NCBI GenBank assembly: GCA_019359695.1
Contig: JAHHGV010000011.1
Location: forward strand, 62,001-126,000
Length of the DNA stretch: 64,000 nt
From: Brasilonema angustatum HA4187-MV1
GTDB lineage: Bacteria; Cyanobacteriota; Cyanobacteriia; Cyanobacteriales; Nostocaceae
Direction: 5' to 3'
Shown here piece after piece: positions 1-64,000 of the stretch (its first letter is position 1; every line of letters begins with the position of its first letter). The translations under genes and the position numbers were made by a program. The notes below the pieces were generated by a model, which had not been told where the DNA came from, ran no database searches, and worked only from the letters and a program-made list of their open reading frames with translations.

Positions 1-1911
1 GGAACTGTGGCGGGAGATAGGCATAATTTGTATGCACTCTATTTCATAATGGCGATCGCGAGCAATAGCTGCTGCCATCTCCAGTAGTGTCACGACTGTT
101 TCCGGATTGGCTATCGGTACTAATATTCTTCCTCTACCAGTACTCGGAGAACGCGTTTGATAAACAACATAAGAAGGTTCTGATCGCGACTTAGATTGCT
201 TGTTTTCACAATTAATATGGTTTGCTTCTGCGCGAATAATATCTGCACGGGTAATGATCCCAATCAATCTACGCCCCTCGACAACTGGTAAGCGACTAAT
301 TTGATAGCGATCTAATAAATACAGCACATCGCTGAGGCTATGCGTGGGAGTGACTGTTAAAGGATTGCTAGTCATTATTTCGGTGAGACTCGCATCTTTT
401 GGAAGGTTGCGATCGCGTATTTTTAATACATCACTTTGTGTCACAATTCCTACTAGTTTCCCTTCTTCCACTATCGGAAAACCTCGATGATGAGAACGTG
501 AAAAAGCCTCTACTGTTTCATCCAGAGACGTTTCTACTTCTAGAGTTTCTACCCGTCTTTGCATCACATCTGTTGCTTGTACTTTCGTCAGTAGTCCTTC
601 AATAGGAGCTTGTTTTTGGATAGTGATGCCACTTAGTTCTAAAAGTTTGTCATACAATGACCCAGGCACAATCTTTTCGGCAACTAAGTACGATGTCACA
701 GAGCCAATCATCAAAGGTAGCACCAGATTGAAATCTGTGGTGATCTCAAACACAATCACAATAGCCGTAAATGGCACTTTAGAAACACCACTAAAAAAGG
801 CACCCATTCCTGCCAGTGCATAAGTTGTGGGGTTACCCTCTCCCAAAGCGTAGTGCTGGAAGACACCAATAATGTATCCTAAACAAGAACCTAAGATTAG
901 ACTAGGAGCAAATAATCCTCCTGGCGCTCCTGAGCCAAATGCGACCAAGGTAAGGATAAACTGAGCGACAAAGGCAAGCGCTACGATGGAAGGATCAACT
1001 TCACCAGTGATTACAAACTGCCGTAACTCACTATTATTCCGGAAAGAAGGTGGTAGGAAAGCAACCACTACACCGGAAATAAACCCAGCTAATGCCACTC
1101 GTAACGGCAAGCTGATGTGTAAATTACGGTAAATTCCTTGACTTGCAATCAATCCACGATTAAATAATGCAGCTAGTAACCCCGCTAGGACTCCTAAAAT
1201 CAGGTAAAAGGGAATTTCTGTGACTGAGAAGGTGGTGGAGTAATGACTTGCTGCTAGATGAAGTTGTAGCCTACCACCGCCCAACAGCCGTGAGACGACG
1301 CCACCAATGAACGAGGCAATAATGGCAGTTCCTAAAGTTAATCCCGATAAATCTTGAAGTAATTCCTCGACAACAAATATCATGCCCGCAATCGGGGCAT
1401 TGAAAGCTGCTGACAACCCAGCACCTGCACCAGCGGCGATCATCTGTCGTCGATGATCTGGGGAGGTAGGAACCCAACGACTCATCCCCGCCGCCAAAGC
1501 CGCCCCAATATGAACAGTAGGACCTTGCCGCCCTAATGTCAAACCCGACCCCAAGGCGATAATAGAACTCAATAACTTTACAGCTGCCACACGCCATGAC
1601 AGTCTAACTGGTGCATTCCCAAGAGAGGCTTTGACTTGTGGAATTCCACCACCAACCGCCTCTGGTGCCAATCTCTCCACGAGTAACCCAGCCAAAAATC
1701 CAAAGCAAACACCAACGAGTGGTAAGACAAGCCACGCTGGAAATAAGTAGGAAGAATGAACTCGCCATGCTCCTAACCATCCGACGCTAAATTTAAAGAA
1801 TACAGCTGATAGAGCAGCGACGACCCCGATAACCGATGCTTCTGCGATCGCTAAACCTCTTCTAGGCTGCCACAAAGTGCGAAAGCTCTGAGTGATCACA
1901 AGAGGTAACAT
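1..1911 (-). CDS. ClC-type chloride channel with CBS pair and USP-like tail (3' end outside window)
   Basis: Integral membrane anion channel or transporter of the ClC family. I translated 637 codons from the ATG at 1911 to the left edge without a stop. The order is a hydrophobic ClC domain (about residues 20-425), two CBS domains (about 445-570), then the start of what looks like a universal-stress-like domain (from RILVPIANPE). Selectivity-filter motifs are visible: GGGIPQVK, GRQGPTVH and GSGAPGGLFAPSL. The external gating glutamate of ClC exchangers (E148 in E. coli ClC-ec1, GREGP) is glutamine here (Q129, GRQGP). The internal proton glutamate appears kept (VVEEL). Loss of the gating Glu usually means a passive, ungated chloride channel rather than a Cl-/H+ antiporter; this is inferred from mutant work on the family. 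CBS domains would sense adenine nucleotides. The family call is firm; the transport mode is inferred. Confidence 0.93.
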   Translation of the reverse strand, partial: MLPLVITQSFRTLWQPRRGLAIAEASVIGVVAALSAVFFKFSVGWLGAWRVHSSYLFPAWLVLPLVGVCFGFLAGLLVERLAPEAVGGGIPQVKASLGNAPVRLSWRVAAVKLLSSIIALGSGLTLGRQGPTVHIGAALAAGMSRWVPTSPDHRRQMIAAGAGAGLSAAFNAPIAGMIFVVEELLQDLSGLTLGTAIIASFIGGVVSRLLGGGRLQLHLAASHYSTTFSVTEIPFYLILGVLAGLLAALFNRGLIASQGIYRNLHISLPLRVALAGFISGVVVAFLPPSFRNNSELRQFVITGEVDPSIVALAFVAQFILTLVAFGSGAPGGLFAPSLILGSCLGYIIGVFQHYALGEGNPTTYALAGMGAFFSGVSKVPFTAIVIVFEITTDFNLVLPLMIGSVTSYLVAEKIVPGSLYDKLLELSGITIQKQAPIEGLLTKVQATDVMQRRVETLEVETSLDETVEAFSRSHHRGFPIVEEGKLVGIVTQSDVLKIRDRNLPKDASLTEIMTSNPLTVTPTHSLSDVLYLLDRYQISRLPVVEGRRLIGIITRADIIRAEANHINCENKQSKSRSEPSYVVYQTRSPSTGRGRILVPIANPETVVTLLEMAAAIARDRHYEIECIQIMPISRHSS

Positions 1912-1977
1912 ATTAATTCAAAATTCGCTGCCTGCGGCACGCTCCGCTAACGTTCAAAATTCAAAAATAAATATCAC

Positions 1978-2069
1978 AGGACTTACCCACGAACAACCTA
2001 ACCATAGTCATTCCAACCTCTGGGAAGCAATCGCAACCCACTGTTTTTAGTGGCGCGTGTGTAAGTCCT
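1978..2069. repeat. 92-bp MITE-like inverted-repeat element, copy 1
   Basis: The element is bounded by imperfect inverted repeats AGGACTTACCCAC and GTGTGTAAGTCCT. The same element, with similar inside sequence (a CATAGTCATT-like block, then GAAGCAATC), lies at 35962-36053. It has no coding capacity. It fills most of the 306-bp gap between the ClC gene and the PmbA-like gene; the rest (1912-1977) holds a short GC-rich repeat, and 2070-2217 shows nothing recognisable. Confidence 0.7.
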
Positions 2070-2217
2070 ATATAAATATGAAACCGCAAATGCACATAGA
2101 TAAATTATCTGTGTACATCTGTGCCCATCTGTGATTCCAAATCTCCTAAAACCAGATTTTTGCAACAAACCTATCAAGGTTATCACTTGAATCAAGAAGT
2201 CGTCACGAAATTTTTTT

Positions 2218-3531
2218 TCAATTTTGCTTCCCAGTGCTAGATAACCCTTCTACTAATAAAGATGGAGTGTAACAAGAACCGTTCCAGTCAGCATCGTCAC
2301 CCAGTTTAACTAGTTGTTTAAGAACTGTATAGACGTTTCCAGCCACCATCGTATCTTTGACGCGCCCAATAATGTGACCATTTTGGACACGATATCCCAA
2401 ATCAACGTTGATGGAAAAGTCACCAGAAATGCCGCCGTTACTTCCCAGGATTTGATCTACGATTAAGCCATCATCCAGATATTGAATCAATTGTTGTAGC
2501 GATTCATCTCCAGGCTGGATGAGGAAATTAAATAAACCAGGAGTAGGATAACTGCCTAAACCGGGGCGAAAACCATTACCTGTGGAAGCCATGTTTAACT
2601 GGCGTCCGGTGGTGCGATCGCAGTAAAAATGCTGCAACACACCATCTTGGATAAATACTAAAGATTGGGTTGGGGTACCTTCATCATCAAATGGGCAACT
2701 ATAAGGTCCTGCGTAGGGATCTTGGTAGAGGGTGAGAATTGGTGACATCACTGGTGTACCAATGCGTTCTACCCAGGGAGAAGCTTTTTCCAAGACTCGC
2801 TTGCCATTTAAAGCTGCTTGTACAGTTCCCCAAAGCATATCAGCAGCTTTAGAAGTAAACAAAACTGGAACGCGACCGTTGGGAGATGTAACATTTTCTT
2901 TTGCCCAAGCCAACCGCTGTAAAATTTGGTGAGCAACTCTGTCTGGCTGAAGGTTACCTCTTTTGGTTTGACCATCAGAAACGCTCAAAAAGTCGTCACC
3001 TCGTACCCACTCTGCTTCTACATAGCAACTCAGGGTTGTGTCGCTATAATGGCAATCTAAACCTTTGGTGTTGACAAGTCTGGTGGTTTCAACATCACAT
3101 TCCCACTCACTTGTACAAATAACATCTGGATATGCGTCGCGGATGATGGCGATCGCTTGTTTGCCCCACTCGACCAACTTTTCTATGGGTACATCTTCAC
3201 CCAGGTTTGGGTAAGAAGGCTTAGAATCACCGTTTAATTCCACTGCTTCAGGTTGATTGAGTTGACTTAAGGCTAAAGCACGTTCCACCAATGCTTGCGG
3301 TTGCACAGGGCCGTAAGCCACGGCTAATCCGGGACATCCATTGCGCCACAGCCGCAGTGCTGTGCCTTCAGATTGGCTAGTTTCCAACTGCTTGAGGCGA
3401 TTTGCCTCAAAAAACACAGGTCGAGACAGCGATTTTGACTGATAGACCTCAGCTGCTTCCGCACCCGATTTTATCGAGAGTTCCAGCAGTTGTTCCACCA
3501 GAAAATTATTTGGTAATTCTTTATACACCAT
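2218..3531 (-). CDS. TldE/PmbA-family protein (TldD partner)
   Basis: A protein of 437 aa matching the TldD/PmbA family along its length: an N-terminal alpha/beta domain starting NNFLVEQLLELSIKSGAEAA, and a C-terminal part ending in the usual glycine-rich strands (GISGDFSINVDLGYRVQNG, then VKDTMVAGNVYTVLKQL). In Enterobacteria TldD and TldE form a metalloprotease that trims peptides such as microcin B17 precursor and degrades CcdA. Only TldD carries the HExxH-type zinc site; none is visible here, so this is the TldE-like, non-metal-binding subunit. The ATG at 3531 starts at the family position. The downstream neighbour (Tab2-like) is on the same strand but 170 bp away, so an operon is doubtful. 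No TldD gene is in the window. Confidence 0.88.
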   Translation of the reverse strand: MVYKELPNNFLVEQLLELSIKSGAEAAEVYQSKSLSRPVFFEANRLKQLETSQSEGTALRLWRNGCPGLAVAYGPVQPQALVERALALSQLNQPEAVELNGDSKPSYPNLGEDVPIEKLVEWGKQAIAIIRDAYPDVICTSEWECDVETTRLVNTKGLDCHYSDTTLSCYVEAEWVRGDDFLSVSDGQTKRGNLQPDRVAHQILQRLAWAKENVTSPNGRVPVLFTSKAADMLWGTVQAALNGKRVLEKASPWVERIGTPVMSPILTLYQDPYAGPYSCPFDDEGTPTQSLVFIQDGVLQHFYCDRTTGRQLNMASTGNGFRPGLGSYPTPGLFNFLIQPGDESLQQLIQYLDDGLIVDQILGSNGGISGDFSINVDLGYRVQNGHIIGRVKDTMVAGNVYTVLKQLVKLGDDADWNGSCYTPSLLVEGLSSTGKQN

Positions 3532-3705
3532 ATTTTCTTGGCTGTGGACTTGGAAATTGGCAATAGGAAATGGATGGTTGTTAGTTGTTAGTTATCAATT
3601 GTTGATGACTAACAATTAACCACTCCCCACCAACCTTTATCCATCTAAAAAGTTTGTAAGTTGACTCCCGCTACAGCCAAGGGCTTGGCGGTGCCTTTAT
3701 CAAAT

Positions 3706-4569
3706 TTACGGCACATTGACCTCTTGCAACAGCCAAAACCCCGCAAAAGATTCTTCTTGAGGATTGGACTGTACTGCGATAAAATGCACCCCATTAGCTT
3801 TTTGCTTTGCTTCTTCAAAGCTTTTGGCTTCTGCTAGTGTTTGAGAGTTTTTGAGATTTGCCAAAATCCAGCTTTCAGTTGCACCGGTTTCTAAAAGCAA
3901 TCTCGGCTCTTCCTTATCATCTAATTTCAACCAGGCTAACTCTAAACCGGAGATCCAACCTGCGATTGGCAATGCTCTTGGTGAGAATATCAAAATACCA
4001 GGAATAGGAGTTTCAGGGGAAATTTGCGCCAATTCAAAGGGAAAAGCTTCACCAAAACCTATTTCCCACTCGTGCATTCCCGTAAATTCCGATTGTTGTA
4101 AAGTAACAAATATCCACTGCTTTCCTTCCAAAGCGTCTGGTAAGCGTTGGGGTAAAGGGTTATCTAGGCGCACAGATGGATTTGTTCCAGCTTGATAGCC
4201 CGGTTCTTGAGGATAAACTTCTTCCATCCGCTGTTCTAGCCATTGGTTAAGCAGCAAAGTGCGGCGACTTGGCTGAGCGGAAATACCTAAATCTTTGCAA
4301 GCTTTGGTAATCATATTGTTCATTTGGCGGCGGAAAAAGCGTATTCTTATTGGTGTTTTTCCTGCTTGGCTAATTGCTTCTTCCAACGCAGTCCGCAGCC
4401 ACACTGAATTCACCTCAGTGCTGGGGCAATATTTCGCAAAGCGAAAGATAGAATCAATTTTCGTTCGGGTTTCCAAAGGAGTTTCGCATACCAAAACTTC
4501 CCAAACCTTTTTCTGATTTTCGTCCAGAATCGGACGCGAGTAAAAATCAAGTTCCCAAATACTGCCCAT
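3706..4569 (-). CDS. Tab2/Atab2 family RNA-binding protein (DUF1092)
   Basis: A protein of 287 aa beginning MGSIWELDFYSRPILDENQK, the hallmark N-terminus of the Tab2/Atab2 family, with a central block RIRFFRRQMNNMITKAC and a C-terminal GFWLLQEV. In Chlamydomonas and Arabidopsis these proteins bind the psaB mRNA leader and are needed for translation of photosystem I and II subunits; the cyanobacterial homologues are assumed to act on photosystem biogenesis in the cytoplasm. Length and both ends fit the family. It appears monocistronic: upstream is the repeat zone at 4.6 kb, and the gap to the PmbA-like gene downstream has no obvious terminator. Confidence 0.9.
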   Translation of the reverse strand: MGSIWELDFYSRPILDENQKKVWEVLVCETPLETRTKIDSIFRFAKYCPSTEVNSVWLRTALEEAISQAGKTPIRIRFFRRQMNNMITKACKDLGISAQPSRRTLLLNQWLEQRMEEVYPQEPGYQAGTNPSVRLDNPLPQRLPDALEGKQWIFVTLQQSEFTGMHEWEIGFGEAFPFELAQISPETPIPGILIFSPRALPIAGWISGLELAWLKLDDKEEPRLLLETGATESWILANLKNSQTLAEAKSFEEAKQKANGVHFIAVQSNPQEESFAGFWLLQEVNVP

Positions 4570-4799
4570 GTGATGCCGTTATGATTTGGCTACTTTCTTA
4601 TATTTTCATCATACGAGGGTACAGGTAACCTTGGGACAAGTCAAAGGGAGATCAGGGGAATAAGTGAGGGAGTGGAGGAGAAAGGAGAAGGGAGCAGGGA
4701 GAAGATGAGAAAATTTTCATCCGTGACTAAATCCATAAATGTGCTGGGCTATGTAGGATAGTCTTGTAATTAATATAACATTTTACGAATGAGCGATAA

Positions 4800-5290
4800 G
4801 CGTTTGCGTAGCGCGCCCTATGCCTGCGGCACGGCTACGCCTATCGGCGCTAGCTTGCTGCCAAAGGCAGATCGCACTCTGAGATAGCAAAACTTAACAA
4901 AATTGGCGATTCAAACAGATGAGATTAAGTAGGTCGGCGTAAATAATTATCGTTGAAATAAGGCAGGGAGCCAGTGCGTTGCGGTGAGGCAGCGCGGACG
5001 CCACATGCCTAGTAGGTCTCCCAACCTAGGCATGTGGCGGAGCGCGTTAGCTCCGGCCCCCTTAGGGGCTAGCGGAACCGTTCGGCACGGGGCCGTGCCC
5101 GTTAGGCGCAGCCGTGGCGTTAGCCATAGGACTCAGGTTTTCCCCGATAGCCCTCCGGGGAGAACCTTCGGTTCCGCTTCGCTAACGCCAGTCGCCTGCG
5201 GAGGGAGACCCTCCCGCAGCGCTGGACTCACCGTAAGGCGTGGCGTTAGCCATAGGGCGTTGGGGTTCCCCCCGTTGTAGCACCTGGCTT
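4800..5290. repeat. Cluster of GC-rich interspersed palindromic repeats
   Basis: About 490 bp of GC-rich sequence, unlike the AT-rich flanks, made of short imperfect palindromes. Blocks recur elsewhere in the window: the block near 4818-4860 reappears in reverse complement near 23320-23370; the block containing GGCGCAGCCGTGGCGTTAGC near 5100-5130 reappears inverted near 40260-40290; the 'GAGCCAGTGCGTT...GCACCTGGC' bracket reappears at about 24110-24152. No gene is supported; the 98-codon open frame on the plus strand is repeat sequence. Flanking 4570-4799 shows nothing recognisable. Confidence 0.7.
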
Positions 5291-5354
5291 AACTCATCCC
5301 CCGGCTATGAAATTTTCACTCCGTTTAATTTCATAAAAAGCCGGGGGGAAATCG

Positions 5355-5475
5355 AAGTCATTAGTCCTTAGTCGCGAGTCTTAGTAGTTTTAGTTCCTAA
5401 GAGGAACCGCTGCGCTACATGATTTTTCGTATTTAATCATACTAATGACTAATGACCAATAACTAATGACTAAGG
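5355..5475. repeat. STRR-type heptamer repeats (CTAATGA-like)
   Basis: Degenerate tandem heptamers of the type TAATGAC/TTAGTCC flank a short GC-rich palindrome. This is the cyanobacterial STRR type, recurring in the window with different heptamer units. The stretch 5476-5590 between here and the antitoxin remnant shows no gene. Confidence 0.6.
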
Positions 5476-5590
5476 CGACAAGGCGACAATTCCTCCCCGC
5501 TCTAGAACGAACAGGGCAACCGAAGTCGCCTTCTGGTGAGCAGGGGGCTTTTAGCAGGGAGAGAAAAGGTTTAAGCCTTTAGGGCAAAAC

Positions 5591-5659
5591 AAAATTGAAC
5601 GTCATTACAATGAAGCAGATTTAGCTCATGATATTGAGATAATTAAAGCAGGTTTTTAG
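5591..5659 (+). pseudogene. C-terminal remnant of a UPF0175-like antitoxin
   Basis: The last 22 codons before TAG at 5657-5659 (KIERHYNEADLAHDIEIIKA then GF) resemble the C-terminus of UPF0175 antitoxins, which normally precede DUF3368 PIN toxins. The stop lies 5 bp before the GTG of the PIN gene, the usual spacing of such pairs. No start or N-terminal two thirds is found upstream, where repeats occupy the sequence, so the antitoxin was probably cut by repeat insertion or deletion. Family assignment rests on a short match plus gene order. Confidence 0.45.
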
Positions 5660-5664
5660 AAATT

Positions 5665-6156
5665 GTGACGGTTGTTTGTAATGCTACGCCATTGATAAAT
5701 TTTGCAGCTATTAATCGCCTTGATATTTTGGAGACTGCATTTGTCCAAATTGTTATTCCCCAAGCCGTCTATGATGAAACAACAGTTAGAGGATTTCCAG
5801 GATCAGAATTTGTGTTGCAAGCAATTGGTTCTAAGTGGTTGCAAGTTCGTTCAGTTTCAACTGTAGCATCCAACATACCGCCAGAATTAGATAACGGTGA
5901 ACGTGAAGCAATTGCTTTAGTACTAGAAATTGGTGAACGGCGAATTTGGTTGGATGAACGTGAAGCACGCCAAGTTGCTCAAAGTTTGGGATTATAAGTA
6001 ATTGGTACTTTAGGTGTTCTTTTATTGGCAAAAAATAGAGAGATGATTACACAAGTTCAACCCTTGCTCGATGCTATGATTGATAGCGCTCAATACTGGG
6101 TGAATCGCACTCTTTATGAACAAGTCTTACGACAAGCGGGAGAATTAATTAAGTAG
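5665..6156 (+). pseudogene. PIN-domain toxin (DUF3368) interrupted by an in-frame TAA
   Basis: From GTG 5665 the frame encodes a DUF3368-type PIN ribonuclease: VCNATPLINFA with the first catalytic Asp position replaced by Asn-Ala as in this family, then ELDNGEREAIALVLE and WLDEREARQVAQSLGL. A TAA at 5995-5997 ends the first part at 110 aa, but the same frame continues as VIGTLGVLLLAKNREMITQV through to a TAG at 6154-6156, exactly the expected C-terminus. Total 164 codons, normal for the family. The simplest history is a lysine AAA mutated to TAA. The product would lack the last PIN helix and strand and is probably inactive, in line with loss of the antitoxin upstream. Confidence 0.8.
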
Positions 6157-6332
6157 GCAACAGATGTGAACCATTCCACCAAAAAAATGACTACTCAGAC
6201 AAGCATCATATTTGGATTGTCGCGCCATCACTACCACTAGCTAAAGTTCTGCATAGCAAAACTTAACAAAATTGGCGATTCAGACGTTTGAAGGGATTAT
6301 AGTAGATGACAACGGCTGAGCGACGCCTAACT

Positions 6333-8330
6333 ATGATCTACTGTCTCAACCCCAGTTGCGAGAAGCCCCAAAATCCAGATGGTGCATATTTCTGCCAAAG
6401 TTGCGGTATACAATTGATACCTCAGTTGCGAAACCGCTATCGCATTATCCAACCATTGGGAGGGGGGGGATTTGGCAGAACTTTTTTGACAGAAGATGAA
6501 GACAAACTGAATGAGCATTGTGTTGTCAAGCAACTCGCACCGCAAGTCCAAGGAACCAGCGCCCTGCATAAAGCAACAGAACTCTTTCAACAAGAAGCGC
6601 GGCGTCTGCAACAACTTGGAGAACATCCACAGATTCCAACTTTGTATGCCTACTTTAAAGATGATAACTACTTGTATTTGGTGCAGCAGTTTATCCAAGG
6701 GCAAACTTTGCGAGAGGAGTTGAGACAACAGGGACTGTTCGGTGAGGAAAAAATTTGGGAACTGTTGAATGAACTCTTACCTGTGCTCAAATTTGTTCAC
6801 GAACATCAAGTTATTCATCGGGATATAAAACCAGAAAATATTATTCGTCGTTCCTCCGAAGATGGTAGAAAAGATTTAGTGCTAATTGATTTTGGTGTTG
6901 CCAAGCAGTTAACAGTAACTTCTTTAGAGCATACGGGTACAGTTATTGGTTCCTATGGCTATGCACCAATTGAACAAATGAAGTATGGCAGTGCATATCC
7001 AGCAAGCGATTTGTTTAGTTTAGGTGTAACTTGCTTTCATCTATTAACAGGAATTCACCCATCTGGGCTTTACATGGAACATGGCTATGGTTGGGTGATG
7101 CATTGGCGGCAATATCTCAAGTCTGGCATATCTCCAAAACTGGATCAGGTGTTAGACAAGTTATTACAAAAAGATATTGAGCCTCGTTACCAGTCCGCTG
7201 ATGAAGTTTTGCAAGACTTACGTCAAAAGCAACAACCAGAAGTCATTCCAGCAAATATGACTGCAACGCGATACACGGGGCGTCAAGCCTCCGGCTTATC
7301 GCCTTCAGCAATTTCCTTACAGTCATCAGTTTTTCCCACTGTTCCAAGCACTATTCTTCAACCAAGAACTCAGTGGAATAAATCTCTGCTAATAGGATGT
7401 TTTATTACACTTTTTGCGTTAATTGGAATTATTTCTTACTGCCAACTGTTTGGGCGAACTTCAGTCCTAACTGGACATTCAGGTGAAGTTAATTCTTTAG
7501 CATTCAACCCTAAAGGTACTACTCTTGCTAGTGGCAGTGATGACAAAACGATCAAACTTTGGAACTTCAACAGAAGAAAAGAAATTCGCACTCTTAAGGG
7601 ACATAAAGGTATTATTTATTGTGTCGCAATTAGCCGGAATGGTCAAACTCTTGTCAGTGGTAGTCAGGATAACACAATCAAAGTCTGGAATTTGAAGACG
7701 GGGCAGGAAATTCGCACTCTTAAAGGACATTCCGGTCTGATTAATTCTGTTGCTATCAGCCCAGATGGTGAAAAAATTGCCAGTGGTAGTTATGATAATA
7801 CAATCAAAGTCTGGAACTCTAAGACGGGGCAGGAAATCCGCACTCTGACGGGGCATACAAGAGAAGTTCTGTCTGTCGCCATTAGTCCGGACAATCAGAA
7901 GCTAGTTAGCGCCAGTGCAGACAGAACTATCAAAGTGTGGAATCTGAATACAGGAAAAGTTATACTCACCCTCAAAGGTCATGAAGGTGATGTGAATGCC
8001 CTTGCCATTAGCCCGGATGGTCAATTGTTAGTGAGTGGCAGCGATGATAAAACTGTTAAAGTATGGAATTTCAATACAGGAAGAGAAATACGTACTTTTC
8101 GAGAGTATGCAGCTGATGTGAGTGCGATCGCTTTCAACCCAGATGGCAAAACAATTGCTAGTGGTAGCGATGACGGTATAGTTAAAATCTGGAATCTGAG
8201 TACAGGAGAGGAAATAACCTCCTTTGGCGCACATACAAGCGAAGTTTTTGCTGTCGCTTTCAGTCCAGATGGCAAAACTTTGGTGAGTGGTGGTAAGGAC
8301 AAAACTATCAAGATTTGGCCAGTTCCTTAA
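6333..8330 (+). CDS. Zinc-ribbon Ser/Thr protein kinase with C-terminal WD40 propeller
   Basis: A cytoplasmic-facing signalling kinase of the cyanobacterial '4-Cys' group. The order is an N-terminal zinc ribbon (CLNPSC...CQSC), a kinase domain with glycine loop GGGGFGRT, lysine in VVKQLAP, catalytic HRDIKPENII and LIDFGVAK, then one transmembrane helix (about SLLIGCFITLFALIGIISYC) and seven WD40 blades ending at the stop. The seven blades would close one propeller outside the membrane, probably for ligand or protein sensing. I prefer the ATG at 6333 (MIYCLNPSC) over 6306 because the paralogue at 40858 also starts right before its ribbon. The gene is convergent with the exported-protein gene, only 10 bp away. 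Confidence 0.92.
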   Translation: MIYCLNPSCEKPQNPDGAYFCQSCGIQLIPQLRNRYRIIQPLGGGGFGRTFLTEDEDKLNEHCVVKQLAPQVQGTSALHKATELFQQEARRLQQLGEHPQIPTLYAYFKDDNYLYLVQQFIQGQTLREELRQQGLFGEEKIWELLNELLPVLKFVHEHQVIHRDIKPENIIRRSSEDGRKDLVLIDFGVAKQLTVTSLEHTGTVIGSYGYAPIEQMKYGSAYPASDLFSLGVTCFHLLTGIHPSGLYMEHGYGWVMHWRQYLKSGISPKLDQVLDKLLQKDIEPRYQSADEVLQDLRQKQQPEVIPANMTATRYTGRQASGLSPSAISLQSSVFPTVPSTILQPRTQWNKSLLIGCFITLFALIGIISYCQLFGRTSVLTGHSGEVNSLAFNPKGTTLASGSDDKTIKLWNFNRRKEIRTLKGHKGIIYCVAISRNGQTLVSGSQDNTIKVWNLKTGQEIRTLKGHSGLINSVAISPDGEKIASGSYDNTIKVWNSKTGQEIRTLTGHTREVLSVAISPDNQKLVSASADRTIKVWNLNTGKVILTLKGHEGDVNALAISPDGQLLVSGSDDKTVKVWNFNTGREIRTFREYAADVSAIAFNPDGKTIASGSDDGIVKIWNLSTGEEITSFGAHTSEVFAVAFSPDGKTLVSGGKDKTIKIWPVP

Positions 8331-8340
8331 CTCATAATAG

Positions 8341-9078
8341 CTATCGACCATTGATAATGGCGATCGTTGTTTGCAAGGATAAACCGACACTAGCTGCTAG
8401 TTCTTCTAATGCTACTTGTTCGCTTGTACTCGTACTCAGCATTTGAGTTGCGGCTGTGACATAGTCAGGATTTTCAAGATCATTAACGCTCCCACCAGAG
8501 GTTGTTTGGGAATTGAGACGATTCGCACTCAGCTTTTGCATTCGGTAAGCGGCAATTTTCGAGGCTTGATGTGCTTGGAGATATGCAACATAGTTTTTTA
8601 TGATCGCCACTCGTTTTTGGAGCTTGGCTTCATTCCAACGAGCCTCTATGATAGGTAGTTTTTTAATGCTCCTCAGAAGCTTAATCGGATCGATTGTGAC
8701 GGTGAGGGAAAAACTGTGCTCGCTGACAGATGAAACCTCAGGTAAGGTTAAATTTGTTGTCGTTTGAGACGGCGATAATTCTACGCTCACAACGTCCGAA
8801 AAAGCACTCAGTCCCATTTCAGCTTTTGTCTCCTGTACTTGAGCAGAGTTGCGCTGGGCAATGACAACTAACTGCTCAATAATTTTGAGATCTTTTTGCG
8901 TAATCTCAGTTTGAAGGGGTTCAGGTTCATTGCTGGCATTTAAGTTCTCTTTGGATGCAATTACAGGAAAAGGAGTACCGACAAGTGTGATGGTAACGAG
9001 AATGATCAAACTCTGCATCCAAGATGTTGAGAGCCATTGTGCAATCAGTATGCGGGTTGATTTAATTTGATGCACCAC
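8341..9078 (-). CDS. Exported helical protein of unknown function
   Basis: A 245-aa protein I do not recognise by family. An N-terminal hydrophobic stretch (MQSLIILVTITLVGTPFPVI, cleavage probably near IAS) points to export to the periplasm. The rest is helical: EITQKDLKIIEQLVVIAQRN, a beta-like middle (SLTVTIDPIKLLRSI), then a long helix WNEAKLQKRVAIIKNYVAYL. The combination resembles the hairpin segments of TolC-type outer-membrane factors, but it is much shorter and no barrel is visible, so I do not call it TolC. The start is uncertain: tandem GTGs at 9078/9075, or the internal ATG just before the hydrophobic segment. It ends 10 bp from the kinase gene, tail to tail. Confidence 0.6.
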   Translation of the reverse strand: MVHQIKSTRILIAQWLSTSWMQSLIILVTITLVGTPFPVIASKENLNASNEPEPLQTEITQKDLKIIEQLVVIAQRNSAQVQETKAEMGLSAFSDVVSVELSPSQTTTNLTLPEVSSVSEHSFSLTVTIDPIKLLRSIKKLPIIEARWNEAKLQKRVAIIKNYVAYLQAHQASKIAAYRMQKLSANRLNSQTTSGGSVNDLENPDYVTAATQMLSTSTSEQVALEELAASVGLSLQTTIAIINGR

Positions 9079-9234
9079 CTATAATTCATAACTCGCCTCC
9101 CTTTTGACTATATCAATAGATGACAAAAGTTATTACTAAGGACAAATATAATTTCAATTAAATGAATTTTGAATTACTTATTATCGCGGAGGCGGTAGAA
9201 TAAACCTAATTTTCCAAGCTTCCAAAGACGAAAT

Positions 9235-9984
9235 ATGATAATGCATCCTACCCTCCAAAGTGCATTTGCCAACCGCCGCGCTCTCAAAGTTATCAGTGGC
9301 TTGAATAACTTTGATCGCGATACAGTGCGAGCAATTGTCAAAGCAGCCCATCACGGTGGTGCAACTTTTGTTGATATCGCCGCCGATTCTGCTTTGGTAC
9401 AAATGGCAAAAGAGTTGACAGATTTACCTGTTTGTGTGTCCGCAGTCGAACCAGAGAAATTTGTCCAAGCTGTTGCAGCAGGTGCAGATTTGATTGAAAT
9501 TGGTAATTTTGATTCTTTTTATGCTCAAGGACGCAAATTCGAGGCTGAGGAAGTTTTAGCACTAACTCACCAAACCCGCGTTCTCCTTCCTGAAATCACC
9601 CTTTCTGTGACTGTTCCCCATATTTTGACACTAGATCAGCAGGTACAGTTGGCAGAGGATCTGGTAAAAGCTGGCGCAGATATCATCCAAACCGAAGGTG
9701 GAACCAGTAGCAACCCAACTCACCCTGGAACTTTGGGACTCGTTGAAAAAGCTGCTCCTACTTTAGCAGCAGCTTATGAAATTTCTCGTGCGGTGTCAGT
9801 TCCAGTGTTGTGTGCTTCTGGTATTTCCAGCGTCACAGCACCTCTGGCTGTTGCTGCTGGTGCAGCGGGTGTTGGTGTTGGTTCTGCTATCAACCAACTC
9901 AACAGCGAAGTCGCCATGATTGCTGCTGTACGTGGTTTGGTGGAAGCGTTGGGAACTGTCAGCACTTTTGGTGCGATCGCGTAG
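9235..9984 (+). CDS. ycf23: Ycf23 / DUF561 TIM-barrel protein
   Basis: 249 aa, colinear with the DUF561 (Ycf23) family found in cyanobacteria and red-lineage plastids. Motifs: RRALKVISGLNNFD at the N-terminus, GGATFVDIAADSALV, GADLIEIGNFDSFY, and the phosphate-binding-like end of the barrel VPVLCASGISSVTAPLA, followed by GAAGVGVGSAIN. The fold is a TIM barrel of the aldolase/FMN-oxidoreductase kind; the reaction is unknown. Two ATGs (9235 and 9241) are possible starts; MHPTLQSAF at 9241 is equally good. It stands alone between an exported protein and an aminotransferase on the opposite strand. The family is firm, the function unknown. Confidence 0.9.
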   Translation: MIMHPTLQSAFANRRALKVISGLNNFDRDTVRAIVKAAHHGGATFVDIAADSALVQMAKELTDLPVCVSAVEPEKFVQAVAAGADLIEIGNFDSFYAQGRKFEAEEVLALTHQTRVLLPEITLSVTVPHILTLDQQVQLAEDLVKAGADIIQTEGGTSSNPTHPGTLGLVEKAAPTLAAAYEISRAVSVPVLCASGISSVTAPLAVAAGAAGVGVGSAINQLNSEVAMIAAVRGLVEALGTVSTFGAIA

Positions 9985-10158
9985 CGGCTTCTAAAGGAGC
10001 ATCGCGTTGAAGTTACGCGATGAGGAAGTGGGAAGCCAAGGAGCTAAAGAGGGAGGGAGCGAAGGAGGGAAAATCTCTTACTTTCTCACTCCCAGCCTAC
10101 GGCACGAAGCGCCCCGGAGGGGGGCGCTGCGCAAACGCGCTTCACCCCCTCACCCCCT

Positions 10159-11286
10159 CTACGCCAAACAATCCTTGAGGCTATAAATCACGTGATTTTG
10201 CTGTTCTTCTGATAATTCTGGGAACATGGGCAAGGATAAAACTTCCTGGCTAGCTTGTTCAGCTACTGGTAATTGTCCCTCTTTGTATCCCAGATTTTCA
10301 TAAACTGGCTGTAAGTGTAAAGGGCGGGGATAGTAAATCATTGTGTTTACACCCCGCTCTTGCAATAAACTCTGAATCGAGTCCCTTTTGTTGTCTTGTA
10401 CGCGAATGGTGTACTGATTCCAAACTCCCATACCTCCAGCCAATTCTTGGGGTACAATCAGACCAGGAATTTGATTTAGGTACTGGTGATAACGAATAGC
10501 AACTTGCCGCCGCTGATTATTCCAAAAATCTAGATATCGCAGCTTAATTTGAAGAATAGCCGCTTGCATAGCATCCAAACGGCTGTTGACACCAATTTCC
10601 TCACAATGATATCGATTTTTTTGACCGTGCTCTTTTAAGAATCGTAACCGGGCTGCGATTTCGGGATCGTTAGTTGTGATTGCTCCGCCGTCACCGCACG
10701 CACCGAGATTTTTGGTAGGGTAAAAACTAAAGCAACCGATGTGTCCAATACTTCCTACCTTTTGCCCGACCCAGTTTGCCCCTGTAGACTGAGCACAATC
10801 TTCTATTACGACTAAATTGTGTGCTTTTGCTACATTCATCAATGCAGCCATATCCACAGGTTGACCAAACAAGTTAACTGGGATAACTGCTTTGGTTTGG
10901 CGCGTGATTGCAGCTGCGACTTGGTTTACATCTAGATTAAACGTAGTCGCATCGATATCAACAAACACTGGTTTCGCACCCACAGCACTGATAACCTCAG
11001 CAGTGGCGATAAAAGTAAATGGTGTCGTAATCACTTCATCGCCTGCACCAATGTTTAAAGCTTTAAGTGCTAAGAAAAGAGCATCAGTACCTGAGTTGCA
11101 TGTTACACATTCAGTGACACCAATATATGTGGCGAACTGTTGCTCAAAGCCTGCTACTATAGGACCGCCAATATAACGACCAGAAGCAAGAACCTCTAAA
11201 ACAGCTGCGCTGACTTCTGCTTCTATAATGGTGTATTGTTGCTTAATATCAAAAGCTGGTACGGAATGATTTAGACTTTGAACCAT
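10159..11286 (-). CDS. DegT/DnrJ/EryC1/StrS aminotransferase (PLP)
   Basis: A PLP-dependent sugar aminotransferase family enzyme of 375 aa. It has the family start VPAFDIKQQYTIIEAEV, the SGRYIGGPIV block, NSGTDALFLALKAL (cofactor phosphate), VIEDCAQSTGA (Asp contacting the pyridine nitrogen), and the Schiff-base lysine in FYPTKNLGACGDGGA. Members transfer an amino group from glutamate to 3- or 4-keto nucleotide sugars for cell-surface glycans. No glycan genes surround it, so the substrate cannot be named. It is transcribed divergently from the FetB-like gene. The short gap 9985-10158 downstream is purine-rich with GC-rich palindromes. Confidence 0.92.
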   Translation of the reverse strand: MVQSLNHSVPAFDIKQQYTIIEAEVSAAVLEVLASGRYIGGPIVAGFEQQFATYIGVTECVTCNSGTDALFLALKALNIGAGDEVITTPFTFIATAEVISAVGAKPVFVDIDATTFNLDVNQVAAAITRQTKAVIPVNLFGQPVDMAALMNVAKAHNLVVIEDCAQSTGANWVGQKVGSIGHIGCFSFYPTKNLGACGDGGAITTNDPEIAARLRFLKEHGQKNRYHCEEIGVNSRLDAMQAAILQIKLRYLDFWNNQRRQVAIRYHQYLNQIPGLIVPQELAGGMGVWNQYTIRVQDNKRDSIQSLLQERGVNTMIYYPRPLHLQPVYENLGYKEGQLPVAEQASQEVLSLPMFPELSEEQQNHVIYSLKDCLA

Positions 11287-11609
11287 GAGATTTTATCTTA
11301 ACTTCAAGATAGATACTGACGTTAGATTTGGTGCCCCTGATCGTTTTGAATCAAAAAGCTCGTGAAAGTCTTCTTCCTCAAATTCACATTATTTAAGAGT
11401 TTTCACGGAAGTTTTTTTTCAAAAAGGTTACTATCTTCTAGGGTGCAAGGAATTGTATATCCACCAAGAATCAATACCGAATATGAAAGTTCCCGGTGAG
11501 TACTTTTAGAGGAACAGGGAATAAAGGACTGAGCACGCATAGTGCAACCTATTACCTGTAACCTGTAATCTATACCTTATAACGTATATGTACAAGAGGT
11601 AGAAAACCA
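11287..11609. other. Divergent intergenic region between aminotransferase and FetB-like genes
   Basis: 323 bp that must hold promoters for both divergent genes. It is AT-rich, with T-tracts near 11409-11420. I see no convincing -10/-35 pair, operator or ORF, and no strong hairpin. Confidence 0.4.
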
Positions 11610-12386
11610 ATGCAGGAGCTGATCAAGCTAGATTTCGTCGATTTGGCTTTTGCTGTTGGATTGATGGGCGCAGCCATAGCTTTATCCGCGTGGGAACGAA
11701 TAGGATTAGAGTTCAATTTAGCCCTCGCAACAGGCAGAACTTTCCTACAATTAGCCGTATTGGGATATGTTTTGGAGTTCATCTTTGCTTTAGATAATCC
11801 TTGGGCAGTTTTGGCGATATTAGCAGTTATGCTGACGATTTCAGCAATTGTCGCACGAAATCGTATTACTCAAAAAATACCGCAGATGTTGCCCTTGGTG
11901 TGGGGATCAATTTTGCTCAGTACAACCATAACACTGGTTTATACTAATGTACTGATTCTTCAACCAGACCGATGGTTTGAGCCACAGTATGTGATTTCTC
12001 TAGGAGGAATAGTATTAGGTAATGCAATGAACGCCGCTGCGCTGGCTGGAGAACGTCTTGTTAGTATTATGAATGCAACTCACTTAGAAATAGAAACTCA
12101 TTTAAGCTTGGGTGCAACTCCACAACAGGCGATCGCACAATATCGTAAAGATGCTGTTCGCGCTGGATTGATTCCTACTCTTAATCAGATGATGATTATT
12201 GCTATGGTGACGCTACCAGGAATTATCACTGGTCAGTTACTCAGTGGCATTAATGCTCGCGAAGCTGCATCTTACCAAATTTTGATTATGTTTATGGTTG
12301 CTTTTGCCAATTTGCTGACAATATTGTTAGTCACTCGGGGAATATGTCGTCAATATTTTAATTCCACCGCCCAGCTGGTGAGATAA
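11610..12386 (+). CDS. FetB-like (UPF0014) ABC transporter permease
   Basis: 258-aa polytopic membrane protein of the UPF0014/FetB family, with about seven hydrophobic segments (for example AFAVGLMGAAIALSA and FLQLAVLGYVLEFIFAL) and the family signatures ISLGGIVLGNAMNAAALAGE and TLNQMMIIAMVTLPGIITGQ. In E. coli FetB pairs with the ATPase FetA to export iron and protect against oxidative stress; plant homologues (STAR2) are tied to aluminium tolerance. No ATPase partner lies next to it here, so the ATPase must be encoded elsewhere. The start ATG at 11610 sits about 7 bp after AGAGGTAG. Family confident, substrate inferred. Confidence 0.87.
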   Translation: MQELIKLDFVDLAFAVGLMGAAIALSAWERIGLEFNLALATGRTFLQLAVLGYVLEFIFALDNPWAVLAILAVMLTISAIVARNRITQKIPQMLPLVWGSILLSTTITLVYTNVLILQPDRWFEPQYVISLGGIVLGNAMNAAALAGERLVSIMNATHLEIETHLSLGATPQQAIAQYRKDAVRAGLIPTLNQMMIIAMVTLPGIITGQLLSGINAREAASYQILIMFMVAFANLLTILLVTRGICRQYFNSTAQLVR

Positions 12387-12588
12387 AGGCGTAACTTATA
12401 CCAAATTGCATTCTCACTTGGATGTTTGGGCAGTAGTTTCGAGCTTAGTTGACTTACTTGTGTGTACCTAGCGATGTATATTCTAATCAGTCATAAGAAA
12501 GAGACCCTTATTTATTTTTTATCGCTAGGATAAATTTAATCTTGTATTCACAACACTTTGGGTCATCTACATATAATCGGTAAAAACT

Positions 12589-12846
12589 ATGGAACCTCTG
12601 ATGGTTGAAAAAGAGACTCATTCTCAACCTGATGCCAAAAATCACCGGTACATTGCTAAAGCTGCCGTAGCATTAACGGTGCTACTAGCATTAGTATTGC
12701 AAGTAATAACGCAGGAAATTAGTTTGGGAATCACGGAATGCCTAGCAAAGGAACTTGCGGTATCCTCTTTACTCGTGCAACACTACTCAATAGCTACTTT
12801 GCGCAAGATTTTATTATTCGGGGTAGATTTATTTCTGGCTATTTAG
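12589..12846 (+). CDS. Small single-span membrane protein, hypothetical
   Basis: 85-aa open frame with a polar N-terminus (MVEKETHSQPDAKNHR) followed by a hydrophobic helix (AAVALTVLLALVLQVI). No family recognised. A terminator follows 40 bp after the stop, which supports real transcription. A second frame overlaps from 12738 and runs to 12932, so a frameshift within a longer gene is possible. Low confidence. Confidence 0.35.
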   Translation: MEPLMVEKETHSQPDAKNHRYIAKAAVALTVLLALVLQVITQEISLGITECLAKELAVSSLLVQHYSIATLRKILLFGVDLFLAI

Positions 12847-12873
12847 CTCATCTCATGCATACTATTCAAAATA

Positions 12874-12915
12874 ACAAAAAACCCCGTTTAGGATCTGCTA
12901 GACGGGGTCTATTTT
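12874..12915. terminator. Bidirectional rho-independent terminator
   Basis: Stem ACCCCGT (12881-12887) pairs with ACGGGGT (12902-12908), with an A-tract before and ATTTTT after. It can end the small membrane-protein transcript on the plus strand and the SnoaL-like transcript on the minus strand. Confidence 0.8.
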
Positions 12916-12943
12916 TGTCTTGCGCTGTATGAGATAACCAAAG

Positions 12944-13370
12944 CTACAGCTTTGGTATTAAACCGAGTTGCTGAAGAACACCCAAAGCATCTTCTTGCTC
13001 TAGCTCTTCGGTGATTTTGCCTTCGACAATGCGGTAAATTATAATTCCTGTCCACGATACTGACTTTTCTGTTGGAGGGAGGTTTAGAACCTTTATCTCT
13101 CCCTTATGAGTGCCTTGAGCAGTCCAGCTGATCGCAACCTTGTCCCCTTCAGCAATTGCATCTGTAATTGTAAACTGTAGATTGGGGAAACCAGTGTGAA
13201 TGTCAGCGACCCATGATTTAAAACCCTCACAATCAAGTGTTCTGTGGAAGTATTGGGTAGTAAACCTTGAAGTCATCGCTAGCAAGTTCGTCTACTACAG
13301 CCAAATTTCCCTTTCCCCATGTCTGTTCACAGAATTGTAGGGCGATTTCTTTGTTTTGTTGTGCTGACAT
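12944..13370 (-). pseudogene. SnoaL-like (NTF2 fold) gene broken by a frameshift
   Basis: From ATG 13370 the minus strand encodes MSAQQNKEIALQFCEQTWGK... up to VYYPILPQNT and then TGA near 13228. The adjacent frame, open from 13285 to 12944, carries the rest: LDCEGFKSWVADIHTGF, PNLQFTITDAIAEGDKVAIS and the end ALGVLQQLGLIPKL. Joined, they make a 142-residue SnoaL/NTF2-like ester-cyclase-type protein of normal length. One extra base (or two missing) near ACACTTGATTG separates the halves. The family includes polyketide cyclases and many small proteins of unknown substrate. Sequencing error cannot be excluded from one sequence. Confidence 0.75.
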
Positions 13371-13838
13371 GACTAGTTATGTGACTATTGTAAGTTTCCT
13401 TTTGGGATTTGACTAATTTTATAGCTACCATAACCGATTTTTCTGCTTGCACAGACTTTACCTTGTACATTTGTATCAATGTATTAACAAATATATTTGT
13501 TATTATACGTACTATAGAAATCCTAAATCATTGATGAACAACAAGATTACTGACTTATAAGAAATGTAAAAAAATTAAAAGTTTCTATTGTTACAGAATG
13601 TGTGGAAAAATTTTAGCAAAATTACAGAGGTAAGTAATGATGTTATATTTTAGTAAAAAACTAATTTATGATAAAAATCAATAAATGTATCTTATCGATT
13701 TAAGAAACTAAATAAAATTGATAAAAAAATAGAAAGATTTCTAGTCAAAAAAAGCTTTATCCTGCAATTAGGGGGCAGCGTGAATGTTTTGGACAGCACT
13801 GCAGCCACCTTTATGATGTGGCAAAAAGGTCTGTGTCA
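13371..13838. other. AT-rich intergenic region upstream of the sucC-like gene
   Basis: 468 bp, strongly AT-rich in 13490-13760, upstream of the sucC-like start. Probably a leader and promoter region. I see no ORF, terminator or known riboswitch. Confidence 0.4.
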
Positions 13839-15071
13839 ATGGATTTATTAGAATACCAAGTGAAAGAATGGTTTGCGAACATAGGCATTCCTGTATTGCC
13901 TTCGCAACGAATTGACCATCCCACGGATTTAAAACGTTTAAAAATTCGCTACCCAATTGTTCTGAAATCTCAAGTCAATGCGGTGGAACGAGCAAAAGTA
14001 GGTGGAGTCAGGTTTGTAGGAACGACAATTGATGCGATCGCCGCAGCACGAAGTATCTTTAATTTGCCAATTTTAGGACAATTGCCAGAAGTGTTACTGG
14101 CAGAAACTAAGTACGAAACTGAACAAGAATTTTATCTTGCTGTGGTCTTGGATACAGCTGTCTGCCGTCCTATACTTTTAGGTTGTACTGAAGCAGAGGA
14201 CATAGATTGGGAATCAGCAGATGAAAAAATGCACTACGTCGTTGTTGAACAAGAGTTTTCCCCATTTTATGCTCGACAACTAGCGTTGAAAATGGGCTTG
14301 CAAGGTGCATTGATACAGTCAGTGAGCACTGTTGTTGAGAAGATGTACCACTTATTTGTAGAAAAAGACTTGGACTTGGTGGAAATCAATCCTTTAGGTG
14401 TAAGTGCCTCTGGTCAAGTTATGGCGCTTAATGGTAACGTCAGCGTTAACGAACGAGCAATTGGTCGCCATCCAAATATCGCTGATATGGCACAAGCAAT
14501 GGTAAATCCTTATACCAGTAGCGATACAATCAGGAATTTGGGCAACTGGGATGTAGTAGAAATGCACGGTAAAATTGCCATTTTGGGCAATGGTGCTGGA
14601 TTGGTAATGGCAACTTTAGACTTGGTGGTTAATAGTGGTGGGAAGCCTGGGGTATGTTTGAACCTTCGCCATGCGTCTGTTACTGATGCCTCACCAACTA
14701 CCTTTAAGAGTCGCTTGGAAAAAGCTTTAAAAAACATAGCTACTGATAAAAGTATTCAGGTAATACTCATTAATTTCTTAGGTAGCATTTCTCAAGGTAG
14801 CGAAGTTTCTCAAGTCATTGGCGAGTTTGTAGAAAATAGTATGAGTGAAGCTCAACTATTGATGGCTAAGTCAAATGGCGGTAAACGTCGAGAGAACAAT
14901 TTTCCCCGCTTAGTCGTCCGTCTTGCTGGTTCTGAGTTCGATACAGCAAGAATTGATATAGCCGCACTGAAAACTCCAACTGATACGTCGATAACGGTAG
15001 TCGAAAATTTAGATGAGGGCGTAGCAGAAGCAATCCGTTTGGCTAAATCAACAGCACATAGAAGGTTTTAA
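13839..15071 (+). CDS. sucC: Succinyl-CoA synthetase beta-like subunit (ATP-grasp)
   Basis: 410 aa from the ATG at 13839 (MDLLEYQVKEWF), chosen because SucC proteins start MNLxEYQAK; the GTG at 13818 only adds seven residues. The N-terminal ATP-grasp domain includes PIVLKSQVNAVERAKVGGV and the metal/nucleotide site DLDLVEINPLGV; the C-terminal flavodoxin-like CoA-ligase domain starts GKIAILGNGAGLVMATLD. Canonical SucC makes ATP or GTP from succinyl-CoA together with SucD. The nucleotide-loop motif GGG in E. coli (VGGGA) reads LRHAS here, so the phosphate-binding loop diverges, matching the diverged alpha subunit 180 bp downstream. Partnership with the next gene is clear; normal catalysis is not. 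Confidence 0.85.
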   Translation: MDLLEYQVKEWFANIGIPVLPSQRIDHPTDLKRLKIRYPIVLKSQVNAVERAKVGGVRFVGTTIDAIAAARSIFNLPILGQLPEVLLAETKYETEQEFYLAVVLDTAVCRPILLGCTEAEDIDWESADEKMHYVVVEQEFSPFYARQLALKMGLQGALIQSVSTVVEKMYHLFVEKDLDLVEINPLGVSASGQVMALNGNVSVNERAIGRHPNIADMAQAMVNPYTSSDTIRNLGNWDVVEMHGKIAILGNGAGLVMATLDLVVNSGGKPGVCLNLRHASVTDASPTTFKSRLEKALKNIATDKSIQVILINFLGSISQGSEVSQVIGEFVENSMSEAQLLMAKSNGGKRRENNFPRLVVRLAGSEFDTARIDIAALKTPTDTSITVVENLDEGVAEAIRLAKSTAHRRF

Positions 15072-15121
15072 CTAATTCACCTATAGGACTACTGTTTGAT
15101 TTTTGCGAAGCTTGGTACAGT

Positions 15122-15222
15122 TATCAGTTATCAGTTACCAGTTACCAGTTACCAGTGATCAATTGTTCCCTGTTTACTGTTCACTGTTCACTGTTCACTG
15201 TTCCCTGTTTCTTCCCTGTGTT
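15122..15222. repeat. STRR heptamers between sucC-like and sucD-like genes
   Basis: Two tandem sets: (T/C)CAGTTA-type units (15122-15160) and TGTTCAC-type units (15180-15205). They occupy most of the 180-bp gap between two genes that would be expected to be tightly spaced. Confidence 0.75.
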
Positions 15223-15251
15223 AATACAAGTAATTTCACAAATTCTATAGT

Positions 15252-16133
15252 ATGAATTTAACACCATACAGCAAAGTGTTAATCCAAGGCTTTTCTGAGT
15301 ACATTACAGCAAATCATGTTGCTCAAATGAAAGCCAATGGTACAAATTTGGTCGCTGGGGTTAATCCTGGATGGGGTGGACAACAAATCTACAGTCTGCC
15401 AGTCTTCGACCTTGTAGAGGAAGTCGTGGATAAATTTGGAGTTATTGATACTACAATTATCTGCGTACATCCTTACCAAGTTCTAGATGCAGCACTAGAA
15501 GCCATCGCATCTAATATCCGCCAAATCATCATCATCTCCCCTGGCGTACCACCGTTGGATATGGTACAACTACTTCGTAAAGCCGAAGCAAAAGAAACCC
15601 TGATAGTAGGACCAAATAGTCCTGGAATTATCATACCGGGAAAAATCCTTTTAGGAACTCAACCTAGTGAATTTTATACTGAAGGTAAAGTAGGAATACT
15701 AAGTCGAAGCACGACTCTCACCTACGAAATAGCTAGGGAATTAACTGATGCTGGTTTGGGACAGTCGATGAGTGTCAGCATTGGAAGTGATGCGATCGTT
15801 GGTTCGTCTTTTCTGCAATGGCTGCAAATATTGGATGAAGATGAAGCCACAAAGGCAATAGTTTTGGTTGGACAACCCGGTGGCGATCGCGAAGAAGCAG
15901 CAGCACGATATATTGCCGAAGCAATTGATAAACCAGTTGTTGCTTATGTTGCAGGTAGAGAAGCACCTCCCGCAAAACATTGGCGTCAAACTGGAACTTT
16001 GGCGGCTGTCATCGGACGCGATCCCGATTTTGGCACAGCAAAAAACAAATTAGCTGCCTTTTCCTTTGCCAGAGTTCCAGTTGCAGAACGTCCTTCTCAG
16101 ATACCAGAATTGGTAAAGAAGGCGATGAGATAG
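15252..16133 (+). CDS. sucD: Succinyl-CoA synthetase alpha-like subunit lacking the phospho-histidine
   Basis: 293 aa, colinear with SucD: CoA-binding Rossmann domain (SKVLIQGFSEYITANHVAQM, VAGVNPGWGG), then the ligase domain (LIVGPNSPGIIIPGKILLGT). In E. coli SucD His246 carries the phosphate and Glu208 steadies it. Here position 246 is Gln (AKHWRQTGTLA in place of the GHAGAI motif) and 208 is Gln (LVGQPGG in place of IGEIGG); the numbering agrees without gaps. As written this subunit cannot form phosphohistidine, so it may be regulatory, use another chemistry, or be dead. The surrounding sequence is well kept, which argues against simple decay. It follows the sucC-like gene and was surely part of one operon. 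Confidence 0.85.
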   Translation: MNLTPYSKVLIQGFSEYITANHVAQMKANGTNLVAGVNPGWGGQQIYSLPVFDLVEEVVDKFGVIDTTIICVHPYQVLDAALEAIASNIRQIIIISPGVPPLDMVQLLRKAEAKETLIVGPNSPGIIIPGKILLGTQPSEFYTEGKVGILSRSTTLTYEIARELTDAGLGQSMSVSIGSDAIVGSSFLQWLQILDEDEATKAIVLVGQPGGDREEAAARYIAEAIDKPVVAYVAGREAPPAKHWRQTGTLAAVIGRDPDFGTAKNKLAAFSFARVPVAERPSQIPELVKKAMR

Positions 16134-16262
16134 TTATTGTCAATCTATCAAAAGTCAATTGCTCAACCAAGAAATCGCACTTTAGTAGTTCTTGCGATAA
16201 GTAGCCCCGCGTCTACGCCTTTGGTCATCGATTTTTTTTAAGTGGTTACGCAAAATTATTTA

Positions 16263-16373
16263 TGTCATTGCGTTAGCGTAGCGTGCCCGGAGGGCATACG
16301 AAATGAAATGTAGCGAAGCAATCTCCAAAGCCTTGCGATTGCTTCATTTCGCTTCGCTCCATTCGCAATGACA
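16263..16373. repeat. Inverted-repeat element (TGTCATTGCG termini)
   Basis: Termini TGTCATTGCG (16263-16272) and CGCAATGACA (16364-16373) are perfect inverted repeats around a GC-rich middle with GAAGCAATC-type motifs. Related one-ended copies sit at 29402-29432 and inside the element at 35962-36053. Noncoding. The rest of 16134-16490 shows no gene. Confidence 0.65.
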
Positions 16374-16490
16374 AATGTGTATTTAATTTTGCATTAGTAC
16401 TTATTTTCCGGTTGACTTTTTACGAGTTGACACGATATTATATAGATGATGGAAAAGGTGTGCGCAGACGAACCCACTTTCTCAGCAGTA

Positions 16491-18824
16491 TTAGTGGTGC
16501 AGCAGCAACCACAGACAAAGAAAGATCATTAAGCCAAAAAAGAAGAAGAAAGCAAGCTTAACCCAACCTCGCTGAAACCACATTTTTAACTTCTGTTTAT
16601 TAGAGGAGAGGGAAACAGAGTTAATTTTGGCTATCTTAGTTTGAGTGTATTCAATAAGCGGTTCATAGTTAATGGAAGCAGCGAGTTCAGCAGCTTGATG
16701 CAAGGAGTCAAGCGCGGCGTCTTTGTTTCCCACAACTACATGAACATCAGCGAGAAATAGAAGGTTGCGGCTTTGGCTGTAGATATCGCCAATTTGAATG
16801 TAAAGGTTTTGAGCCTGTTGGAGATATTGTAGTCCTTGGGCTGGTTCATCTTGTAATTTGCCAAACTCTTGGAGTATGTTCGCTTCACCAAGGCGAGCGC
16901 CAATCTCGCGGTAAAATACTAATGCTTGTTGGTAGTTTTGTAATGCTTCCTCACGACGATCAAGGAATTGCAAAACATCGCCTATGGCTGTTAAAGTATT
17001 GGCTTCACCAAGGCGATCGCCAATCTCGCGGTAAAATCCTAATGCTTGTTGGTAGTTTTGTAATGCTTCCTCACGACGATGCAGGAATTGCAAAACATCG
17101 CCTATGGCTGTTAAAGTATTGGCTTCACCAAGGCGATCGCCAATCTCGCGGTAAAATACTAAAGCTTGTTGGTAGTTTTGTAATGCTTCCTCACGACGAT
17201 GCAGGAATTGCAAAACATCGCCTATGGCTGTTAAAGTATTGGCTTCACCAAGGCGATCGCCAATCTCGCGGTAAAATCCTAATGCTTGTTGGTAGTTTTG
17301 TAATGCTTCCTCACGACGAGCAAGGAATTGCAAAACATCGCCAATCGCTTTTAAGGTATTCGCCTCACCAAGGCGAACGCCAATCTCGCGGTAAAATTCT
17401 AAAGCTTGTTGGTAGTTTTGTAATGCTTCCTCACGACGATCAAGGAATTGCAAAACATCGCCATAAACCTTACACGCATTAACAAAAGACAATACCTCTT
17501 GTTGATTTTCTGGTTTCCATTTCTGTAACAAGCGTTCGTAAAGAGTTAAGCGCACAGCATTATAACCCCGCAGTTGTAGTAATTTGTCACAACTGCTATA
17601 TCGATCATCGGGGTTAGTTTGGTGTTCAATTATGTTTAAAGCTTGTAAATACTGCCCAGTTTCACAGTTATGATGAAAAATCTCTAGATATTCTGCGACT
17701 GCTTCGAGTTTATCGCTGGGTAAAAGCTGAGGTTTGCGGCGTTGTTCGTAATAAGCAATTGCTTTTTGATGTGCTTGTGTCTGATTTTCTCCCTTCTGCT
17801 GCAAGTAGCCTTGAATTAACGGCTGAAACTGAAATTTCCAAATTCCTTGTTGTTTCTTCTCCTGCAAAAGAGAACGCTTTGTCAATTGATGCAGTTCTGC
17901 TTCTGTCACCTCTTGTTCTGATAACATAACAGTTGCTGCCTCTCGGTCAAAAGCAAGACGATACACGCTGAGATTAAATAATAGGTTTTGTAAATTGGGG
18001 GTTAGGCGGTTTATACTCGCATCCAGAATTTTTGCAATGTTTGCTTCTGGATCGTCTCGATGCAAACCAAGAACTTGAAATATATTGTGTTTCCATTCAC
18101 TGATATCTGCCTCATCTGCTGCATGCAGTAACCCAGCCGCCAACTTGAGTAATAAAGGATGTCCACCTGCTTGGTTGACAAATTGGCTCAATTGTGAATC
18201 ATCGCCCTGTATTTCTAGTTCTTGCAGTAACCTCACCCCTGCATCAATAGAAAGTCCATCTAGTCGTTGCCATCGGCTTTGATTTATTGTGTTGTCAGGC
18301 AAAGCAGGTTGCTCTCGGCTAGTGACTAGAATAATACTGCGACTCTCGGAACTCAACCAGCGCAACAAAAACTGGTGATAAGCTTCATCCTTCCATTGTC
18401 CATTAGCTTGCAGTAAGGTTTCGAGGTTATCCAGTACCAACAAATACCGCTTTGACTGGAGAGCGTTACAAAGAGCAATAATAAGATCATCATCTTTCTC
18501 AGGCGCAACCTGACCAAATTTATCCAGCAACCAACGTCCCCAAACTGCAAAGGGGTAAGCTTGGCTAAAAGTTGTCCAGACTTTTTCCGCAAACTCTTCA
18601 ACTGGATCAGATATTTTAACAATCAGTTTAGCAATCAGTGCCGATTTACCAAAGCCTCCCGCCGCGATGACACCTATCAAACGTACCTGACTTTCTTCCA
18701 GCCACGCCTGCAATTTGGCAAGTTCCTCTGTCCGTCCCTGCCAGTGGCTGGTATCGGGGCGGCGCTGATCAATAATAGTATTAGGGGCATTTAACTTTGT
18801 CCACTGCCACTCGGACGACTGTAG
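16491..18824 (-). CDS. NB-ARC/TPR (NLR-like) protein, body of a gene split by TGA
   Basis: STAND-type signalling ATPase. The open frame begins right after the TGA at 18827-18825 and has no ATG or GTG before the conserved region: SHWQGRTEELAKLQAWL is encoded upstream of the first possible TTG start at 18713. Then come the P-loop AAGGFGKSALI, Walker B RYLLVLDNLETLL, sensor ILVTSREQPAL and the GLPL-like QAGGHPLLLKLAAGLL, a winged-helix region, five nearly identical 40-residue TPRs (RREEALQNYQQAL...), and a C-terminal membrane helix (VKLAFFFFFGLMIFLCLWLL). Such proteins sense a trigger via the repeats and oligomerise; in bacteria many serve phage defence. It is in frame with the upstream ORF, so it was originally one gene; expression now would need readthrough or re-initiation at TTG. 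Confidence 0.85.
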   Translation of the reverse strand, partial: LQSSEWQWTKLNAPNTIIDQRRPDTSHWQGRTEELAKLQAWLEESQVRLIGVIAAGGFGKSALIAKLIVKISDPVEEFAEKVWTTFSQAYPFAVWGRWLLDKFGQVAPEKDDDLIIALCNALQSKRYLLVLDNLETLLQANGQWKDEAYHQFLLRWLSSESRSIILVTSREQPALPDNTINQSRWQRLDGLSIDAGVRLLQELEIQGDDSQLSQFVNQAGGHPLLLKLAAGLLHAADEADISEWKHNIFQVLGLHRDDPEANIAKILDASINRLTPNLQNLLFNLSVYRLAFDREAATVMLSEQEVTEAELHQLTKRSLLQEKKQQGIWKFQFQPLIQGYLQQKGENQTQAHQKAIAYYEQRRKPQLLPSDKLEAVAEYLEIFHHNCETGQYLQALNIIEHQTNPDDRYSSCDKLLQLRGYNAVRLTLYERLLQKWKPENQQEVLSFVNACKVYGDVLQFLDRREEALQNYQQALEFYREIGVRLGEANTLKAIGDVLQFLARREEALQNYQQALGFYREIGDRLGEANTLTAIGDVLQFLHRREEALQNYQQALVFYREIGDRLGEANTLTAIGDVLQFLHRREEALQNYQQALGFYREIGDRLGEANTLTAIGDVLQFLDRREEALQNYQQALVFYREIGARLGEANILQEFGKLQDEPAQGLQYLQQAQNLYIQIGDIYSQSRNLLFLADVHVVVGNKDAALDSLHQAAELAASINYEPLIEYTQTKIAKINSVSLSSNKQKLKMWFQRGWVKLAFFFFFGLMIFLCLWLLLHH
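16921..17480. repeat. 120-bp tandem repeats coding for TPRs
   Basis: Five consecutive units of 120 bp, differing by only a few bases, lie within the NB-ARC/TPR gene. The near identity at synonymous sites shows recent amplification or gene conversion rather than protein-level selection alone. Confidence 0.85.
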
Positions 18825-19283
18825 TCAGGGTTGCTGGTAGTAACTATTATTTATAGTATTAACACCTATGTAATTTGTGCCGCCTTGATTTGTGACGTCA
18901 TTCTTGGTTTGATTACCAGTGTTGTTTGTACCATCAATATTCATCAGCATCTGGCTATTGTCTTGAATTTTTCCAGCATGAATTTCTCGCGCTAACACTT
19001 GGACTTGATCAGCAAACTCCTGATCAGCGTTCATCGTGTCGCGCAAATAGACTGCAAGTCCTTGTAGTTCTTCTTCCTTACCTTGCTCAATCGCAGTCAA
19101 AGTGCTAGCTGTATTCCTATTTACACTGAGTTTCTCACGAATAATTCGATATAACTCATCAATTTTCTTGAGTGCAGCCTCCGTAAATTTCTCCCCCAGT
19201 TTGCCTACACTTGACTCAAAAAACTTACCACAAGCAAGTTTTGCTATTACAAGCGCTGCTGAAAAGGTTACAGGATTAGTCAT
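18825..19283 (-). CDS. N-terminal module of the NB-ARC gene (effector-associated-like), ends at in-frame TGA
   Basis: 152 aa starting MTNPVTFSAALVIAKLACGK. It is a helical domain (SSVGKLGEKFTEAALKKIDE, AREIHAGKIQDNS) followed by an Asn/Gly-rich segment (NIDGTNNTGNQTKNDVTNQG, then TNYIGVNTINN) and ending YYQQP-TGA. This layout is the usual front of cyanobacterial NB-ARC/TPR proteins, in which the Asn/Gly-rich linker leads directly into a 'GR.EEL..L' motif. That motif follows here in the same frame, 20-odd codons after the TGA. I therefore read it as the detached head of a single 930-residue protein. Alternatively it is a stand-alone adaptor translated upstream of the ATPase. Confidence 0.75.
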   Translation of the reverse strand: MTNPVTFSAALVIAKLACGKFFESSVGKLGEKFTEAALKKIDELYRIIREKLSVNRNTASTLTAIEQGKEEELQGLAVYLRDTMNADQEFADQVQVLAREIHAGKIQDNSQMLMNIDGTNNTGNQTKNDVTNQGGTNYIGVNTINNSYYQQP

Positions 19284-19394
19284 ATCTGTAAGTTCCTTAA
19301 TTTTTTATAGCTATATTTTTTAATACAATATTATATTCTAATTATCAGTAAAATTTCGGTTCTTGTATTCATCTCTAATCTTAAAGCAACACAA

Positions 19395-19545
19395 CTCAGT
19401 TAGCAGTTACCAGTTATCAGTTATCAGTTATCAGGTAGGAAACGGACTCGTCCACCGCTTCTTCACCCTTCGGGTTCGCCAGATGCTTACGGAGGGAAAC
19501 CCTCCTGCAGCACTGGACTCACTGTTCACTGTTCACTGTTAAGCG
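19395..19545. repeat. STRR heptamers around a GC-rich palindrome
   Basis: CAGTTAT/CAGTTAC-type heptamers (19397-19435), a GC-rich block related to the 5 kb and 24 kb repeats (19440-19515), then CACTGTT heptamers (19518-19543). This accounts for most of the 346-bp gap 19284-19629; 19284-19394 is AT-rich and featureless. Confidence 0.7.
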
Positions 19546-19629
19546 TTCCCTGATTGAAAAACTTGTTAGACGCATGACAACCCTTAACAATGAGAGAAAG
19601 AACTAACAACAAACTCCTAACATCTACTT

Positions 19630-21144
19630 ATGAGCTTTCGTGACGAATTTAAACTGTTGCTACGCGCCCGCTACCCTCTGATTTACATCCCAACATACGA
19701 AGAGGAACGAGTTGAAAGCGCTATCCGGGAAGAAGCCGCGAATCAGGGTAGTCGTCCAGTGTATACTTGGGATTTTGTGGATGGTTACCAAGGTAATCCG
19801 AATGATGCGGGATTTGGTCGGCGTAACCCTCTACAAGCTTTGGAATTGGTGGAAAAACTCCCGGCTTCTGCGCCAGCAGTGTTTATTTTACGAGATTACC
19901 ATCGCTTTTTAGAAGATGTGGCGATCGCCCGCAAACTCCGCAACTTCGCTCGACTCCTCAAGTCTCAGCCAAAAAATATCGTCTTACTATCCCCAAGAAT
20001 TTCGATTCCTGATGACTTAACAGAAGTTCTCACAGTTCTGGAATTTCCCTTACCCGCAGCAGCCGAAATTAAAATAGAAGTCGAACGCTTATTAGCTGCA
20101 ACTGGTCATTCTCTTCCTACTAAAGTCTTAGATGATTTGGTGCGCTCCTGTCAAGGACTCTCGATGGAACGCATTCGTCGGGTTTTAGCAAGAGCGATCG
20201 CCACTCACGGAGAATTGCAACCACAAGATGTAGACTTGGTTTTGGAAGAAAAGCGCCAAACGATTCGCCAAACCCAAATCCTCGACTTTTACCCAGCCAC
20301 AGAGCAAATTTCTGATATTGGCGGACTAGATAACCTCAAAGATTGGCTTTTGCGTCGGGGTGGCGCATTTACCGAAAGGGCGCGACAATATGGTTTACCG
20401 CATCCCCGTGGTTTAATGTTGGTGGGAATTCAGGGAACTGGGAAATCGTTAACTGCAAAGGCGATCGCTCATCACTGGCATTTACCTTTGTTGCGTCTGG
20501 ATGTGGGAAGATTGTTTGGCGGTTTGGTGGGTGAGTCGGAATCTCGCACGCGACAAATGATACAAGTTGCCGAAGCCCTTGCACCTTGCGTTTTGTGGAT
20601 CGATGAGATTGACAAAGCCTTTTCCGGACTTGGTAGCAAAGGTGATGCGGGAACCACGAGCCGTGTTTTTGGTACATTTATTACCTGGTTAGCCGAGAAA
20701 ACCTCACCCGTGTTTGTTGTTGCGACTGCGAACGACATTCAAGCGCTACCACCAGAAATGTTACGAAAAGGACGCTTGGATGAGATTTTCTTTGTTGGTT
20801 TACCCAGCCAAGAAGAAAGAAAAGCCATTTTTAATGTACACTTATCTCGACTGCGCGCCCATAACTTAAAAAATTACGATATTGACAGATTAGCTTACGA
20901 AACACCCGATTTTTCGGGCGCAGAAATTGAGCAAACCTTGATTGAAGCGATGCACATCGGATTTAGCCAAAATCGGGACTTTACCACCGATGATGTTTTA
21001 GAATCTGCCAGTCAGATTATACCACTAGCACGAACTGCCGTCGAACAAATTCAGAAACTGCAAGAATGGGCGGCTGCTGGTAGGGCGCGTTTGGCTTCTA
21101 AGCATAGTCCTTTAAGCGATCGCATTCAACGCCAGCCGCAATAA
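19630..21144 (+). CDS. ycf46: Ycf46-type AAA ATPase
   Basis: 504-aa AAA+ protein of the Ycf46 family. The N-terminal half is the family-specific domain ([27 protein letters not shown]). The C-terminal half is an AAA module with Walker [15 protein letters not shown] (about residue 267), Walker [15 protein letters not shown], sensor-1 [15 protein letters not shown] and arginine finger region [10 protein letters not shown]. Family members lie in red-lineage plastid genomes and in cyanobacteria, where a Synechocystis study linked them to photosynthesis and CO2 use; the mechanism is unknown. The start at 19630 matches the family (MSFRDEF). No operon partner is obvious; the SH3-like gene follows after a 175-bp STRR-filled gap. 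Confidence 0.92.
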
Positions 21145-21194
21145 TAAGTTCGCAGTTATGAATTATGAACAATCAAAAATTTCATAATTCATAA

Positions 21195-21290
21195 TTTATA
21201 GCAGTTACCAGTTTTCCCTTCTCCCTGCTCCCTGCTCCCTGCTCCTTTCTCCCTTCTCCCTGTTCCCTGTTAAGCGTTCCCTGCTATATA
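21195..21290. repeat. STRR heptamers (CCCTGCT/CCCTTCT)
   Basis: Runs of CCCTGCT, CCCTTCT and CCCTGTT heptamers in the gap between ycf46 and the SH3-like gene. No gene or terminator otherwise. Confidence 0.75.
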
Positions 21291-21320
21291 ATTCAAAATT
21301 TGTAATGTGAGGTTGTGACT

Positions 21321-21863
21321 ATGGTGATTGTGAACGTACTGAAATACACACTTGGGATTTTATTGGCGATCGCTATTTTAGCTGGGGGCGGATTTGCGAC
21401 TGCTTTGTATGTCATAAATCGAACTACTATAATCCCCCCAAAACCCATTTATATTAATGATAGCCCCTCTGTGAAAGGGGAAAATCCAAAAGCTGTACCT
21501 AAAGGAACCAAAGAAGCTTCTACGGTTGCGGTTAAACCTAAAGCCTCAGCCAAACCAACCCCCAAGCCTACCCCATCTGCTAAATCATTACCACCCGGAG
21601 CTTACCATGCGCGTATCACTTGGAAGCAAGGCTTAATTTTGCGAGGAGAACCAAAGCAAGAAGCTGAACGTATTGGTGGGGTTGGGTTTAATTCAAAAGT
21701 TATCGTTTTGCAAGAAAGCCAAGATAAAGTCTGGCAAAAAATTCGCGCTGAAGGTGACGAAAAAGAAGCTGGTAAACAAGAAGGTTGGGTAAAAGCAGGT
21801 AACACCCAAAAAGTTGACGAAAACGATTCGCCCCAGAAAGAACAAAAAAAGGAAGAACAATAA
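21321..21863 (+). CDS. Membrane-anchored SH3b-like protein
   Basis: 180 aa from ATG 21321, which has GAGG 8 bp upstream; the GTG at 21315 is too close. A single N-terminal helix (YTLGILLAIAILAGGGFATA) anchors it, followed by a Pro/Lys-rich linker (AKPTPKPTPSAKSLPPG), a bacterial SH3-like domain (ITWKQGLILRGEPKQEAER to GWVKAGN) and a charged Lys/Glu tail. Bacterial SH3 domains often bind cell-wall peptides, so a periplasmic wall-associated role is likely; this is inference. Confidence 0.75.
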   Translation: MVIVNVLKYTLGILLAIAILAGGGFATALYVINRTTIIPPKPIYINDSPSVKGENPKAVPKGTKEASTVAVKPKASAKPTPKPTPSAKSLPPGAYHARITWKQGLILRGEPKQEAERIGGVGFNSKVIVLQESQDKVWQKIRAEGDEKEAGKQEGWVKAGNTQKVDENDSPQKEQKKEEQ

Positions 21864-21970
21864 GAGTTTACGAAAATAGACAAAAAATAACACTACTTTA
21901 GAAATGGAGCATATCCGGAAAATCTCTGCTTCTACGTGAAGTCATCAATAAATAAAGTATTGATGTAAAC

Positions 21971-22675
21971 ATGGCGAGTGGGGCAGATATGGCGAAAAAT
22001 TGTTTGCGAATTCATCATGAGGCAAATTCGATTCAACTTTTTTGGCAACGCGGACAAGCTGCGCCTCGCTCTGCACCAGCGGTAGCATTTCAGCATCCTT
22101 TTGAGAAGCAGGCGTTAACAGATTTACGCTGGTATTTGGAAGAGTATCTCAGCTTTCCCTATGGTATATATCCAGACAACGCAGCCAAGATTGAGCAAAA
22201 ATTGCAAACATGGGGAGAGCAGTTATTTGAGCTGGTGTTTAGAACTAGCGAGCAGACGCGGCAATTTTTTCAAGCTGCTACTTTTGATGGGCTGGATAAG
22301 TGTGAACTTGTTGTGACTTCTGATAATCCTCAAGTGCTGAATTTGCCTTGGGAGTTGCTTTATTCGGTGAGCGATGCTCCGGAGGAGCCGCTTCGCGATC
22401 GCCAATTTCTCGCACCTTCACTTGCAGGAATGTCTCGTAGTCTCAGCGAATACGCTGTCAGAGCAGAAATGGGTGAGCTACCCAGCGACAAGCTGAATAT
22501 TTTGCTCGTGAATGAAGAGCGGATTGACTCAGATATCGATGATTTAGCACGAATGCTCAAGCAATTAGGAGAAAGCCAATTTGATGCTATTTGGTGGAAG
22601 GAAACGGGTGTGGAGTGTCCAGAATCGTTGTGCGAGGTAATTTGGGCAGCGCGGGATACTCTAGAAGCAGAGTGA
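21971..22675 (+). CDS. Shortened CHAT-domain-family protein (catalytic part missing)
   Basis: 234 aa. The first 180 residues match the N-terminal region that precedes the CHAT protease core in cyanobacterial CHAT proteins: LTDLRWYLEEYLSFPYGIYP, then NPQVLNLPWELLYS and PSDKLNILLV. At that point a normal protein continues for several hundred residues with the catalytic His and Cys. Here it jumps to ERIDSDIDDLARMLKQLGES, IWWKETGVECPE and a stop, which looks like the far C-terminus. An in-frame internal deletion is the simplest explanation. If made, it would be a non-proteolytic remnant or binding protein. Starts at 21971 or 21989 are both possible. Confidence 0.7.
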   Translation: MASGADMAKNCLRIHHEANSIQLFWQRGQAAPRSAPAVAFQHPFEKQALTDLRWYLEEYLSFPYGIYPDNAAKIEQKLQTWGEQLFELVFRTSEQTRQFFQAATFDGLDKCELVVTSDNPQVLNLPWELLYSVSDAPEEPLRDRQFLAPSLAGMSRSLSEYAVRAEMGELPSDKLNILLVNEERIDSDIDDLARMLKQLGESQFDAIWWKETGVECPESLCEVIWAARDTLEAE

Positions 22676-22688
22676 TAGGAGAAGTATT

Positions 22689-22973
22689 ATGCAAGCTTAC
22701 AAACTCAAGGGGAAAGTCGATACAGCAGGTAACTTAGTGATTACCGAACCCGTTCAAATTCCAGCCGGAGATGTGGAAGTGATTGTCTTGCAGGCAGTTG
22801 AAACGGCTGCTCATTCCACAGTTCCAGAAACCGAGTCACAACCAGAAACACCTAAGAGAAAGTCAAGAGTGAAAGCATTTGAGGGTTTATTTGAAAATGC
22901 TCCTCCCGTTCCACCTGACTTTGATCCAGATCAGGCTAAGTGGGAGTATTTAAAAGAGAAACATAACTTGTGA
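22689..22973 (+). CDS. Antitoxin-like small protein (orphan)
   Basis: 94 aa beginning MQAYKLKGKVDTAGNLVITE, with a beta-strand N-terminal half, a linker rich in Pro, Glu and Ser, and the C-terminal PPDFDPDQAKWEYLKEKHNL. I know this type as the upstream partner of PIN-domain toxins in cyanobacteria. The stop overlaps a GTG (TTGTGAAAG) that opens VKVL, a typical toxin start, but the frame then leaves the family and stops after 14 codons, where the hairpin repeats start. So the antitoxin is intact and its toxin is lost. It lies 13 bp after the CHAT-like gene and could be co-transcribed with it. Confidence 0.6.
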   Translation: MQAYKLKGKVDTAGNLVITEPVQIPAGDVEVIVLQAVETAAHSTVPETESQPETPKRKSRVKAFEGLFENAPPVPPDFDPDQAKWEYLKEKHNL

Positions 22974-23008
22974 AAGTCCTGGAGATCTCGTGCTTCACTG
23001 ATAGTACG

Positions 23009-23134
23009 CCTTGAACTCAAGTTCAAGGCTAATAACCGAAGTCCGTTAAAACGGACTGGGTAAGTTTTTCAGTCCGTTTTAACGGACTTGAACTTTCGTC
23101 CGCCAAGAAATAAATTTCTTGGCGGACGAAAGTT
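23009..23134. repeat. Three consecutive perfect hairpins
   Basis: Hairpin 1 (23009-23030): GCCTTGAACT/AGTTCAAGGC. Hairpin 2 (about 23039-23090): 20-bp arms AAGTCCGTTAAAACGGACTG and its complement with a 12-base loop; each arm is itself palindromic. Hairpin 3 (23091-23134): 21-bp arms with a 2-base loop, centred on AAGAAATAAATTTCTT. They directly follow the orphan antitoxin. Confidence 0.85.
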
Positions 23135-23159
23135 ATCGTGCAAAATCTGAGTTCTCGTT

Positions 23160-23420
23160 CCTTGTCTCTGGCAAGGGATGTATAATTTGAGGCTCTGCCT
23201 CAATATAATGATTAGGAGGCAGAGCCTCCGTTTGTCTCGCTTGTCGGTATAGCAGGTGCACATGGATTGCCAATTGATCCAGCGATTGCCTAACTCCTAA
23301 AAGGGGCGCTGCGCAAACGGCAGAGCTAGCGCCGATAGGCGTAGCCGTGCCGCAGGCATAGGGCGCGCTGAGTCCCAAGGGGACACGCTACGCGAACGCA
23401 AACGCTTAACGCCACTATTA
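23160..23420. repeat. Interspersed palindromes incl. GAGGCTCTGCCTC hairpin and copy of the 4.8 kb block
   Basis: Inverted pair GAGGCTCTGCCTC / GGAGGCAGAGCCTC at 23182-23231, then a GC-rich block near 23320-23370 that is the reverse complement of the one near 4818-4860. No gene is supported. The sequence 23421-23834 holds an open but startless frame and a short hairpin ATCCCT...AGGGAT near 23540-23562; I can assign nothing there. Confidence 0.6.
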
Positions 23421-23834
23421 TTGTTTTATATATCGTCAAAATCGGACTCAATATTTTTTGCGAATATACTGAAGCAGAAAAGAACCAGGGCAATACGGAA
23501 TCCTGGCAGGCTTTAGGCTTGGCATCAAAAAAAATCCCTCACCAGAATTGGCAAGGGATAATGTGCATCTTTTTGCTTATATATAATTAGATGCTGAGGA
23601 AATTAACTTATGCAGTTGTGTTGTGCGGAGAAGATGAAGGCGATGGCGATCGCCACATGAAGGCTCCCTGAGTCCTCCGAACACGCTACGCTTACGGAGC
23701 ATCGCTTCGCGTTCTGCATAGTGGCAGATCGCACTGAGGGGGATGAACCCCTAACACAAATTAGCCATTTCGTATATAAAACTATATATCTGGGATGCAC
23801 AAATCTAGCTCGGGTGCATGGATCTAATTCATTG

Positions 23835-23890
23835 AGTGACCTTCACTGTTCGTTTTTGGTTTTTTAGGTTCGTGAAGGTCACTTTCTTTT
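23835..23890 (+). terminator. Strong hairpin followed by a T-rich run
   Basis: Perfect 12-bp stem AGTGACCTTCAC (23835-23846) / GTGAAGGTCACT (23872-23883), followed by TTCTTTT. It resembles a rho-independent terminator, but no recognisable gene precedes it on the plus strand, so it may belong to a lost gene or an RNA. Confidence 0.5.
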
Positions 23891-23994
23891 GCTTTATAAG
23901 AGATGAAAATCCAAGAAGCAATAACCCAGGCAGTGCACCTTTGTTGACGGGGTTAATGTCTTGTGCTTGTAGGTATACTTATCGTACTCGCGAA

Positions 23995-24370
23995 ACCTCA
24001 CCCTTATCCCCTCTCCTTAAAAAGAGCCAGTGCGTTGCGGAGAAAAGTGCCGTGGGCGGTGAAACCAGTGCTGCAGGAGGATTTCCAACGCCAGATGCTC
24101 CACTTGGGGAGCCAGTGCGTTGGCGGGGTTCCCCCGCTTGAAGCACCTGGCGTGAAACCCCAAGACCGCACTGGCTCCTCCGCAGGCGACTGGCGTTCCC
24201 GAAAGGTTTCCCGACAGTCGCGCACCTGTCCGCCCTTAGCAGTGCTGATAGCATTTGCGCAGCGTCCCTCTTAGGGACTAGCGTGTCCGCAGGACATAGA
24301 CGGGTTTCCCGTCGCAGGATAAGAGCGTTCAGGTTCCCGTTAGCGGAGTGGAACGAAGTTCGCCACTGCG
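23995..24370. repeat. Second large cluster of GC-rich interspersed repeats
   Basis: Tightly packed GC-rich palindromes of the same families as at 4.8-5.3 kb, including the 'GAGCCAGTGCGTTGGCGGGG ... GCACCTGGCG' bracket (24110-24155). Long open frames on both strands across it are a result of high GC and are not genes. Confidence 0.65.
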
Positions 24371-24396
24371 TTGGGGAGGCAGTATCGAATACAAAT

Positions 24397-25794
24397 TTAC
24401 ACACGTTTTTTCAACTGTTCCTCAGAAACCCAAGCACCGTGGAACCCATAAGGTACACGTTGAGGAAGAATCACTCGTGCCACTGCTTCACCTGTGATAT
24501 CCTGAGCACTAACTACCACGAGTTCAGAACTTTCCTCTACGGTGTCGTAAACATAAGTCACAAGCCAGCCATCATCTTCTGCTTTTGCATTAGGACGTGG
24601 TGCAAACACAGCTTCACCACCATAACGTCCTTTTCCAAATTCATGGGTTTCGGACTTGCCACTGTTCAAGTCATACTTAATTAAACCATTGAACACAGGC
24701 ATGGAACTTTTCGCCATTTTCGCAGTGTAGCCGTATCGCGTTTTTTGCCCCAACCAATTCTCATTGACACGGGGAAATTCAGAGGGGACATCATCTAGCA
24801 TTTCTTCCCTGACTTTGCCCGTTTTCAGGTTAAATCGCCAGCGATACAAACGAGGGATATCTGCTTGTGAATCGGGTTGTGAGTCTTGCAAACCCGAGAC
24901 ATTGGTGGAATTCATCCGACAAGCAATCAAAACTACCTCATCTCCTTCCTCATAAGCGTTGAGAGTGTGGAAGATGTAGCAAGCGGGAGTCTCAAACCAT
25001 ATAATGTTACTGTTATTGCCATAACGTGGAACAATACCAAAGCGACTCGGTTTGTCGTGCTCAAACTTCAGCATAGGTTCACCGCGTTTTTGCCTTTCCA
25101 TATTAAAAGTCAGCGGCAAATCCATAAAAATTGTGTAGTCTTCAGTGATGGCAAAGTCATGCATCATCACGGCTGCTGGTATGTCAATAGGTTCCGTCTG
25201 CAAAAGTTCGCCTTGTGGTGAAACCACACTGTATTGCAGATACGGCGGTGTGAAGCCGTAACCAAAAAACATCATCTCACCCGTTACTGGATCTACTTTG
25301 GGATGAGCAGTCACGGCTGAGACAAGTTTACCATTGTAAGTATGTTCACCCAGAGTCCTTAACTCAGGAAGTTTGATAGCGTGAGGCGCACCTCCTTCCC
25401 ACAAGGCCAAAAGTTGACCTGCATGCCACACAAGAGCAGTATTAGCTGTATTCTTGCTTGGTCCGTGAGGATTGTCCATTTGTGGCGGTTCTAGTAACCC
25501 ACTCCAGACAGCTTTACCTGCTTCGTTCTCAATTTTCCATGCTTTTGTGCGCACATAGCGGTTGCGATACGCAGCTTTACCGTTAATAATTCGCACTCCA
25601 TGCAACATTCCATCCCCATCAAACCAATGGTACTCCCCAATGGGTTTCCATTGGGGATTAGGACCATTGCGCACGAACATTCCTGATAAGTCACGAGGTA
25701 GTTCACCTATGACTTTTAGGGAGTTTGTGGAAATTTCCTCGCGCACTGGCGCAAAGTTACCATCGAGAAAAGGGTTGACTTGTGTTATTGCCAT
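24397..25794 (-). CDS. Carotenoid oxygenase (RPE65/CCD family)
   Basis: 465 aa from ATG 25794 (MAITQVNPFLDGNFAPVREE); a more upstream start adds only six residues and lacks a better ribosome site. This non-heme iron dioxygenase cleaves double bonds of carotenoids or apocarotenoids. The four iron-binding histidines of the seven-bladed propeller are visible: VTAHPKVD, MHDFAIT, FHTLNAYE and the C-terminal GFHGAWV. Other family blocks are MFVRNGPNPQW and HWFDGDGMLHGV. In Nostocales such enzymes make apocarotenals or retinal; the exact substrate cannot be read from sequence. The upstream start region is followed by STRRs at 25.96 kb. Confidence 0.93.
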   Translation of the reverse strand: MAITQVNPFLDGNFAPVREEISTNSLKVIGELPRDLSGMFVRNGPNPQWKPIGEYHWFDGDGMLHGVRIINGKAAYRNRYVRTKAWKIENEAGKAVWSGLLEPPQMDNPHGPSKNTANTALVWHAGQLLALWEGGAPHAIKLPELRTLGEHTYNGKLVSAVTAHPKVDPVTGEMMFFGYGFTPPYLQYSVVSPQGELLQTEPIDIPAAVMMHDFAITEDYTIFMDLPLTFNMERQKRGEPMLKFEHDKPSRFGIVPRYGNNSNIIWFETPACYIFHTLNAYEEGDEVVLIACRMNSTNVSGLQDSQPDSQADIPRLYRWRFNLKTGKVREEMLDDVPSEFPRVNENWLGQKTRYGYTAKMAKSSMPVFNGLIKYDLNSGKSETHEFGKGRYGGEAVFAPRPNAKAEDDGWLVTYVYDTVEESSELVVVSAQDITGEAVARVILPQRVPYGFHGAWVSEEQLKKRV

Positions 25795-25959
25795 AATTCC
25801 TGTCCCAAGCACAAATAGAATATCTTATCGGCACTTCGTTATCTTAGCCATAGCCTCTAATATAGATAACAATCACAGGGACTAGAAACAGAGAATAATT
25901 TTGTAGGGATATCAGTACGAACTGGTGTGGAGACAAACAAATGACCGAATTTCAAGCCC

Positions 25960-26055
25960 CTCTTCCCCTACACCCCTACACCCTTACACCCTTACACCCC
26001 TTATTATTGACTCTTGACTAATGACTCCTAACTAGTGACTAATGACTAATGACCA
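25960..26055. repeat. STRR heptamers (CCCTACA/CCCTTACA and TGACTAA types)
   Basis: Pyrimidine-rich heptamers around CACCCCTACACCCTTACACC (25970-26000), then TGACTAA-type units (26010-26055), in the 290-bp gap between divergent genes. Confidence 0.75.
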
Positions 26056-26084
26056 ATCTAAAATCCCAACTGGTATTGTAAAGC

Positions 26085-26723
26085 ATGAGTTTAACTCTTT
26101 ATTTCCTCCGTCACGGACAGACAGAATACAGCCGTAGTAATTTTTTCTGTGGTTCGCTAGATCCAGAACTTACGACAGATGGTTTGGAGATGGCAAAAGC
26201 TTTTGCTACTGCATACAGTTCTACACCTTGGACGGCAATTTTTTGCAGTCCAATGGGACGAACCATAGCGACGGCAAAACCCTTATGTGACGCAATCGGG
26301 ATGCAACCAGAATTGCGGGATGGCTTAAAGGAAATTAACTATGGCAAATGGGAAGGCAAAACACCAGAGACGGTGAATCTGGAGTTTCATGACGATTATA
26401 TTCGCTGGTTAGCAGATCCGGCTTGGTATGCGCCGACTGAAGGGGAGATGGCGATCGCCATAGCATCTCGTGCTACCCAGGTTATTGAAGAAGTCAAGCA
26501 TCGTTACACCAGTGGCAATGTCTTAATTGTTTCCCACAAAGCAACCATTAGAATTATGCTGTGCAGTTTATTGGGAATTGATGTCGGGCGCTTTCGTTAT
26601 CGTTTGGGATGCCCTGTAGGTTCAGTAAGTATTGTAGAATTTGGCTCACATGGTCCTTTACTTAAAGCATTAGCTGACCGTATTCATCTCGATGAGCAGT
26701 TGCGTAATTTACCAGGAACTTAA
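26085..26723 (+). CDS. Histidine phosphatase family (phosphoglycerate-mutase-like) protein
   Basis: 212 aa with the RHG motif at the start (YFLRHGQTEYSR, phospho-accepting His), SPMGRTIATAKPL with the second Arg, the acid region GLKEINYGKWEGK and the distal His in LIVSHKATIRIML. This branch-2-like architecture covers phosphatases acting on phosphosugars, alpha-ribazole phosphate or phosphoserine. The substrate cannot be fixed from sequence alone, and context does not help. Start ATG 26085 is at the family position. Confidence 0.88.
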   Translation: MSLTLYFLRHGQTEYSRSNFFCGSLDPELTTDGLEMAKAFATAYSSTPWTAIFCSPMGRTIATAKPLCDAIGMQPELRDGLKEINYGKWEGKTPETVNLEFHDDYIRWLADPAWYAPTEGEMAIAIASRATQVIEEVKHRYTSGNVLIVSHKATIRIMLCSLLGIDVGRFRYRLGCPVGSVSIVEFGSHGPLLKALADRIHLDEQLRNLPGT

Positions 26724-26810
26724 CTAAAGAAAGAACTCAGAATTCAGAATTCAGCAATTCCTGAGGAATGATATATGACTCGGAAGCCAGTATTGTAGAA
26801 GAGAAAACCT

Positions 26811-27434
26811 TTGATAGATGCAGATTATTTGATTGACTTACACAGTCATACCTCTCAAGGATTAAACTACCTTTATTTATTCCGAAATCAAGAAGAAAGT
26901 GCAAAATATTTCTTACTTGAATTTGGAATTCTATTTAAAATATGTGATGAAGATGGTTTTGACAAAGCCTTTATCCAACCTTGGCTAGCCTTGGAAAATT
27001 GCTTCCAACAGCTTGGTAAAGAAATTAAGTTTGATTTGGAAGCTTGGACACTCGAACTTGGTACAGGAATGCAAATGAATCCAGTGTCAGTTGAGAAAGG
27101 TCTTCGAGGTGTGAAAAACTATTTAGCACAGAAAGGGGTTTTGCGAATTTCTGGATTTCCTGTCAAAGAAAGCGAATCTCATAACATGAATGTTAAACTC
27201 ACAAATCAAATGAGAAAGTATTATGCCTCAACAGGTGGAATGATTCAATCAAGAGTAGAGTTGGGGAGTTGCGTGAAAGCTGGAGGACGAATTTATCAAA
27301 TGTTAACTTTTAATAAAGAGGGTCAGTTACCTAGTGTGATTGATGTGAATGCAGAACAAGATGGATTTGTTTATGATATCTCAAGCAATCAGGCGGTTAA
27401 CGAAGGTGAGTTTGTGCTTGGAATTATTGAATAG
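26811..27434 (+). pseudogene. Succinylglutamate desuccinylase/aspartoacylase-family gene lacking its N-terminus
   Basis: The frame opens with TTG 26811 in the middle of the M14 AstE/AspA fold: DADYLIDLHSHTSQGLNYLY contains only the third zinc ligand (DLHS). The GxHGxE motif with the other two ligands should lie 60-80 residues earlier but a stop closes the frame only a few codons upstream. The remainder is well kept: LELGTGMQMNPVSVEKGLRG (catalytic Glu), and the C-terminal beta domain GGMIQSRVELGSCVKAGG... to GEFVLGII. At 207 aa it is about two thirds of the usual length. Most probably a 5'-truncated, inactive gene. Confidence 0.65.
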
Positions 27435-27725
27435 TGTCTTGTGACTTCAGTTTGTATTTAAAATCAGCAACTCTCTTTAAAAAGGCTAATTGATTAAAAA
27501 GGCGAATTGAAATAGTGGGCGGTGATAGACAAGTAAATTAAAATAAGATTAACTAATTATAGCGGTTTTCGTCTCAATCAGATATACAACGGGATATATA
27601 GATTTTGAAATGTAACGTCTATAGTAGATTGTACGTAAGCGAAATCAGCTATAGTAGAAATTTCAGGGTAGTTTTCTATTTGATTTGTGTTTGTACAAAA
27701 AGTTACGTCATCCAAAATCTAAAAT
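27435..27725. other. Intergenic region upstream of era
   Basis: 291 bp, AT-rich, with two similar TCTATAGTAGA / GCTATAGTAGA segments near 27618 and 27650. No gene or hairpin of note; probably the era promoter region. Confidence 0.35.
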
Positions 27726-28700
27726 ATGATCCTAGAGCCAGGGGGAAATAGTAGTCAAAATGATATCTTCTCTCTTTCAGGAGAAGTGGTAATTCCGCAG
27801 GCTCCTCCTGAATATAAATCAGGTTTTGTCGGCATTATTGGTCGTCCAAATGTCGGTAAATCTACGTTAATGAATCAATTAGTTGGACAGAAAATTGCTA
27901 TTACATCACCAGTAGCACAAACAACACGCAATCGGTTACGAGGGATTCTCACCACTCCAGAAGCGCAGATGATTTTTGTGGATACGCCAGGAATTCATAA
28001 ACCTCATCATCAATTGGGGGAAGTGCTGGTGAGAAATGCCAAACTAGCCATTGAGTCGGTAGATATGGTGTTGTTTGTGGTGGATGGATCGACGAATTGT
28101 GGGACAGGCGATCGCTATGTTGCTGATTTACTCACTCACAGCACAACACCAGTGATTTTAGGCTTAAACAAAATTGACGAACAGCCTTCAAATTTCCAGA
28201 CAATAGACAATAGTTACACCGAATTGGCAAGGGAGCATCAGTGGCAAACAAGAAAATTTTCTGCCAAAACTGCTGTCGGATTACCTGAACTGCAACAATT
28301 ATTAATTGAACACTTAGAACTAGGACCATTATATTATCCACCAGACTTAGTAACAGACCAGCCAGAACGCTTTATTATGGGCGAATTGATTCGAGAACAG
28401 ATTTTGCTTTTAACTCGTGAAGAAGTACCCCATTCAGTTGCGATCGCCATTGACTTGGTGGAAGAAACACCAGCTATTACCCGTATACTTGCGACTATAC
28501 ACGTTGAGCGCGATTCCCAAAAAGGAATTCTCATCGGTAAAGGCGGAGCAATGTTAAAAGCTATTGGTAGTGCAGCGCGCGAACAAATGCAAAAATTGAT
28601 TGCAGGAAAAGTTTACCTGGAATTGTTCGTCAAAGTGCAACCAAAATGGCGTCAGTCTCGGACACGTTTGGCAGAGTTGGGGTATCGCGTGGAAGAATGA
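27726..28700 (+). CDS. era: GTPase Era
   Basis: 324 aa. G1 GIIGRPNVGKSTLMN, G2-region TTRNRLRG, G3 VDTPGIHKPHH, G4 LNKIDE, followed by the C-terminal KH domain (RDSQKGILIGKGGAMLKAIG) that binds the 3' end of 16S rRNA. Era assists 30S subunit maturation and links it to growth control at the membrane and ribosome. The protein has a 25-residue N-terminal extension before SGFVGIIG, as in other cyanobacterial Era proteins. The response-regulator gene begins 3 bp after the stop, so the two are probably co-transcribed. Confidence 0.97.
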   Translation: MILEPGGNSSQNDIFSLSGEVVIPQAPPEYKSGFVGIIGRPNVGKSTLMNQLVGQKIAITSPVAQTTRNRLRGILTTPEAQMIFVDTPGIHKPHHQLGEVLVRNAKLAIESVDMVLFVVDGSTNCGTGDRYVADLLTHSTTPVILGLNKIDEQPSNFQTIDNSYTELAREHQWQTRKFSAKTAVGLPELQQLLIEHLELGPLYYPPDLVTDQPERFIMGELIREQILLLTREEVPHSVAIAIDLVEETPAITRILATIHVERDSQKGILIGKGGAMLKAIGSAAREQMQKLIAGKVYLELFVKVQPKWRQSRTRLAELGYRVEE

Positions 28701-28703
28701 ATA

Positions 28704-29381
28704 ATGTTTCAAAATAATACCTTGCGCTTAAATCTACCAGCTAATATTTCTGTGCTGCGCATTTTGATTGTAGAAGATGATCCAATGATGCAACTGGGAT
28801 TGGAACAGTCATTAATGGCTCATCCCCAGTTGGAAATAGTCGGACAAGCAGAAGATGGCTACTTGGGTGTGCAAGCAGCACTAAAATTAAAACCGGATTT
28901 GGTGGTGATGGATATTGGTTTACCCCGGTTGGATGGGATAGCTGCAACACAGCAAATTAAAGCAGCATTACCAGAAACTCATGTTGTGATGCTGACATCG
29001 CATCAAACAGACACAGAAATTATTGCGGCGTTGTCTAGCGGTGCAGATGCATATTGTATCAAAGGGGCGAGTGTAGAGCGACTGTTGAGTGCGATCGCCG
29101 CCGCAGTTGAAGGTGCAACCTACCTCGATCCTCAAGTTGCCAGACGAGTCATTGATAATCTCAAACCTCCTTCCCCCAGTGGAAACGCCGCAAATTTATC
29201 TGGGCGTGAGTTAGAAGTTTTGAAACTGATGGTAGAAGGATTAAGTAATCCAGAAATTGCACAAAAGCTTTATTTGAGTCCCAATACTGTCAAAACTCAT
29301 GTGCGTGGGATTATGAATAAATTATCTGTAGACGATCGCGTGCAAGCTGCAGTTGTTGCACTGCGTTCTGGGTTGGTGTGA
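28704..29381 (+). CDS. NarL/LuxR-type response regulator
   Basis: 225 aa. Receiver domain (ILIVEDDPMMQLGLEQSL; phospho-acceptor D70 in VVMDIGLPRLDG; switch Thr in VVMLTSHQT; Lys in YCIKGAS) plus a C-terminal LuxR helix-turn-helix (LSGRELEVLKLMVEGLSNPE, LSPNTVKTHV). It should bind DNA upon phosphorylation. No histidine kinase is adjacent; the partner and targets are unknown. It follows era by 3 bp, so the two genes likely share a promoter. A TGTCATTGCG-type repeat arm lies just downstream (29402-29432). Confidence 0.92.
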   Translation: MFQNNTLRLNLPANISVLRILIVEDDPMMQLGLEQSLMAHPQLEIVGQAEDGYLGVQAALKLKPDLVVMDIGLPRLDGIAATQQIKAALPETHVVMLTSHQTDTEIIAALSSGADAYCIKGASVERLLSAIAAAVEGATYLDPQVARRVIDNLKPPSPSGNAANLSGRELEVLKLMVEGLSNPEIAQKLYLSPNTVKTHVRGIMNKLSVDDRVQAAVVALRSGLV

Positions 29382-29531
29382 AAAAATATCCAACTTACGA
29401 TATGTCATTGCGAGTGGAACGAAGCAATCTCCTATTCAAGTGGACATGATATAAAATCTCGTTTCCAGGTTCCACCTGGAAATGCAGTTTCAGCGGCTCT
29501 GCCGCAAGTAAGTTATGCTTGCTTTGCAATA

Positions 29532-29837
29532 ATGATTAAAGGACAAAAAGTAAATGTAATTGTTATGCAATCTATTTTCTGGAGTGTGGAAGAAGTTGCT
29601 CTAAGAGCCAAACAGTTTTACGAAAACGATATTCGTCAACATGTTGAGTATGGCGATAATATCGGTAAGATGATTGTAATTGATGCAGAGACTGGTGAAT
29701 ATGGAATCGATCCAACTGGTGTAAAGACAGCGTTAAAGTTAAAACACCAAAAACCAAATGCTAGATTGTTTACTATACGGATTGGTTATGACGTTGCTGT
29801 AAGCTTTGGTGGCGCAATAGAGCGTATTGCCAAATGA
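29532..29837 (+). CDS. Small conserved-looking hypothetical protein
   Basis: 101 aa (or 90 from the ATG that starts MQSIFWSVEEVALRAKQFYE). It contains NIGKMIVIDAETGEYGID and ends GYDVAVSFGGAIERIAK. I recognise no family. The mixed alpha/beta composition and size are compatible with an antitoxin-like or adaptor protein of cyanobacteria, but nothing proves it. The next gene (Uma2) is convergent, 43 bp away. Confidence 0.6.
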   Translation: MIKGQKVNVIVMQSIFWSVEEVALRAKQFYENDIRQHVEYGDNIGKMIVIDAETGEYGIDPTGVKTALKLKHQKPNARLFTIRIGYDVAVSFGGAIERIAK

Positions 29838-29880
29838 TTATTAGTCCTATGATTCCATTTGATTTTTGTAAAAGATGGCG

Positions 29881-30444
29881 CTAGCCACCCATCTTCAGCC
29901 ATCCAAAAACTTGATTGACGGTTAATGTCAGTTCAATTTCTGGTAACACAGGCAATAAATCCTCTCCCATAAGTAATAAAGGCTGTTGCTCACGGAGAAA
30001 TACTAAGATACTCAAGTCATCAGGATCAATAAACCATCCGAGGCGACTACCATGTTGTAAGCAATAAAGAATATTACCAATCACTTTGTTGGGTTTTTGT
30101 TCTGGCGAGAGAATCTCAATCGTCCAATCTGGCGGTAGTTCAAAGTTATCAGGAACCTCATCATCAATCAGAAATGGTATGCGCCTCCACAGAAATATAG
30201 CCACATCCGGTACAATTGAGCGTTCCCCGAAACTACAACGTAATTCGGGAAAAGCATAGGCAATCCTCTTGTCTTCTGCAACTTGATTGACTGCTGCACA
30301 GAGTTTACCTTGCAAGCGGCTGTGTCTCCCCTTCGGCATTGGCTTTTGAATAATTTCACCGTTAATATATTCACTGGCTGGCTTGGTTTCTGGGAGCTTC
30401 AGGAACTCCTCTAGGGTAAGGGAGTGGAGAGTTGTAGCGCTCAT
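29881..30444 (-). CDS. Uma2-family putative endonuclease (DUF820)
   Basis: 187 aa, Uma2/DUF820 family: LTLEEFLKLPETKPASEYI, HSRLQGKLCAAVNQVA, then the PD-(D/E)xK-like core VPDVAIF and WTIEILSPEQ, and GSRLGWFIDPDD near the end. The fold is that of restriction endonucleases. The family is expanded in cyanobacteria, often next to mobile or repeat sequences, and its biological targets are unknown. The lysine after the second acidic residue is replaced by Gln (SPEQ), common in this family. The start ATG 30444 fits. Confidence 0.88.
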   Translation of the reverse strand: MSATTLHSLTLEEFLKLPETKPASEYINGEIIQKPMPKGRHSRLQGKLCAAVNQVAEDKRIAYAFPELRCSFGERSIVPDVAIFLWRRIPFLIDDEVPDNFELPPDWTIEILSPEQKPNKVIGNILYCLQHGSRLGWFIDPDDLSILVFLREQQPLLLMGEDLLPVLPEIELTLTVNQVFGWLKMGG

Positions 30445-30608
30445 GGCTCCTGAATCAGTACGAAGATGTGTTCTCAGTTTAGCAAAACGCAGCGGGCTAG
30501 CTCATTTGACAGGCGCGTCCTTGGCGGGTACTCCGTGCCGTAGCGGTATTGGTGTCGAGATTAATCACACTTTACCAGCAAAAAAAGTTGTGTTTTACGA
30601 ACTACACA

Positions 30609-30706
30609 ACTATACAACGTGCGATCCGAGACGATTACAGAGACAATTCTTATAAAAACTATACAACGTGCGATCCGAGACGATTACAGAGACAATTCTT
30701 ATAAAA
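30609..30706. repeat. Perfect 49-bp tandem duplication
   Basis: Two head-to-tail copies (30609-30657 and 30658-30706) beginning ACTATACAACGTGCGATCC. It is noncoding. The surrounding gap 30445-30984 also carries a GC-rich hairpin CCGCTAAC...GTTTAGCGG near 30845-30870. No other gene is seen. Confidence 0.9.
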
Positions 30707-30984
30707 AATGTGCGATCGCCCTTCATCCTAATAGCGCGTAAGTGAGTGCTATATCTAAACGCAAGTCGGTACATTGTTAATGCATCGGCTTGCCCTGAGA
30801 ACAGAATGTTACTATCAAATCAACTGGTGAGGCCACGCAGTCCCCCGCTAACCTTCGGTTTAGCGGTGGGAGAAACGCCGCTCCGGGACTGGGGACTGGG
30901 AAAATATTAATTAAAATCCTCAGTCCCCTTTCCAACATAGATTATGCTAGATTCTTAGGTATTCTTTTTAACAAGGTTTTTTTG

Positions 30985-31218
30985 ATGATGTTTCAACGCC
31001 GCCGCCTTAGTACCACCGACTCCGAGTTGAACTCATTTGAACTCATTCGGGAGTTGACAGGCCAGCTACCAAAAGAACAGGTGACACAAAGTGAAGAGTT
31101 AGAGGAGTTAGAGTTGACACCAGAAGAGATTCGAGGAATAGTTGGGGGTCATAGACAAGGGGGACGAGCCCAAGGGGGTCTAGTTCCTTGTGTATGGTGT
31201 CAGTACGGGTGCTGCTAG
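30985..31218 (+). CDS. Candidate RiPP/bacteriocin precursor with double-Gly leader and Cys-rich core
   Basis: 77 aa from ATG 30985, eight bases after AAGG; a TTG at 30982 is less likely. The N-terminal about 54 residues are a charged, helical, acidic leader (SEELEELELTPEEIRGIVGG) that ends in the classical double-glycine cleavage motif (ELx6-8 IVGG). The remainder is a short glycine-rich stretch with a second GG, followed by LVPCVWCQYGCC at the very C-terminus: four Cys in nine residues, plus Trp and Tyr. This matches the logic of precursors cut by C39-peptidase/ABC exporters, with thioether, disulfide or heterocycle chemistry at the Cys. No modifying enzyme or exporter is next door. Precursor status is inferred from design, not from homology. 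Confidence 0.6.
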   Translation: MMFQRRRLSTTDSELNSFELIRELTGQLPKEQVTQSEELEELELTPEEIRGIVGGHRQGGRAQGGLVPCVWCQYGCC

Positions 31219-31226
31219 TGATGATA

Positions 31227-31969
31227 TTACCTCATTAATGCAACTTCCGTCAAACGCTCTATTAGCTTGGATAGGATAAACTTATCTACCACAACCGCAA
31301 CCGCCACTTCGGGGCGATCCAATACCTGGCACAGATCCCAAAGTGTCAATTGACCAGGTGAAGATTTATGCTTATCTTTATTCCGCCTAATTTTATGACC
31401 AGCCAGCAGCTTACTATCCCAGTTAGACTTGCAGGCTGGTTTTGCTTTTGGTTTATGTCGTTGACAAAAGCCTCGGTACTTTTTTGCACATTCATCCAAT
31501 GTTTTACCCAGTCCTAGAAAAGCTGGATGCCACGCCCTAACGGGAAGTAAAAAGTCAAAAGTCAAAAGTCAAAAAATTATTATTAGGATCTTTCTTTACT
31601 CGTTACTGTCGTAGAAAAAGCTGCGTCGCATTTGGGCGGCTTTGGGATTGCCGTGGATATAGCGAAGAGTATTTAACGCTCGTTGTGTATCGGTGGGTAA
31701 CCGGAAAACCCATCACAGTAATACCGCTGTTCCCAGAAGTGCCCTGTACGATTCAGCATCCGGTTGAAGCACATGGCGGTGTACCAGTTGAGGAAATGCA
31801 TTATTTTAGGCAAATCTTCTGGAGTGGCTGGTTCTATCAAGTAGTGGATGTGGTTGGACATGATGCACAACGCGTAAAGTTTGAAGTTATATTTGTCCAA
31901 ACTTTTTTTGATTGCATATAAGAAGACTTCTCGGCATTCCCGTAACTCAATAGCAATTATCCCAACCAT
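31227..31969 (-). pseudogene. Decayed REP-associated tyrosine transposase (RAYT/IS200-like Y1)
   Basis: Three frames together spell a Y1 transposase. Part 1 (31969-31673): YNFKLYALCIMSNHIHYLIE contains the HUH metal motif, then GHFWEQRYY with the catalytic tyrosine region. Part 2, in another frame near 31690-31610: TDTQRALNTLRYIHGNPKAA. Part 3 (31565-31227): WHPAFLGLGKTLDECAKKYR and SPGQLTLWD. A run of AAAAGTC heptamers at 31550-31574 separates parts 2 and 3. The true N-terminus is absent, and part 1 overlaps the end of the aldo/keto reductase gene by 13 bp. The element is inactive. Confidence 0.75.
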
Positions 31970-32988
31970 TCCGGATTCTTAGCTGTACTATCAAATTGAT
32001 TCGTAGTCTTAAATAGCTCATACTGACCTTTTGCAGCAGCAGAACGAGTGCGATCAAGTAACGCCTTAACTTGTTCGTTGCTCATTGGCTTAAATGTGCG
32101 TACTGCCTCAAACGCTTGGTTTAGAATTTCCATGCTTTCAATACCTGCAATAACGGTTGAAGTTGGCAGGTTCATGGCGTAGTGAAGACATTCGATGGGT
32201 TTAACAGTATTGCTCTTGAGAATATTTTGGTCGCCCATTGATTTCATACCCAGCACACCGATTCCATTGCTCACTAGTTTGGGTAAAACTTGCTGTTCAA
32301 AACTCCTAAAATGTGCATCCATCACATTTAATGGCATCTGCACTGTATCGAAATGAAAGTTATTTTGAGCAGCAACTTCCAGCATTCTCAGGTGAACCAG
32401 AGGATCTTTGTGTCCGGTAAAGCCGATGTAGCGAATCTTGCCTGCTTTTTGAGCTTCTAGCACAGCTTCCATTGCACCACCGGGAGCAAACACGCGGTCT
32501 GCATCTTCCATGCGAATGATTTCATGATGCTGTAGCAAATCAATACGATCTGTTTGCAAACGTTTGAGAGAATCATTAATTTGCTGAGTAGCCGCCTGTT
32601 TTGTTCGACCGTCTATCTTTGTCATGAGAAACACTTTTTGACGGTAACCGTCCCGCAAAGCTTTACCCATACGGATTTCGCTTCCTCCGTTATGGTAGTC
32701 CCAACTGTTATCCATGAAATTGATACCACGATCAATGGCAGTTCGGACGAGGCGGATACCTTCTTGCTCATCTTTTGGTCGTCCAATATGGTGACCTCCT
32801 AAACCAATCAGCGATACTTTTTCTTTGGTGCGTCCCAAAATTCTGTAGATCATTTCGCCGCTTTTGGTCTGAGTAGGTCTATTTTGGGCATGTACTTGTG
32901 AGAATAACCCTTCGGTAGCTGCCAACCCTGCTGCAACCAAACCTGAGGTAGAAGCTACTTTCAATAAATCTCGTCTGCTGATATCCAT
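31957..32988 (-). CDS. Tat-exported aldo/keto reductase
   Basis: 343 aa. The N-terminus MDISRRDLLKVASTSGLVAA is a twin-arginine signal (SRRDLLK) followed by a hydrophobic stretch and a probable cut after VHA. The rest is an AKR barrel: TIDRGINFMDNSWDYHNGGS region with the catalytic Asp and Tyr, FLMTKIDGR (Lys), DLLQHHEI (His), ending in the cofactor-binding ESMEILNQAF region. Folded export with bound NADP(H) by Tat would place it in the periplasm or thylakoid lumen; the substrate is unknown. Its 3' end abuts a transposase relic. The gene is divergent from the NifU-domain gene. Confidence 0.9.
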   Translation of the reverse strand: MDISRRDLLKVASTSGLVAAGLAATEGLFSQVHAQNRPTQTKSGEMIYRILGRTKEKVSLIGLGGHHIGRPKDEQEGIRLVRTAIDRGINFMDNSWDYHNGGSEIRMGKALRDGYRQKVFLMTKIDGRTKQAATQQINDSLKRLQTDRIDLLQHHEIIRMEDADRVFAPGGAMEAVLEAQKAGKIRYIGFTGHKDPLVHLRMLEVAAQNNFHFDTVQMPLNVMDAHFRSFEQQVLPKLVSNGIGVLGMKSMGDQNILKSNTVKPIECLHYAMNLPTSTVIAGIESMEILNQAFEAVRTFKPMSNEQVKALLDRTRSAAAKGQYELFKTTNQFDSTAKNPEWLG

Positions 32989-33246
32989 AAATTTCTGTTT
33001 CTAAATAATTGTCATAATTTGTTCTCATAGAGTGACACGATACAAAATACGGTGCATCTAACTGTTGAGAGAAAACAGCACAGCAATGATACCTGGCAAT
33101 TGGTGGAGTGGTGAAGTAGAAATGTAGCAACTCAGAATTCACATCGGACTCAAGATAAAAGACAATCAGGCAATCAAGCTGGAATTGGATCTAGGATTGT
33201 CTTGACGACACTGAAAAATAAAAATTTTGGGAAGAGGTCTACAACT

Positions 33247-33477
33247 ATGGAACTTACAATGGACAATGTCGAAACCGTTTTAGATGAAATGCGTCCTTAT
33301 CTCATCTCTGATGGCGGTAATGTGGAAGTCGTAGAACTTGATGGTCCTATCGTCAAACTACGGTTGCAAGGTGCTTGTGGTTCTTGCCCCAGTTCCACTA
33401 TGACTTTGAGAATGGGAATTGAACGTCGTCTCAAAGAAATGATTCCGGAAATTGCAGAAGTGGAGCAAGTGATGTAG
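33247..33477 (+). CDS. NifU C-terminal domain (Nfu-type) iron-sulfur scaffold
   Basis: 76 aa from ATG 33247 ([20 protein letters not shown]), which has an AGAGG 10 bp upstream; the earlier start at 33202 adds unrelated residues. It is the single Nfu domain with the CxxC motif ([13 protein letters not shown]) that holds a [4Fe-4S] cluster between two monomers. The cyanobacterial NfuA/NifU-like protein is the main scaffold delivering clusters to photosystem I and other proteins. Monocistronic; the gap downstream (33478-33660) is a purine-rich then pyrimidine-rich repeat stretch. Confidence 0.93.
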
Positions 33478-33660
33478 ACAATATAGGACGGGGGGATAAC
33501 AAGAGCGAGGGAAAGAAGGAGGGAAGGAGGGAGGGAGAATTTTCCCTCACCCTTCGGGTTCGCAGTCGCCTAGGTCGGGAAAGCCGTCATTCGCGCTGCC
33601 TCACTCCCTCACTCACTCACTCCCTCTATCTCCCCATCACTCTATCTACTGATCACAGGT

Positions 33661-35889
33661 ATGTCTCATCCTCTCTACGTCGCCTTCATTTGGCATCAAC
33701 ATCAGCCGCTGTACAAATCTCCCACCAAGGCGCAGTCTGGTTCTCAGTATTATCGTTTACCTTGGGTGCGTTTGCATGGTACAAAGGACTATCTCGATCT
33801 GATACTGATTTTAGAGCGCTATCCTCGGTTGCACCAAACAGTCAATTTGGTACCATCGCTAATATTGCAGCTTGAAGATTACATTGCTGGCACTGCTTTT
33901 GACCCTTATTTGGAACTTACCCTCAGACCAACTGAGCAACTTTCTGACCAGCACAAACAATTTATCATAGAGCATTTTTTTGACGCCAATCACCACAATC
34001 TGATTGACCCCCATCCCCGTTATGCCGAGTTGTATAACACAAGACAAGATAAAGGACAAGCTTGGTGTTTCACAAATTGGCAGCAGCAAGATTATAGTGA
34101 TTTGTTAGCTTGGCACAATCTGGCGTGGATTGACCCTATGTTTTGGGATGACCCAGAAATTGCAGGTTGGTTAAACCAGGGTCGAAATTTTACTTTGGGC
34201 GATCGCCAGCGAATTTACTCAAAACAGCGAGAAATTCTTAGCCGGATAATACCACAACATCGGGCAATGCAGAATACAGGGCAGTTAGAAGTTACAATTT
34301 CGCCCTACACTCACCCCATCTTGCCTTTACTAGCCGATACTAACTCTGGTCGTGTTGCAGTGCCTAATATGACATTACCAGAATCTCGGTTTCAGTGGGT
34401 TCAAGACATTCCCCGGCATCTGCAAAAAGCTTGGGATTTATACATAGATAGATTTGGAACCACGCCACGTGGTTTGTGGCCCTCAGAACAATCAGTTAGC
34501 CCCGAGATATTGCCGGATATCATTCATCAAGGCTTTAAGTGGATTTGCTCAGATGAAGCAGTATTGGGCAGCACGCTGAAACAGTTTTTCCACCGCGATG
34601 GTGCGGGAAATGTCCAAAACCCCGAATTACTGTACAAACCATATCGCTTGCAAACACCAGCAGGTGACGTGTCTATTGTTTTTCGGGACCACAGATTATC
34701 AGATTTGATTGGCTTTACCTATGGTTCCATGCCACCCAAGCAAGCAGCCGCAGATCTTGTGGGACATCTGCAGGCGATCGCCCGAATGCAAAGAAACAGC
34801 CAAAGCGAACAACCTTGGTTAGTAACGATTGCCTTGGATGGTGAAAACTGCTGGGAATTTTATTCCCAAGATGGCAAACCTTTCTTAGACGCTTTGTATC
34901 AAAGCCTCAGCAACGAACAGCGTATAAAACTCGTTACCGTTTCAGAATTTCTTGAACAGTTTCCGCCAACAGCAACTATCCCAGGAGAGCAACTGCACAG
35001 TGGTTCTTGGGTAGATGGTAGCTTTACCACTTGGATCGGCGATCCTGCTAAAAATCGTGCTTGGGATTACTTAACCCAAGCCAGAACAACTTTAGCCAAT
35101 CACCCAGAAGCAACAGAAGAAAACAACCCCGAAGCATGGGAAGCTTTGTATGCAGCAGAGGGTTCTGATTGGTTTTGGTGGTTCGGTGCGGGGCATTCCT
35201 CAAATCAGGATGCCATTTTTGACCAGTTGTTTCGAGAACATTTGTACGGGATATACAAGGCGTTAAATGAAGCGATACCACCGTATCTCCGCCAACCTGT
35301 AGAAGTTCATGAGGCGAGCGCTGATTATCGTCCAAAAAGCTTTATTCATCCAATTATAGATGGTAAAGGCGATGAGCAAGACTGGGACAAAGCCGGACGC
35401 ATAGAACTTGGCGGCGCACGAGGAACAATGCACAACAGCAGTCCTATTCAACGGCTTTGGTACGGAGTGGACCACCGGAATTTCTATTTGCGCTTAGATT
35501 TCAAAACAGCGATTCAACTAGGGAAGGATGTGCCACCAGAATTGAATTTACTGTGGTATTATCCTGACAAAACGATGCACAACAGTCCTGTTCCCTTAGC
35601 ACAAGTGCCGGATACATCTCCAATGAATTATCTGTTTCACCACCATTTGGAGATTAATTTGTTAACGCAATCGATTCAGTTTCAAGAAGCTGGCGAGCAG
35701 AATCAATGGTATCCGCGTGCTAGTCGTGCTCAAGTCGCTTTGAACAAATGTTTGGAATTGGCAGTTCCTTGGGCAGATTTGCAAATTTCGCCAGATTTTC
35801 CTTTGCGCTTGATTTTGGTGCTTTCCGAGGAAGGACGTTTCTGCGATTATCTCCCAGAAAATGCTTTGATTCCGATTGAAGTACCTTGA
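33661..35889 (+). CDS. Glycoside hydrolase family 57 alpha-glucan hydrolase
   Basis: 742 aa. GH57 starts with VAFIWHQHQPLYKSPTKAQS (conserved HQHQP), has the nucleophile in GLWPSEQSVSPEI (E276) and the acid/base in IALDGENCWEFY (D393). A C-terminal beta-rich domain (SFIHPIIDGKGDEQDWDKAG onward) resembles the accessory domain found in amylopullulanase-like members. It is cytoplasmic (no signal peptide) and probably debranches or degrades glycogen. The start at 33661 is the only ATG upstream of HQHQP. A strong terminator follows right after the stop, so the gene is a single transcription unit. Confidence 0.93.
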   Translation: MSHPLYVAFIWHQHQPLYKSPTKAQSGSQYYRLPWVRLHGTKDYLDLILILERYPRLHQTVNLVPSLILQLEDYIAGTAFDPYLELTLRPTEQLSDQHKQFIIEHFFDANHHNLIDPHPRYAELYNTRQDKGQAWCFTNWQQQDYSDLLAWHNLAWIDPMFWDDPEIAGWLNQGRNFTLGDRQRIYSKQREILSRIIPQHRAMQNTGQLEVTISPYTHPILPLLADTNSGRVAVPNMTLPESRFQWVQDIPRHLQKAWDLYIDRFGTTPRGLWPSEQSVSPEILPDIIHQGFKWICSDEAVLGSTLKQFFHRDGAGNVQNPELLYKPYRLQTPAGDVSIVFRDHRLSDLIGFTYGSMPPKQAAADLVGHLQAIARMQRNSQSEQPWLVTIALDGENCWEFYSQDGKPFLDALYQSLSNEQRIKLVTVSEFLEQFPPTATIPGEQLHSGSWVDGSFTTWIGDPAKNRAWDYLTQARTTLANHPEATEENNPEAWEALYAAEGSDWFWWFGAGHSSNQDAIFDQLFREHLYGIYKALNEAIPPYLRQPVEVHEASADYRPKSFIHPIIDGKGDEQDWDKAGRIELGGARGTMHNSSPIQRLWYGVDHRNFYLRLDFKTAIQLGKDVPPELNLLWYYPDKTMHNSPVPLAQVPDTSPMNYLFHHHLEINLLTQSIQFQEAGEQNQWYPRASRAQVALNKCLELAVPWADLQISPDFPLRLILVLSEEGRFCDYLPENALIPIEVP

Positions 35890-35893
35890 GTAA

Positions 35894-35930
35894 AAAAAGG
35901 GGTGTAGGGGTTCCTCTACACCCCTTTTTG
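35894..35930 (+). terminator. Rho-independent terminator after GH57 gene
   Basis: Stem AAAAAGGGGTGTAG (35894-35907) pairs with CTACACCCCTTTTT (35916-35929), an 8-base loop and T-tract. It starts 5 bp after the stop codon. Confidence 0.92.
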
Positions 35931-35961
35931 TTGACTTGTGTTCGTGTAGCGTATCTACAAC

Positions 35962-36053
35962 AGAACTTAGGCACGAACAACGTAACTATAGTCATTGCGA
36001 CCGAACGGAAGCAATCACAACCCCCTCTTTTTCGTAGCGCGTGCGTAAGTCCT
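35962..36053. repeat. 92-bp MITE-like inverted-repeat element, copy 2
   Basis: Same 92-bp length and ends as 1978-2069 (AGAACTTAGGCAC and GTGCGTAAGTCCT), with the shared middle GTCATTG...GAAGCAATCACAACCCC. Sequence 36054-36277 beyond it shows no supported gene. Confidence 0.7.
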
Positions 36054-36277
36054 ATGCAAGAGTTATTCTGCTGTATGTTTTGAAATATTAACTGATTTTA
36101 AAATAGGGAACAGGAAACAGTATTTTCATTCTTGGTTGTGGTATTTTCCCATGAATGACTGACTTGAAAAAGTCCTGACTAAAAGTCAATTTCTATAGGA
36201 ATATATGGAGCTTGGATAGATTGCGATACGCCCTTGGCGTCTGCGCTCCGCGCAATCGCTTCTGGAGTGAGAAAAGT

Positions 36278-36988
36278 CTATTTACCAGAGGGAAGCGGTA
36301 GTTCGATATTTAATTTGTTCGCTATTTCCATAACATTGTTTGTAAAGTCTGTCATACCTGCGATCGGGGCAGCAATTACACTAGCAGCAGTTAGTAAAGC
36401 TAGTAGACGCTTTTTGAGTTTGGGTAAATTGCGTTCTTTTTCTGGCTTTTGAATTTCTGCTTCGACATCATCAATATCAATGATGATCTCGTTGCGTTCA
36501 TCTGGCGGTAATTGGGCGACAGTTTGGCGCAGGTTGCTGATGATTTGCATTAGTTCTGTTACGCTTGCGCCGCTTGTTTGATTAAGATTGCTTACTGTAG
36601 CTTGGGCTTGGTTTTGAGCGACAAATCCAATAGTTGGATTTTTGAAGTCATTTTGGTTTTTATCACCTTGGATTTTATCACCTTGGATTTTATCACCTGC
36701 AACGTTATCGCCTTTGCCGTATTGATGGATGGTGTTAGACATAGTTTTTAGGGGTTTGTAATGGAGTTTTAGGAGTTGATGGGCTGGTAAAGCTTGCATG
36801 GCATAGGTTTGACCGTCTTCATCGCTAAATTCTACTTCGTATACGTCGGGGGCGAGGATTTCGACAATGGTTCCCACTTGACCAGCAAGGAGGTTATGTT
36901 CAGATAAGGGAGTTTTAAGAGCAACAATATCTAATAAATTGAATTTGTTTGGAGTTGCAAGCATGGGCATTACTTCAAAATATAGCAA
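36278..36988 (-). CDS. DUF4926 domain fused to a 'GDNVAGDKI' motif and helical C-terminal module
   Basis: 236 aa (or 228 from the second ATG, MLATPNKFNLLDIVALK). Residues about 13-78 are DUF4926 (NLLAGQVGTIVEILAPDVYE, QALPAHQLLKLHYK), normally a free-standing 70-80-aa protein. An internal ATG follows (MSNTIHQYGKGDNVAGDKIQ), opening a second module: tandem GDKIQ repeats, an Asn/Gln-rich linker, a helical region (TELMQIISNLRQTVAQLPPD) and a hydrophobic helix (KRLLALLTAASVIAAPIAGM). It is either a fusion or two genes joined by loss of a stop. The motif GKGDNVAGDK matches the C-terminal tail of the Roc-COR protein just upstream (21 bp apart, same strand), so the two probably work together. Confidence 0.7.
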   Translation of the reverse strand: MLYFEVMPMLATPNKFNLLDIVALKTPLSEHNLLAGQVGTIVEILAPDVYEVEFSDEDGQTYAMQALPAHQLLKLHYKPLKTMSNTIHQYGKGDNVAGDKIQGDKIQGDKNQNDFKNPTIGFVAQNQAQATVSNLNQTSGASVTELMQIISNLRQTVAQLPPDERNEIIIDIDDVEAEIQKPEKERNLPKLKKRLLALLTAASVIAAPIAGMTDFTNNVMEIANKLNIELPLPSGK

Positions 36989-37009
36989 GTAACGAGACGG
37001 GGAAAATCT

Positions 37010-39994
37010 TCATCCTGTTTTATTGCCTTTTACGTTATCGCCTGCAAAATTATCGCCTTCTCCATGTTGGTTAATGGTTTTAGAACGGCGATCGCTAACA
37101 TTAACATGAACTGTAAGAGGTGAGTCGTCTCCTTCTATAAATTGATCGCCTTTTGACTTTCTTTGACGTATTCCAATGTCTTCATAGCCATCTAAAAGTT
37201 GACGCAAATCTAGTTTTAATCTTAGTTTGCCGATTGTGATTGTGCTTTCACCCATTGATTCGAGTCCGAGGAGTTCTTGGTAGTCAAGGGGTGGATGTTT
37301 GGGGTGATTGGGGACGGGAACCCATTCGGTGATTTCGAGATTGGGAAGACTTTTGTGGATTTTTTGGAAGACATCGCGGAGAATGCCGAGAAATAAGCGC
37401 CGGGTTTCTTGGCGTCCGCGAATGGTGATGAAGATTTTTTTGTCTTCGGGATCGGCTTTGATGCGAGCGATGTTGTAGATTTCGTTGTTTTCTTGATATT
37501 GCAGCATTACGCCACTGCGCCAATAGATTTGCTTATAAATTTTTTCGTGGGTGATGACGATGAAGCGGGAGATGATGCTTTCGGGGAGAACTTTGTAATG
37601 GTATTGAAATTCCAGGGTTTCGCCGTGGAGTTGTGTTTCGTTTGGTTGGTCTTTGGGCAAAAGTCCTGGAATCAAAAATTGTGGTGGTTGACATTCTAGT
37701 GCAAAGCAAAGCTCAAATTCTTTCATCAGCCCGATTAGATACTCGTGACGCTTGGTGGGGTATCGCTCTGGATTGAGGATGCGAGTGAGATCGGCGGGGA
37801 TAAAAATGCCTTTGGTTTCAGTTTTGAGGTTTTCATTGCTCAGGAGCGCGTAAATACCTTCTGTCACCCAGTTGGGTTTGAGGACGTTGGTATCTTTGAG
37901 GATGGGGTGATCGCGGAAGTTGAGAACTAAGCCGAGTCGATGCAGCAAGTCGATTAGTTGCTCTTGGTTTTGTTCTTCGGGAATCTCTTTTTGGTGGCAG
38001 ATGCCGATGTAGCTGTTGTAGCTGATGAAGTCTTGGGGCATGGATTCAAGTTTTTGTTTAACCTCAAACCATGAGAGGGGTAAAAGGTCGTAGACTTCTT
38101 TGAGTTTGGCGATTTGCTGCAAAATTGCGGTGCGAAGTTCATCAATGCCGATATTGTCTTGGCAGGAGGTTTCGATAATCGCTTGGATGTTAGGATATTT
38201 TTCGCGTAATGCCTTGCGGTTGATGTCGAGGGGTTGTTCGTCTTTTTTGTTGCCAACGATAATTACGGGGGACTGTCCGCCGAAGCTTTCGATTAGTTTG
38301 AGCCAATATTCGATGCGGTTTTCTTCTTCGCTAGTGCGACAATTACAAACGAGCAGATAGAGGCTGCGCTTAGTCAGAAAAAATTGATGGGTGGCATGAT
38401 AAATTTCCTGTCCACCAAAGTCCCAAACATTCAGGCGGATATCTTTGCTATTGACCTGCACGTTCCAAGTTTGTACATTGAGTCCGTCGGTTTGGGGTTG
38501 ATTTTTGTCATATTTATTGCGGATTAGTCGCTCGATCAGGGATGTTTTGCCGACGCTACCTTGTCCGATGAGCAAGAGTTTGGCTTCGTGTAATGGTCGA
38601 GTTTCACTTGTGCTAATTTGTCTCAAGTAATTCAAAATCTCTTTTGCATCTTTTGAATTAAGAATTTCTAATGGAATATTGGTAATTAAATTGTTATCAA
38701 GTTGAAGCTGCGTCAGATTGGTTAAATTAGCGAGCGCCTCTGGAATCTGGGTTATTTGGTTGTTATAGAGGCGAAGCAGCGTCAGATTGGTTAAATTAGC
38801 GAGTGCTTCTGGAATCTCGGTTATTTGGTTGCAACTGAGATCAAGCAGCGTCAGATTGATTAATTTAGCGAGCGCCTCTGGAATCTGGGTTATTTGGTTG
38901 CAACTGAGATCAAGCAGCGTCAGATTGGTTAATTGTGCGATCGCCTCTAGAATCTGGGTTATTTGGTTGCCATTGAGGTGAAGCTCCCTCAGATTGGTTA
39001 ATTGTGCGATCGCCTCTGGAATCTCGGTTATTTGGTTGACATTGAGGACAAGCTCCCTCAGATTGGTTAATTTAGCCAGCGCCTCTGGAATCTGGGTTAT
39101 TTGGTTGCAACTGAGGTGAAGCTGCGTCAGATTGGTTAATTTAGCCAGCGCCTCTGGAATCTGGATAATTTGGTTGTCACTGAGGTCAAGCTGTGTCAGA
39201 TTGGTTAATTGTGCGATCGCCTCTGGAATCTGGGTTATTTGGTTGTAACTGAGGTTAAGCTGCGTCAGATTGGTTAATTGCGCGATCGCCTCTGGAATCT
39301 GGGTTATTTTGTTGCGACTGAGGTGAAGCTGCGTCAGATTGGTTAATTGCGCGAGCGCCTCTGGAATCTGGGTTATTTGGTTGTAACTGAGGTTAAGCTG
39401 CGTCAGATTGGTTAATTGCGCGATCGCCTCTGGAATCTGGGTTATTTTGTTGCGACTGAGGTGAAGCTGCGTCAGATTGGTTAATTGCGCGATCGCCTCT
39501 GGAATCTGGGTTATTTGGTTGTCACTGAGGTGAAGCTGCGTCAGATTGGTTAATTTAGCCAGCGCCTCTGGAATCTGGGTTATTTGGTTGTCACTGAGGT
39601 GAAGCTGCGTCAGATTGGTTAAATTAGCGATCACCTCTGGTATTTCAGTTAGCTCTACTCGAATTAAGATAAGTTCCTCTAAATGTAGTATTTGCTTTAC
39701 CACATAGGGAATGCTCACTAAAGGATTGCCACTAATATCCAACTTACGCAAATTAGGCAAATCCAATAGTTCGAGTGGAAGCGTTTTTAAATTGTTGCCC
39801 GAAACCTTTCGGAGAACGCGGTTTCCTACTTCTTCATAACCTTCAACCTTCTTTCCCAAAATCAAAAACTCAAGTTGCTGCAACTTACCAATTTCTACAG
39901 GTAACTCAGTCAACTCCTGCCCCGACAAGTCTAACTCTTGCCAACCCTCAGCCACGGCGCGATCTATCAGTACCAACAACTCATCCTGCGTCAT
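37010..39994 (-). CDS. LRR-Roc-COR (Roco family) GTPase
   Basis: 994 aa. N-terminal leucine-rich repeats (about residues 15-455), including 14 nearly identical 23-residue units of the type LTNLTQLHLSDNQITQIPEA. Then a Roc GTPase domain: P-loop LLIGQGSVGKTSLIERL, switch WDFGGQEIYHATHQFF, and VGNKKDEQP for guanine. Then a COR dimerisation domain (VYDLLPLSWFEVKQKLESMP onward). There is no kinase domain. The C-terminus ends in INQHGEGDNFAGDNVKGN, a motif shared with the downstream gene. Roco proteins switch by GTP-dependent dimerisation; here the likely output is the small partner encoded 21 bp downstream rather than a fused kinase. Start ATG 39994 is unambiguous. Confidence 0.93.
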   Translation of the reverse strand: MTQDELLVLIDRAVAEGWQELDLSGQELTELPVEIGKLQQLEFLILGKKVEGYEEVGNRVLRKVSGNNLKTLPLELLDLPNLRKLDISGNPLVSIPYVVKQILHLEELILIRVELTEIPEVIANLTNLTQLHLSDNQITQIPEALAKLTNLTQLHLSDNQITQIPEAIAQLTNLTQLHLSRNKITQIPEAIAQLTNLTQLNLSYNQITQIPEALAQLTNLTQLHLSRNKITQIPEAIAQLTNLTQLNLSYNQITQIPEAIAQLTNLTQLDLSDNQIIQIPEALAKLTNLTQLHLSCNQITQIPEALAKLTNLRELVLNVNQITEIPEAIAQLTNLRELHLNGNQITQILEAIAQLTNLTLLDLSCNQITQIPEALAKLINLTLLDLSCNQITEIPEALANLTNLTLLRLYNNQITQIPEALANLTNLTQLQLDNNLITNIPLEILNSKDAKEILNYLRQISTSETRPLHEAKLLLIGQGSVGKTSLIERLIRNKYDKNQPQTDGLNVQTWNVQVNSKDIRLNVWDFGGQEIYHATHQFFLTKRSLYLLVCNCRTSEEENRIEYWLKLIESFGGQSPVIIVGNKKDEQPLDINRKALREKYPNIQAIIETSCQDNIGIDELRTAILQQIAKLKEVYDLLPLSWFEVKQKLESMPQDFISYNSYIGICHQKEIPEEQNQEQLIDLLHRLGLVLNFRDHPILKDTNVLKPNWVTEGIYALLSNENLKTETKGIFIPADLTRILNPERYPTKRHEYLIGLMKEFELCFALECQPPQFLIPGLLPKDQPNETQLHGETLEFQYHYKVLPESIISRFIVITHEKIYKQIYWRSGVMLQYQENNEIYNIARIKADPEDKKIFITIRGRQETRRLFLGILRDVFQKIHKSLPNLEITEWVPVPNHPKHPPLDYQELLGLESMGESTITIGKLRLKLDLRQLLDGYEDIGIRQRKSKGDQFIEGDDSPLTVHVNVSDRRSKTINQHGEGDNFAGDNVKGNKTG
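38680..39640. repeat. 69-bp tandem repeats coding for leucine-rich repeats
   Basis: About 14 units of 69 bp with high nucleotide identity; many carry GCGATCGCCTCTGGAATC, so a HIP1 octamer is propagated with the repeat. This indicates recent expansion inside the Roco gene. It is not a CRISPR: units are contiguous and coding. Confidence 0.88.
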
Positions 39995-40139
39995 AATTCC
40001 AAGGAAAAGGGTAAAAGGAAAAAAGATTGATGAAGATTATTTTAATGGAGTTTTTAGTGGGTTATGAACTTTCAGTTCAGCACTAATGATGAAAATAACT
40101 ACACTTTAAGTAAGTATATCAACATAAAAAAACATAAAA

Positions 40140-40450
40140 TACGATTCTTGCGATTGCTGAGTTCCAAGGGGACACACTTCGACAAAGCTCAGTGACCACG
40201 CTGCACGTTCGCTCGATTCGTGCGCTTTGCTTGCACTTACGCTTCACTGCGTTCCGTATGCCCTATGGCTAACGCCACGGCTGCGCCTAACGGGCACGCT
40301 GCGCGTTCGCTCGATTCGTGCGCTTGCGCTTACGCAATGACAAAATACGTTTTTATACCACATCCTGGTCAATGACCCCCTTTTCCATTAGTCCGCGTAG
40401 GCGGACTTTGTCTGTATAGCCGCGACTTCTAGTCGCCAGGATTAAAAGAG
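40140..40450. repeat. GC-rich interspersed repeats in the 863-bp gap before the kinase gene
   Basis: Contains the inverted copy of the 5.1 kb block (near 40260-40290), a duplicated GCGTTCGCTCGATTCGTGCG (about 40206 and 40309), and a hairpin AGTCCGC/GCGGACT (40391-40408). The flanks, 39995-40139 and 40451-40857, are AT-rich without ORFs and probably hold the promoter of the kinase gene. Confidence 0.6.
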
Positions 40451-40857
40451 GGTTATAAAAGCGGATTTAGTATTACACATTTAGGATGCTCCCCACCTTG
40501 CTTATTTTTGCTTTTATGACAGTCTCAGCTTTTTTTGTGCCTTTTTCAACTTGTCGAACTCACGTTATTTTACGTTTTTCAATGTTGCTCTACTTATATA
40601 GCTGCAAAGCATAGCAGCTTGTGATATTAAGTTATTAATAAACTTCTCTATGTAGATATGCGTATAACTATGTTTTCCAAACAAAGATGAATTTTGTTTA
40701 AACAAATCCCCGTAGTACTGATACCAATACGTGAAATTATCATAACAAAAAATATTACGATTTTATTGACATTTTGTATAATAAGAGTAAGGATGAATCA
40801 TCATGAAAATTTTAAGGAATAACTTAAGCGTAATTTATCACGCAGTCGTGCCTACCA

Positions 40858-42945
40858 ATGATGATCTGCTGCCTTAATCCTGATTGTTCAAATCCCCTGA
40901 ATGCCAGTGGAAAAAAGTTTTGCAGAACGTGCAGCACTCCACTGTTACCATTGCTACGAAATCGCTTTCATATTATTAAAGTTCTTTCTGACGAGGGCGG
41001 ATTTGGTAGAACTTATTTAGCAGAAGATGTAGATAAATTAAATGAACTATGTGTGCTCAAGCAGTTAGCACCAAGAATCCAGGGAACCTGGGCACTCAAA
41101 AAAGCAATAGAATTGTTTGAAAAAGAAGCTCAGCGGCTACAAGAACTTGGAACACATCCTCAAATACCAACGCTTTTGGCTTACTTTGAACAAGATAAAT
41201 ATCTGTATTTGGTACAGCAGTTTATTGATGGTCAAAATTTGTTGACGGAATTGCAACAAAAGAAGAAGTATAACTGTAATGAAATTAAGAAAATTTTGCT
41301 AGATTTACTGCCTGTTCTCAAGTTTATCCATGAGCAAGGAGTGATTCATCGAGATATCAAGCCACAAAATATTATTCGCTGTCAAGCTTCTTTATCCTCA
41401 AAAACAACGGTTTCGGGAATAGGCAAAAATTTAGTTCTGATTGATTTTGGTTCTGCAAAGCAGTTGACAGCACAAGCACAGATGAAAATCGGGACTTCGA
41501 TTGGTTCACAAGGTTATTCCCCGATTGAACAAATTAGGGACGGTGCTGCTTATCCAGCCAGTGATTTGTTTGCTCTTGGGGCTACCTGCTTTCATTTACT
41601 AACTGGAGTTTCGCCCTTTAAGTTATGGACAGAACATGGATATAGCTGGGTCAAAGATTGGCAACAGTACCTGAGATATCCAATCACTGAAGAATTAACA
41701 GAGGTTCTCGACAAGCTATTGCAAAAAGACATAGAGCATCGCTATCAATCAGCTCATCAAGTTCTTGCTGATTTGCTCATCAAGCAGCAAAGACAATCAC
41801 CATCAACAGCCGTAACTCAAATAAAGCACATTAGAAAATTCTCAATTACTCAACTGCAATCCATATCAAAACCATATCTATCGTTGAGAAATTTGCTATT
41901 AACTGGGAGTGCAATTATACTATTTGGAACTGGAGAATTTTGGTATCGACAATTCCATTGGCTAGAAATGAGAATCTCCGCTAGCTTGAGTCAGCAAAAC
42001 AGTAGCACGACAAATCGAGAAATGATTTTTTCTCATAGTACACAGTCGGCTCCTTTAGAAAACTTTTTATTAGCCTCAACAGTCAAAGGATATACCAACT
42101 CAATTTTATCCGTCGCTATTAGCCCAGATAACAAAGCAATTGCAAGTAATAGCGATGATACTATTAAACTGTTGAGTTTGGTCACGGGACAAGAAATCTC
42201 CACTCTTAGCGGTCATACCAACACAGTTAATTTCATAACTTTCAGTCCAGACGGACACATTAGCGCGAGTGCTAGTGAAGATAAAACTATAAAAATTTGG
42301 AATCTGGCAACTGGACAACAAATCCGCACTATGTACGGGCATACTCACTCAGTCAATACCCTTGCTTTTAGTCATGATAGTAAGATACTTGCTGATGGCA
42401 GTGATGACAACACAATTAAAATTTGGAATTTGGCAACAGCAGATGAAATACGTACACTCAGAGGACATTCTAGTTCAGTTCGCTCTGTAGCGTTTAGTCC
42501 TAACGACAATACCCTTGCCAGTGGTAGCTTTGACAAAACTATTAAACTTTGGAATTTGGCAACAGGACAGCAAATACGCACACTTGAAGGTCATTCTGGC
42601 AAAGTGACTTCTGTGGCGTTTAGTCCTGATGGTAGAATACTTGCTAGTGGCAGTTTTGATAAGACGATCAAACTGTGGAATTCGGCAACAGGTCAGCAAA
42701 TCCGCACACTTGAAGGTCATTCTGGCAAAGTGACCTGTGTTGCGTTTAGTCCTGATGGTAGAATACTTGCCAGTGGCAGTTTTGATAAGACTATCAAACT
42801 GTGGAACTTGGCAACAGGACAGCAAATCCGCACACTTGAAGGTCATTCGGACGGGATTCAATCTCTCGCCTTTAGTTCAGATGGAAAAACTCTTGTCACC
42901 GGAGGTAACGATAAAACTATTAGGATTTGGCAAACGTCTCTTTAA
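40858..42945 (+). CDS. Zinc-ribbon Ser/Thr kinase with WD40 propeller (paralogue of the 6.3 kb kinase)
   Basis: 695 aa. Zinc ribbon CLNPDC...CRTC, kinase domain with VLKQLAP (Lys), VIHRDIKPQNII and LIDFGSAKQL, a single membrane helix (LLLTGSAIILFGTGEFWY), then seven WD40 blades. The glycine loop reads LSDEGGFGRTYL, with one residue more and the first Gly lost compared with the 6.3 kb paralogue (LGGGGFGRTF). Two adjacent blades are almost identical at DNA level (126-bp units around 42558-42809). Predicted topology: kinase inside, propeller outside. Start is ATG 40858 or 40861. A free WD40 protein follows 323 bp later and may be a cut-off paralogue or partner. Confidence 0.92.
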   Translation: MMICCLNPDCSNPLNASGKKFCRTCSTPLLPLLRNRFHIIKVLSDEGGFGRTYLAEDVDKLNELCVLKQLAPRIQGTWALKKAIELFEKEAQRLQELGTHPQIPTLLAYFEQDKYLYLVQQFIDGQNLLTELQQKKKYNCNEIKKILLDLLPVLKFIHEQGVIHRDIKPQNIIRCQASLSSKTTVSGIGKNLVLIDFGSAKQLTAQAQMKIGTSIGSQGYSPIEQIRDGAAYPASDLFALGATCFHLLTGVSPFKLWTEHGYSWVKDWQQYLRYPITEELTEVLDKLLQKDIEHRYQSAHQVLADLLIKQQRQSPSTAVTQIKHIRKFSITQLQSISKPYLSLRNLLLTGSAIILFGTGEFWYRQFHWLEMRISASLSQQNSSTTNREMIFSHSTQSAPLENFLLASTVKGYTNSILSVAISPDNKAIASNSDDTIKLLSLVTGQEISTLSGHTNTVNFITFSPDGHISASASEDKTIKIWNLATGQQIRTMYGHTHSVNTLAFSHDSKILADGSDDNTIKIWNLATADEIRTLRGHSSSVRSVAFSPNDNTLASGSFDKTIKLWNLATGQQIRTLEGHSGKVTSVAFSPDGRILASGSFDKTIKLWNSATGQQIRTLEGHSGKVTCVAFSPDGRILASGSFDKTIKLWNLATGQQIRTLEGHSDGIQSLAFSSDGKTLVTGGNDKTIRIWQTSL

Positions 42946-43268
42946 AGAAGAATTCTAATGTGACAATTTAGCAAGTGAGAATAATCTTTTTGGTTGAGGA
43001 TTCCAACCCTTCCCAATTGAAGATGACTCTACGGGAAAGCCTAAGACAGGGCGTGGAAAATGTCGGTGCAACACTGCTTTGCTGATCGTACATTCGTCAT
43101 TTTGAATCCTGAGTGGGGATTTCTGACAACTTTGTGATCACAAATCTGGAATATTATCGCTTCAATCAGTAAATAAACATATTCCCACAAAAGAATCATG
43201 CTCTTTATTTCACAAAGATAGCAATATGAGAGCAGCACAACTTTAGATTTTGCAAGGGTTCTGTGAAC

Positions 43269-44306
43269 ATGACTGATTCAAAAGTTAAAGTGTTGGCGAG
43301 TGTGGCGATCGCACTTTTAGGATTTGGCTGTATTTGGTATTTGGAATCTTCGCCTGCTGCTACTACTAGTGCATCTTCTCACGAGAGTGAACCTCAAACA
43401 ACACCCTTGGAAAAATTTTCTGAAGCATTTACCCTTCGCGGACACTCAGACTCAATTTTAGCTGTTGCTGTTAGCCCTGATGGACACACTCTTGTCAGTG
43501 TCAGTGGAGACAAGACTATCAAACTGTGGAATCTGGATACAGGCAAGGAAATCCGGACTCTAGTAGGGCATTCTGATTGGGTGAATTCAGTTGCATTTAG
43601 TCCTGATGGAAAGACTCTTGTAAGTGCAAGTACTGACCGAACTATCAAAGTGTGGAATGTGGATACAGGAAAAGAAATCCGGACTCTGACTGGACATTTA
43701 GCTTCAGTTCAAACTGTTGCTATTAGCCCTGATGGTTCAATACTTGCTAGTGGTAGTTGGGATCAAACTATTAAATTGTGGAAATTGGCTACCGGTAAAA
43801 TCATTCGTACGCTCAAAAGTAGTTGTGACGTAGTTAACACCGTTGCGTTTAGCCCAAATGGAAAGACTCTTGCTAGTGGTAACTATTTTGACAGCAGCAT
43901 TAATTTATGGGATGTAGCCACAGGAAAAGAAACTAAAACCCTCAGAGGTCACTCTGAGGCTGTTTCCTCTCTCACCTTCAGCCCAGATGGAAAAACCCTC
44001 ATAAGTGGTAGTTGGGACAAGACAATCAAATTGTGGGAAATCGCTACACAAAAAGAAATCAACACCCTTGCAGGACATGCTAGTAAGGTTTTATCTGTCG
44101 CTATCAGCCCAGATGGGAAAACCATTGCCAGCAGTAGTTGGGACAAAACTATTAAACTTTGGAATGTAGCCATGGGAAACCAAATAGCCACCTTGACGGG
44201 GCATACCAACAGAGTTTGGTCTGTAGCGTTTAGTCCAGATGGTAAGACCCTTGTTAGTGGTAGTTTTGATAAGACGATTAAGGTTTGGCACTTTGCGTCA
44301 AGATGA
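43269..44306 (+). CDS. Membrane-anchored seven-bladed WD40 protein
   Basis: 345 aa from ATG 43269 (MTDSKVKVLASVAIALLGFG); a GTG two codons earlier is possible. One N-terminal helix, a Ser/Thr/Pro-rich linker, then seven WD40 blades (GHSDSILAVAVSPDG to GHTNRVWSVAFSPDG) that fill one propeller. No kinase or other catalytic domain. Blades are close to those of the kinase upstream, so it probably arose by duplication of the kinase's sensor half. The gap 42946-43268 between them shows no gene. Function: likely a protein-binding scaffold on the outer face of the membrane; inferred. Confidence 0.88.
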   Translation: MTDSKVKVLASVAIALLGFGCIWYLESSPAATTSASSHESEPQTTPLEKFSEAFTLRGHSDSILAVAVSPDGHTLVSVSGDKTIKLWNLDTGKEIRTLVGHSDWVNSVAFSPDGKTLVSASTDRTIKVWNVDTGKEIRTLTGHLASVQTVAISPDGSILASGSWDQTIKLWKLATGKIIRTLKSSCDVVNTVAFSPNGKTLASGNYFDSSINLWDVATGKETKTLRGHSEAVSSLTFSPDGKTLISGSWDKTIKLWEIATQKEINTLAGHASKVLSVAISPDGKTIASSSWDKTIKLWNVAMGNQIATLTGHTNRVWSVAFSPDGKTLVSGSFDKTIKVWHFASR

Positions 44307-44365
44307 TGAATCACTGGAGTTTACACTAAATGCAAGCACTCGCAACATAACACCTAGAGACTCAG

Positions 44366-44403
44366 TCGATTTTGGATTTTAGATTTTAGATTTTAGATTT
44401 TGG
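44366..44403. repeat. STRR heptamers (GATTTTA)
   Basis: Five consecutive GATTTTA/GATTTTG heptamers after the WD40 gene. Noncoding. Confidence 0.85.
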
Positions 44404-44726
44404 ATTAGTTCGACAGGATTTATCCGGGGGCTTCTACCCTGTGCGGAATTAACGGTCACGGAGAAAAAGTTATAGTATGTGAAAAAACAAAAAGTATGTG
44501 CACTACTGCAAGCACAAACAACGAACTCAGTCAGATATTGTTCGCAAAAGCTTATTAACGCTTTGTTTGATTGCCAATAAATTAGTCGCCTCGTGTTACC
44601 TCCCAGAAAATTTGCACTACGTACCCGTTCATTTGGGAGTTCCACTTTTTTAGCCTGTATATTTAGCTTTGGACTAGCTTTGGGTAAGTATTACACAATG
44701 GTTCCAATTACTCTACATAAAACTAT

Positions 44727-44916
44727 CCGCTCTAGTTTTAGGTCAGTTGACCTAGAACTAGAGCGGTGTAGCGGGTCTTCAAGTTGCAACCAGACTGCCG
44801 GAAGGGACTCCAAGCTAGCCTAGCCAATTAGTTAATCTAAGTCTTAATTAAAGACTAGAGCTAACTGCTAGAGAACAGCCCCGGCACACAGCCGGCTAAC
44901 TGCAACTTGATGACCC
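44727..44916. ncRNA. Candidate structured RNA or regulatory leader
   Basis: A perfect-looking hairpin at 44727-44766 (CCGCTCTAGTT ... AACTAGAGCGG) is followed by a long-range stem: GGGTCTTCAAGTTGCA (44773-44788) pairs with TGCAACTTGATGACCC (44901-44916), 15 of 16 positions. Inside sits a further hairpin, AGTTAATCTAAGTCTT with AAAGACTAGAGCTAACT (about 44830-44866), and GCCGG/CCGGC pairs. A closing stem, an inner bulge and an apical hairpin would suit a 6S-like or leader RNA, but I match no known family and cannot tell the strand. The rest of 44307-45077 holds no other supported gene except the small ORF on the minus strand. Confidence 0.4.
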
Positions 44917-44939
44917 ATAATTGTACTACTTTCTATCAT
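44868..44939 (-). CDS. Small ORF (23 aa) with ideal Shine-Dalgarno, possible leader peptide
   Basis: The minus strand reads AAGGAGGTGATGCCC immediately before ATG 44939, almost the full complement of the 16S rRNA tail with 8-base spacing, which is rare for chance ORFs. It encodes MIESSTIMGHQVAVSRLCAG then AVL and stops at TAG. The coding region overlaps the 3' arm of the long stem, as expected if translation were to open or close a structure. No family recognised; could be a leader peptide or a regulatory micro-protein. Confidence 0.4.
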   Translation of the reverse strand: MIESSTIMGHQVAVSRLCAGAVL

Positions 44940-45077
44940 GGGCATCACCTCCTTGTTGCCTAAGCGGTCTTAGTATCAAAAAGGCGGAGTTTTTAGCTCC
45001 GGGTTATTCACCTTTATTCAATATAACACAACTTTCTCCCACAATGAAAATATCCTTGATTCTTTATCTAAATTTCA

Positions 45078-46325
45078 ATGATAAAATCCGACAGATCTTC
45101 CAACCAGATTCCTGAAACAGCCCTCTCGGTCGCTGGTTTAACTGATTACATCCGCTTTTTATTAGAACAAGACGAACAATTGCAACGAGTTTGGGTGACT
45201 GGAGAAGTTTCCAGCGCCAGCCAGCATCGCAGTGGGTTATTTTTTACGCTACAAGATCCTGATGGTGGTGCTGCAATTAAGTGTGTGGTGTGGAATAGTC
45301 AATTGACAAAACTGGCACAAATGCCTGTTCGAGGTGAGCAGTTAATTATTTTAGGTAGTATAAGGCTTTATCCTCAAAGGGGAGAGTATCAGCTTTCTGT
45401 TTGGCAAGCTTTGCCAGCTGGCGTTGGTTTACAAGCGCTACGTTATCAGCAACTGCGAAAACGGTTGCAGGCTGAGGGGTTATTTGATTCCCAAACAAAG
45501 CGATCGCTTCCTCATAATCCCCAAACAATCGCTGTTGTCACCTCACCCACGGCTGCTGCTTGGGGCGATATTCAAAAAACTCTCAAACAAAGGTATCCTG
45601 GTTTATACGTTCTCTTTTCTCCTGCTACAGTCCAAGGTGAGCAAGCCCCAGAATCTATAGTGAATGCTATTCGACGAGTGGAGATGGATGGACGTGCTGA
45701 GGTGCTACTTTTAGCAAGGGGTGGTGGTGCAGTTGAGGAATTAGCTTGCTTTAATGATGAACGAGTCGTGCGAGCAGTTGCTTGTTGTTCCATTCCGGTA
45801 ATTACTGGGATTGGTCATCAAAGGGATGAGTCTTTGGTAGATTTAGTGGCAGATGCTGCAGTGCATACACCGACAGCTGCGGCGGAGTTGGTTGTTCCAG
45901 CACTGGCAGAATTATATACTCAGCATCAGCAACGAGTTGTTGCTTTACACCAAAGCGTGTCTTTTTGTTTGGAAACAGCACAAAACAAACTGCAAGAAAA
46001 GCGAAACCGTCTGCGGCGCTTACGGTTAGATCGACAAGTGCAGCAGGAAATACAGGAACTCAGTTGGAAGCGTCAGCAATTGGTGCGTGCGACAACAACG
46101 CAATTACACCAAGCAACGCAGCATATAGAAATGTTGCGCCAAAAGTTAACTACTCTTGATCCTAAAGCTGTTTTACAACGTGGTTATGCGGTGGTGCGTC
46201 AGCAAAATGGTGCGATCGCTCGTTCTGCTGCTGAGTTAAGTGTGGGAGAGGAGTTGTTGGTTCAGTTGGGTCAAGGTGATATTAAAGTTAAAGTTACGGA
46301 AAAACCAGGAACAGTTAACAATTAA
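45078..46325 (+). CDS. xseA: Exodeoxyribonuclease VII large subunit
   Basis: 415 aa. N-terminal OB-fold (VWVTGEVSSASQHRSGLFFT, LQDPDGGAAIKCVVW), the catalytic core (IAVVTSPTAAAWGDIQKTLK, LLLARGGGAVEELACFNDER, GIGHQRDESLVDLVADAAVH, TPTAAAELVVP) and a long coiled-coil C-terminus that carries XseB subunits. With XseB it degrades single-stranded DNA from both ends to oligonucleotides in repair. xseB is downstream at 47087 but a TMEM175-type gene lies between. Start ATG 45078 gives the normal N-terminus. Confidence 0.96.
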   Translation: MIKSDRSSNQIPETALSVAGLTDYIRFLLEQDEQLQRVWVTGEVSSASQHRSGLFFTLQDPDGGAAIKCVVWNSQLTKLAQMPVRGEQLIILGSIRLYPQRGEYQLSVWQALPAGVGLQALRYQQLRKRLQAEGLFDSQTKRSLPHNPQTIAVVTSPTAAAWGDIQKTLKQRYPGLYVLFSPATVQGEQAPESIVNAIRRVEMDGRAEVLLLARGGGAVEELACFNDERVVRAVACCSIPVITGIGHQRDESLVDLVADAAVHTPTAAAELVVPALAELYTQHQQRVVALHQSVSFCLETAQNKLQEKRNRLRRLRLDRQVQQEIQELSWKRQQLVRATTTQLHQATQHIEMLRQKLTTLDPKAVLQRGYAVVRQQNGAIARSAAELSVGEELLVQLGQGDIKVKVTEKPGTVNN

Positions 46326-46431
46326 ATTTTGAGCTTAGTAGCGTATTGATGAAAGCAGCAAAACACGTCGTATTTCACTCTGGAAGTTCTGTTGGTTTGG
46401 AAATGTAAGCACAAAAGGAGGGCGTACACAG

Positions 46432-47007
46432 ATGGGGAAAGGGAGGTTAGAAGCATTCAGCGATGGCGTGATAGCCATCTTGATCACCATTATGGTGTTG
46501 GAAATGAAAGTGCCGCATGGGTATGATTTAAAGGCGTTGCGTCCGCTGATCCCGGTATTTTTAAGCTATGTGCTTAGTTTTATTTATCTTGGCATTTATT
46601 GGAACAACCATCATCACCTGTTACAGGCAGTCAGACATGTAAATGGTTCTATCCTTTGGGCTAATCTGCATCTGCTGTTCTGGTTGTCGCTAATTCCTTT
46701 TGTCACTGGGTGGATGGGCGAGAACCATTTCGCCGCTATACCAGTTGCCCTTTATGGTACGGTATTGTTGTTTGCTGCGTTAGCTTACATAATTTTGACC
46801 CGTACTCTGATTGGTCATCATGGCAGAGATTCCACTTTGGCGATCGCACTCGGTCGAGACTTGAAGGGCAAAGTATCACTAGTGTTTTATGCCCTGGCAA
46901 TTCCACTTGCTTTTGTCAATTCATGGTTTGCCTGTTTGTTATACATTCTAGTCGCAGTCATGTGGCTCATTCCCGACCGTCGTATTGAGAAGACTCTGAT
47001 TCCCTGA
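46432..47007 (+). CDS. TMEM175/DUF1211-type potassium channel
   Basis: 191 aa, six hydrophobic segments. It starts [20 protein letters not shown] with the family-defining RxxxFSD motif in helix 1. Bacterial TMEM175 proteins are single-repeat, tetrameric potassium-leak channels. An AGGAGGG lies about 10 bp before ATG 46432. It sits between xseA and xseB on the same strand (106 bp after the first, 79 bp before the second), so it has probably been inserted into the xse operon; a functional link with DNA repair is not implied. Confidence 0.9.
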
Positions 47008-47086
47008 AGAGTGCAATCGCCCCAAAGGGGCGGGCGCTCTGCGCCATTGCCATCGCCACAATAGAAAGAGGATGCGGAGAGTTTTT

Positions 47087-47287
47087 ATGAATCAAGGTTG
47101 GAATTACGAAGCTAAAGTTGCTGAAATACAGAGAATTATTGCTCGCATTGAGACGGGTGATTTGGAATTAGAAGAAGTGTTTGAGCAATTTGCAGCGGCT
47201 GTTGAGTCTTTGCGCCAATGTGAGGGTTTTTTGCAGGATCGACAGCAAAAGGTGGATTTGTTAATTGAAACTTTGAAGGATGAATAG
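47087..47287 (+). CDS. xseB: Exodeoxyribonuclease VII small subunit
   Basis: 66 aa from ATG 47087 ([20 protein letters not shown]); a start at 47072 would only add five residues. It has the family helical hairpin ([40 protein letters not shown]). XseB subunits wrap the XseA coiled coil and are needed for nuclease activity. Downstream 47288-47489 is AT-rich and empty. Confidence 0.94.
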
Positions 47288-47489
47288 TTCTTTGTTGTGT
47301 GTTTTTAATAATTATTACTAAAAACTAACGACTTTCTATATCTTTTTAAGTGAGTTTTACAAACTTTTATTTCTGAAATCATTGCCTACAGGTAGTTTGG
47401 AAAATTAGCTGTTCATAAAACTACTGGACTTATTGAGAATAAAGTTAATGAAATGTTAATTAGGTCAATTGTTGACTTGATTCTCAACT

Positions 47490-47825
47490 ATGCGGAAAGT
47501 TGATCGTTACCTTAATTTCAAAAAACTTTGCCTCATAAGCGTTTTGGCTCCCGATTCTCGTCGAACTCACGTACTATTACCTTGGGGAACGGCACGAGCA
47601 GACTGAAAAAATCGTGCTGAGGTATTAGGTAGCACCACCGAAGATGATCCAGTGCAAAACTTAATCCGAAGTTTGCTAACTTGGCGCACTATCTTACCTC
47701 GTTTGACCAGTGACGAGGTGACTGAAGCATTTGTTAAACAAAGTGCTGAGGCGTGGGTGTTGCGAACTCATCAGGTTGGTGGTTTCGATCCTGATACTGA
47801 ACCTGTTGCTTTGATGACGCTGTAG
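47490..47825 (+). pseudogene. Unidentified small gene interrupted by in-frame TGA
   Basis: From ATG 47490 the frame reads MRKVDRYLNFKKLCLISVLA...VLLPWGTARAD, then TGA at 47604-47606, then continues in the same frame as KNRAEVLGSTTEDDPVQNLI, RSLLTWRTILPRLTSDEV and FDPDTEPVALMTL to TAG at 47823. Both parts have protein-like composition, and the total is 111 codons. I do not recognise the family. Its upstream neighbour xseB is 200 bp away. Alternatives: two unrelated short frames, or TGA readthrough. Confidence 0.45.
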
Positions 47826-47925
47826 TTGAATTTCTAAAAAATTAACTTGTCCTAAACCAAACGAGTATAAATCGTGAACTGCTACTGAATTCGCCCAGAT
47901 GCAACATCCGAGCCACTGCTATTTA

Positions 47926-48498
47926 CTATTGATCTAACCAGTTAAGCAGCCCAAGTGAAGTCATACTTCCGAAAAAGTGAGCACCAATCAGGTTGACGTT
48001 TGTCAAAACTACAAAAAGATCTAGGGGACGAATGACATTTTCAGGTCTATAGACTGCCACTCCTTGAGGCAGAGCTAGCGATTTCGATAGTACAGCAATA
48101 ACGGTCACTTCAGATGCCAGAAAAGCTAACAATAGCCCTATCAAACTGACAATTAACCCAGTTTGTAATACTTGAATTACGTCCTCTTTCTTTGGATATA
48201 ATTCACGATTAGGTGACTGTAAAAGTTTGTCTAAACGCCTATAGCGGAAAACCCAATAAAGCCTGAAACACAGCACTAAAATTCCAATAATACCTAAAAA
48301 GACTCCAAACCCCATGACCGAATTAGTCGTTGTTTGGACAGTGGAACTACGGCTAAATATAGCTAACAACAAAGCCAAGCTAGAAACAGCGCCTAGTGCT
48401 AACTGTACCCAGAAGCTAATCGGTCTTACTACGCCGAAGGTGGCTGCAAATCGTTGTTTAGTCGGTGCAGGTAGGTATGAATTTAAGTCATTTGACAT
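47926..48498 (-). CDS. DUF3611 family membrane protein
   Basis: 190 aa from ATG 48498 (MSNDLNSYLPAPTKQRFAAT); AAGGAG stands 7 bp before it, while the ATG six bases earlier is too close. Four hydrophobic segments, including FWVQLALGAVSSLALLLAIF and VFLGIIGILVLCFRLYWVF, and a C-terminal NVNLIGAHFFGSMTSLGLLN. The family is restricted to cyanobacteria and plants/algae (chloroplast); function unknown, though a link to the plastid/thylakoid membrane is likely. Single gene, with no operon neighbours. Confidence 0.85.
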   Translation of the reverse strand: MSNDLNSYLPAPTKQRFAATFGVVRPISFWVQLALGAVSSLALLLAIFSRSSTVQTTTNSVMGFGVFLGIIGILVLCFRLYWVFRYRRLDKLLQSPNRELYPKKEDVIQVLQTGLIVSLIGLLLAFLASEVTVIAVLSKSLALPQGVAVYRPENVIRPLDLFVVLTNVNLIGAHFFGSMTSLGLLNWLDQ

Positions 48499-48863
48499 AT
48501 TCATTCTCCTTAAATTTAGTAGGCAAAAGTGGAAAGCTAGTATTTATTCAAAAAATATAGGTTAAAAACTTGATAAATATATAGTTTGCTAACAGCCAAT
48601 GCAGCGCATCCTGTCTAGGTATCAAATATTAACCTAAGTTAAGTCAGTCTATAGAAGGATGTAGCGAGCAGACATTTTTTTATAGTAGGTAGTAATCAAT
48701 TTAGACAGCAGACACGCGATGCCAATCTGAAGGCGCTCGCGGTCACCTTCGGGTTCATCGACCAAACGATCAGTAACACTGAGGGCGCGAAACGGTAGTC
48801 TGACCCAACGGGAAGGGAGCCAGACCATGATCCGCAACACAATTTATCCGAGATTTCGTCCCT

Positions 48864-49087
48864 TCAGCAGACAAGAGAGAAGTTGCCAATTTCATCTTGG
48901 TCTGGCAGTCGGGGAATTTTCACTTGTTTGTTAGCTTCAATCGCAAGTCCTAACAAGGTTTTGAGGGTGTGAAGAGGATTGCGCTTAGCAGCCAAGCCAT
49001 GTAGAAACAGCAAAGATGGTCGTCGCCACTTTAAAAAGCTCCGATATTGTACGATTTTATACAGATACTCAAGAAAGTCGTGCTTTT
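48864..49087 (-). pseudogene. Unidentified C-terminal ORF fragment
   Basis: A startless frame of about 74 codons follows an in-frame TAA near 49088 and reads KKHDFLEYLYKIVQYRSFLK, WRRPSLLFLHGLAAKRNPLH and DEIGNFSLVC, ending in TGA at 48866-48864. Protein-like but unknown; probably the end of a decayed gene. The rest of the 758-bp gap (48499-49256) has a weak minus-strand frame (48649-48840) rich in Arg and Leu that I cannot support. Confidence 0.3.
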
Positions 49088-49256
49088 TTTATTCTCTGAT
49101 TATATAAAATTCAGAACCTGTAAATCGTTTCGGTTTATCCAATCTCGGTTTGAGCACAACTGGTCAACTTGCCTATTGAAATCTAAAAACAGATGAGATT
49201 GGTACCAAATCAGCATAAACTTTTTTTTGGTGGTAAAGCTAACAAAAGAGGTTGCT

Positions 49257-50006
49257 GTGGCTAAATTCCTATTCGTAACTGATTTAGACAATACTCTTGT
49301 AGGTGACGACAACGCGCTGCTTGAACTGAAGGATCGCCTAGAACAGTCACGCCAAGAGTACGGTAGTAAGATTGTTTATGCCACAGGGCGATCGCCCGTT
49401 CTTTACCAACAGATCAAAGATGAAAAAAATCTTTTAGAACCCGATGCCCTGATTCTATCTGTAGGAACAGAAATTTATCTTGACGGCAGTGATACTCCTG
49501 ATTCAGAATGGTCAGAAAAAATTTCATCAGGTTGGAACCGTGACATTATAGTGTCAACGACGACTGCTTTTCCTGAGTTAGTTCCGCAACCTGACTCAGA
49601 ACAGGGTTCTTTCAAGGTGAGTTTTTTCCTTCAAGAAGACTCAGCAGCAAAGGTTTTACCCCAACTGGAGTCAGAGTTGCAAAAATCTGGTTTAGACGTA
49701 AATTTAATCTATAGTAGCGGTATAGACCTTGACATTGTACCTTCTGGAAGCGATAAAGGACAGGCAGTACAGTTTCTCCGCCAAAAGTGGAAATTTGTAG
49801 CAGAGGTAACGGTTGTTTGTGGCGATTCTGGTAATGATATTGCTTTATTCTCTGTTGGCAGTGAAAGAGGAATTATTGTCGGAAATGCTCGCCCAGAGCT
49901 ACTCCAATGGTATAACCAACATCCTGCCGACTATCGTTACCTGGCAACAAATTTTTGTGCCGGTGGAATACTGGAAGGTTTAAAACACTTTGGTTTCTTA
50001 GAATGA
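49257..50006 (+). CDS. Sucrose-phosphate phosphatase
   Basis: 249 aa from GTG 49257, six bases after AGAGG; the TTG at 49227 would add ten residues without a ribosome site. HAD-superfamily fold of the SPP type: nucleophile Asp in [57 protein letters not shown], and the metal motif [13 protein letters not shown] removes phosphate from sucrose-6-phosphate, the last step of sucrose synthesis, important for osmotic balance and diazotrophic filaments. It overlaps ruvA by an ATGA, so the two are translationally coupled. Confidence 0.92.
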
Positions 50007-50638
50007 TTAGCTATCTCAAAGGCATTGTTGCTGCTATCCAAAACAATAGTGTTCACCGCCATACTCTGACTCTGGAAGTCAATGGTATTGGGTATGATTT
50101 GCAAATCCCTGCACGACTGGCACAGCAGTTGCCAAATACTGGAGGTGAAGTGCAGATTTTTACCCATTATCAAATTCGAGAAGAGGTACCATTGCTTTAT
50201 GGCTTTGGTTCACCGGGGGAACGAGATGTGTTTCGCCACTTGTTAGGTGTTAGTGGTGTTGGTGCAGCTATAGCGATCGCCCTGTTGGACACTTTGGAAT
50301 TGCCAGAATTAGTGCAGACGATTATCACAGGTAATATTCAATTACTTATTCAAGCCCCTGGTGTTGGCAAAAAAACCGCAGAACGCATCTGTTTGGAACT
50401 CAAAGGCAAGTTAGTAGAGTGGCGTAAGACAGCAGGCTTCTTCGTCGCTACAGGCGGTCCAGCACCAGGTATTATCGAAGAAGTACAAATGACTCTCCTA
50501 GCATTGGGTTACACTGCCAATGAGGTGAGTCATGCCTTGCATGTCGTCAGTGAAGATATTGGACTTCCTAAAGATGCTTATGTGGAAGAGTGGATTAAAC
50601 AGGCGATCGCTCATCTAAGCACTGAATATAGTCAGTAG
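50003..50638 (+). CDS. ruvA: Holliday junction helicase subunit RuvA
   Basis: 211 aa from ATG 50003 ([20 protein letters not shown]), which overlaps the SPP stop (ATGA). Domain I OB-fold ([17 protein letters not shown]), domain II with two helix-hairpin-helix motifs ([20 protein letters not shown] and [20 protein letters not shown]), and domain III ([16 protein letters not shown]) that touches RuvB. RuvA tetramers hold Holliday junctions for RuvB-driven branch migration. No ruvB or ruvC nearby, as usual in cyanobacteria. Confidence 0.96.
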
Positions 50639-50710
50639 TAGCCAACAGTATAAGAACATTTGTACTCTCTTATTATCAGGAGTATGCTGTAGAAATGATG
50701 GACAATCCTG

Positions 50711-50866
50711 ATGCACACACCTGAGATTTGGACAGATTATGTCTGGACAGAAGATGAAACTGAAGCATACAGGAAATGCCAAGCCAAGGCTGAAGAAGCT
50801 ACAGCCAATGGTGGAACGCCAGTAAAATTAGTAGCCATCATGAACTGCATACACCAGAACACATGA
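50711..50866 (+). CDS. Small hypothetical ORF
   Basis: 51 aa, MHTPEIWTDYVWTEDETEAY then RKCQAKAEEATANGGTPVKL, ending in HQNT. The acidic, helical composition is protein-like, and the ATG follows GGAC 8-10 bp upstream. It may be a shortened conserved small protein. No family recognised. Confidence 0.35.
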   Translation: MHTPEIWTDYVWTEDETEAYRKCQAKAEEATANGGTPVKLVAIMNCIHQNT

Positions 50867-50973
50867 AAATTCATCTTTTCTTCTGAGTTCTGAGTTCTAT
50901 ATAATAAGGCGATATTCTGTAGGAGTGTCTGTCGCCATTGCATAGCGTGACAAAAGAAACTCGCATATAAACC

Positions 50974-51213
50974 ATGAATGTACAACTTGTTAACTCCCTG
51001 GTGGAAGCGGTACTAAACCTCTCCCCCGAAGAGCAAAAACTATTTCAACAAAAGCTTAGTAACAAGCATTTAACGTTACGAACCAGTAAACCTCAAACAC
51101 CAGAAGAGAGATTATTACTTTGGCACGAATGGATAGATACAGCTCCAAAAAGCTATGCTAACCTCTGTGATGAAGCTCTGCAGCGAGAAAATATCTACGA
51201 TGATGAAGTATGA
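50974..51213 (+). CDS. Antitoxin-like protein preceding a broken PIN toxin
   Basis: 79 aa, MNVQLVNSLVEAVLNLSPEE, helical throughout and ending ALQRENIYDDEV. This small acidic protein type precedes VapC-like PIN toxins in cyanobacteria, and indeed the next frame overlaps by ATGA (ATG 51210, TGA 51211-51213). It lacks a recognisable DNA-binding fold in what I can see. The antitoxin appears whole although its toxin is truncated. Confidence 0.6.
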   Translation: MNVQLVNSLVEAVLNLSPEEQKLFQQKLSNKHLTLRTSKPQTPEERLLLWHEWIDTAPKSYANLCDEALQRENIYDDEV

Positions 51214-51332
51214 CCTATTATTTGTTAGATACTAATATCCTGTTACGCTCCAGGGATATAGCTTCACCCAATTACAATCTTGTTGATAGATTCCAAAGCT
51301 ATAATTGGGATACAAAGCATACGCTCATATAG
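51210..51332 (+). pseudogene. Truncated PIN-domain (VapC-like) toxin
   Basis: MTYYLLDTNILLRSRDIASP is an exact PIN-domain N-terminus with the first catalytic Asp (LLDTN). After NYNLVD the frame departs from the family and stops at codon 41 (TAG 51330-51332). The remaining three acidic residues of the active site are absent. Start overlaps the upstream gene's stop, confirming the original toxin-antitoxin arrangement. Confidence 0.7.
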
Positions 51333-51345
51333 TGCAAAAGCGCCA

Positions 51346-51726
51346 ATGGCAGAATTAACGATTCACATTCCTGATGAACTGCTATCACGTTTGGAACCTC
51401 TGCAAAATCGTTTACCCGAATTGCTTTGGCGATTGTTAGATATTGCTAATTTACCAACAAATTCAAAAGCGACAGCTAAAACGGAGTCTACAGATATTCC
51501 CGCAGTTTATCAAGAAGTTCTTGATTTTTTAATTCAGCGTCCAACACTAGAAGAAATTATTACTTTTAAAGTTTCACTAATAGCGCAAACGCGGTTGTCA
51601 GAATTATTAGAAAAAAACCGCTCTGCAACACTAAGTCCAATGGAATCAGCTGAGTTAGATGTTTACGAGCAATTAGAGCATATGATGATTTTATTAAAGG
51701 CACGAGCTTCCCGTCGCGATGAGTAA
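51346..51726 (+). CDS. Hypothetical partner of the HNH endonuclease
   Basis: 126 aa from ATG 51346 (MAELTIHIPDELLSRLEPLQ); earlier starts in the frame lie inside the PIN relic. The N-terminus looks like a short ribbon-helix-helix-like segment (LTIHIPDELLSRL), followed by a linker (PTNSKATAKTESTDIPAVYQ) and a helical C-terminus (SPMESAELDVYEQLEHMMIL). Two bases separate its stop from the ATG of the HNH gene, so they form one operon. It could be an antitoxin or DNA-binding partner for the nuclease; inferred from arrangement. Confidence 0.65.
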   Translation: MAELTIHIPDELLSRLEPLQNRLPELLWRLLDIANLPTNSKATAKTESTDIPAVYQEVLDFLIQRPTLEEIITFKVSLIAQTRLSELLEKNRSATLSPMESAELDVYEQLEHMMILLKARASRRDE

Positions 51727-51728
51727 AC

Positions 51729-52142
51729 ATGACTTCTGACTATATTTTGCAAGATCTGCGTAAGCTTGTCAGAAAAAGAGCTTCAAACCGCTGTGAATAC
51801 TGCCTGATGAATCAGGATTTTTCCATTTATACCCATGAAATAGACCATATTATTGCTGTAAAACATGGGGGTGAAACCACTGCGGATAATTTGGCACTTT
51901 CATGTTTATCTTGTAACCGTCATAAAGGTTCTGACTTCGCAACTATAGACCAAGTTACTAAAGAAATTGTTCCTTTGTTTAATCCCCGTCGTCAGGTTTG
52001 GGATGAACATTTTTATATTGAAAATGCGAAAATTGAAGGTAAAACTCAAATTGGTCAAGCAACTGCTAAATTACTTCGGTTTAATCTTCCCAATCGCGTG
52101 CTTGAACGACAAATATTGATGAGTCAAGGACAATATCCGTAG
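51729..52142 (+). CDS. HNH endonuclease
   Basis: 137 aa. Zinc-bound HNH fold: RCEYCLMNQDFSIYTHEIDH supplies the first CxxC and the catalytic HxxDH, NLALSCLSCNRHKGSDFATI supplies Asn, the second CxxC and the final His. A C-terminal tail (FNPRRQVWDEHFYIENAKIE) is shared by many cyanobacterial small HNH proteins. Nicking or cutting DNA is expected; the target is unknown. It follows 51346-51726 by two bases. Confidence 0.88.
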   Translation: MTSDYILQDLRKLVRKRASNRCEYCLMNQDFSIYTHEIDHIIAVKHGGETTADNLALSCLSCNRHKGSDFATIDQVTKEIVPLFNPRRQVWDEHFYIENAKIEGKTQIGQATAKLLRFNLPNRVLERQILMSQGQYP

Positions 52143-52200
52143 GTAAGTAGCTCAACCTAAGCAGGATGAGGTTTTAAAAAATCGAAATCATTTCTTTACC

Positions 52201-53364
52201 ATGTCCACAAACCCTTACGCTTGGATCGAAGAATCTCTGGCTACAATTCACCGCGCTGACTGGTATCGCTCAGTACAAACAATTCACGGTCTTCCAGGAG
52301 CAACTATACTTTTGGAAGGGCGTGAGGTGATCAATTTTGCCAGTAATGATTATTTGGGATTGGCTGGGGATGAACGACTAATTGCAGCAGCAACGATCGC
52401 TACCCAAGAATTAGGTACAGGTAGCACTGGTTCTAGATTACTCAGCGGGCATCGAAAATTACACAGAGATTTAGAAAGGGCGATCGCATCACTTAAACAA
52501 ACAGAAGACGCTCTGGTTTTTAGTTCTGGCTATCTAGCGAATTTAGGGACAATCAGTGCTATTGTAGGCAAGCGCGATTTGATTTTATCTGACCAGTATA
52601 ATCATTCTAGTTTGAAAAATGGGGCAATCCTCAGTGGTGCTGAGATTCTTGAATATCCTCATTGTGATGTTGAGGCATTAAGAACCAAGCTGAGTCAACA
52701 AAGGCAAAATTATCGACGTTGCTTAATCATCACTGATAGCGTCTTCAGCATGGACGGTGATTTGTGTCCTTTGCCAGCACTGTTGGAGATAGCGGACGAA
52801 TTTAGCTGTATGCTGCTGATTGATGAAGCGCACGCCACTGGGGTACTAGGAAAAACTGGCACTGGATGCGTAGAACATTTTGAATGTAGAGGAAGCCAGT
52901 TGATTCAAATTGGCACTTTGAGTAAAGCTTTAGGTAGTCTAGGCGGGTATGTGGCTGGAAGTACAGCCATTATAGACTTTTTGCGGAATCGTGCACCAAC
53001 TTGGATTTATACTACTGCACTTTCTCCAGCTGATGTGGCAGCAGCACTCACAGCCATAAAAATAGTACAGCAAGAACCACAACGCCGCATTCAATTATGG
53101 CAGAATGTCGCCCAACTGAAACAGGTTATACAACAGCAACTACCCAACCTAAAATTGTTACCGTCCTCATCACCCATTCTCTGTTTTGAATTATCAAGTG
53201 CAGCAGATGCACTCAATACTGGGCAACAGCTAAAATCAGCTGGTATTTTTGCTCCTGCTATTCGTCCCCCTACTGTTCCTACGAGTCGAATACGAATTTC
53301 TATTATGGCAACTCATAAATTGACTCATATTGATAAATTGCTAGAAGCTTTGAGCAGTATCTAA
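52201..53364 (+). CDS. bioF: 8-amino-7-oxononanoate synthase
   Basis: 387-aa PLP enzyme of the alpha-oxoamine synthase family. [39 protein letters not shown] (glycine-rich, phosphate), [34 protein letters not shown] (Asp), and the Schiff-base lysine in [16 protein letters not shown]. It condenses pimeloyl-ACP/CoA with alanine in biotin synthesis. No other bio gene is nearby. 2-amino-3-ketobutyrate ligase is the main alternative in this family, but the motif order and short N-terminus favour BioF. Confidence 0.88.
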
Positions 53365-54865
53365 ACTCAATCTAATTAATCTTTTCTTGCCTGAGTTAAG
53401 AAGAATAATACTACGATTGCTCCAAAAGCCAGAGATTTTTTTCATCACTTGATAATTTTGTACCTGTTGAACTTTTTCTCATAACTGGCATGAGTTGATT
53501 CAATCAAATTATGCATTTAACAAAAAGAATTTATCAAAGCTAAAATCCAATCATCATAAGGTTCCTGGAGAATTGAGATGATATGTTGTGGAGAGGTAAA
53601 ACAAGGGTAGAGGTCAATTGACGAACTCAGATAGCCAGTGAATAACGCTCGCCATTCTTCGTAAGTTGATAACTTCTGTATTCAGGCAGCAGTGCTGACC
53701 TTACAGTTGTGCTGAATAATTTCAATGATAGTCATCTTTTGTGAGCATGCAAATATGCACACTAAAATTGTGATTTTGGTCACAGCATGATATCTCAAAT
53801 ACTTGGTATAAATAATTTAACTAACAGTTATTCCCAACAAATTTTAAATAAGCATAACAACTTAGAATGCCAATTTATACATTTTTATGTAAGAATTAGA
53901 CCAACTAAGTTAATTAGCTGTCACGCCTACAACTTGGGCATTTATTCGTTCCGGGAGTCAACACTTGAAAGCACAGATGCTCCACTTCCGCTTTTAAGTT
54001 AGCCAGTGCTTGACTAGAGTTTTCCAGCACAGAACAGCCAGTGGATTAAGGAGACGCGCACCTAGCGTCAACTGCTGTTAATTGAACAAAGAATGTTTGT
54101 TCGTATCTCCTCCACAAGAGGCTGCTTTAAAGGCCGTTACGATCAACCGTTGCCTAAGCCATAGGTATAGCGGTAACGGTTAGAAAGAACTCAAGACTGT
54201 TGAGTGGAAGCAGAAAAGTGCAAGATGTACGCGCATCTACTTAGTATACTTTTCTAAAAGTTTATCAAAGCAAACTAAAGTAAACAATAGTAACTATACT
54301 TAAAACTGTCATGAATCAACTATAGACTCTTTAAATTACATAGCTAATTTCTATTTTATAAAGTCAATATTCAAGCCGTAGAGTTATTAGACATAGATTT
54401 AGATACAAATCTCCTGTGGCTCTTTTAACAAGGAATGAATTGTATAAAGAGTGGAAAGTCTGTAAAATCAATTGTCCGGAAACTTTATATAAACTTAAAA
54501 AAATCTTCATAAAAATATTTTATTGAATTGCTTTTTAAGTCAATACTAATAGTAAAAACACTTAAAGCTCATTAAGAATTTCAATACTTTTCTCTACAAA
54601 AATAATACTTGTAAGTCTTGTCATTACTAGAGAAAAGGTAAGTAAGGGTAAGTTTTGTTCTCATTTAATATTTCTACATATAAAAAATATTTTTAAATTC
54701 AATTGTTCTGATAAATCGATTTTTTCATAGATTCTTTTTAAAGATTTATAGGGACTTTATCTAAATATGGAAACAATGTCTGAATAATTGTATATAGGTG
54801 CAAATTAATAAATCAAAGATATCCTCTGACAAAAGGTATTCTGAAATAACTTATACGTAAAAAAC
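53365..54865. other. 1.5-kb gene-poor, AT-rich spacer
   Basis: No supported gene. Near 53960-54010 and 54140-54185 lie short repeats and a hairpin (AACCGTTGCC ... GCGGTAACGGTT). From about 54240 to 54865 the sequence is very AT-rich with many short direct repeats. On the minus strand near 53420-53500 a short frame (IESTHASYEKKFNRY) might be a transposase relic, but I cannot confirm it. The last part probably contains the promoter of the secreted-protein pair. Confidence 0.5.
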
Positions 54866-55501
54866 ATGAATATAATTTCTCGTTTACTTACTACATTTAG
54901 TATTTCTATATCTGCGGTTGCTGTGATACCTTGCTTCGCAACAGCCCAACAGACTCCAACAGTTCCGGAACAACAAATGACGCAGAGAATTTGCTCTTCC
55001 GATGCAGTGGAAGATTTGTTACCTCCGGCTGTCAGTCAAGAAAGTCCTTCTCCACTTTCTTACTTGGGGCAGCAAGGTTTTACACAAAATTCAGATGGTT
55101 CTTGGACTTGTTATGTTAGTGATTCTAGAAAGCAAGGACGTTACTATACCCTTTTTAAAGTGCAACAAGTCAATGGAAAGCTTGTAGCCAGTTCTTTTCT
55201 AGATAGGGGTGTTCTCCCGCAAGGGCAAGAAAACCGCAGCTTAGACTTCTTCATGATGCTTATAGAAAAGCATACAAAGGCAAATCAAGGGAACCGTGAA
55301 AGTATACGCAGATATCTAGATGCCTTCTTTTCCTTTGTCAAACAAGGAAAAGTACAACTCTCTAATCGTGGTTACCTCTTTGATCAACCAAGCGGTGGAG
55401 TTGTTATGTACCACTCTGTTACAGGCGGAAAACTTAAGGGAGCAGCAATCACCATTAATATCCGCTCACCTGAGAATTTATCTTCCTCTCCTGTCTCATA
55501 A
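54866..55501 (+). CDS. Secreted protein of unknown function
   Basis: 211 aa. N-terminal signal peptide (ISRLLTTFSISISAVAVIPC, cut after ATA). Mature part contains CSSDAVEDLLPPAV, GQQGFTQNSDGSWTCYVSDS (two Cys, perhaps a disulfide) and SNRGYLFDQPSGGVVMYHSV. No family recognised. The next gene starts 36 bp downstream with its own Shine-Dalgarno and is also exported, so the two probably form an operon with a joint surface or periplasmic role. Confidence 0.65.
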   Translation: MNIISRLLTTFSISISAVAVIPCFATAQQTPTVPEQQMTQRICSSDAVEDLLPPAVSQESPSPLSYLGQQGFTQNSDGSWTCYVSDSRKQGRYYTLFKVQQVNGKLVASSFLDRGVLPQGQENRSLDFFMMLIEKHTKANQGNRESIRRYLDAFFSFVKQGKVQLSNRGYLFDQPSGGVVMYHSVTGGKLKGAAITINIRSPENLSSSPVS

Positions 55502-55536
55502 GCTGCATTAAAAATTAGTTGTTGGAGGTAAATCCC

Positions 55537-56823
55537 TTGAAGTCAAAAGTTAAAACAATCGCTGTCACCCTATCGTCCTTAGCAACAGTAGTTAATACAT
55601 CTCAATCTGCTTCTGCTCAATTGAAAGTTGGAGACTATGGTGTTCAACCAGGACTTGAGCACAACTATCTCCAGTACCAGCTATCGGGTCGAGATTTGAC
55701 TCAAATGCGAGGTATTCCTGGATGTAGTGTAGGATTTGGTGCTGCTTGTAACAAAGCAGGAGCAGTCTTTCAGAAGTTAGTTGAGTCAAATGGTGGACCA
55801 ACTCATGAACAGTTGCTGATGCAAGCAGCTGGAGGGGAACAAAACTACCAGAATTTTGCGAAATTTTACGGAAATGACCCCAATCTGACTCAAATACCGT
55901 ACGCTTCATTCTGGGAGAATGGCAATCCCAGTATCGTGGATGGGTATCGCTATCTTCTTGGGCAAACAGTCAATCAAACTCCCCAAGAAGGTTTGGGACA
56001 GGTTGCCAAAAACTTTTACTGGGCAGTTCAGGGAAGCGGGAACTCACTTGACCCCCGTAATGGCTTACTGGATTTGAAATACTCTTATGGACGTCTGTTG
56101 CTTGAAGAGGTGGCAAAAATTCCTGATGCACAGCAGCAGATTCAAGCTTTGGGTTTAGCGCCAGAACTGACCAAATTTTACTCGGAAAAACTTTCCAGTT
56201 CGATGCGTGTGTTGAAATCTGGGAATGAGGAGTCTCTTAAACAGACAATTCTCAAAGACCTCTCAATGCCCTATTCACCAGAAGCAGCAGAACTTGGACG
56301 TCCAAATCTTGGCATTCCTGCAATTAATTCGTTGAGTGAGGATACTCTGGCTGGAGATGTCGTTTCCTGGGAAACTCCAGTAGCGCTAGATCCAGAAGCG
56401 ATGAACCTTGAGGTTCCTCCCAGCCTTGCAGAAGTTGCTCTATTCCCGCAAGAAGGAGGAAGTTCTTTTCCAACTGGCTGGCTTGCTGCCCTTCCTCTGT
56501 TAGCCTTACTTCTTCTTGCTTTTGGTGGTGGTGGAGATCGCTCTTCTGGTCACAATCACGGATCAAGTATCGTTTCAAGTGGAGCTCCAGTTGGTTCTTT
56601 TGGTGGTGGTTCTCCTTCTGGATCAGGCGGTGGTGGTGGTTCTGGTGGCAACAACCAAATTACTCAAGTAGTGTCTGTTAATCCTGTAAAAACTCCCCCA
56701 GGAACGGAAATCAAGAAGGTACCAGAACCAACAACAATAACGCCGCTTGTGTTGTTGATCATTGTCCTTTACGTACTAAATCACAAGCAGTGGCGCATAC
56801 AAACTAGAACACCGATCCAGTAA
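55537..56823 (+). CDS. PEP-CTERM-sorted surface protein
   Basis: 428 aa from TTG 55537 (MKSKVKTIAVTLSSLATVVN), placed 9 bases after GGAGG; the earlier TTG at 55519 lies before that site. A signal peptide ends near ASAQ. The central domain (LKVGDYGVQPGLEHNYLQYQ ... SYGRLLLEEVAKI) is unfamiliar. It is followed by a hydrophobic stretch (WLAALPLLALLLLAFGGGG), a Gly/Ser-rich region and a C-terminal sorting signal: VPEPTTITPLVLLIIVLYVL, then Lys/Arg. PEP-CTERM proteins are processed by exosortase and often linked to exopolysaccharide. No exosortase gene lies here. Confidence 0.78.
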   Translation: MKSKVKTIAVTLSSLATVVNTSQSASAQLKVGDYGVQPGLEHNYLQYQLSGRDLTQMRGIPGCSVGFGAACNKAGAVFQKLVESNGGPTHEQLLMQAAGGEQNYQNFAKFYGNDPNLTQIPYASFWENGNPSIVDGYRYLLGQTVNQTPQEGLGQVAKNFYWAVQGSGNSLDPRNGLLDLKYSYGRLLLEEVAKIPDAQQQIQALGLAPELTKFYSEKLSSSMRVLKSGNEESLKQTILKDLSMPYSPEAAELGRPNLGIPAINSLSEDTLAGDVVSWETPVALDPEAMNLEVPPSLAEVALFPQEGGSSFPTGWLAALPLLALLLLAFGGGGDRSSGHNHGSSIVSSGAPVGSFGGGSPSGSGGGGGSGGNNQITQVVSVNPVKTPPGTEIKKVPEPTTITPLVLLIIVLYVLNHKQWRIQTRTPIQ

Positions 56824-56984
56824 TCGGAATCATGACGAAAAAACCAGGTTTCATTCGGTTACAACAAGAAATCTTTGGTTGTAAAAGACGTTAAAACAGG
56901 GTTTATTAGTCTTGTGTTTTAATCAATCGGTGTTCTAGAGGTTAAATTCTTTGTTTCTGTATTCAGATGAGTCGGGGTGTAGAA

Positions 56985-57030
56985 AACGCTCGCATTCTTG
57001 TATTTGCTTAAAGAATGCGAGCGTTCGTTT
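56985..57030. terminator. Strong hairpin terminator
   Basis: 15-bp perfect stem AACGCTCGCATTCTT (56985-56999) / AAGAATGCGAGCGTT (57011-57025), followed by CGTTTTG. It probably serves the secreted-protein operon, and in reverse the BON-protein gene. Confidence 0.75.
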
Positions 57031-57082
57031 TGAAATTTGTGCTAGGTAGATACTGACGTCAGCTTATGAACAACAAAACTTC

Positions 57083-57568
57083 TTACTGAGGTTTATTATT
57101 TGTATTTGATGAAGGTTTTGCTGGAGCAACTTTTGCATTCACCTTCACACTTTTGACACCTTTAATTTCTTGTGCCAAAGTGGGAATTTTATTGAGCTGT
57201 TCTTGTGTGGGAACTGTTCCGGCCACTGTTACAGCACCTTCTTTAGAGTCAACTGTTAACTGACTGGCTGGTAAATTCGCCTCTAACTTACCACGAACTT
57301 CGCTTTTTAAATCACTATCAGTTCTTTTGGCATCACCACCAGTCGTGTTGTTACGTTGTTCGCGTGCTCTAATATCAGACTCTATTTGGCCTTTACGAAC
57401 TTGACTCGTGGCGTCTTCTTGAGTTTTCTGAGCAGTGTCTTGCGTTGGAGCATTAACATTTTCATTTGTCCCTGAGGGAGCATCTGCACTTGTTTTTGAA
57501 GGGGTTTCGCAACCAAACGCACCAACAGCTATGACACCGCTAATGATCAATGGAATAAACTTGTTCAT
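57083..57568 (-). CDS. BON-domain lipoprotein-like protein
   Basis: 161 aa from ATG 57568 (MNKFIPLIISGVIAVGAFGC), which has GGAG upstream; the longer reading adds an unrelated N-terminus. The signal ends with a lipobox-like AFGC, suggesting lipid attachment. A charged low-complexity linker (TQDTAQKTQEDATSQVRKGQ) leads to a BON domain (DLKSEVRGKLEANLPASQLT, VAGTVPTQEQLNKIP, VKSVKVNAKV). BON domains bind phospholipid or wall and typify stress-related periplasmic proteins such as OsmY. Next to a stress-protein homologue, so a role in osmotic or envelope stress is plausible. Confidence 0.85.
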   Translation of the reverse strand: MNKFIPLIISGVIAVGAFGCETPSKTSADAPSGTNENVNAPTQDTAQKTQEDATSQVRKGQIESDIRAREQRNNTTGGDAKRTDSDLKSEVRGKLEANLPASQLTVDSKEGAVTVAGTVPTQEQLNKIPTLAQEIKGVKSVKVNAKVAPAKPSSNTNNKPQ

Positions 57569-57884
57569 CTTCTGTCTCCAACTAAAATATTTCAAAAAAT
57601 TCATTGACACAAGTAGCTATTAACAGCAAACAGTTACCCTTTGATCTAAAACACGGAGATAAGAACACATTAGTGGCTTATGCAAAAAACACTTGTATTG
57701 GTTTAATGTTTCCTAAATGGATACATTTAAACAAATCTTTCTTGATATCTCCATAGTTTAGTTACGGGAATTTACTGATAACTGAGTACTGTTAATTAGT
57801 GTGTGAGGTAATTGTGTGTGAGGTTCAGGAGCGAATCTTTGCAAGTGCACAGAAAGTAGTTTTTTGATGATAACTTATCAATTA

Positions 57885-58553
57885 CTAAACAGTTGTATCC
57901 CGACTGTCAACAATTGTTACCGAAGGCTGATTATTCACAACGCCTCTTACCGAAGGCTGATTATTCACAACGCCGCCAGAATAATCTGTGTGAGTATCTA
58001 CAACACCAGGTACATTATAAATTCCAAACTCCTGAATACCTTGGTTTGTCAAAACAGTTTCCGCACGACGAATTTCGTCATCTGTCCCGTCTACTATCAC
58101 CAGATAATCACCACGGGATACTCGTTCATTGTATAATTTGGCTCGTTCTTCAGGAATTCCCAAACCAACGAGTGCACCCAATAGCCCACCAGCAGCTGCA
58201 CCAATTCCGGCACCTGCTGCAGCTGTCGCCAGAGTTGTGGCGATTTCACCGGCGAGTAATATAGGACCTACGCCAGGGATTGCCAAGGTTCCTAAGCCTA
58301 CGAGTAAACCGGTAATGCCTCCGACTGTTGCACCTGTGACTGCGCCAGCAGCAGCTCCTTCATCAGCTTTGTTACCAACACGTTCTTGCGTTTCGACACC
58401 AGCAATCTCACCGGTACGATCAGCATCTTTGGCAATGATAGAAACCTTATTCATTGGAAAACCGGCGTCTCTGAGTTCGGTAAGTGCATACTCAGCTTCA
58501 CGACGGCTAGGAAAGACGCCAACTGCACGCTTGTTTTGTTTACCTAAAGCCAT
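57885..58553 (-). CDS. General-stress-protein-like (17M domain) with glycine-zipper core
   Basis: 222 aa. An N-terminal general stress protein 17M-like domain (RAVGVFPSRREAEYALTELR, NKVSIIAKDAD), a central glycine/alanine zipper (GAVTGATVGGITGLLVGLGT and AAGAGIGAAAGGLLGALVGL) that could span or sit on a membrane, then YNERVSRGDYLVIVDGTDDE. The C-terminus has a recent 8-residue duplication (VVNNQPSV twice), visible in DNA at 57930-57975. Related proteins are induced by desiccation, salt and stress in Nostocales. Regulation cannot be read from the sequence. Confidence 0.83.
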   Translation of the reverse strand: MALGKQNKRAVGVFPSRREAEYALTELRDAGFPMNKVSIIAKDADRTGEIAGVETQERVGNKADEGAAAGAVTGATVGGITGLLVGLGTLAIPGVGPILLAGEIATTLATAAAGAGIGAAAGGLLGALVGLGIPEERAKLYNERVSRGDYLVIVDGTDDEIRRAETVLTNQGIQEFGIYNVPGVVDTHTDYSGGVVNNQPSVRGVVNNQPSVTIVDSRDTTV

Positions 58554-58891
58554 TTTACTCCTCCATTTAAATAGCTAAAAAAAGCACAAAAATATAGAGC
58601 TTTTGGTTTGCTTCGTGCTTATATTACAGTTTTGCCTTGGTTTGCTCCAACTTGCATCATCCGCAAGTTAAGCTAACTATCTATCAATAGATTGGTTATT
58701 TGCCCAAATGGAAATTTGGAAAAATCATAACCTCATTTCACGTCTTTCGTCTTTACGAGGGGAAATTGCGCTTCTATTGTTCGGTTATACTACTTTCACT
58801 AAGAAACAAATACTTATAACCTCATAAATAATAGTAGTAAATGCCTGCCTAAGACACTGTCGAGCGGTCTTTATTCAGGGGGTAAAAACTT
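58554..58891. other. Divergent intergenic region
   Basis: 338 bp between the stress-protein gene and the histidine kinase, which are divergent. It presumably holds both promoters; I see no clear operator or hairpin. Confidence 0.35.
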
Positions 58892-60367
58892 GTGTACAAA
58901 TGGATCTTGCCAAGTCTAAGCGAAGTTTTAGCAAATAGTCAATCAACACTGGCTGCCTGTTCATCTGCCAAAGCAGAACAGCAGTGGCGCGTCAGCGTAG
59001 CAGCAATAGAACAACTGTTATTGAAAACCGGTTCTAGCGCTTCACCTCAAGAAACTGCACAAGGATTAGTTTTAGCTGCGCCAGCACCTGTTTTCAGCGA
59101 TCAAAGACTGGCTGGAAACTTGCAAACTGTCAGTTTTACGGCAAAGCCATTTAACCCCTTGGCACTGATGCCATTTCAAATGCCTCCTGATGTGGCTGTA
59201 ACAGATGTATTTGCTCCTGGTGAGTCGGTTTTACCTGTATTAGCAACAGATCCGTTGGCAAGGGAGCAGTTTTGTTTGGTTTTCACCAAGCAATTCAGAT
59301 TAGTGTTGGTTTTAGCAGAAGACATCAATGGTAACAAGACTTTTTCATTTTCTTTTGAGCCAGAGGTTGTTGAGTTAGCATGGCGATCGCTGGGAGCAAG
59401 AGTTGTAGTCAGCAATCCGGATCTGTTTGCCGATTTACAAGAGTTAGTACATAAATATTCTCCAGTCGCTCCAGATTACCGCGTAGTGATGGAGTTTAGT
59501 CGTTTATTGCTGACACAATTTCCAGAACAAGAAGAAAACACAGAAATAGCAAAAAGCGCTGATGTAGGGACGTCGGTACATTCAGAGTTTGCACAAACCG
59601 TTTCAGCCTCGCCACATGTGTCTTTGGGCACGTCATCACAAGCCCATACTCGTCCTGATGTAGAACTACTGCAGGCTTTTGCTCACGAAGTTCGCACTCC
59701 TTTAACAACGATTCGCACTATCACTCGTTTACTGCTCAAACAGCGTGATTTACCTGCCAATGTGATCAAACGTTTGCAGCTTATTGATCATGAATGCACC
59801 GAGCAAATTGATCGTATGGAGTTGCTCTTTAGAGCTGCAGAACTACAAACATCTGCGACTGTAAAATCTACAAATACTCAACTTACAGCAATGTCTCTGG
59901 AGCAAGTGTTGCAGCAGAGCATTCCACGTTGGGAACAAGCAGCCAATCGACGGAACTTGACTTTGGATGTCATTTTACCTCAGCAGTTACCAACTGTGGT
60001 AAGTAATCCTACTATGTTAGATCGGGTTCTGACGGGTTTGATGGAGAATTTTACTCGTAGTTTACCGGCTGGTAGTCATATTCAAGTACAGGTCATCCCT
60101 GCTGGGGATCAACTAAAATTACAATTATTACCCTTAACTCAGGCGGGAGACAATGGAAAAATGTCATGCTCTCCATGCACACCGCCAATTCGCAAAGCTT
60201 TAGGTCAACTTCTCATGTTCCAGCCGGAAACAGGTACGATAAGTTTGAATCTTAACGCAACCAAGCATTTATTTCAAGCGATTGGGGGTAAACTTATTGT
60301 GCGCGATCGCCCACGTCATGGAGAAGTGCTAACGATTTTTCTTCCTTTAGAAGTCACCAGTCAGTGA
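58892..60367 (+). CDS. Sensor histidine kinase with degenerate ATP-binding domain
   Basis: 491 aa, GTG start at 58892. The N-terminal about 250 residues (WILPSLSEVLANSQSTLAAC ... FCLVFTKQFRLVLVLAEDIN) match no sensor I know and have no membrane helix, so it is probably soluble. The HisKA box is clear: LLQAFAHEVRTPLTTIRTIT with H265. The HATPase part is unusual: an N-box-like region DRVLTGLMENFTRSLPAGSH, but the G1 box (DxGxG) is replaced by AGDNGKMSCSPCTP; a late block FQAIGGKLIVRDRPRHGEVL is normal. It may bind ATP weakly or act as a phosphatase. No response regulator is adjacent. Confidence 0.85.
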   Translation: MYKWILPSLSEVLANSQSTLAACSSAKAEQQWRVSVAAIEQLLLKTGSSASPQETAQGLVLAAPAPVFSDQRLAGNLQTVSFTAKPFNPLALMPFQMPPDVAVTDVFAPGESVLPVLATDPLAREQFCLVFTKQFRLVLVLAEDINGNKTFSFSFEPEVVELAWRSLGARVVVSNPDLFADLQELVHKYSPVAPDYRVVMEFSRLLLTQFPEQEENTEIAKSADVGTSVHSEFAQTVSASPHVSLGTSSQAHTRPDVELLQAFAHEVRTPLTTIRTITRLLLKQRDLPANVIKRLQLIDHECTEQIDRMELLFRAAELQTSATVKSTNTQLTAMSLEQVLQQSIPRWEQAANRRNLTLDVILPQQLPTVVSNPTMLDRVLTGLMENFTRSLPAGSHIQVQVIPAGDQLKLQLLPLTQAGDNGKMSCSPCTPPIRKALGQLLMFQPETGTISLNLNATKHLFQAIGGKLIVRDRPRHGEVLTIFLPLEVTSQ

Positions 60368-60373
60368 AGACTA

Positions 60374-60832
60374 TCAACGTTGTGCCTTCTTTTCAAAATA
60401 CTGCTGATGCTCTTGTGTTGCTAAATAATATTCAAGAGCAGGTACAATCTCCGTCACAATATTTTTATCAAATCTAGCAGAATTTTGTTGCTTTGCCTTT
60501 GATGTCTTGGCTGCTTCTTCCTGTTGACTATTATGGAAAAAGATAACAGATCTGTACTGTTCCCCTCGGTCTGGTCCCTGACGATTCAGCGTCGTGGGGT
60601 CATGGATATCCCAGAATATCTCCAATAAGTCATCATAACTTACGTATTGTGGGTCATACTCCACCTGTACTACCTCAGCATGACCCGTTATCCTTGATAA
60701 CACATCCAGATACGAAGGGTTAGGAAAATGCCCTCCCATGTAGCCAACTGAGGTAGAAACAACTCCCTTTACCTTACGAAACGCCGCCTCGACGCCCCAG
60801 AAACAACCAGCCCCAAACGTCGCCAAATTCAT
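60374..60832 (-). CDS. msrA: Peptide methionine sulfoxide reductase MsrA (short, single Cys)
   Basis: 152 aa with the catalytic GAGCFWGVEAAFRKVKGV (Cys10), GYMGGHFPNPSYLDV and ITGHAEVVQVEYDPQYVSYD and YRSVIFFH. It repairs methionine-(S)-sulfoxide in proteins. Cys10 is the only cysteine: the resolving cysteines found near the C-terminus of many MsrA proteins are absent, and the protein ends early (EHQQYFEKKAQR). It must therefore be regenerated directly by thioredoxin/glutaredoxin, as in other 1-Cys MsrAs. It is convergent with the kinase gene, 6 bp apart. Confidence 0.94.
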   Translation of the reverse strand: MNLATFGAGCFWGVEAAFRKVKGVVSTSVGYMGGHFPNPSYLDVLSRITGHAEVVQVEYDPQYVSYDDLLEIFWDIHDPTTLNRQGPDRGEQYRSVIFFHNSQQEEAAKTSKAKQQNSARFDKNIVTEIVPALEYYLATQEHQQYFEKKAQR

Positions 60833-61081
60833 TGCTGTTATGCGCTGCTCTTTATTTACTAGAGATCATATCGAAATCCGGTTTGGTTTTTGTTAGCTTG
60901 CGTGGCGGAGCCATACGAACTTGTTGAGCTAGGGAACGCTTAACGCCCAACTCTTAACGTTTAATATAAACTGTACACAGTTCTGTCTGGCGAAAACTAA
61001 ATAGAAATTCCCAGGCATAATCCTGGGAACGAGGATTTTTTTGACTTCCTAGCCGCAAGCGGGGAGGAAGTGAAGTACAAA

Positions 61082-62074
61082 TTAATATCCCTCTTCTTCG
61101 TATTCTGGCTGTCTCTCTTTGACTTTTTTGGGAATATTTACTGGCTTTGGTGGCTCATCATCCCAAGCATCACGAGCTAAATCCTCGTCGTAGTCGTCAT
61201 AATCCTCATCGTATGGCTTTTTGTTGTAAGAACCAGAGTCATACTTTGACTGTGCTTGATACTTGTCTTTACCTGTTGCTTCACTCCAGTTGTCTTCTTC
61301 ATCGTCTTCATCGTACTGCACTGGCTCATACTGCCGTGCTTTCATAACTTGACGCTGAGGACGTTCTTCTTCGTAGTAGTCCTCATCCCATTCTTGTGCT
61401 ACAGGTTCGGGTGTACGAACAATTTTTGGCTTAGGTTGTTCTAATGGTACTCCGCTTGGCAGTTGCTTGTCTGGTGTGACTGTACGAGGAGTGTAGCTAG
61501 AGTATTCTTCGTCTGCATCACGTTCCCACGGTGCTTTACCAATACCCAAGCGCTCTAGTAAACCAACAGTTAATTGGTTAAGCCGTTCTTCAGCTCCTTC
61601 AAAAACAATCAATCTGTTGGGACCTGTGCTGACGATTTCATCTACTGAGAACTCGTAGGTACTCAAGAATTGATCGGGAATTTGTGGTAATCCAAAAGAA
61701 GCGATCGCAATTGAGTAAAGCTTGCCTGTTTCGGTATTAAATTTGAAGCCCCGCACTTTGCCTAGGACTTCACCAGTTTCTGTAATAACTTCCCAGTTTA
61801 TCAGGTTACTATAGGCCTCAACCTCAACATCATCAATGACATCCTCGTTATCCACAAGGATGACATCGCCGATTTGGTTGATGCTGTTGAGATACATATA
61901 GCGTGGCACCCCAGAAATAGAGATCAGGTTGTCTCGCATGCCAAGCGCCACAACCTCTCGCTGATCTACATCAACCCAAACCTGACTCACGATTCCTAAT
62001 CGCTTGCCGTTGTCACGAGTGATTACCTGGGTGTTTAAAATATCGGAACGTCTAATACTTTGTTCAGAGGTCAT
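61082..62074 (-). CDS. Double PRC-barrel protein with acidic disordered tail
   Basis: 330 aa. Two PRC-barrel domains: RRSDILNTQVITRDNGKRLG to GDVILVDNEDVI, and INWEVITETGEVLGKVRGFK to VSTGPNRLIVFEGAEE. The last 130 residues are low-complexity, rich in Asp, Glu, Tyr and Pro (YDEDDEEDNWSEATG, YDEDYDDYDEDLARDAW). PRC barrels bind partner proteins in RNA processing and photosynthetic complexes; this two-barrel form is common in cyanobacteria, of unknown role. It lies 58 bp downstream of smc on the same strand, so it may be in one transcript with it. Confidence 0.87.
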   Translation of the reverse strand: MTSEQSIRRSDILNTQVITRDNGKRLGIVSQVWVDVDQREVVALGMRDNLISISGVPRYMYLNSINQIGDVILVDNEDVIDDVEVEAYSNLINWEVITETGEVLGKVRGFKFNTETGKLYSIAIASFGLPQIPDQFLSTYEFSVDEIVSTGPNRLIVFEGAEERLNQLTVGLLERLGIGKAPWERDADEEYSSYTPRTVTPDKQLPSGVPLEQPKPKIVRTPEPVAQEWDEDYYEEERPQRQVMKARQYEPVQYDEDDEEDNWSEATGKDKYQAQSKYDSGSYNKKPYDEDYDDYDEDLARDAWDDEPPKPVNIPKKVKERQPEYEEEGY

Positions 62075-62132
62075 CCTGTACCGAGTCCTGATCTCGAATC
62101 CGGTTTATCTATACACTATTATTAACAAAAAC

Positions 62133-64000
62133 TCAAGCACTTGTTTGGTCAGATTGTAGCTTAATACCCAAAACTTGGGTGTACGCTCCTCTGGCTTGAG
62201 TAACGCCTATTGTACGTTCGGCTGATTCTATCATCGGGCGACGCAAACTGACAACGATAAATTGTGCTTGTTGCGCCTGTTGCTTAATCATTTTAGCTAA
62301 TCGTTCTACGTTTGCTCCATCTAAAAACATATCTACTTCGTCAAATGCATAAAATGGCGATGGACGGTAGCGTTGCAAAGCAAAAATAAAGCTCAATGCA
62401 GTCAGAGATTTTTCTCCTCCTGACATAGAAGCAAGTCGCTGTACAGGTTTGCCTTTCGGGTGTGCAACCAAGTTTAATCCACTATTGAATGGATCTTCTG
62501 GATCGTCAAGTTGTAGGTATCCGTCGCCTTCTGAAAGGGTGGCAAAAATTGATTGAAAGTTTTCATTGACAGCGTCGAAGGCTTCTTTAAATGCACGTTG
62601 ACGCAAAGTGGTAAAATTCTCAATTCTTAACAGTAATTCGGTACGCTCTCCTTCTAAGGTTTGCAATTTTTGAGTGAGTTCTTCAAGGCGTTTTTGCGTG
62701 CGCTCATATTGTTCTAACGCCAGCATATTTACAGGTTCCATTGCTTGTAGGCGTTTGGCAAGAGAACGCAATTCTTTTTGCAATTCTTCTAAATTGACTT
62801 TATCTGGTACTTCCGGCAAAGGGCTAAGTAATTCCCCTGACATCGTTCGCAATTGGGTTTGCAATGCAGCGAGTTCTTCTCGCCGCGTCTGCTGGGTTTC
62901 TTGCAGTTTTTGGATTTCCCATTCCAATTGTTGCTGACGCATTGTGTGCGATCGCAATTCTTGTTCTGTTGCGTCGCGTTTTTGTTTCTCCTCTCCCAAA
63001 TTTTGTTCCATTTGACTCAAAGCTGCGCGAGTCTCAGCAATTGCAGTGCTGAGTGTTGAGTCCTGAGTCCTGAGTCCTGTACGTTGATTTTGCTGATTTA
63101 TCTGCTCTTGATGGTATTCTTCAATACGCTGTTCCCCAACAGTAATTTTTTCTTGCAACCGCTGCTGCTGATTTTCCAAGTTCTTCAGGCTTTGCTCTAC
63201 TTCCCTTAAGGCGGTTTCCCGTTGTTGCAATTGTTGCTCTTGAATTTTTATTTTTGCTTGGATTTGTTGCCACTCCTGGGGAGTTTGGGACTGTTCCAAC
63301 TCAGTCAAAGCGTGTCGCAACTGTTGTAATTGTTGCTCTTGGTCAGGTAATTCCCGAACCAAAATTTCTAAACGGGATTGGACGGTGGTTAATTTTTCTG
63401 TGTTTTGCGAAAGCTGCGATCGCGCTGTTTCTAATTGCGTCGTAAAACTTTTGATCTCTTTGCGTAACTGTTCCAAGCGCAGTTGTTGTTCTCGCCGCGC
63501 CTGTCGTGCTTCCGTCACCTGTTGTGTGAGTTGTTTTGTTTTGGTAGAAAGAGAATGAATTGCTGAACTACAACGTTCTAAAATTCGCTCAATATCAGTT
63601 AACCGACTTTTTAAAGAAGAAACTTCCTCAGATTCCGCAACTTCTGTCGTACCAAACCGTAACGATGAACGCTGGTTCGTACTACCACCAGTCATTGCAC
63701 CACTGGTTTCCAACAATTCCCCATCTAAAGTGACAATGCGATAAAGTTTCATATGCTGACGTGCGTCAGCGAGATTTGCAAAAACAACTGTGTTACCAAA
63801 AACGTAGTTGAACACATCTTTATAGCGGCGATCGCACTCGATTAAGTTCACAGCATAATCCACAAACCCATTCGCATATCGCAGTGTAAAATCTTGGGTA
63901 AATTTGGAAGCCTGAATTTTATTCAGGGGTAAAAAAGTCGCTCGCCCACCACGTTTTTGTTTGAGTAGTTCAATTCCTGCAGCGGCTATGCTGTCATCTT
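62133..64000 (-). CDS. smc: Chromosome segregation protein SMC, C-terminal half (5' end outside window)
   Basis: Open from the right edge to the stop at 62133, about 622 codons. At the right edge it begins in the hinge (IELLKQKRGGRATFLPLNKI, NLIECDRRYKDVFNYVFG, GGSTNQRSS). Then comes the long C-terminal coiled coil (Gln/Glu/Leu-rich), ending in the ABC head: signature LSGGEKSLTALSFIFALQRY, Walker B SPFYAFDEVDMFLDGANVER and D-loop. SMC dimers with ScpA and ScpB compact and separate chromosomes. Two peculiarities: three tandem GAGTCCT heptamers inside the coiled-coil coding region (63058-63078), and a downstream PRC-barrel gene on the same strand. Confidence 0.96.
   Translation of the reverse strand, partial: DDSIAAAGIELLKQKRGGRATFLPLNKIQASKFTQDFTLRYANGFVDYAVNLIECDRRYKDVFNYVFGNTVVFANLADARQHMKLYRIVTLDGELLETSGAMTGGSTNQRSSLRFGTTEVAESEEVSSLKSRLTDIERILERCSSAIHSLSTKTKQLTQQVTEARQARREQQLRLEQLRKEIKSFTTQLETARSQLSQNTEKLTTVQSRLEILVRELPDQEQQLQQLRHALTELEQSQTPQEWQQIQAKIKIQEQQLQQRETALREVEQSLKNLENQQQRLQEKITVGEQRIEEYHQEQINQQNQRTGLRTQDSTLSTAIAETRAALSQMEQNLGEEKQKRDATEQELRSHTMRQQQLEWEIQKLQETQQTRREELAALQTQLRTMSGELLSPLPEVPDKVNLEELQKELRSLAKRLQAMEPVNMLALEQYERTQKRLEELTQKLQTLEGERTELLLRIENFTTLRQRAFKEAFDAVNENFQSIFATLSEGDGYLQLDDPEDPFNSGLNLVAHPKGKPVQRLASMSGGEKSLTALSFIFALQRYRPSPFYAFDEVDMFLDGANVERLAKMIKQQAQQAQFIVVSLRRPMIESAERTIGVTQARGAYTQVLGIKLQSDQTSA
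63058..63078. repeat. Heptamer repeat (GAGTCCT x3) inside smc
   Basis: Three exact tandem heptamers within the smc coding sequence. Because 3 x 7 = 21, the reading frame is kept; the segment encodes about seven residues (around TGLRTQDST) in a short break between two coiled-coil stretches. Confidence 0.9.

Follow-up and report, generated by a model that had tools for sequence, protein, structure and literature searches.

The stretch of DNA analyzed here, 64,000 nucleotides of Brasilonema angustatum HA4187-MV1 (the window), appears to carry an orphan double-glycine peptide precursor at a hypervariable locus, with a strain-specific core that extends up to the boundary with a convergent TnpA_REP-like transposase gene and that would have arisen by enzyme-linked replacement of a gene segment. 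This reading is about as likely as not.

The open reading frame lies on the plus strand at 30982/30985–31218. The mechanically assigned start is the TTG at 30982, and translation from the ATG at 30985 gives a peptide of 77 aa; an AAGG sequence was seen by eye 9–12 bases upstream of this ATG. The leader (30985–31149, plus strand), MMFQRRRLSTTDSELNSFELIRELTGQLPKEQVTQSEELEELELTPEEIRGIVGG, is 55 residues long and acidic, with the C-terminal end EEIRGIVGG. The core (31150–31215, plus strand), HRQGGRAQGGLVPCVWCQYGCC, has 22 residues and contains the sequence CVWCQYGCC, with four Cys among the final nine residues. Reading frame and translation thus bear out the double-glycine ORF with acidic leader and four-Cys core of the original prediction. 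When codon usage was scored with seven long window ORFs as the training set, the leader reached +0.25 in its own frame, compared to −0.12 to −0.62 in the other five frames, whereas the core, at −0.30, was not scored as coding. Judged by this score, the leader resembles an established gene, and the core sequence of recent origin. The core also has a higher G+T content than the leader (0.61 vs. 0.49) and includes an 8-nt direct repeat. Considering these values and the lack of a second DNA match among those listed, we read the core as a strain-unique variable segment, while the coding score of the leader and its double-glycine design give the gene the look of a genuine precursor.

Searches with the whole peptide returned only the peptide itself below E 0.002, in its own genome, in 388 order, 217 family, and 386 phylum genomes, and in plasmids, phages, viral contigs, and GTDB contigs, the contig scans reaching close relatives only. 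The best non-self E values were 0.0086, 0.022, and 0.0025 for the order, family, and phylum genomes, respectively, and came from ORFs of 258–386 aa. Most of the weak matches were ORFs of 370–400 aa aligned over residues 3–61, which we judged to be chance, and the remainder were generic GG leaders from other cyanobacteria. When the DNA from 30450 to 31660 was searched against seven genus genomes, including its own (40 of 56–113 candidates scored per genome), both flanks of the ORF were matched repeatedly, and a second copy of the ORF itself (query 536–769) was absent among the matches listed. Leader and core were also run against curated precursor models, as the original prediction had proposed, and no match was found in Pfam (E up to 1) or NCBIfam (E up to 10); the best PHROGs match had an E value of 0.44. 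There was no Pfam match to the DUF5837/PatE-type cyanobactin family, and no match to Nif11 in the leader. With zero Ser or Thr residues, the core does not qualify as that of a lanthipeptide precursor, and lanthionine rings are excluded. A CVWCQYGCC-like cluster was absent from all the other double-glycine peptides at the related loci of the genus described below; outside the genus, one such peptide (L146) has CGYC and another (L149) two scattered Cys. By the refuting condition set in the original prediction, the idea of a new precursor family with the Cys cluster as its signature therefore fails, since no significant homologue with a conserved GG leader was found and the cluster is missing from the other peptides. 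The claim that the ORF is a precursor stands.

The informative part of the locus is the transposase relic, which had earlier been mentioned merely as a neighbor. The C-terminal part of this decayed Y1/HUH transposase lies on the minus strand at 31224–31565, and a remnant of its Y1_Tnp domain, lacking the N-terminus, was identified on the same strand at 31673–31969 (55.9 bits). In the copies that keep the left end of the shared tail, homology starts at 31224–31229, which is 6–11 bp past the stop codon of the peptide gene. The relic has 78% protein identity to a copy on contig C24 (query 5–91). Similarity to the C24 copy stops at 31939, and synteny with the congener G388 resumes at 31949. Only two copies of the tail clade in the genome keep the Y1 domain, one on C24 and one on C72 (the window contig); both are truncated at the N-terminus, and each sits behind a double-glycine peptide. 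Upstream of the peptide gene, the predicted tandem duplication (30609–30706) was found again, with copies starting at 30609 and 30658 and a period of 49 bp.

The locus is bordered on the left by a Uma2-family gene (29881–30444, minus strand), with congener synteny breaking at 30538, and on the right by a gene that by eye resembles an aldo/keto reductase (31957–32988, minus strand). G388 is syntenic on both sides and has a 4.3-kb cassette, NACHT/HEAT-type by eye, compared to 1.4 kb in the window. This cassette (L041, 7293–11598) occupies the site of the peptide gene, marking the Uma2-to-reductase interval as a variable locus. Two further congeners (G391 and G392) were syntenic on the left side only, within the sequence compared, and the left edge had no match in the other three; no clean empty site was found among the six congeners. 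Elsewhere in the window, at 37010–39994, there is a 994-aa leucine-rich-repeat protein with a part that by eye resembles a Roc/COR GTPase, in which the repeat units are strongly repeated.

A search with the right flank gave 20 matches, corresponding to 18 loci in five of the seven genus genomes. The shared tail is the 3′ end of the Y1 transposase gene, convergent with the peptide gene. The match started at 31224–31229 in 11 of the 18 tails (window included), at 31235 in one, and at 31322–31421 in six, in which the first 95–195 bases of the tail were unrecognizable. The upstream neighbor, taken as a gene in the same orientation within about 500 bp (recognized by eye at L108), was a double-glycine peptide in 12 cases, a short peptide with a Sec-like leader (judged by eye) in four, a small Cys peptide in one, and the end of an enolase gene (by eye) in one. 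As a control, 400 kb tiled from three other contigs of the same genome yielded a single match to the double-glycine pattern, in a 147-aa ORF of a different kind. The possibility that the relic was a chance neighbor was rejected on these counts (12/18, against none real in 400 kb). The short peptides with a Sec-like leader (RRVCLAVGLSAVVVGALGADLSA or close to it) at L027, L106, L103, L145, and L151 have unrelated cores upstream of the same tail, and their leader DNA looks G/T-rich. At three loci (L105, L107, and L113), the double-glycine cores at the tail resemble ordinary bacteriocin-like sequences.

With a 104-aa C-terminal query, the transposase was found in 105 of 208 family genomes. We examined 90 loci among the matches listed (the 30 first loci and the next 60 by E value, minus two own-genome rows already included). 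Because the double-glycine pattern used for these loci is loose and also matches long proteins, such as L148, an adenosine deaminase by Pfam, Pfam counts were used instead. GUN4 was present in 55 of 60 convergent neighbors of at least 120 aa, in some cases together with TIR, trypsin, kinase, or FGE domains. The remaining loci included five acy-type cyanobactin precursors (L153, L156, L158, L167, and L185), double-glycine and Sec-like peptides, and some without a clear neighbor. The GUN4 motif occurred convergently on the C-terminal side of the transposase at 47 of the 90 loci, compared to none on the other strand there and none beyond the N-terminus, where the control stretch was partly cut in 30 shorter loci. 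We also looked for distant full-length transposases beside double-glycine peptides in L152–L173, but by the double-glycine pattern there were none, the matches at L157 and L172 being parts of longer unrelated ORFs. A second set consisted of named GTDB loci, partly from the same genomes and hence not independent of the first. The best 80 of 207 were classed by pattern as cyanobactin (15), GUN4 (32), unclassified (28), or without a convergent ORF (5); by Pfam, the neighbors of at least 90 aa among these best 80 included GUN4 in 37 of 47, Nif11 in one, and DUF5837 in one. The cyanobactin neighbors in these best 80 came from Planktothrix, Dolichospermum, Arthrospira, Nodularia, Argonema, and others.

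The ends of the GUN4 genes share a common structure, as determined from the 40 of 91 loci in which both limits could be found by pattern. The conserved body ends in G[HSQ]LP or a variant, followed by a variable segment of 14–193 nt and then by a DNA boundary near TCTTCTCTCGCGTCGAGACTTGTAA, whose reading frame varies among loci (17, 5, and 18 of the 40). Replacement of the segment was seen in paralogues. Four GUN4 paralogues in G286 (on two contigs; a fifth is found in its congener G142) have pairwise identities of 78–96% in the body and 93–99% in the flank, with 19–38% in the segment, compared to 20–34% after shuffling. The double-glycine pair L149/L150 (G460 and G485) is 92% identical in the body with its leader and 99% in the tail, and has 33% identity in the core, slightly above the shuffled value of 24 ± 5. 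Acy-type cyanobactin precursors behave alike, with variable parts that are 20–51% identical compared to 25–29% after shuffling, implying some residual similarity. In one acy-type precursor (L156, 1308–1440, transposase on the minus strand), the segment shifts the FAGDDAE end into another frame. In L157 and L342, the GHLP body end recurs inside the variable segment, as if there had been two insertions.

Segments of at least 30 nt had a mean G+T content on the coding strand of 0.65, compared to 0.50 for the bodies (n = 39, p 2.3e-7), with a range of 0.38–0.92. In-frame readings were open in 36 of 39 segments, compared to 36 of 78 other forward-frame readings, a comparison that may favor open segments, as the loci were found via their ORFs. 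Internal 8-nt repeats were present in 11 of 34 segments (3.8 expected). The cores of twelve double-glycine peptides had a mean G+T content of 0.57 compared to 0.45 for their leaders, which are acidic and A-rich and thus not a neutral control. Four of these cores (L117, L102b, L149, and L150) were at 0.45–0.53, and the G/T excess is not general among segments. We searched G286 for a donor of the L190 segment, using 61 nt of the segment of about 84 nt plus 23 nt of boundary as the query. None was found there; beyond the self match, the variable part gave only 14–17-nt matches, plus 7–11 nt by the boundary at two further sites.

The boundary pattern was found in 37 of 60 family genomes, with 74 sites listed, compared to zero for a reversed-pattern control. 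Thirty of the listed sites were examined, of which 27 were at GUN4 gene ends by motif; L265, which came from a separate search, and L266 are outside these 30. A transposase was present within 900 bp at nine of the 30 sites, and none was detected within that distance at the other 21, so that some sites do without the enzyme in cis. The boundary is thus the constant feature, and the enzyme may act in trans or be unneeded. Some boundary variants could be paired by eye into a mini-hairpin, in registers that differ, whereas others were unpaired.

The window copy of the transposase is itself decayed, and the enzyme was characterized from its relatives. An intact relative (P0001) matched Y1_Tnp with 64.2 bits against 23, and the NHxH and YIHxNP motifs were present in all 36 relatives inspected, out of 80, two of which carry an in-frame stop. 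A structure model of the enzyme was of low to moderate confidence (pLDDT 63.9, pTM 0.62), with much of the C-terminal third under 50. Its best fold match was 4er8, a REP-associated tyrosine transposase bound to its hairpin; no PDB entry was matched by sequence at E 0.01. The NCBIfam model REP_Tyr_transpos (NF047646) gave 54.5 bits, compared to a cut-off of 80, which places the protein outside the equivalog. From its HUH motifs and predicted fold, we classify the transposase as a Y1/HUH enzyme that is TnpA_REP-like.

No C39 transporter or modification enzyme is encoded near the peptide gene, as originally stated. The proposed whole-genome search gave 13 C39-peptidase matches over the cut-off and two YcaO enzymes, none of them on C72, so that handling of a stray precursor in trans is possible. 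Of the earlier interpretation, then, the orphan double-glycine precursor with export machinery elsewhere is retained, and the Cys cluster as the signature of a new family is not. A locus on contig C4 (L036, 4490–14888) encodes a C39-domain transporter (the match lies within a 1780-aa ORF) and a 480-aa ORF that is HlyD-like by eye, together with four precursors of the double-glycine type. Of these, three end in ELTEQEISGIVGG or ELTEAEISGIVGG, close to the window leader end, ELTPEEIRGIVGG. Three of the four are also rich in Ser, Gly, and Asn. Contig C62 carries a cyanobactin-type cluster (L275, 8659–15059) with a precursor in which the core ICPCMC occurs three times, a 775-aa YcaO protein, and a protease that is subtilisin-type by eye. 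Another locus, on contig C65 (L359), has, at 6412–7534, a tandem array of three double-glycine peptides sharing a leader, near fragments of the same transposase tail, and a further double-glycine peptide at 4000–4191.

We propose that the window leader serves ordinary export, with cleavage most likely following GG, and that a C39 transporter, for example that of the C4 locus, would export the peptide in trans. The core would be a strain-specific segment ending at the boundary of the convergent, now decayed Y1/HUH transposase gene. Relatives of this transposase sit convergently at the 3′ ends of many double-glycine and cyanobactin precursor genes and GUN4-domain genes, in which the last codons are exchanged as a block while the body on one side and the 3′ boundary on the other are conserved. 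In such an event, the enzyme would nick the 3′ boundary in single-stranded form, and the subsequent repair or joining would leave a new, often G/T-rich and partly duplicated segment in place regardless of frame, with selection retaining those segments that are open. The association, the segment replacement in relatives, and the HUH motifs with the predicted fold are shown by the data. The window core is plausibly one of these transposase-linked segments; as no second gene with the window leader was found, we infer this from the relatives. Counting against the proposal are the boundary sites at which no transposase was detected, the uneven G/T excess, the bacteriocin-like cores at L105, L107, and L113, the residual similarity in acy-type pairs and in L149/L150, and the six tails with an unrecognizable start.

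Other explanations can be weighed against this proposal. The transposase might be a selfish TnpA_REP-type element that prefers the hairpins or terminators of certain genes, the ends of which vary by unrelated recombination and selection without involvement of the enzyme. Relics are frequent, TnpA relatives bind hairpins (as in the 4er8 match), and a hypervariable end with no transposase detected within 900 bp was seen at 21 of the 30 boundary sites examined, all in keeping with a selfish element. However, such an element would not explain why its neighbors are GUN4, cyanobactin, and double-glycine genes, all with variable ends, nor why the segment limits are sharp, and we consider it rather unlikely. 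It is improbable that the ORF is a plain orphan bacteriocin-like peptide beside a coincidental relic: the coding signal in the leader and the C39 loci elsewhere in the genome would fit, but the frequency of double-glycine peptides at the genus tails (12 of 18) compared to the 400-kb control had already made coincidence unlikely.

A cyanobactin-like precursor, in which the C62 cyclodehydratase converts the four Cys to thiazol(in)es in trans, is suggested by the Cys-rich ICPCMC core and the YcaO protein of that cluster and by the motif IR..TGQLP common to both leaders (single-comparison E 3e-4, shuffle p 6e-4). That comparison, however, was made post hoc, after the sequence had been seen, and other double-glycine leaders matched the window leader with equal or higher scores. 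The window peptide also lacks the [AS]YDG-type C-terminal signal, its leader ends in GG, and a Pfam match is absent even at E 1, making this reading more improbable still. Finally, the ORF could be a gene that is not expressed, consistent with the lack of a homologue in our searches and with a core that is not codon-adapted. The coding score and double-glycine design of the leader argue against this, and we regard it as very improbable.

We know of no accepted mechanism by which cores change in cyanobactin-like precursors with near-identical flanking DNA. A diversifying role has reportedly been proposed for prochlorosins by Laurenceau et al. A link between transposase and precursor genes has already been reported for lanthipeptides of marine picocyanobacteria: according to the citing passage in PMC10783134, Laurenceau et al. 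(bioRxiv 2020.03.09.984088) linked lanthipeptide genes to TnpA_REP. As far as that passage goes, the systems are alike in the association of a TnpA_REP-type transposase with RiPP precursor genes, but the spread seen here is wider, taking in filamentous as well as other cyanobacteria and genes of the double-glycine, cyanobactin, and GUN4 classes, with convergent 3′ placement and with replacement demonstrated in terms of body, segment, and boundary. The window peptide also differs from those lanthipeptides in having a leader without a Nif11 match and a core without Ser or Thr. Three other papers report cyanobactin precursors with hypervariable cassettes and a transposase between artE and artF (PMC4663559), a transposase between sphE and sphF (PMC6162287), and transposase genes near cyanobactin and other clusters, taken there as a sign of transfer (PMC4603692). 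The conserved flanks around a replaced core are like those of the hypervariable-cassette precursors, and 15 of the best 80 transposase loci adjoin such precursors; the window peptide differs in its GG leader and in lacking a match to the cyanobactin family.

REP-associated HuH proteins (TnpA_REP/RAYT) are classified in PMC6006769. The present enzyme shares with them (PDB 4er8) the HUH motif, the catalytic Tyr motif, and the predicted fold, but falls below the NCBIfam cut-off, is longer (255 aa, compared to 165 in 4er8), and is found at the 3′ ends of variable genes. Cyanobacterial diversity-generating retroelements, with IS200/IS605 transposases near the diversified variable proteins, are described in PMC7517822, and GUN4 is placed among cyanobacterial conflict systems in PMC7159879. 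Like the retroelement targets, the genes seen here include hypervariable multidomain signaling proteins with TIR, kinase, and GUN4 domains. The variation itself looks different, since it alters length and frame and replaces whole segments, unlike the adenine-directed substitutions that a reverse transcriptase copies in from a template repeat. In the literature surveyed by title or start of abstract, there was no report of such a transposase as the place where the ends of GUN4, double-glycine, or cyanobactin genes are exchanged.

These observations suggest a shared way of generating variety at the ends of peptide and signaling genes. More broadly, and tentatively, an HUH-transposase-linked diversity generator might rewrite the 3′ ends of cyanobacterial genes at a fixed boundary lying downstream, using new segments that are partly untemplated, often G/T-rich, and unrestricted in length and frame; it would act in cis and in trans and serve double-glycine, cyanobactin, and perhaps Nif11 precursors as well as GUN4/TIR/kinase conflict proteins; this is possible, although doubtful, and CVWCQYGCC would then be one draw. 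Since one transposase family is found both with unrelated precursor classes and with GUN4-type signaling proteins, in each case at variable 3′ ends, the question of how cores turn over becomes testable. It also means that the residues of orphan Cys-rich cores may mirror the composition of an inserted segment and not a design shaped by evolution.
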